Below are positions 1 to 20,535 of a stretch of DNA of 20,535 nt, one piece after another. Source of the stretch: Lophium mytilinum (lineage: Eukaryota > Ascomycota > Dothideomycetes > Mytilinidiales > Mytilinidiaceae). Location: NCBI GenBank assembly GCA_010093605.1, contig MU004193.1:1775368-1795902 (forward strand). Reading direction: 5' to 3'. Within the stretch, counting starts at the first letter, position 1, and each line of letters starts with the position of its first letter. Both the position numbers and the translations under genes were made by a program. The notes under the pieces are model-generated. The model did not search any database. It was not told where the DNA came from and saw nothing but the letters and a program-made list of their open reading frames with translations.

Positions 1-96
1 AAACCTAAACTATATACTAAAGATAGAACTATATTAACCTAGAAAAACCCTACTACTCTCTCTAATATCTCTACTATAGTAGATACTATATATCTA

Positions 97-778
97 CTAC
101 TCTATATAGTCTAGCATATCTATATCCTCTTTCTTATCTACTATAAAAGTAGAAGGTTCTACCTCTTTAGGGGTATAGTATTCTTCTTCTACTATATCTA
201 TATCCTCTTTAGAACTAGAACTTTTAGAATCTTCTTCTTTAATAGAAGAATTATAGAAATAGTAGTTCCATTCTCCTATATACTTTCTAAGAATAGTTAG
301 TTAAACTCTAATTAAGTTATATATACTAAACTTACTTAGATAATCTAATAGTTAGATTCTTAAATCCTTGAAATTCCCTAGATAAATCCTTACTATCTCT
401 TAGCCACTCCTTATAGTTAATACTTCCTTTATATACTTTAGCAAAAAAGAAAGTATTTCCCTTAGGATAGCTAATTATAAGGCAGAAATCTTTAAGCTGG
501 AACTTTCTACCTAGATTAATAAGGTAGCTAGTAAGACTATCTAGCTTATCCTTATTAACTAGAAACCCTAAGTAGCCTATAGTAATAGGGCTATCTTTTA
601 CTTTAATATTATAGACTTCTTTTCCTAGGCTAGTAGTAGTAGCAATAGTATAGTCTTTAAGTACCCTAGTTATAAAGAATCTAGCTCTAGAAAGGCTAGA
701 AAACTTATAATCTAGATTCTTCTTATAGCCTTTAGTAGAAGATCTAGAAGAATAGCGTTAGGAGTTATAGTAAGGCAT
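97..778 (-). CDS. Two-exon hypothetical protein, 210 codons, one internal TAA
   Basis: I do not recognise the family. Exon 1 runs 778 to 336 and exon 2 runs 286 to 97, joined across a 49-base intron (335-287) with a GTAAGT donor, a CTAAC branch site about 10 bases before TTCTTAG, and matching phase. The spliced frame is 633 bases, ATG to TAG. The only break is a TAA at codon 7 (758-760), best explained as a RIP-converted Gln codon. The product starts with a Ser/Arg/Tyr-rich stretch (SRSSTKGYKKNLDYKF), has a mixed central domain with the patches KFQLKDFCLIISYPKG and YKEWLRDS, and ends in an acidic Ser/Glu/Asp-rich tail (KSSSSKEDIDIVEEEYY). I see no signal peptide or membrane segment. Codons are strongly A/T-ending. 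Such a long frame with an in-phase intron in RIP-like DNA suggests recent or continuing coding constraint. The ATG choice is tentative: another GTAAGA...TAAATAG intron-like stretch lies just upstream (about 781-832). Confidence 0.65.
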
Positions 779-839
779 AGCTATTTAGTATTATTAGTTA
801 GAATTTATCTTCTTAGTAGATATAGCTTCTTACCTATAG

Positions 840-1740
840 ATTCTACTTTCTATCTAGAATAGAATAGTATAGAGTAGAGTAGATATCTAGAAAGATAATA
901 AGATAGATAGTAAGTAGAGATAGTATAGTATAGTACTATAGAAGTAGAAAGTAGAGATAGCTAAATAGAATAGAAAAGTAGAAAGATTATATAGTTAGAA
1001 AGAGTAAACTAAGCTAACTATTATAGTATTAGAGTTTTTCTAAGTTTAGAATTAAGTACTTAGTTTAGGGGTTATTAATCTAAATAGAATAGAGCTTAAT
1101 ACTCTAATATAATAGCTAAGTAGATTAAAAACTTAATAGCTAGAGTTAAAAACCCTATTACTATTAAACCCTAGTATTTAACCTAGATAGTATAGGGCTT
1201 TACTAAAAAGAAGATTTTTTAATATAGAAACTATAGAATAAAAATATAAAGTATAGTATTTAACCTAGAGAGTAGAGTTTTTTACTATAGAGCCTAGTTT
1301 TTAACCTAGATAAACTATAGTAGGTATAGAGGTTTAATACTAGCTAATAGTAGTTAACCTATATAGTATATAGTAAATATAGTTTTTTACTTAAAAGTAG
1401 AGTTTTTAACTAAGATAGACTAGAGTAAGTATAGAGGTTTAATACTAGATAGTAGTATCTAATCTAGATAGTATATAGTAGATATAGTTTTTAACTATAA
1501 AATAGAGTTTTTAACTACTCTAGTATATAGTAGATATATTAGTTTAATAGTAGCTATAGTATTTAACTAGAGTATTATAGTTATAATAGTATTAAAAACT
1601 AGTTTATTAATAGTAGTATTAATATATTAATTAAGCTTTAATAGTTTACTATACTTTTTAATATTCTACTTAGGTTATTAACCTAGGTTTTTAACTACTA
1701 ACTAGATATACGCTAACTACTAGCTTACTTTAACTTAGGT
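840..1740. repeat. A+T-rich RIP-type sequence with a degenerate tandem repeat
   Basis: No gene is visible. The stretch is almost entirely TA-rich words (tatag, tagta, agtag). A degenerate tandem repeat of about 105 bases is visible from about 1320 to 1530: GTATAGAGGTTTAATACTAG at 1324 returns at 1429, each copy followed by a similar TAGTATATAGTA...TATAG block and TAGAGTTTTTAACT; a partial third unit follows near 1530. Motifs of the type TTTAACCTAGA recur from 1170 onward. This looks like an old subtelomeric repeat heavily eroded by C-to-T change. Confidence 0.5.
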
Positions 1741-2300
1741 ATAAAATAACCTTCTATCTCCTTCTAATTTTCTTTTCTTTTCTTACCCTTTACTCTACTA
1801 GTATTACTTAGCTACTTATTTAAGCTTATACTATTATCTATCTACTATTCTAAGCTAACGCTAGCTTACTCTTTTATACTTTAACTACCTATCTATCTAC
1901 TATCTACTACTACTTAAACTTCTATTCCTTTTACTTTTAAAGTAAGTAAGTTACTATAATAGATTTTTATTTATACTAACTAGTATATAGCTTTAAAATC
2001 TAAACTCTAAAAAAAACCTTTTAGCTAAGTTCTTTTTATAACGCTTTTATTCTATCTAACGTTCTACTTTTATTCTAACTCTAGTAACTCTTTTTTCTTA
2101 TCTAACTCTTTAGCTTAAACTCTCTATCTAGGTAATACCTCTTTTTTATCTAACTTTATAGGGTTTCTATAACGCTTCTATTCTATCTAACTATCTAGCT
2201 TTACTTTTTACCTTCTAACTCTATTTACTCTATCTATCTATCTAGCTACCTTCTTATACTTTAGTAATTTTTCTATAGTAAGTTATTTCTTTAGATTCTT
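1741..2300. other. Pyrimidine-rich tract upstream of the OrsD-like remnant
   Basis: I see no gene here. The plus strand is dominated by C and T (TCTATCTACT, CTTTTCTTTTCTTACC). A partial direct repeat, ATAACGCTTTTATTCTATCT near 2038 and ATAACGCTTCTATTCTATCT near 2169, has a spacing of about 130 bases. Its position immediately 5' of the OrsD-like frame would fit an eroded promoter or leader, but no specific element can be defined. Confidence 0.35.
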
Positions 2301-2349
2301 TCTTATACTCTTTAGTATTAAGCTAATATATATTTAGAATAGCTAAACC

Positions 2350-2905
2350 TTTAAAATAGACGCATTACTATCTAATAGTAAGATTAATACTGCAGAAGTT
2401 ATAGACCTAGTCTATAATTTAGAATATAATCTAGAATATAAGATTATAATCTATAAAAGTTGTAATATAGTTCTAAATCCCTTAGCTAATATTAAAGAAC
2501 ATTTAAACCATAAGTATAATATTACTTCTTCTACTACTTCTAATATAGATAATCTATATAAAGACTTAAAAGACTTAGAAATTTCTAATAAAGAGGATAT
2601 TTCTATACCTTCTAATTATAGTATTTACTTTGCTAGCCTACCTATAGTAGAAGAATTTAAGTGTACTATTAAAAAGAATAGTAATTTACCTAAATGCGGC
2701 TTTTTTACTAGTAGTAAGAAAGTACTACATGTACACTTTAATAAAATATATAATCTTAATAATATCTATAAGAATATAGATTTTAATCTAATAGGAGAGT
2801 CTAATATATTAATGTAAACATTCTTTACTAATAATAGAAATATTAGATACTTTATTAGTAGTCTATCTAGACTAGTTGCTATAGATCAGCTATATTATAG
2901 AGGCT
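2350..2905 (+). pseudogene. OrsD/DUF3505-like C2H2-type zinc-finger protein, truncated at its 3' end
   Basis: From 2395 the frame reads LVYNLEYNLEYKIIIYKSCN followed by VLNPLANIKEHLNHKYN. This matches the N-terminal block of the fungal OrsD family (Pfam OrsD, formerly DUF3505), which carries a C-x2-C...H-x3-H finger. The second finger block is also recognisable: EEFKCTI, then LPKCGFF and VLHVHFNKIY. Several zinc ligands read as Tyr (YKSC for CKxC, HKY and NKIY for a final His), which is what CpA/TpG-to-TpA change does to Cys and His codons. Breaks are TAA 2344-2346 just upstream and TAA 2815-2817; reading through the latter, the frame continues (TFFTNNRNIRYF, LVAIDQLYYRG) to TAG 2904-2906, beside the interstitial telomere tract. 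The start is lost or unclear. OrsD proteins are known from secondary-metabolite clusters and are abundant in fungal subtelomeres; the biochemical role is unknown. Confidence 0.8.
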
Positions 2906-2908
2906 AGA

Positions 2909-2922
2909 GGGTTAGGGTTAGG
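2909..2922 (+). repeat. Interstitial telomeric repeat
   Basis: GGGTTAGGGTTAGG is about 2.3 units of the same TTAGGG repeat, in the same orientation, as the chromosome end at 20421. It begins where the OrsD-like reading frame ends and is followed by the degenerate GTAGGGAG. It marks a probable former chromosome end or an insertion junction. Confidence 0.85.
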
Positions 2923-2969
2923 TAGGGAGAAGCAAGTTTAACATAGAGAAAATCAACCTTTAAGAATTG

Positions 2970-3835
2970 CGTGCAGCATAACCTTGCACCGCCGCATTTA
3001 ACCACCACAACGTGAAATAGAGTATGCATGCAAAGAATAATACTTAGAACGCAATGCAATAGCGTTCTATTAACTTTGATTTAATTTACAAGCTGTGGTG
3101 GTGGCTTAAGGTAGGTATAGAGAGGCCGTAGGGTGCGCAGGCATAGAATGGAAATTACTTAAAGGGTTTAGCGTAAGAACAGCCTCGCGCTTAAGAATTA
3201 GTGCAACTACTACTGCATGCAACTACTATAACGTAGTATAGAAGAAATATATAAAGGATTATATATAATATGTAATACAATAGCAATCTATTAACTTAGA
3301 ATTAATATGCAGGCTATAGTAGTAGTAGCAGTTACATATAGAGGTAAGATTCTAAATAATAGAAGTTACTTAAAGAGTTTAGCGTAATGCTAGCCTTACA
3401 CTTAATAAAGACCTTAACCAGCGCTGCATGGAACCACTATAATATAAGGTTAAAGATATTTACAAGGAAAATTACTTATTATATAATGCAACAGCATTCT
3501 AGCAATTTAGAAATATTTTACAGGCTGTAGTTATAGCTCTAGGTGGGTGCAGAGGGTAGAAGGGTAAGGGAAGAGGGCAGCCAGCAGCGTAGAGTATAGC
3601 CCTATAATTAAGCAGCCTTTCTACCGCTGCATATAATAACTTCTAGATATTAAGATACTATAATAGAGCTATAATACTATATATAGTATACGTAATTAAA
3701 TTTAAAGCATTATAGAAAAGGCGAAGTCCTAGTAGTAGGTGCCTATAGAGGGTAATAGATATAATAGAAAGAGTTTTACGTTATAATAGCCTTGCCTTAG
3801 CACAGGTTGCTGCTAGATAGTATTCTTACGTAATA
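2970..3835 (+). repeat. Four diverged tandem units of about 210 bp
   Basis: The anchor CCGCATTTAACCAC (2992) recurs as CTGCATGCAACTAC (3213), CTGCATGGAACCAC (3424) and CTGCATATAATAAC (3627), spacings of about 221, 211 and 203 bases. A second anchor, CAATAGCGTTCTATTAAC (3057), recurs at 3278 and, weaker, at 3489. A third, TTAAAGGGTTTAGCGTAA, is near 3160 with a relative near 3370 and a weak one near 3766. No ORF is present. The units keep more C and G than the DNA to the left. They start just inside the interstitial telomere tract, as subtelomeric satellite repeats do. Confidence 0.75.
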
Positions 3836-3927
3836 GAAATTTTAGCCGCATTAAATAAAATATATAAAGTAAAGGGCAGAATACAGTTTATATAATATTT
3901 ATAGATAAAGCAATTAACAGGGCTACC

Positions 3928-3954
3928 GCAGGAAGCCTTCCTGCTAGGGCCCTT
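3928..3954. repeat. Palindromic repeat, copy 1
   Basis: The core GCAGGAAGCCTTCCTGC is a perfect 17-base palindrome and is followed by TAGGGCCCTT, the right arm of the family found in the helicase introns. The left AAGGGCCCTA arm is missing here. It lies about 190 bases upstream of the ATG at 4142, so it is not in an obvious intron. The 3955-4141 interval holds no other feature I can define. Confidence 0.8.
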
Positions 3955-4141
3955 CCCCAGCGACCTTAACCGAGTGGCCGTATCCGTAAGGGGTGTTAAA
4001 ACGGGTTAGGCGGGGTAAGCCCTATAATAAGAATGTTAATAACTCCTTGTTTTTAACTAATTACACTCCCTAACCGCTTTCTGCTCCTTAGCTCTATATT
4101 CTAAACTATTATCCCCCTTACTACTATACCTAGTAGTTAGC

Positions 4142-7100
4142 ATGGGACGCCCCCAAAAGTACTAGAATAAAGAAGAGCGAAAAGTAGCTAAATTACGTTT
4201 AATAGTGGATTTGAACCGACGCAAGAGAGATAAAAAGAAGAGGGCTGTAGACTAAACAGCTGCAGCAGGAGAGGCTAGTAAGCCTACTCCTACTTCTATT
4301 CTAGATCCGTTTCTAATTATCTTTAAAAACCCTAGAGGTCTTTCTAGTATAAATATTAGGGCCCCTTATCCTACCCGCCCTGCGCCCACGCCCTTTTAAC
4401 AACTAATTGCACCTTAGGAGCCTTTAGAGGAAACTATTGCACAACTTATAATTAGTATATCTTTTATAATCTTCTAGTATTTACGGTTAGGTTCTAATAA
4501 ACTTAAGTAGAACCCGTCTTAATAGAAGAATTATTACCTTCTACCTCTACTTAATCTACGCAATACACTCCTCCGCAGCGGTCTACCTATAGTAGTACCC
4601 GTTCTACTATTCCTTCTATATCTACCTAACCTATGTAACCTACGTAATATACTTCTCTATAGTAGTCTACCTATAGTAGTATCTATTCTACTACTTCTCC
4701 TCTATCTACTAAATCCACCTAATATTCTACTCTAGGGCGGGCTACTTATAGTAGTACTTATTCTCTCGCTCCTCTAACCTTTTAACCTACTTAACTAATA
4801 TAACTTTCTTATACCTAGCAGTCTACTAGCAGTAGTACACGCTCTAGTAAGTTAAGAGCGGCCTAATATATACCTGAAATTTAAAGCAATATAGAATTAA
4901 CGGAAGCTGTAGAGTAAGATTAGAGTAATAGTAGTAAGTATGCTATTATATAGACTATTAAGGGAGCAGCAGTTAAAGAAGAAGAAGAAGCGGCTAAAGA
5001 AAGCAAAGCAAATAAAGAAGTAGCCTAAGTAGATAAAGAAGTAGAAGAGGCAGTATTAGAGTTACTATTACCTGCATCTTCCGCGTTATCTTCTTATATA
5101 CCTGCGTTACCACCGCCTCTAGATGCTAGAGAGGTGTTGCCCTCTCTATTACTACCTTATAGCGTAGGGACACCTTAGTAAGCCGCAAATAATAATAATA
5201 GAGCTCCGGGCTAGGTTCTACCCGCTATATACTATCTCTATAAAGCGTTTCTTAAACCCGCAGCTATACTATATATATATACAGGCGTATATACTATCCT
5301 TGCCCTCTAGAATACTCTATAGACGGCTATAATACTACGCGCAAGTTTACGCGCTTAATAAACTATAGCGGCTTCTACTTCTGTACAACTAGAACTAATA
5401 ATACAATGCTAAATACTAGCCCTTATTACTGTATTACTACTCTACGTACTTGCGCAAATAACTAATAAAGAGATTATAGCGGAATTATTCTTAGCGCAAT
5501 AAAATAAGGCTGTAGAAGTGCTCTCTAGAATAGACGCTGCGGAATAAATAGATAAGGAGGAAATGCTAGCTAATATAAGTCGGTTTATGCAACTAGCGCA
5601 TAACAACGGTTGGGTTTAGATAGAGTGGTACGCTGCCTTATTATCTCTCCGCCTAACGCCAGTAACTGAGGTTGTAGAAGAGGAATTTACCTAATTTAAG
5701 AATAAGGTAGAAGCAGGTATAGATGTAGATAAGGTATTAGATAATAGAGTTAAAGAGGGTAGAGAAGGTATATATACGCAAGGACAGCAAGACACTATAG
5801 ATAAATTACCGGGTTTACTTAATAAAGTTACGCTGGAGAATTAAGGCAGTAGGGTAGATAATACAGCCTTAAATAGTAAAGGCAATAGCAAGATTATAGA
5901 TAAAGTTATAGATAAGATAGACTCTAATAGGTAAGTATTATAAGCTCTACAGTTTATATAAAGCTAATATACGTAGGCATAATAATCTATTAGTAAATAC
6001 TCCACATGCAGTAAGTATAATCTAATTAGTATTAGAAGTCCAGTGTACTTACTATATGTCTTAACTCTTTCTATTTAGATAATATAGTAGCTAATATTAT
6101 AATATAGTAAGTAACTATACAATAATTCCTTAGAGCAAATCTCTTAGCCAAGTTACTAGCTTTCTCCTAGCTTAGAACCTTCCCTTCTAACAAGAGCCTA
6201 TTACAGCTAATGCAGCCTTCTATTTAATAAGCTAACTAGAGCTATTATAGAGAGAGGATAATCCTAACAACTTTAATAATGTTTTATAGAAATTAATATT
6301 AAGCGGAGAAACTAGTAATATAGAAACTCTAAGGCTTAGTTTTATAAGGTCTAAAGCTAGCTTTATAGTAAATAAAGAGATTAAAATCTAGCAAGTATAT
6401 AACATTAATAGCGTTATTATCGGCATCTCTACTTTAGCGGCCTATAATTTATACTTCTTACTATCTCTACAACCGTTCTTTCTCTAAAGTATTACTTAAA
6501 ACTAATATATTATAATACGCGGCTATAAGCTCTATATAATAAAGTAGCTTTATATAGGGCACGGGTGTAAGCATTAATTTAAAACTTATGTGTTTTTCCC
6601 CTAGATGCCGACACTAAATAAGTAGAAGGGCGACACTTTGCATCTACTAGATACAATGCAAGCAGCTTAGCTTAATAATATTATCTTACCTGCAGTAAAG
6701 TATACTCTAATACCCGATAAGTAGCAGTATATACTATATAGTTTTAATATTATACGGGGTAAAGTAAGCGTTAAGAAAGAAAAATATATAATATTATCTA
6801 GAGACTCTTATATTAATACTAAGTATACAATTCTATAGTATTAACTCCGAGAATTCTGGGACCAAGTTCTTTACAACGCAGAAAACTTTGCAGGAACGGA
6901 TACTATACCCGAAGATTTATTTAAAGGAGTATTTCTAGTAGTCTTAGGTTATAATCTAAAAATAGTATATAAGTCCTTAAGTATAATTTAAAGCAGGGAT
7001 TAGCTACTATGTACTTTAACCACTACTTTTAATAAAAACCTAATTAATATACTAGATAAGGGGATATAGGTTAACTATAGATATAAAGATGTCCTAACTA

Positions 7101-9451
7101 CTAATTAGCTAGATACTGGGGTTACCCTTCTACGTAAAACTAGCTGCAATAACCACTAGGCCACTTACTTCTATAATAGCGAAAAAGAAAAGATTTATAT
7201 AACATTATACCCCTACTATCTTACCTAGGGCGCGTTATCTCTAATAGTAGAGCTCTAAGCAGGCAACTATAGCCGTATTAGTAGTATAGCATATAATAAA
7301 ATCTATAATAGTAATAAGATTATGCTTAAGTTACCTGTTAAGGATATTACGCCCTTTTGTAATACTTAACTAGAAGCTCTTGCATTCTTAACTAAAATAA
7401 TTAAGCGGTAGTTTAAAGTAGCAGGTGGCTCTAGAGGATTATTAAAAAGAAAACAGCTTTAGGATAGTCTTGCTGCTATTCTCTAACGCCACTATACTAT
7501 ACTCTGGAGAGACAGACACTTATTCTATAGGGTTTAAACCGAGTTCTAAGTACTTCTTACTATACTTAAGCAACTTAAAGAAAGCGCAAGTCCCGAATTT
7601 ACTATAAAGGATGGGCTGGATAATAGTAGCGAGCCTTATTACCCCTACTGGGTTCTTTCTATAGAAGAAGTTAATGCCTTTACTATTGCAAACCTTAATT
7701 GCTAGGTATTTCTTTTCTAGGTACTGTCTCTTTAGGTTACCCCCGGGCGTAATGCTAGGCATATAGTAACACTAGATAAATAGCTAGTAAATAGTTATTT
7801 AGCATCTCTTTATATCCGCCTTGCGTAAATTACTGCTGGATGTAGTAATCCCACTTAATTATCTATACTGTGGAAAAAAGAGTAGATAAATTAAAAAGAC
7901 CCCCGGAATCCTGTAACCTTATATAGCCTTAGGTTATTAGACTCCCTTAAGAAGTATAGCATAGCTTAGCTAAAGTTAGAGTACTTAGATTAGATAATAA
8001 TGCCCCTATAACTTAGCCCTTAAGGCGTTAATTAACTACAAGCCGGCCTTAGAAATTAATTCCAAGCTACGTTTACTAAAGCTCGGATCTAGGTATCTCT
8101 TACTAGGGAGGATATAGAGATGCAGTATCTATAGTATGGTATTATAGTATAGTACACGCTAGCTATTTAACGCAAAAATAGGACTAAAGTGTAAAAAGAT
8201 TGGCGATTAGCACCGCTATGGATAGGTAAGGCAGCTGCGCTTATTATTAAGGCATACTATACCGATATATACGAGCTTCTAAGTAGACAGTATATAGGAG
8301 AAGACGGAAATACTAAGACGCGACGGGAGAGTAAAGAACTACGCGACTAATTTCTTAAGAGTATTCTAAATAGATCTATAGTTGCGCTTTATCCTAATAT
8401 GCTTATAAAGCTATATAGAAAGTTAGAACTTATAGTAAGCTACGCCTACGTGCGGAATATAGCTAGAAATAGTAATATAAATTATCTAAGGCACTTAACT
8501 AGACGCTAGATTAATTAAGTCTGGCCGCTGTTTAATATTATAGATCTAGCTGCAGAAACTTAAAAATGGAACAACAGTTCCTTCTGCATAAAATTGCGAA
8601 GATTAAATGCAATAATTAGAAACGAAGCGTTACTAAAAACAGTAGAATAATTCCTTAATAATCTATAAGCAAGAGCTGCCTTATTACTCTAGGTTCTTCT
8701 AAGATATAATAATAATAAAATTTTAACCACGCGTTAAGCTAAATAAAACAACTCTAAAGATACATAAGATAATATTAGGGGAAGAGATGCAATTATAAAT
8801 ATATAGTAGATCTATATGCAACTACTAAATAGCTACTACTATAAGGTAGCCTAACTAAGCTAATATATTAAAGAACAGGCTTAAGGGGGGGTAGTTAACC
8901 TTAGCATGGACGTAGTTATAAAGGAAGTATAGAATATAACCTAGGGAAGCCTAGGAAAGTTAAAGATAATAACAATAGAGGATAATATTATAGGCCCTAG
9001 GGGTTAAGTTAATCTAAAACATGTCTAGCTTAGGTTTAAGCACTGTACACTAAATAGCCCAAGGGCTTATTTAGGCAGGATTCTAATAATTAAAGAATTC
9101 TGGAATTATTTAGTAATATAGAAGGAGCAAGAGGGGGATATAAGTAGTTAGTTATTAGATAAAGAGTATAAGTATAAAGAGAGTTTAGGTAACTATAGCT
9201 TAGAAATAGAGGACTTGGAGGACTCGGGGTAAGAGGCCTAGAAAAATAAGGCTTAAGTAGAAGAGTTCTAAGAAGCATATAGATTTAAGCGTTAATAGGT
9301 AGACTGGCAGGGGCGGCGTTATAAAGAAGAATTATTAACGAGGAAGGTAGTAAAGTAATTAGTATAAGATGTAAAGGGCGTTAGTAGGAAGGCTTCTAGC
9401 TAGGCTCTTATATAGTACGCAAATGCTTATCTAGTAGGTGCGTAGCGGTGA
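4142..9451 (+). pseudogene. Very long unknown protein remnant (about 1,600-1,700 codons), RIP-degraded
   Basis: I do not recognise the family. The ATG at 4142 opens MGRPQKY, then a basic stretch (LNRRKRDKKKRA) suggesting nuclear or nucleic-acid contact, then a Ser/Thr/Gln-rich repeat block (about 4535-4860), an acidic Glu/Lys coiled-coil-like segment near 4975-5060, and helical sequence to 5930. Likely introns are 5931-5976 (GTAAGT...ACGTAG) and 6011-6078 (GTAAGT, TTAAC, ATTTAG), with a small phase-compatible exon between them. Beyond about 6130 long readable stretches include LREFWDQVLYNAENFAGTD, MLKLPVKDITPFCNTQLEAL, YYPYWVLSIEEVNAF, KDWRLAPLWIGK and NINYLRHLTRR. The last frame (about 8930-9449) has only TAA/TAG breaks and reaches a TGA at 9449-9451, which CpA-directed RIP would not create, so this is probably the true stop. 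Frame changes near 4490 and 6080-6130 are unresolved introns or indels. It lies directly upstream of, and in line with, the SNF2 pseudogene. Confidence 0.6.
4535..4860 (+). repeat. Degenerate coding tandem repeat, Ser/Thr/Gln-rich
   Basis: With TAA/TAG read as Gln, one frame gives repeated blocks of the form QYTPPQRSTYSSTRST, QYTSLQQSTYSSIYSTT, QYSTLGRATYSSTYS and a weaker fourth, at a spacing of about 80-110 bases. It is a disordered low-complexity linker inside the unknown long protein. The frame is offset from that of the ATG at 4142, so an intron or indel lies between about 4480 and 4530. Confidence 0.6.
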
Positions 9452-9555
9452 TATATATAAGAAGAGAGGTAATAATAGGCGTGCTTAATATAAGTAGTAA
9501 AGGGCCCTAGTAGAAAGGCTTTCTAGTAAGACCCTTATACTGTAGGCAAATAGTT
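9373..9555 (+). repeat. Palindromic repeat copies 2 and 3 in a 126-bp tandem duplication
   Basis: Copy 2 (about 9373-9410; core TAGTAGGAAGGCTTCTAGCT) and copy 3 (9499-9537; AAAGGGCCCTAGTAG then AAAGGCTTTCTAGTAAG) are offset by 126 bases. The flanking sequence is also shared: CAAATGCTTAT (9420) and CAAATAGTTAT (9545). A segment carrying the palindrome was therefore duplicated in tandem. Copy 2 lies inside the last readable frame of the long unknown protein and copy 3 lies beyond its TGA. Several Cs are now T, as RIP would do. Confidence 0.7.
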
Positions 9556-9880
9556 ATATAATAACGCGCGATGTTCTATTAACCTATCTTAGCGCAGTGC
9601 TATATTACTAGAACTAGGTAATACGTAGCGTAGTATTGTAGATTAACCGTAAATATTCGCATATTAGTAAAATTAAGTAAAACGCCGATATATTTATACC
9701 CGCGATATTTTAACCTTATATAATATATAGCCATTACGTTAACCTTAAGAGTTAACTTAAGTAGTTTACTATTAAAGGCTTAGCGTCTTAGCGGCCGGCG
9801 GCTATTAGCCCGGCCGCCTACAAACTTATCCGCCGCCTAGTAGCTTTAACTTTCTTACTTCTATACTAACCTCTCTTTCT
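9556..9880 (+). promoter_or_regulatory. Intergenic region with GC-rich inverted repeat, likely upstream of the helicase gene
   Basis: There is no gene. The main structure is a perfect 8-base inverted repeat, GCGGCCGG (9791-9798) and CCGGCCGC (9810-9817), separated by 11 bases and standing out from TA-rich surroundings. It lies about 65-90 bases before the inferred start of the SNF2 gene. Paired CGG/CCG triplets resemble binding sites of fungal Zn2Cys6 activators, but this is inference. The rest (TATATAATATATAG near 9720) is A+T-rich. Confidence 0.35.
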
Positions 9881-10135
9881 ATACTACTGTACCCCTATTA
9901 CTTCCACTTATCTAGCTACCTGCGGAACGGTTGCGCGCTAGACCCTTACTTGCTAGACGATAGTTAGCAGCTTTCTAGCTACGTTGGAGCCGTAATTGGC
10001 TAGTTTTAGGCGTCCTTTTAGCTAGCGGTTAAGCCTTTTAGTAAGTTTGCTGTCTAGTAGGTAAAATTAAGTTACGTTATAGCTAATTCTGCTAACAGGT
10101 TTATTCTATTGCAATTTCTCTAAGAGTGGAGTAAG

Positions 10136-10200
10136 GTAAGCGTATTATAAGGATTGTTGCAGGAAGGCTTCCTGCTAGGGCCCTTTGCTAGTCTTAGTAG
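10136..10200 (+). repeat. Helicase intron 1 with palindromic repeat copy 4
   Basis: The donor is AAG|GTAAGC and the acceptor is TTAGTAG (10197 or 10200 both keep phase 0). The palindrome copy is at 10159-10186: GCAGGAAGGCTTCCTGC then TAGGGCCCTTT, with an intact right arm and no left arm. The intron is about 65 bases long and removing it joins QFLQEWSK to ISLPQF. Confidence 0.7.
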
Positions 10201-10271
10201 ATTAGTCTGCCTTAATTTTAAAGATGCGGCGGCAGGAAATATTAAGAAAATAATAATACTAAAAATACCCG

Positions 10272-10367
10272 GTATAGTGCAAAGGGTCTTGGCAGGAAGC
10301 CTTTCTACTAGGGCCCTTTGCCTGCCTTCTTTCTTCTATTATTTAAGATAAGCTAACATATTAATAG
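10272..10367 (+). repeat. Helicase intron 2 with palindromic repeat copy 5
   Basis: The donor is GTATAG, the branch site GCTAAC (10352-10357) and the acceptor TTAATAG. The intron is 96 bases, phase 2 on both sides. Copy 5 spans 10279-10321, from GCAAAGGGTCTTGGCAGGAA to CTACTAGGGCCCTTTGC, the longest palindrome in the window with both arms present. Confidence 0.8.
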
Positions 10368-11304
10368 GCTGGCCATAAATACCTTAAGTAATGGGGACCC
10401 TAGTAAAGCAGTAGTAAAGGTTGCATCCCTGCGCATATTACCTGTAACCGACCTAGTAGATAGCTATAAGAAATAATCTACTTCTTCTAAAGTGCTAGAA
10501 GATTTAAATTCTACCTCCCTACTAGTTACTAAATTGGGGGTTGATGCCTATAGCGATTTAAAGCGCAATTAGCCGGCCACTGTAATAGATCTGGAGACGC
10601 TTATATTAGTAAATAGCAAAGTGGTTTATCTAGATAGTAATAACTATAGTAATAACTCTAATGTCCCTAAGAACTCTAATAAAGAGCAGGAGAAGCTTTA
10701 AGCGCTAGTTACTGGCACTAGAAAAGATAAAGAGTTAGAGAAGTTGTGGGCCTTAGTAAACACGCTGTATGCTAGTAGAATAAAGTTGGCTAAGCTTTAT
10801 AGTTAAATAAAAGTAGAACTTAAAGCAATTCTAGCTAAGCCTAATTTCTAAGCAATTTAGAACAAGTATAAGGATAGGTATTTAGACCTAAAGCGCGCCG
10901 TGCATAGTTAGAATTAAGGGGCTAGTTTTGCTACTGTCCTAAACGCTTTTAAGACTGGCGAGTTGTATAATCTGCAGTAATATACTACTTCTTAGCCTAA
11001 GACGGATAACTATAAACCCGTGGATTAGGCAGCTTAATTTATTAGTTAATGCTTTAATTACTACTGGAAGCGGTTTAGTGGGTTTTTGTATAACCGCGCT
11101 AATATTACTAATAACGAAGCGCTTAGAATCTTCTTTAAATTAAAGAAAAATATAGAATTTAAGAGTGGCCCGTCTTAAGCTAGCAGGACTGCCTATACTA
11201 AGAACTAAATTAAGATACAGGACGTTCTTTAAAAAATAAAGCTTAGTCTAGCACCGGCACCTAAGACCCCGGCTAAAACTATTACTTATAGCAGGAAGGA
11301 TGTT

Positions 11305-11332
11305 AATAGGAAGCCTTCCCGTTAAGGCCCTT
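11305..11332 (+). repeat. Palindromic repeat copy 6 inside helicase exon 3
   Basis: ATAGGAAGCCTTCCCG followed by TTAAGGCCCTT matches the core and right arm of the family. It keeps the exon 3 frame. A 48-base in-phase interval (11302-11349, GTTAAT...TATTAG) could be an eroded seventh intron, but the splice signals are poor. Otherwise the copy is part of the coding sequence in a disordered Ser/Pro/Arg-rich linker. Confidence 0.55.
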
Positions 11333-12075
11333 CTAGGCCTCCCTATTAGCAGTCGCCCTCTTGTTTTACTAAGGAGGAACTCGCGGCCATTAATATAGAG
11401 GTTAACGCAGACAACCCTATCTAGGGGTTATCTAAAGAGGAAATTGCTGCAAACCTAGTTAATAAGGAGAAAGGCAACGTTAATGTTACTAGTACTAAGT
11501 ACATCACCGGCACTATAAAATAGAAGCTTAAGTTAGTAATTGCGCATGCTAAGCGCACTGGAGTAATAATTAACCGGAACTCGTTAAAGTTTCAATACAA
11601 CGCATATCGGGTAATTAGATAGATGGCAGGAGATTTTATATATACCGTTAAATAGCACCTAAACATGCGCGCTGCAGATCTTAATAAGGACAAGTATGCT
11701 AATCTAGACGGTATTAAATATGCCTAAGACATAGAGGCTAATATAAGGGCTACCGCTATTAATATAAAGGATATTATCCCCTTTACTATATTAACCGCGG
11801 CAGATCTTATAACGCAGAGTGCACTCCGCCTTCTAATAACTAATAAAGCCTATTAGCTAGATAACCTAAAAGAAGCAATAAAGGCCCTACGCATTTATAA
11901 CTATCAGGAACCCCGCCTTATTATAATAAATGGTAATATTTACTTAAGGTAGTAGCAGATTACCGGAGCTTACTATATATACTGTATTATATAGAAAGGC
12001 TTTCTTAGTGGGGCCTTAATTATAGATAAGGTTAGTATTAGGAAGACATTTTTAATAGCTACCCTTATTAGACAT

Positions 12076-12144
12076 ATAAGTAATTTCTCTTTAAAGAGTA
12101 TTAATAGGAAGCCTTCCTACTATCCCCCTAATAGTTTCTCTTAG
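12076..12144 (+). repeat. Helicase intron 3 with palindromic repeat copy 7 and mutated donor
   Basis: The 69-base, phase-0 intron ends CTCTTAG with a CCTAAT branch-like site. The donor reads ATAAGT instead of GTAAGT, the result expected when TpG is changed to TpA. Copy 7, TAGGAAGCCTTCCTA (12105-12119) then CTATCCCCCTA, is a perfect short palindrome with a decayed right arm. Removal joins ATLIRH, just after helicase motif I, to HLLIQLQLITKRQRKV. Confidence 0.75.
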
Positions 12145-12893
12145 CATCTACTAATTTAATTATAGCTTATTACTAAGCGCCAGCGCAAAGTTGCGGATAA
12201 GAAAGACCCCGGGCCGGCGAAGCCCTTTCTTTTTCTTGTGCCTCCCGTTTTAGTACACTAAATAGTAAATAAACTTACAAAGTTTAGTTCTAAACTTAAG
12301 CTCTATATCTATTTATTAAAGGGCTAAGTTGCTTTCTATAGCGCTACGTTTCTATACAACACCTTAACTAGGGACTATCCCTTATTTAATACTAAAAACA
12401 AGGCCAATGCTAAGAGCATTATAATCGCTAGCTATTGGGTAATAGCTAGTCGGCACGGTCCCCAGCCCGCATTAAAGTGGTATAGCGATAATAATCTTAC
12501 TAAGCTAAAGAATTGGGTTAAATATTGCCTAAGCTCTACCTGGCCCGGTCTCTTAAGTGGCTATTTCAACGTCTAATTTATAGATAAGTGCTAGCTTATT
12601 AAAAGCGACTAAGTAAACCTCCACCTAACCGCCTTATAGCTTTACTTAGACTTTACTGTACTCTATAGTGGGACCCCGCTATATATAGGCATTACTAATA
12701 TACCTGCTTACATGTCTTTTATAGAACTGAGAGATAAGTATCTATAATTCCGCACGTACCGCTTAACACCCGGTAAAGCTAAGTTTGTTCCGGGTACCGA
12801 TAATCTATTTAAGCTTCCCGACAACTATTTAGGTATAATTTTCTGGTATACACGCAAGGCTTTTAAAAATTTTATTCTGCCTTTATTTAACCC

Positions 12894-12987
12894 GTAAGTT
12901 ATTATATAAAGGGCCCTAGCAGGAAGGCTTCCGGCCAGGGCCCTTATCTCTTTTCTTATTTACTTTAATTTTCTAATATTTCTCCAG
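12894..12987 (+). repeat. Helicase intron 4 with palindromic repeat copy 8
   Basis: Donor GTAAGT, branch TCTAAT and acceptor TCTCCAG define a 94-base phase-2 intron between the two helicase lobes. Copy 8 (12907-12946) is nearly complete: TAAAGGGCCCTAGCAGGAAG, then GCTTCCGGCCAGGGCCCTTA. Without splicing, the frame meets TAA at the donor (12895-12897); with splicing it runs on as PITQGLYLRLIFSKYIIARL. Confidence 0.9.
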
Positions 12988-14390
12988 GATTACACAGGGG
13001 CTTTATTTACGCTTAATTTTTAGTAAGTATATAATTGCTCGCTTATACCCTTCTACATGCCCGAATAATTCCACTAATCCTGCCACCCAAATTAGAGGAT
13101 TACTTCTGTAGTTAGTTACGCGAGTAATTAAGCTACAGCCTATAAAACTAGGCTATATTATCTATGCTAATAAATCACCAGCCTACCTTAAGTTATTAAT
13201 GGTTTCTACTAAGAACCGCGTAGGCCAGCGCACCTATGCATTTAACGCATGCTCCGTGCATGCTCTTAACCTTATAAGCACTGCGCCATTTTTAGTCTAC
13301 TTTAAGCGCGCCATAATAGCATATCCGCAAAAGAAGGTCTTAGATTTAGAGGGTAATAAGATTAAGGATGGCCCGAAAATTATCCCTCTTAAGAATAATG
13401 GCGGTTACTGGTTAAAGGAAATTAACGTTTTGCGAGGCATAATAAAGTAAATTGCCCGGAATAAGGACGTCTAAACTAACCCTAATTAGAAAGACTTTAA
13501 AGTAAAGTCCACATTCTTTTATTACGTTGTTGCCCTTTTTATCCGCGATGCCCCTAAAGTGGCTGCACTACTATACTGTTTGGCTGACGACGTTATTAAG
13601 CGTATGGAGAAGGTTATTATCTAGACTAACTACCTAGATAAGTAAATAATTCTTACTAAGATTATTAACTATTATAAAATGGATGCTTATATATTAGCCT
13701 CTAATCTCTCTACTACTGACCGGGATAACCTTATCTTGGTGTTTAACAACCCCAACTCTAAAGTAAAGATTCTTATTACTAGTTACTAGGCTAATAGAGC
13801 TAGGCTTAATCTATAGTCTACTTACTATAATATATATCTTTTTAACCCTGCAGGCTCTATTTAGATTAAGGAGTAGGCGATAGCGCGTTTCTATAGGATT
13901 GGCCAGAAGTTTACTATTATGGTAACCGCGTTCTTTATCTAGAATATATTTAATGCCTTTACTCTCTCGCGCTAGGTATAGATAGCGCTTCCCGGTCTTA
14001 CTGCTACGTTAAACACTAACTAGATTAAGGTAGAGGGGACCTCTAAGGAAAAGCTAACCCTAGATAGCTAGTATGCGTAGGTAACCTATAATAATAAGAG
14101 CATCGCACCCCGCCTTATTATAGGCGAAATAGATATTTTAAATATGCCAGTAGAATTACACGTTAAGCGCTTTAACTCCCTATAAGACATTCTTGTATTT
14201 CTAATAACTCTTACGCAAGGCAATATAACTTTTTAGTCTAGTGGGTTTAGTAATAAGTTCTAAGAAGAACAAGCGTACGAATTTACTGAATCGGAATTAG
14301 AAGAAGAGTAGGAGAAGGGTGCGAGTAGAGCGCCTAAGAAACCGCGTGTTAATAAGCTAGGTTTAAGACTTAAGCGTTATCCTGCAAGCA

Positions 14391-14478
14391 GTAAGTTCGC
14401 CCTTATAGATTCTAGCGGGAAGGCTTCCTGCTAGGGCCCTACTTGCCTCTTTATACTTTGCTAATCCGTGTTTTATAG
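14391..14478 (+). repeat. Helicase intron 5 with palindromic repeat copy 9
   Basis: Donor GTAAGT, branch TGCTAAT and acceptor TTTATAG give an 88-base phase-1 intron. Copy 9 (14413-14440) reads TAGCGGGAAGGCTTCCTGCT then AGGGCCCT. Splicing joins YPASS to the Lys-rich KATLKPKLKTLE segment in phase; reading through does not. Confidence 0.87.
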
Positions 14479-14847
14479 TAAAAGCTACCCTAAAGCCGAA
14501 GCTAAAGACGCTAGAGTAATAAAATAGTAAAGCTTTAAAGTAGAAGCGCAAAGCTAGTGCTGCACTAGCGGCTGCCGTTAAAAAGCGTAAGCCTAACCCT
14601 AAGTCTGCTGTTATGGTTAAAGACTCTAATTCTGCTAAATCTAATATGCCCACCCCTATAAAGAGCACTACTAGAAATACTTATAGCCCTTTTGTCTGTT
14701 AATATAGGCTGGAGCGTAACCCTTTACGTTAAGTACCCGCTATTTTTAGTAATATAAACGGCGACAACCCTTTTAGTAGGCTAAATAGTAATAACTCTAA
14801 AGGCGAAGAGTATAAGAATAATACTTTATTTCTTGCAAAGTATATAG

Positions 14848-14939
14848 GTAAGAATTTATTCTAGGGCCTTTTTAGGAAGCCTTCCTGCTAGGGCCCTTTA
14901 GTATTGCCTATTATATTACTTAAGTGCTAACTATTATAG
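14848..14939 (+). repeat. Helicase intron 6 with palindromic repeat copy 10
   Basis: Donor GTAAGA, branch GTGCTAAC and acceptor TATTATAG give a 92-base phase-1 intron. Copy 10 (14863-14900) reads AGGGCCTTTTTAGGAAGC then CTTCCTGCTAGGGCCCTTTA, with both arms present. Splicing joins LFLAKYIG/V to APTSARQPTLTLPSGP in phase. Confidence 0.87.
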
Positions 14940-15762
14940 TAGCTCCTACTTCCGCCCGTTAACCTACTTTAACTCTACCTTCTGGCCCTCTTAGTACCTT
15001 TAATAGACGCCTTGTTAGGACCCCTTCTATAGACCCCGTCCCGTCGCCTAATACATAGAAGAAGAGGCAGCGCGGAATGTCTACTATCTTCTTATAGGAT
15101 TCTATAGATAATCTAGTTTTTTATTTACTACTAAAAGCTAATATTAATATAAATAATAAGTAGAATAAGGAGAATATTAAAACCCCTAACGTTAATATAG
15201 AGAACGTCCCGTTTAAGACTAATAAGTAAAACGGGGGGTATCTTAATAATTACCTGGATTTTACTACTACGCTATCTAAAGTTGCCTTTAAGCGTAATAG
15301 CAACTACAGTAGTAACTTAGACGACCCGCCGGAATTTATAGAAGGGGCCTTGCAGCCAACCCTAAAGACTATGTCCTCTAGTAATACTAATAAGGGTTAA
15401 AAGCGCTAAGGCGTAAAAAAGAAGCCCACTGTAAAGAAGGATAAAGCAGCTAAGAAAGACCCTATATTTAAATCCCTTATGTATTGTCCGTATAAGTATA
15501 TAATAGAGGAAGAGATTACTAAGTAGCGCCCTTAGCGTAAAAGGAAGGCTGCTAAGAAGAAAGCTGCTGTGTAGAAGTCTATAAACTCTACTAGACTAAA
15601 AATAGACCTATGCAGGCGGAAGAATAATTCTAATGTTGGCTGACTGCCCGTAGTATTAGGTGCAGATACTAACCCTAATAGTAAAGAGGATAGCAGTAAA
15701 TTAGAGGGGACTAGCATAGCACTAGAGAAGTCTAATAGCGAGGTATAACTAGTAGAGTCTTT

Positions 15763-15790
15763 ATAGGAAGGCTTTCTATAGGGGCCCTTA
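15763..15790 (+). repeat. Palindromic repeat copy 11 at the helicase gene 3' end
   Basis: ATAGGAAGGCTTTCTATAGG then GGCCCTTA. It lies either in the 3' untranslated region, if TGA 15641 is the real stop, or in a seventh intron: GTATAA at 15743 could be its donor and TTTAG near 15803-15814 its acceptor. Both the core CAGG and CCTG have become TAGG and TCTA, as RIP would do. Confidence 0.7.
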
Positions 15791-15814
15791 CTCTACTTTT
15801 TAGATTTAGTTTAG

Positions 15815-17570
15815 CATCTCTTAATGTTTTTTTCTTTTTCTTTCTAACGGTTCTAATTAGGACTACTTTCCTTGCTATTAGTTTATACCTACTTACTTAG
15901 TGCTACTAACTTTTTACTATTCTAATTTCTTGCTTGCGTTCTATCCTCTACCCCCTAATAGTTAGCACTACTCTATAGTAGTAGTACACTTTATGCCCTT
16001 AAAATCTCCTAGTTTATATTTAGCCTCTAGATAGCGGCTTACTTAACTATAGAATATAGCGTAATATTTACTACTATAACTGTGCCTTATGTATCTTATG
16101 CGTAATATAATATTTATTTTATTTATCTATGTTGTAGGGGGCGGTCTTATCCGCCGTAGTTTATATAGTCGGGGAGGGTAATTGCATTCTAATGCCGCTC
16201 TATTATATCTATACTATTAGTATATGCTCCCTATCTTTTTTATAGTAAAGAATCTACTATTATATACCCTGTAATTTAACCCTCTTTACTAATATTAGTT
16301 ATACGGCTGGGCTGAGTCCTCTCTATAGACTCTATCTATTAACACGCTGTATGCGACTTTATTCTACCTATAGTTTTCTAAAGCGTGTATTATTGCATAA
16401 TACCTAAACTAACCGGAAGGAGAGTTATTTATACGTGTTGTTGTTAAGTTTTTAGCGTACTAGGCGGCGGAAGGTAATTTAGGTGTCGTAGTTGTACTTT
16501 CTAGTTTATCGGCGATGTATTTGGACCTGCTTATTATTAGCAAGGATAGTAATTCTTAAGGGGTTACAGTCTTACCGTTTATTACTTTTAATATAACTTT
16601 CCTCCTCCTTGCAGTTATAAATAGTCTCTATATTATAAATAGAACTGCTCTTTTATTCTAGTATTTTTCTTTACTTCTATTCTTATAGCCGTCTTAATAA
16701 GCGCTTTAGCCGTGTAAGCTTTCTTCTTACAACTAAATCTAGGGTAGTATTTACAACCTTGCGCCTAGACAGGGTATTAGGCGTAGTAAGGGGAGAAGCT
16801 AACCGCTCTATTAGGATATATGTATTAGGCAGACGTAGATATATCTGCCCCTGCTAAATATTATCCTCGGCGTTTAGAGTTGCTGTGCTGCTGCGCGTTA
16901 ACCTTAGTGTACCGGGCTGTATTTTATATACTTTAGCCTGGTTTAGAGTTGCAGCCGTCTCTACGTTAGGTTAGGCCGCTTCTTATCTCGCAAATATCCG
17001 CCGGAACGCTCTAGAAAGGACGTATATAGTATACTAATTAAGACTTACGTATAGTATTGTGCGTGGGCTGCTACTATACTATAAGGGGTAGGTAGTAGTT
17101 AGAAAAAGGTTTAATGCGCTAGTTTCTATTAATCTTAGCATATTACGTGCTAACTACTTGTATTATACCTACACTTATAATTAACCTTTAGAGGTTAACT
17201 CTATATACTATATATAAATAGCAGCACTAAGAGTTTTATTTTATTACTATACTATACGTATATTTTACCTTAGGCGGGACTAGTAGGTCCCTATAATGTA
17301 TAGTTTATATAACTATACTCTACGTTGCTTTAGCGCCCGCCCAATTTACTTTTCCTCTCTTTTCTTACTCCTTTAGCTTATTCCTCTCTATACTATAGCT
17401 GCAGGCAAACTAATAGCTAGAACTAGCACGGGAGAGACTCTTAATTGTATTTAAAGTACTTTAGAGAGATAGATTAATAGTATATAAAGTTTTAAAGCCG
17501 GCAGGCCGTGGGAATACCTATGCAACTAACTTGGGAGAGCAGCACGCTAAGAACAGCACCGCCACAATAG
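15815..17570. other. Intergenic, no supported gene
   Basis: TA-rich with scattered GC islands (GTAGGGGGCGGTCTTATCCG at 16134; CGGCGGAAGG near 16465). No ORF, RNA gene or copy of the palindrome is seen. On the minus strand, 17040 down to about 16620 has a weakly protein-like frame (KAYTAKALIKTAIRIEVKKN) with only TAA/TAG breaks, but RIP-altered DNA produces such frames by chance, so I do not call it. The last 200 bases may include the upstream region of the ORF at 17579. Confidence 0.4.
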
Positions 17571-17578
17571 GTATACTA

Positions 17579-18207
17579 ATGGGCTCGGGTACTATTACTT
17601 AGAACCCTCTTCTTAACCCTAATACACCTAGTAATACCGCGGATCTTGCTGCATAAAACGCTAGAGAGGAGTCCTTATTATTTATTTCTAAAATAACTCC
17701 TAAGCTAGCTAATATAGACTAACTCTACACGACTAAACCGCTTACTGTAGAGGATACTGCCGACCCTACCTGCATCCGTGCCTAGAGAGAAGCACTTCTT
17801 GCAACTATCTAGAATTAAAACGGAGGTTCCCTCTTTAGTAATAGCCTAGGCACGTCCACTAATACTGCTCTTAATATGCAGCCTACTATAACTAAGTCTT
17901 AAACTCTCTATAACTATGCTAACCCCCTATCTTAAGCTACTAGAGATAGCGCCCCACCTTCTAAGTCTAATATTAATATTAAGCCTAAACTAGCTAACAA
18001 AGTTAATGTAAAGATTAAGCCTAGTATTAAGATTAAGCCCGGCCTTATAAGCAGCCTGGATACTACAAGTTTTTTAAGAATAATTCTAAGGATAAGGAGC
18101 TTCTGCGCTTGCGGATTAATATAGAAGAGAAGGAGGCAAGGGCTATATAAATAAGATTTAAGGCTATAGCTAGAGAGCGGAAGCGGCAGGGCCTAATCCA
18201 CTTCTAA
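17579..18207 (+). pseudogene. Unknown Asn/Ser/Thr- and Lys-rich protein remnant
   Basis: I do not recognise it. ATG 17579 opens MGSGTITQNPLLNPNTPSNT and continues with TAA/TAG breaks only at probable Gln codons, through EESLLFISKITPKLANID and VEDTADPTCIRAQREALLAT, to a striking basic stretch with alternating Lys/Ile/Pro (VNVKIKPSIKIKPG). Near 18060 the readable frame shifts by one base or an intron intervenes; it resumes as YKFFKNNSKDKELLRLRI and a helical basic end (AIARERKRQGLIHF) to TAA 18205-18207. The order, a disordered N-terminus then charged helices, suggests a nucleic-acid-associated or scaffold protein, but that is inference. It immediately precedes the half-dsRBD duplicate and may be the first part of one larger gene with the MYND segment. 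Confidence 0.5.
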
Positions 18208-18236
18208 ATCTAAACCTTAGACGGGAGTAGTAGCGC

Positions 18237-18390
18237 CCTAATCTATTCCTATCTCTACGCGCTTATTAGTAAATACCCAACTCTTTATCCAGCGCTGCCA
18301 GGCTCTTACTATCCCCCAACCTATCTTCTCCTTTAATAGCAACGCGTCCCTGCCCTTCTAGAACTGCACCCTAGCCCTCTACGCCGTCTA
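18237..18390 (+). repeat. Duplicate of the first half of dsRBD 1 (partial coding repeat A)
   Basis: About 140 bases from CTCTACGCGCTTATTAGTAA are close to 19346-19483, starting at ATACGCTTATTAGTAAACAC, with an offset of about 1,093 bases. In frame it encodes RLLVNTQLFIQRCQALTIPQ then PIFSFNSNA and NCTLALYA, the helix 1 and first strands of a dsRBD. After CTCTACGCCG the two copies diverge: the telomere-side copy continues to strand 3 and helix 2, while this one passes into unrelated sequence before the MYND segment. It is either a truncated duplication or an exon end whose partner is lost. Confidence 0.75.
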
Positions 18391-19080
18391 CGTGGAAATT
18401 ATCTAATAGGCTTTACTCTTTTACTTTACCTTACTCTTATTTCCTTCTTTAATAGCTTTATCTCTACTCTTCTACTATTAGTCTTATCTTCTTCCACTAT
18501 AGCGGAGCCTCTAGATCTAACCCCTAGTAATAGTACTAGTTTACCCTTTACTACTATAGCGAAACCCGAAGATTTATCTTCTATTACTACTACTACCGCG
18601 TTGCTAACTCGCGAGCCCTAAAATTGCGGATATTGCAGAAAGGAAGCTACTCTAAGGTGCAGTTGCTACGCCAGCGTTATCTACTGCAATGCGGATTATT
18701 AAAAGGCCAACTGGAAATTATCTAATGCGCCGCCTTCTTGCATAAAGGTTGTTGCACTATAATAAGACTCCTATGCTTTAGCTTAAATTTACTAATAGAC
18801 AGCGAAGAGCGTAAAGTTTAGCGGATTATCTAAGGGGTAGAAATTAAAACGGGCTCTAGCTCTATTATGCGACTATAAGCTGTAATATACTTTACCTCTT
18901 ATAAACTTAGCCCGCTACGCATAAATATAGAGTCTCTCCTGCCTAAGCGCTAAAGAATAACTTCTAGTAGAGCAGCTGCAGCTACCCTAGCTTGTGCAGA
19001 TTAAACTAGCACCCCACCTTAGCCTTCTTAGGCTAGCCTTTAACCTTATATATACACTAGCGTAGGCAGTAATAATTATT
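18340..19080 (+). pseudogene. MYND-type zinc-finger protein segment
   Basis: From 18340 to 18618 one frame has no stop and encodes a hydrophobic Leu/Ser-rich stretch, then LDLTPSNSTSLPFTT. After a TAA at 18619 comes a MYND finger at 18625-18741: NCGYCRKEATLRCSC, then VIYC and YQKANWK, with a final Cys (PPSC). This matches the C-x2-C...C-x-C...YC-x3-xQ-x3-W pattern; the usual His before the last Cys is not seen, so one zinc ligand may be lost. MYND fingers are protein-interaction modules common in fungal regulators. Downstream the frame continues as SVKFSGLSKGQKLKRALALL to about 19080 with TAA/TAG breaks. The dsRBD gene follows in another frame with no clear gap, so MYND and dsRBDs may have been one multi-exon gene. 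Confidence 0.75.
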
Positions 19081-19094
19081 CTTATCCTTTCTTT

Positions 19095-20301
19095 ATACTA
19101 AGCTTAATTACTACGCCGCTTCCTAGCTTTAAGAAGAAAAGAAAGATAGAGGTTGCAACTCCTCTTAGTAGTTAAAACTCTACCTACGCCCCGCCGTTAA
19201 TTAATTAGATACGTAGAGGCTCTATTCTAGGTGCCCTAAGTGTGCTATAAAACCTTTTTAGTATTAATAAGTTTAAGAAGCAGTATAAAGCCGCCGTTGC
19301 CGCTGCTAGAGCCTAAGCCTAATCTACTCTCTAACCTATCTCTATCTCTATACGCTTATTAGTAAACACCCAGCTCTTTATCTAGCGCTGCCAGGCCCTT
19401 GCCATCCCCTAACCTATCTTCTTATTTAACGGCGACGCCTTTCTACTCTTCTAGAACTGCACTCTAACCCTCTACGCCGCCGGCTCCCCCCACTTTCTTA
19501 CTACTACTAGCCTCTTTACCTCTAAGAAAGAAGCTAAAGAAGCCGCCTCTACCTTTAGCCTTGCCCTTCTCTCCTCTCTTAAAGCCTCGGGCATAGTCTC
19601 TACCCCTAGCAAAACTAAAAAATATACTCTAACTCTAACTCCTACTACTACTACCCCTGAGGAACCCTAGGAAAACTTTACTAGTATTTTTATAGAATTC
19701 TGCTAAGCCTCTAAAATCCCCGTTCTAACCTTTACTAAGTTTAAAACCGGCACCTGCTTCTCCGCCGAGCTATTACTGGCCTCGCACCGCCTGGAGAACG
19801 CCCCCTTTAGCGGCTGCGCTATGCTCTACCCGTTAAAGAAAGCGGCTTATGCGGCTATAGTAAGGGAGGCGGTGCTCTAGCTGCGCGTAGAAATAGCTGC
19901 CCGCTATATATAAGCCCGCGTCCGTAAAGAAGTAGTAGAAGACGGTAGGGGGTTCTAAGAACGCCGCGGTGCAGCTACCGGGTAGTGTAGCAGCGCGGGT
20001 GCTGGCGCTGGCGAGCGAGCTAGGGCTACCGCAGCCGGAGTATTAGTAGGCGGCGCTAAGTGCGCTAGCGCCGGGGCTATCTATAGTAAGTAGTTTGTTC
20101 CCGGGGAGTAGAGTAGGCGGGGAGGATAGGGTAGTAGTAATAGTAAGGCATGTAGTTAGAAAGAAGGCGGCGAGGGAGAAGTATGCGCGGTTAATAGGAA
20201 TGGAGTTAGAAGGAGTATTAGAGAGGAGGAAGGGGGTGTTAGAAAAGGTGTTAGAGAAGGGAAAGAGGGAGGTAGAGATAAGAGAGGAGGATAAGAACTA
20301 G
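19095..20301 (+). pseudogene. Telomere-adjacent protein with three dsRNA-binding-like domains
   Basis: Frame 1 (about 19095-19925) begins with a basic segment (LPSFKKKRKIEVATP) and KKQYKAAVAAARAQAQ. dsRBD 1 (about 19347-19590) has helix 1 LFIQRCQALAIPQPIF and the canonical helix 2 start SKKEAKEAAS. dsRBD 2 (19677-19886) runs FTSIFIEFCQASKIPVLTF, then CFSAELLLA, to YPLKKAAYAAIVREAVLQLR. After a one-base frame shift or small intron near 19925, dsRBD 3 (about 19984-20222) has VLALASELGLPQPEYQ and VRKKAAREKYARLIGMEL. A charged coiled-coil-like tail follows (KGVLEKVLEKGKREVEIREE) to TAG 20299-20301. The alpha-beta-beta-beta-alpha order and KKxA helix 2 fit the dsRBD family, whose members bind dsRNA in Dicer, RNase III, ADAR and Staufen-type proteins; no catalytic domain is visible. 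About eight TAA/TAG codons, all at plausible Gln positions, interrupt frame 1, while the last 290 bases have one uninterrupted frame. The end lies 120 bases from the telomere. Confidence 0.7.
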
Positions 20302-20401
20302 TATTCTTATTAGAAGTATAGAGAGACATATAATAGGAACTTATTTATACTTACTTAATTTAGGTTATAGTAGGGGAAGCATATTAGAAGTATAGTAAGT
20401 A
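20302..20401 (+). other. Short A+T-rich spacer between the last gene and the telomere
   Basis: It contains a direct repeat, ATTAGAAGTATAG at 20309-20321 and 20383-20395, and the related GGAAGTATA at 20402. No gene is present. It could include the 3' untranslated region of the dsRBD gene. Confidence 0.5.
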
Positions 20402-20419
20402 GGAAGTATAATTACTTCC
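20402..20419. repeat. Perfect small hairpin at the telomere junction
   Basis: GGAAGTA, a TAAT loop, then TACTTCC: 7-base arms, ending one base before the first TTAGGG unit. It may be chance in a repetitive GAAGTATA context, or the end structure of the subtelomeric block. Confidence 0.6.
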
Positions 20420-20535
20420 GTTAGGGTTAGGGTTAGGGTTTTAGGGTTAGGGTTAGGGTTAGGGTTAGGGTTAGGGTTAGGGTTAGGGTTAGGGTTAGGG
20501 TTAGGGTTAGGGTTAGGGTTAGGGTTAGGGTTAGG
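20420..20535 (+). repeat. Terminal telomere, TTAGGG repeats
   Basis: G followed by three TTAGGG units, one variant unit TTTTAGGG (20439-20446), then about 15 units to the end of the window, the last one incomplete. The G-rich strand runs 5' to 3' toward the right end, so this is the real right end of a chromosome. TTAGGG is the usual repeat of filamentous ascomycetes. Confidence 0.97.

Follow-up and report, generated by a model that had tools for sequence, protein, structure and literature searches.

Why do the candidate introns of one fungal gene all carry the same palindrome, and did this palindrome create the introns or persist in introns that were already there? The question is raised by a 20,535-nucleotide stretch of Lophium mytilinum DNA (the window; the features located below are on its + strand), which forms the telomeric end of a contig in a 43.2-Mb fungal genome and contains a gene for a probable SNF2-type helicase. 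As argued here, the palindrome is better read as a small hairpin that ordinary introns tolerate than as a genome-wide intron maker.

The gene belongs to a subtelomeric element (2891-20420) that is also present at other chromosome ends, the SNF2 gene of the window being one of nine element copies found at several of them. All nine copies found bear RIP-type damage: C/T or A/G differences occupy 1557 of the 1596 variable columns between copies (copies gapped within a palindrome were left out of one comparison), and the four NCA contexts account for 848 of these 1557, the CpA preference of a RIP-mutated repeat. The preceding reading frame, ORF A, gave nothing above cut-off in a Pfam search, and stops are present in all 15 of its matches. 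Known telomere-linked helicases (TLHs) are RecQ-type, and the yeast Y' is a subtelomeric helicase element. Fungal TLHs, which according to PMC12857005 occur at Fusarium chromosome ends, resemble the present gene in being helicase genes in multiple copies at chromosome ends, but the helicase here is probably SNF2-type.

The helicase gene itself is a pseudogene, whose approximate limits (9850-15860) were drawn from read-through domain and structure matches, stops and codon statistics. None of its frames is open, and under table 11 the whole window yields a single ORF of 100 aa or more, which runs on the minus strand. The recognisable SNF2 protein of the original prediction therefore stands as an identity that emerges when stops are read through, and not as an open gene; for the same reason, its statement that all phases agree is valid only with stops read through. 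PF00176 scores 27.6 bits (cut-off 24.9) when TAA and TAG are read as Q and 17.9 bits, under the cut-off, when stops are read as X; Helicase_C stays under its cut-off of 23.5 in both translations (16 and 19.6 bits). The Rad54-like chain 1z3i was matched at E 5.9e-6 with stops as X; two wider structure searches, and one over both exons with stops as Q, returned no match. No intact paralogue was found: in each of the nine close helicase matches the helicase exon carries 13-29 stops. Two SNF2-like matches that are more distant, C14 and C9, have zero stops. Long frames do open in the window under table 6, because TGA (15) and TCA (7) are nearly absent; a recoded genome in which TAA and TAG mean Q was rejected, since from one copy to the next stops appear and vanish along with C/T changes, so that RIP suffices. 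Read-through of a RIP-mutated pseudogene can thus mimic a clean gene model.

The palindrome measures 37 bp and consists of the half-site AAGGGCCCTAGCAGGAAG, one central base and the reverse complement, with the centre AGGAAG-S-CTTCCT. A repeat scan of the window recovered 11 copies of 41 nt; with 3 mismatches allowed, the core pattern matched 10 times (shuffle mean 0.04) and the half-site 11 times, within 9 palindrome copies (shuffle mean 0.01), so the family is real. Its members are not near-identical, as they had been described, for the arms differ by 0-7 mismatches in 18. On the other element-bearing contig ends, 42 of 45 half-site matches map onto a window palindrome, the remaining three lying in stretches that were not fetched. 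Flanks compared by eye showed no consistent target-site duplication, no Rfam family reached its gathering threshold, and viral contigs and prokaryote genomes, sets in which fungi are not expected, held no exact match.

To place the introns, reading frames were set by codon statistics across the nine element copies, with stops read through. Three introns are firm: 12894-12987 (94 nt, GTAAGT..TTCTAAT..CCAG, palindrome 12909-12945) explains the change from frame f0 to f1 exactly and has zero shared stops within 120 nt on each side; 14391-14478 (88 nt, GTAAGT..GCTAAT..TATAG, palindrome 14405-14441, acceptor end taken from the GT-YAG listing) explains f1 to f2; and 14848-14939 (92 nt, GTAAGA..GTGCTAAC..TATAG, palindrome 14862-14898) explains f2 to f1. 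A plausible intron at 10272-10367 (96 nt, GTATAG..GCTAAC..ATAG, palindrome 10282-10318) has good signals and a length of 0 mod 3; the coding frame is f0 downstream of it and, weakly, upstream too. The intron at 10136-10200 (65 nt, donor GTAAGC, palindrome 10149-10185) is plausible though uncertain: it gives the needed passage from f1 to f0, yet ends at 10191 or 10197 fit equally, a clear branch point is lacking and two shared TTAA stops stand in the following exon. The candidate at 12080-12165 (86 nt, palindrome 12094-12130) possesses donor, branch and acceptor and fails the frame test, f0 continuing on both sides; the codon score dips around it, at 12061-12195, and none of the GT-YAG pairs listed round its palindrome keeps the frame. 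The phase agreement claimed for six introns consequently reduces to three frame changes explained exactly and two consistent introns (10136-10200 and 10272-10367), with 12080-12165 breaking the frame, and the count of 5,259 coding bases could not be reproduced. Each of these six does hold one palindrome, as had been reported, and so does a seventh, plausible last intron at 15743-15860 (118 nt, palindrome 15753-15789), which lies past the end of the original model, shows splice signals and coincides with the point where the f1 coding score stops. No palindrome-free intron was found within the SNF2 gene; ORF A has one at 5931-5976 (46 nt, GTAAGT..GCTAAT..TAG), supported by a change from f0 to f1 in 3 copies, against a background of about 1.8 such candidates per 160 nt.

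The link between palindrome and intron is strong without being exclusive. Four of the 11 copies lie outside candidate introns: 11296-11332 is apparently exonic and in frame, with no GT within the 30 nt searched upstream and no dip in the f0 codon score; 9374-9410 and 9500-9536 fall in the interval that separates ORF A from the SNF2 gene, the former with a donor-like GTATAA 12 nt upstream and no matching branch and acceptor, the latter with a downstream branch and acceptor and no matching donor; and 3918-3954, 5' of ORF A, has no intron signals. Minus-strand introns at 9374 and 9500, where the left arm is better kept, were rejected, the donor being absent. The proposal that the repeat inserts preferentially, or survives only, in existing introns is nevertheless mostly upheld, as the three firm introns hold 3 of 11 copies against 0.14 expected. 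All seven candidates hold 7 of 11 against 0.3, a figure that is not independent because the candidates other than the three frame-change ones were sought round palindromes.

In all seven candidate introns the palindrome starts 10-15 nt past the donor, ahead of the branch point. With a donor motif set picked after the sequences were seen, a donor-like motif precedes 8 of 11 palindromes by 5-16 nt, where the background rate is 11.4% of positions (binomial p 3e-6), and 6 of 11 show donor, branch and acceptor together (background 4.6%, p 4e-6); scanned on the minus strand, a single palindrome of the 11 shows both. For the palindrome at 10149 the script scored GTATTA at 7 nt instead of GTAAGC at 13. 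Once the 37 nt are subtracted, the introns measure 59, 49, 57, 51 and 55 nt, the last 81 and the uncertain first 28, beside ordinary introns of 46 nt (ORF A), 52 and 56 nt (two actin-family genes) and 85 or 97 nt (a third). The donor-branch distances less 37 are 48, 38, 46, 37, 46 and 68, against 37, 41, 41 and 73 in this ordinary sample (n=4), which leaves out 89- and 98-nt candidates in actin coding sequence, one longer alternative of 66 nt and two loci that yielded none.

If the palindrome made introns throughout the genome, it should be met in other genes, and a search of the genome found none there. Among the matches counted, all totals being lower bounds, five of 58 half-site matches with 2 mismatches (control 2) and three of 15 exact cores (control 1) fell outside element-bearing contig ends, and none of these eight look-alikes is palindromic, the other arm or both arms carrying at least 7 mismatches in 18; the search reached 2 mismatches per half-site or the exact core, beyond which more diverged palindromes would escape. 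From one intron to another, the splice-site flanks are for the most part unrelated: z averages 0.74 over 21 pairs and exceeds 3 in 2 of them, or in 1 of 15 pairs (z 3.6) once branch point and acceptor are taken out. Those of intron 14848 compared with 14391 and 10272 reach z 3.4 and 3.6 with the branch point and 3.6 and 2.0 without it, a hint of shared introner flanks and no more, as controls against two ordinary introns reached 2.64. Taken with the apparently exonic and the non-genic copies and the palindrome-free ORF A intron, these results do not support an introner-like element. Folding of each intron RNA gave z values against shuffles of 0.47, -2.05, -0.19, -2.81, -1.07, -1.27 and 0.23, thus below -2 in two of seven and no better in the other five, and across the 11 copies the covariation of pairs equalled that of shuffles; a kept RNA function is thus hypothetical.

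The reading that we consider probable, with a fair share of doubt, is that a hairpin repeat spread within one element and survived mainly inside introns, between donor and branch point. The 37-bp palindrome would have multiplied within a single subtelomeric element bearing a once active SNF2-type helicase gene. Copies lying in ordinary spliceosomal introns of 50-60 nt, 10-15 nt past the donor and ahead of the branch point, would have been kept, we propose, since an RNA hairpin that folds out leaves the donor-branch point distance near normal, and selection would have removed most of those in coding sequence, the in-frame copy at 11296 excepted. Later the element would have reached other chromosome ends, its palindromes already in place, and RIP would then have damaged all the copies found. 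The intron enrichment, the excess of donor and splice signals round the palindromes, the ordinary residual lengths and donor-branch distances, the ORF A intron, the 11296 copy and the half-site matches that map onto window palindromes argue for this tolerated hairpin; against it stand a spacing tighter than expected from free insertion, the one intron pair with related flanks (z 3.6), as an introner predicts, the presence of the palindrome in all seven SNF2 introns, folding and covariation near those of shuffles, the late choice of the donor motif set, and a comparison sample of four ordinary introns.

The constant spacing, the single palindrome in each of the seven candidates and the resemblance of the 14848 flanks to those of 14391 and 10272 would also be accounted for by an introner active inside this element only, with the palindrome as the core of the intron-making unit, and PMC8469720 describes fungal introner-like elements as structured or symmetrical. 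Copying of the hairpin and donor at fixed spacing could conceivably have given seven sister introns of one gene, whose flanks then diverged and whose set RIP froze at several chromosome ends. We judge this unlikely, given the apparently exonic 11296 copy, the incomplete intron signals at 3918, 9374 and 9500, the unrelated remaining flanks, the ordinary residual lengths, the ORF A intron and the confinement of the palindromes found to the element. Less credible still is a hairpin retained because it assisted splicing (a zipper stem) and shared among introns by gene conversion: it would suit a position between donor and branch point, where yeast stems reduce the distance to the branchpoint and promote splicing (as described in PMC2536676), but the covariation, the folding of five of the seven introns, the copies outside introns and the neighbouring ordinary introns that manage without a palindrome all speak against it. 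Finally, the gene might already have been dead when the palindromes inserted, with the intron-like signals around them arising by chance in AT-rich RIP DNA. Every element copy found is indeed dead, 4.6% of background positions offer a donor-branch-acceptor set and 12080 fails the frame test; such sets at 6 of 11 palindromes and GT-YAG introns that explain three frame changes to the base nonetheless make this very improbable.

Should the palindrome have made the introns, intron gain would concern a single gene within a single subtelomeric element, and a closed set of sites could thus reveal its mechanism. In the likelier reading, that of a tolerated hairpin, the locus would be a record of where a short hairpin persists in a fungal intron, just past the donor and ahead of the branch point; RIP, by killing the element once it had spread, would have preserved this record. 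With the introner-like elements of Dothideomycete fungi the locus has in common related sequences in several candidate spliceosomal introns and a putative hairpin structure; PMC4457414 presents the known introner-like elements as introns that are nearly identical and number hundreds of copies across unrelated genes, whereas here the introns of a single gene in one element share the internal palindrome alone, some copies of which are non-intronic. The symmetrical stwintrons and sister introns of Hypoxylaceae are comparable in their inverted symmetry, sense-strand orientation and want of clear flanking duplications, but their inverted repeats, in the account of PMC8469720, are terminal, measure 45-55 nt and have WTTCTAGAAA at the centre, against an internal palindrome of 37 nt centred on AGGAAG-S-CTTCCT. 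Short palindromes scattered through introns and intergenic DNA also recall the small palindromic or hairpin repeats of fungal mitochondria (e.g. those in PMC7218506), whereas the present palindrome is nuclear and limited to one element.

The SNF2-type gene that lies in the window (about 9850 to 15860) had been taken for a clean gene by the original prediction; we find instead a repeat killed by repeat-induced point mutation (RIP). The window, which is closed by TTAGGG repeats, forms the right-hand end of contig C13 in a genome of 43,183,309 bases and 24 contigs, and the window's observed/expected ratios show depletion of CpA (0.37) and TpG (0.40) and a raised TpA (1.59), with 15 occurrences of TGA and 7 of TCA. 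The subtelomeric element that carries the gene (2891 to 20420, plus strand) recurs at other contig ends, and the retrieved copies are 88.7-93.8% identical to the window in uninterrupted alignments of up to 8.4 kb, with the copy on contig C21 aligning across 13.5 kb. Over the 7536 columns covered by at least six copies (8.8-16.4 kb), 1557 of the 1596 variable columns are two-state C/T or A/G, and 848 of these 1557 fall in NCA contexts (all four). Such a spectrum in repeats is read as RIP, and the substitutions between element copies bear its mark. RIP introduces C-to-T changes in repeats, as described in the accessible text of PMC7882544. Few indels separate the copies: three of them carry an 18-bp insertion at 15151, the copy on contig C8 has a 2-bp deletion at 11958, and five differ by 8-9 bp at 3559-3620.

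The sole ORF of at least 100 aa in the window (table 11) is on the minus strand, and the second helicase exon contains 13-29 stops in each of the nine copies found, one of them cut by a contig end, while two distant SNF2-like matches in the genome have zero. With stops translated as X, the segment 10543-12897 reaches 17.9 bits for PF00176 and 12989-14389 reaches 16 bits for Helicase_C, both under the cut-off; the latter matches a Rad54-like structure (E 5.9e-6), and a search of solved structures with 10543-12897 and 11851-12897 gave no match. Reading TAA/TAG as Q brings PF00176 to 27.6, above its cut-off of 24.9, and Helicase_C to 19.6, still under 23.5. From its sequence, the gene is most likely a SNF2-type helicase pseudogene. 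Beside it lies a second long RIP-damaged reading frame, ORF A (4160-9360), which has stops in 15 of 15 genome matches and nothing over the cut-off in Pfam.

The coding frame was followed by stop density and by codon statistics over nine copies, trained on four clear exons, each of which, when withheld from training, still had its highest score in its own frame. It runs in f0 from about 10,370 to 12,890, in f1 from 12,990 to 14,390, in f2 from 14,480 to 14,846 and again in f1 from 14,942 to 15,740, and these changes are explained exactly by three firm GT-YAG introns with a branch-point-like CTAAY, at 12894-12987 (94 nt), 14391-14478 (88 nt) and 14848-14939 (92 nt). Four further candidates are less firm. 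That at 10272-10367 (96 nt) combines good signals with an f0 frame before and after it, the indication of f0 being weak on the upstream side; that at 15743-15860 (118 nt) lies where the coding signal ends. The candidate at 12080-12165 has good signals and dipping codon scores, and its 86 nt would shift the frame, yet the frame remains f0 and none of the other GT-YAG pairs listed around it restores it. The uncertain candidate at 10136-10200 (65 nt; an end at 10191 or at 10197 is equally compatible) supplies the needed change from f1 to f0 and has no clear branch point. In the exon after it, two stops are common to all copies; each sits in a TTAA, the product expected if RIP had acted on TCAA.

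All seven contain one of the eleven window copies of a 37-bp palindrome, and the link between palindrome and introns put forward originally is borne out by a real enrichment. The three firm introns hold 3 of the 11 palindromes against 0.14 expected, a figure reached in 80 of 20000 circular shifts; all seven hold 7 of 11 against 0.3 (42 of 20000). Since the search for candidates was guided in part by the palindromes, only the figure for the firm introns is near independent. With motifs defined after the sequences were seen, a donor-like motif precedes 8 of 11 palindromes (background 11.4%) and a donor, branch and acceptor set accompanies 6 of 11 (background 4.6%; minus strand 1 of 11). Outside the candidates, the copy starting at 11296 lies in f0 without a dip in codon score and with no GT in the 30 nt searched upstream, and that at 3918 has neither a donor-like motif nor a branch and acceptor. 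Two copies, at 9374 and 9500, are in the stretch that separates ORF A from the SNF2 gene; a donor-like GTATAA precedes the former by 12 nt and the latter is followed by a branch and acceptor, so an intron may be present there. At these two copies the left arm is the better preserved, the reverse of eight of the other nine, 12909 being the exception. Palindrome positions are kept among the element copies, of which 6 to 9 were examined at each site.

Without the 37 nt, the candidate introns would measure 28 (the uncertain first), 59, 49, 57, 51, 55 and 81 nt. A palindrome-free ordinary intron of ORF A, at a frame change and with GTAAGT and GCTAAT, has 46 nt, candidates of its kind arising by chance about 1.8 times per 160 nt; actin-family genes have introns of 52 nt, of 56 (alternatively 66) nt and of either 85 or 97 nt. 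Donor-branch distances less 37 are 48, 38, 46, 37, 46 and 68, against 37, 41, 41 and 73 in a sample of four ordinary introns. In yeast, efficient splicing has been associated with stems that draw the donor close to the branch point (PMC2536676). Folding of the intron RNAs, proposed earlier as a check, gave a divided answer: at least the inner stem is predicted in every candidate, while z scores against shuffles are 0.47, -2.05, -0.19, -2.81, -1.07, -1.27 and 0.23, and the 11 window palindromes show no more pair covariation than shuffles do.

The original prediction saw candidate introner-like elements here, and the two features that give a clear answer, near-identical whole introns and many copies in unrelated genes, are both lacking. 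Of the 58 genome-wide matches to one palindrome arm with two mismatches, the window contributes 8, other contig ends with the element 45 and the rest of the genome 5 (control 2); 42 of the 45 correspond to a window palindrome, the remaining three lying in unretrieved stretches. The exact core has 15 genome sites, three elsewhere (control 1). Each of the eight stray sites has at least one arm with 7 to 15 mismatches in 18 and none belongs to the 37-bp family, so that no member was found away from the element, these counts being lower bounds that more diverged palindromes would escape. The likelier reading is a hairpin repeat accumulated by one element and affordable mainly within introns. That the palindrome is an introner confined to this element is improbable; the idea stays alive because the spacing from donor to palindrome start is tight, 10-15 nt in all seven candidates, and because no palindrome-free intron was found in the SNF2 gene.

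Symmetrical introns of Hypoxylaceae are bounded by terminal inverted repeats of 45-55 nt and lack short flanking duplications (PMC8469720). Among introners in general, target-site duplications or terminal inverted repeats are frequent, the fungal ones being without them (PMC9860276). The literature surveyed, which covered few subscription papers, mentions neither this palindrome nor a comparable subtelomeric SNF2 element. Telomere-linked helicases are usually RecQ-type. In Fusarium they accompany telomeric retrotransposons, some RIP-mutated, according to the portion available of PMC12857005.

On its inner side the element has a constant boundary: six of six compared copies start near 2891 (window 2891-2950), with a short tract of TTAGGG-like sequence (GAGGGTTAGGGTTAGG or a mutated version of it). 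Upstream neighbours differ among the six; those on contigs C17 and C8 are older copies of the element itself, truncated at window 6340 and 15126. The arrangement looks as though fresh copies had been added onto chromosome ends that had eroded. The copies on C21 and C5 extend about 520 bp past the point where the window becomes telomere repeats, and the window's chromosome end is truncated and healed. The C21 extension holds an exact palindrome core (613848) and that of C5 a mutated version, each with a weaker second hairpin by eye. The window's telomere repeats start within the element (20418-20535), and its telomere-proximal part contains a 149-nt direct repeat, with 84% identity between its two units, at 18238-18386 and 19331-19479.
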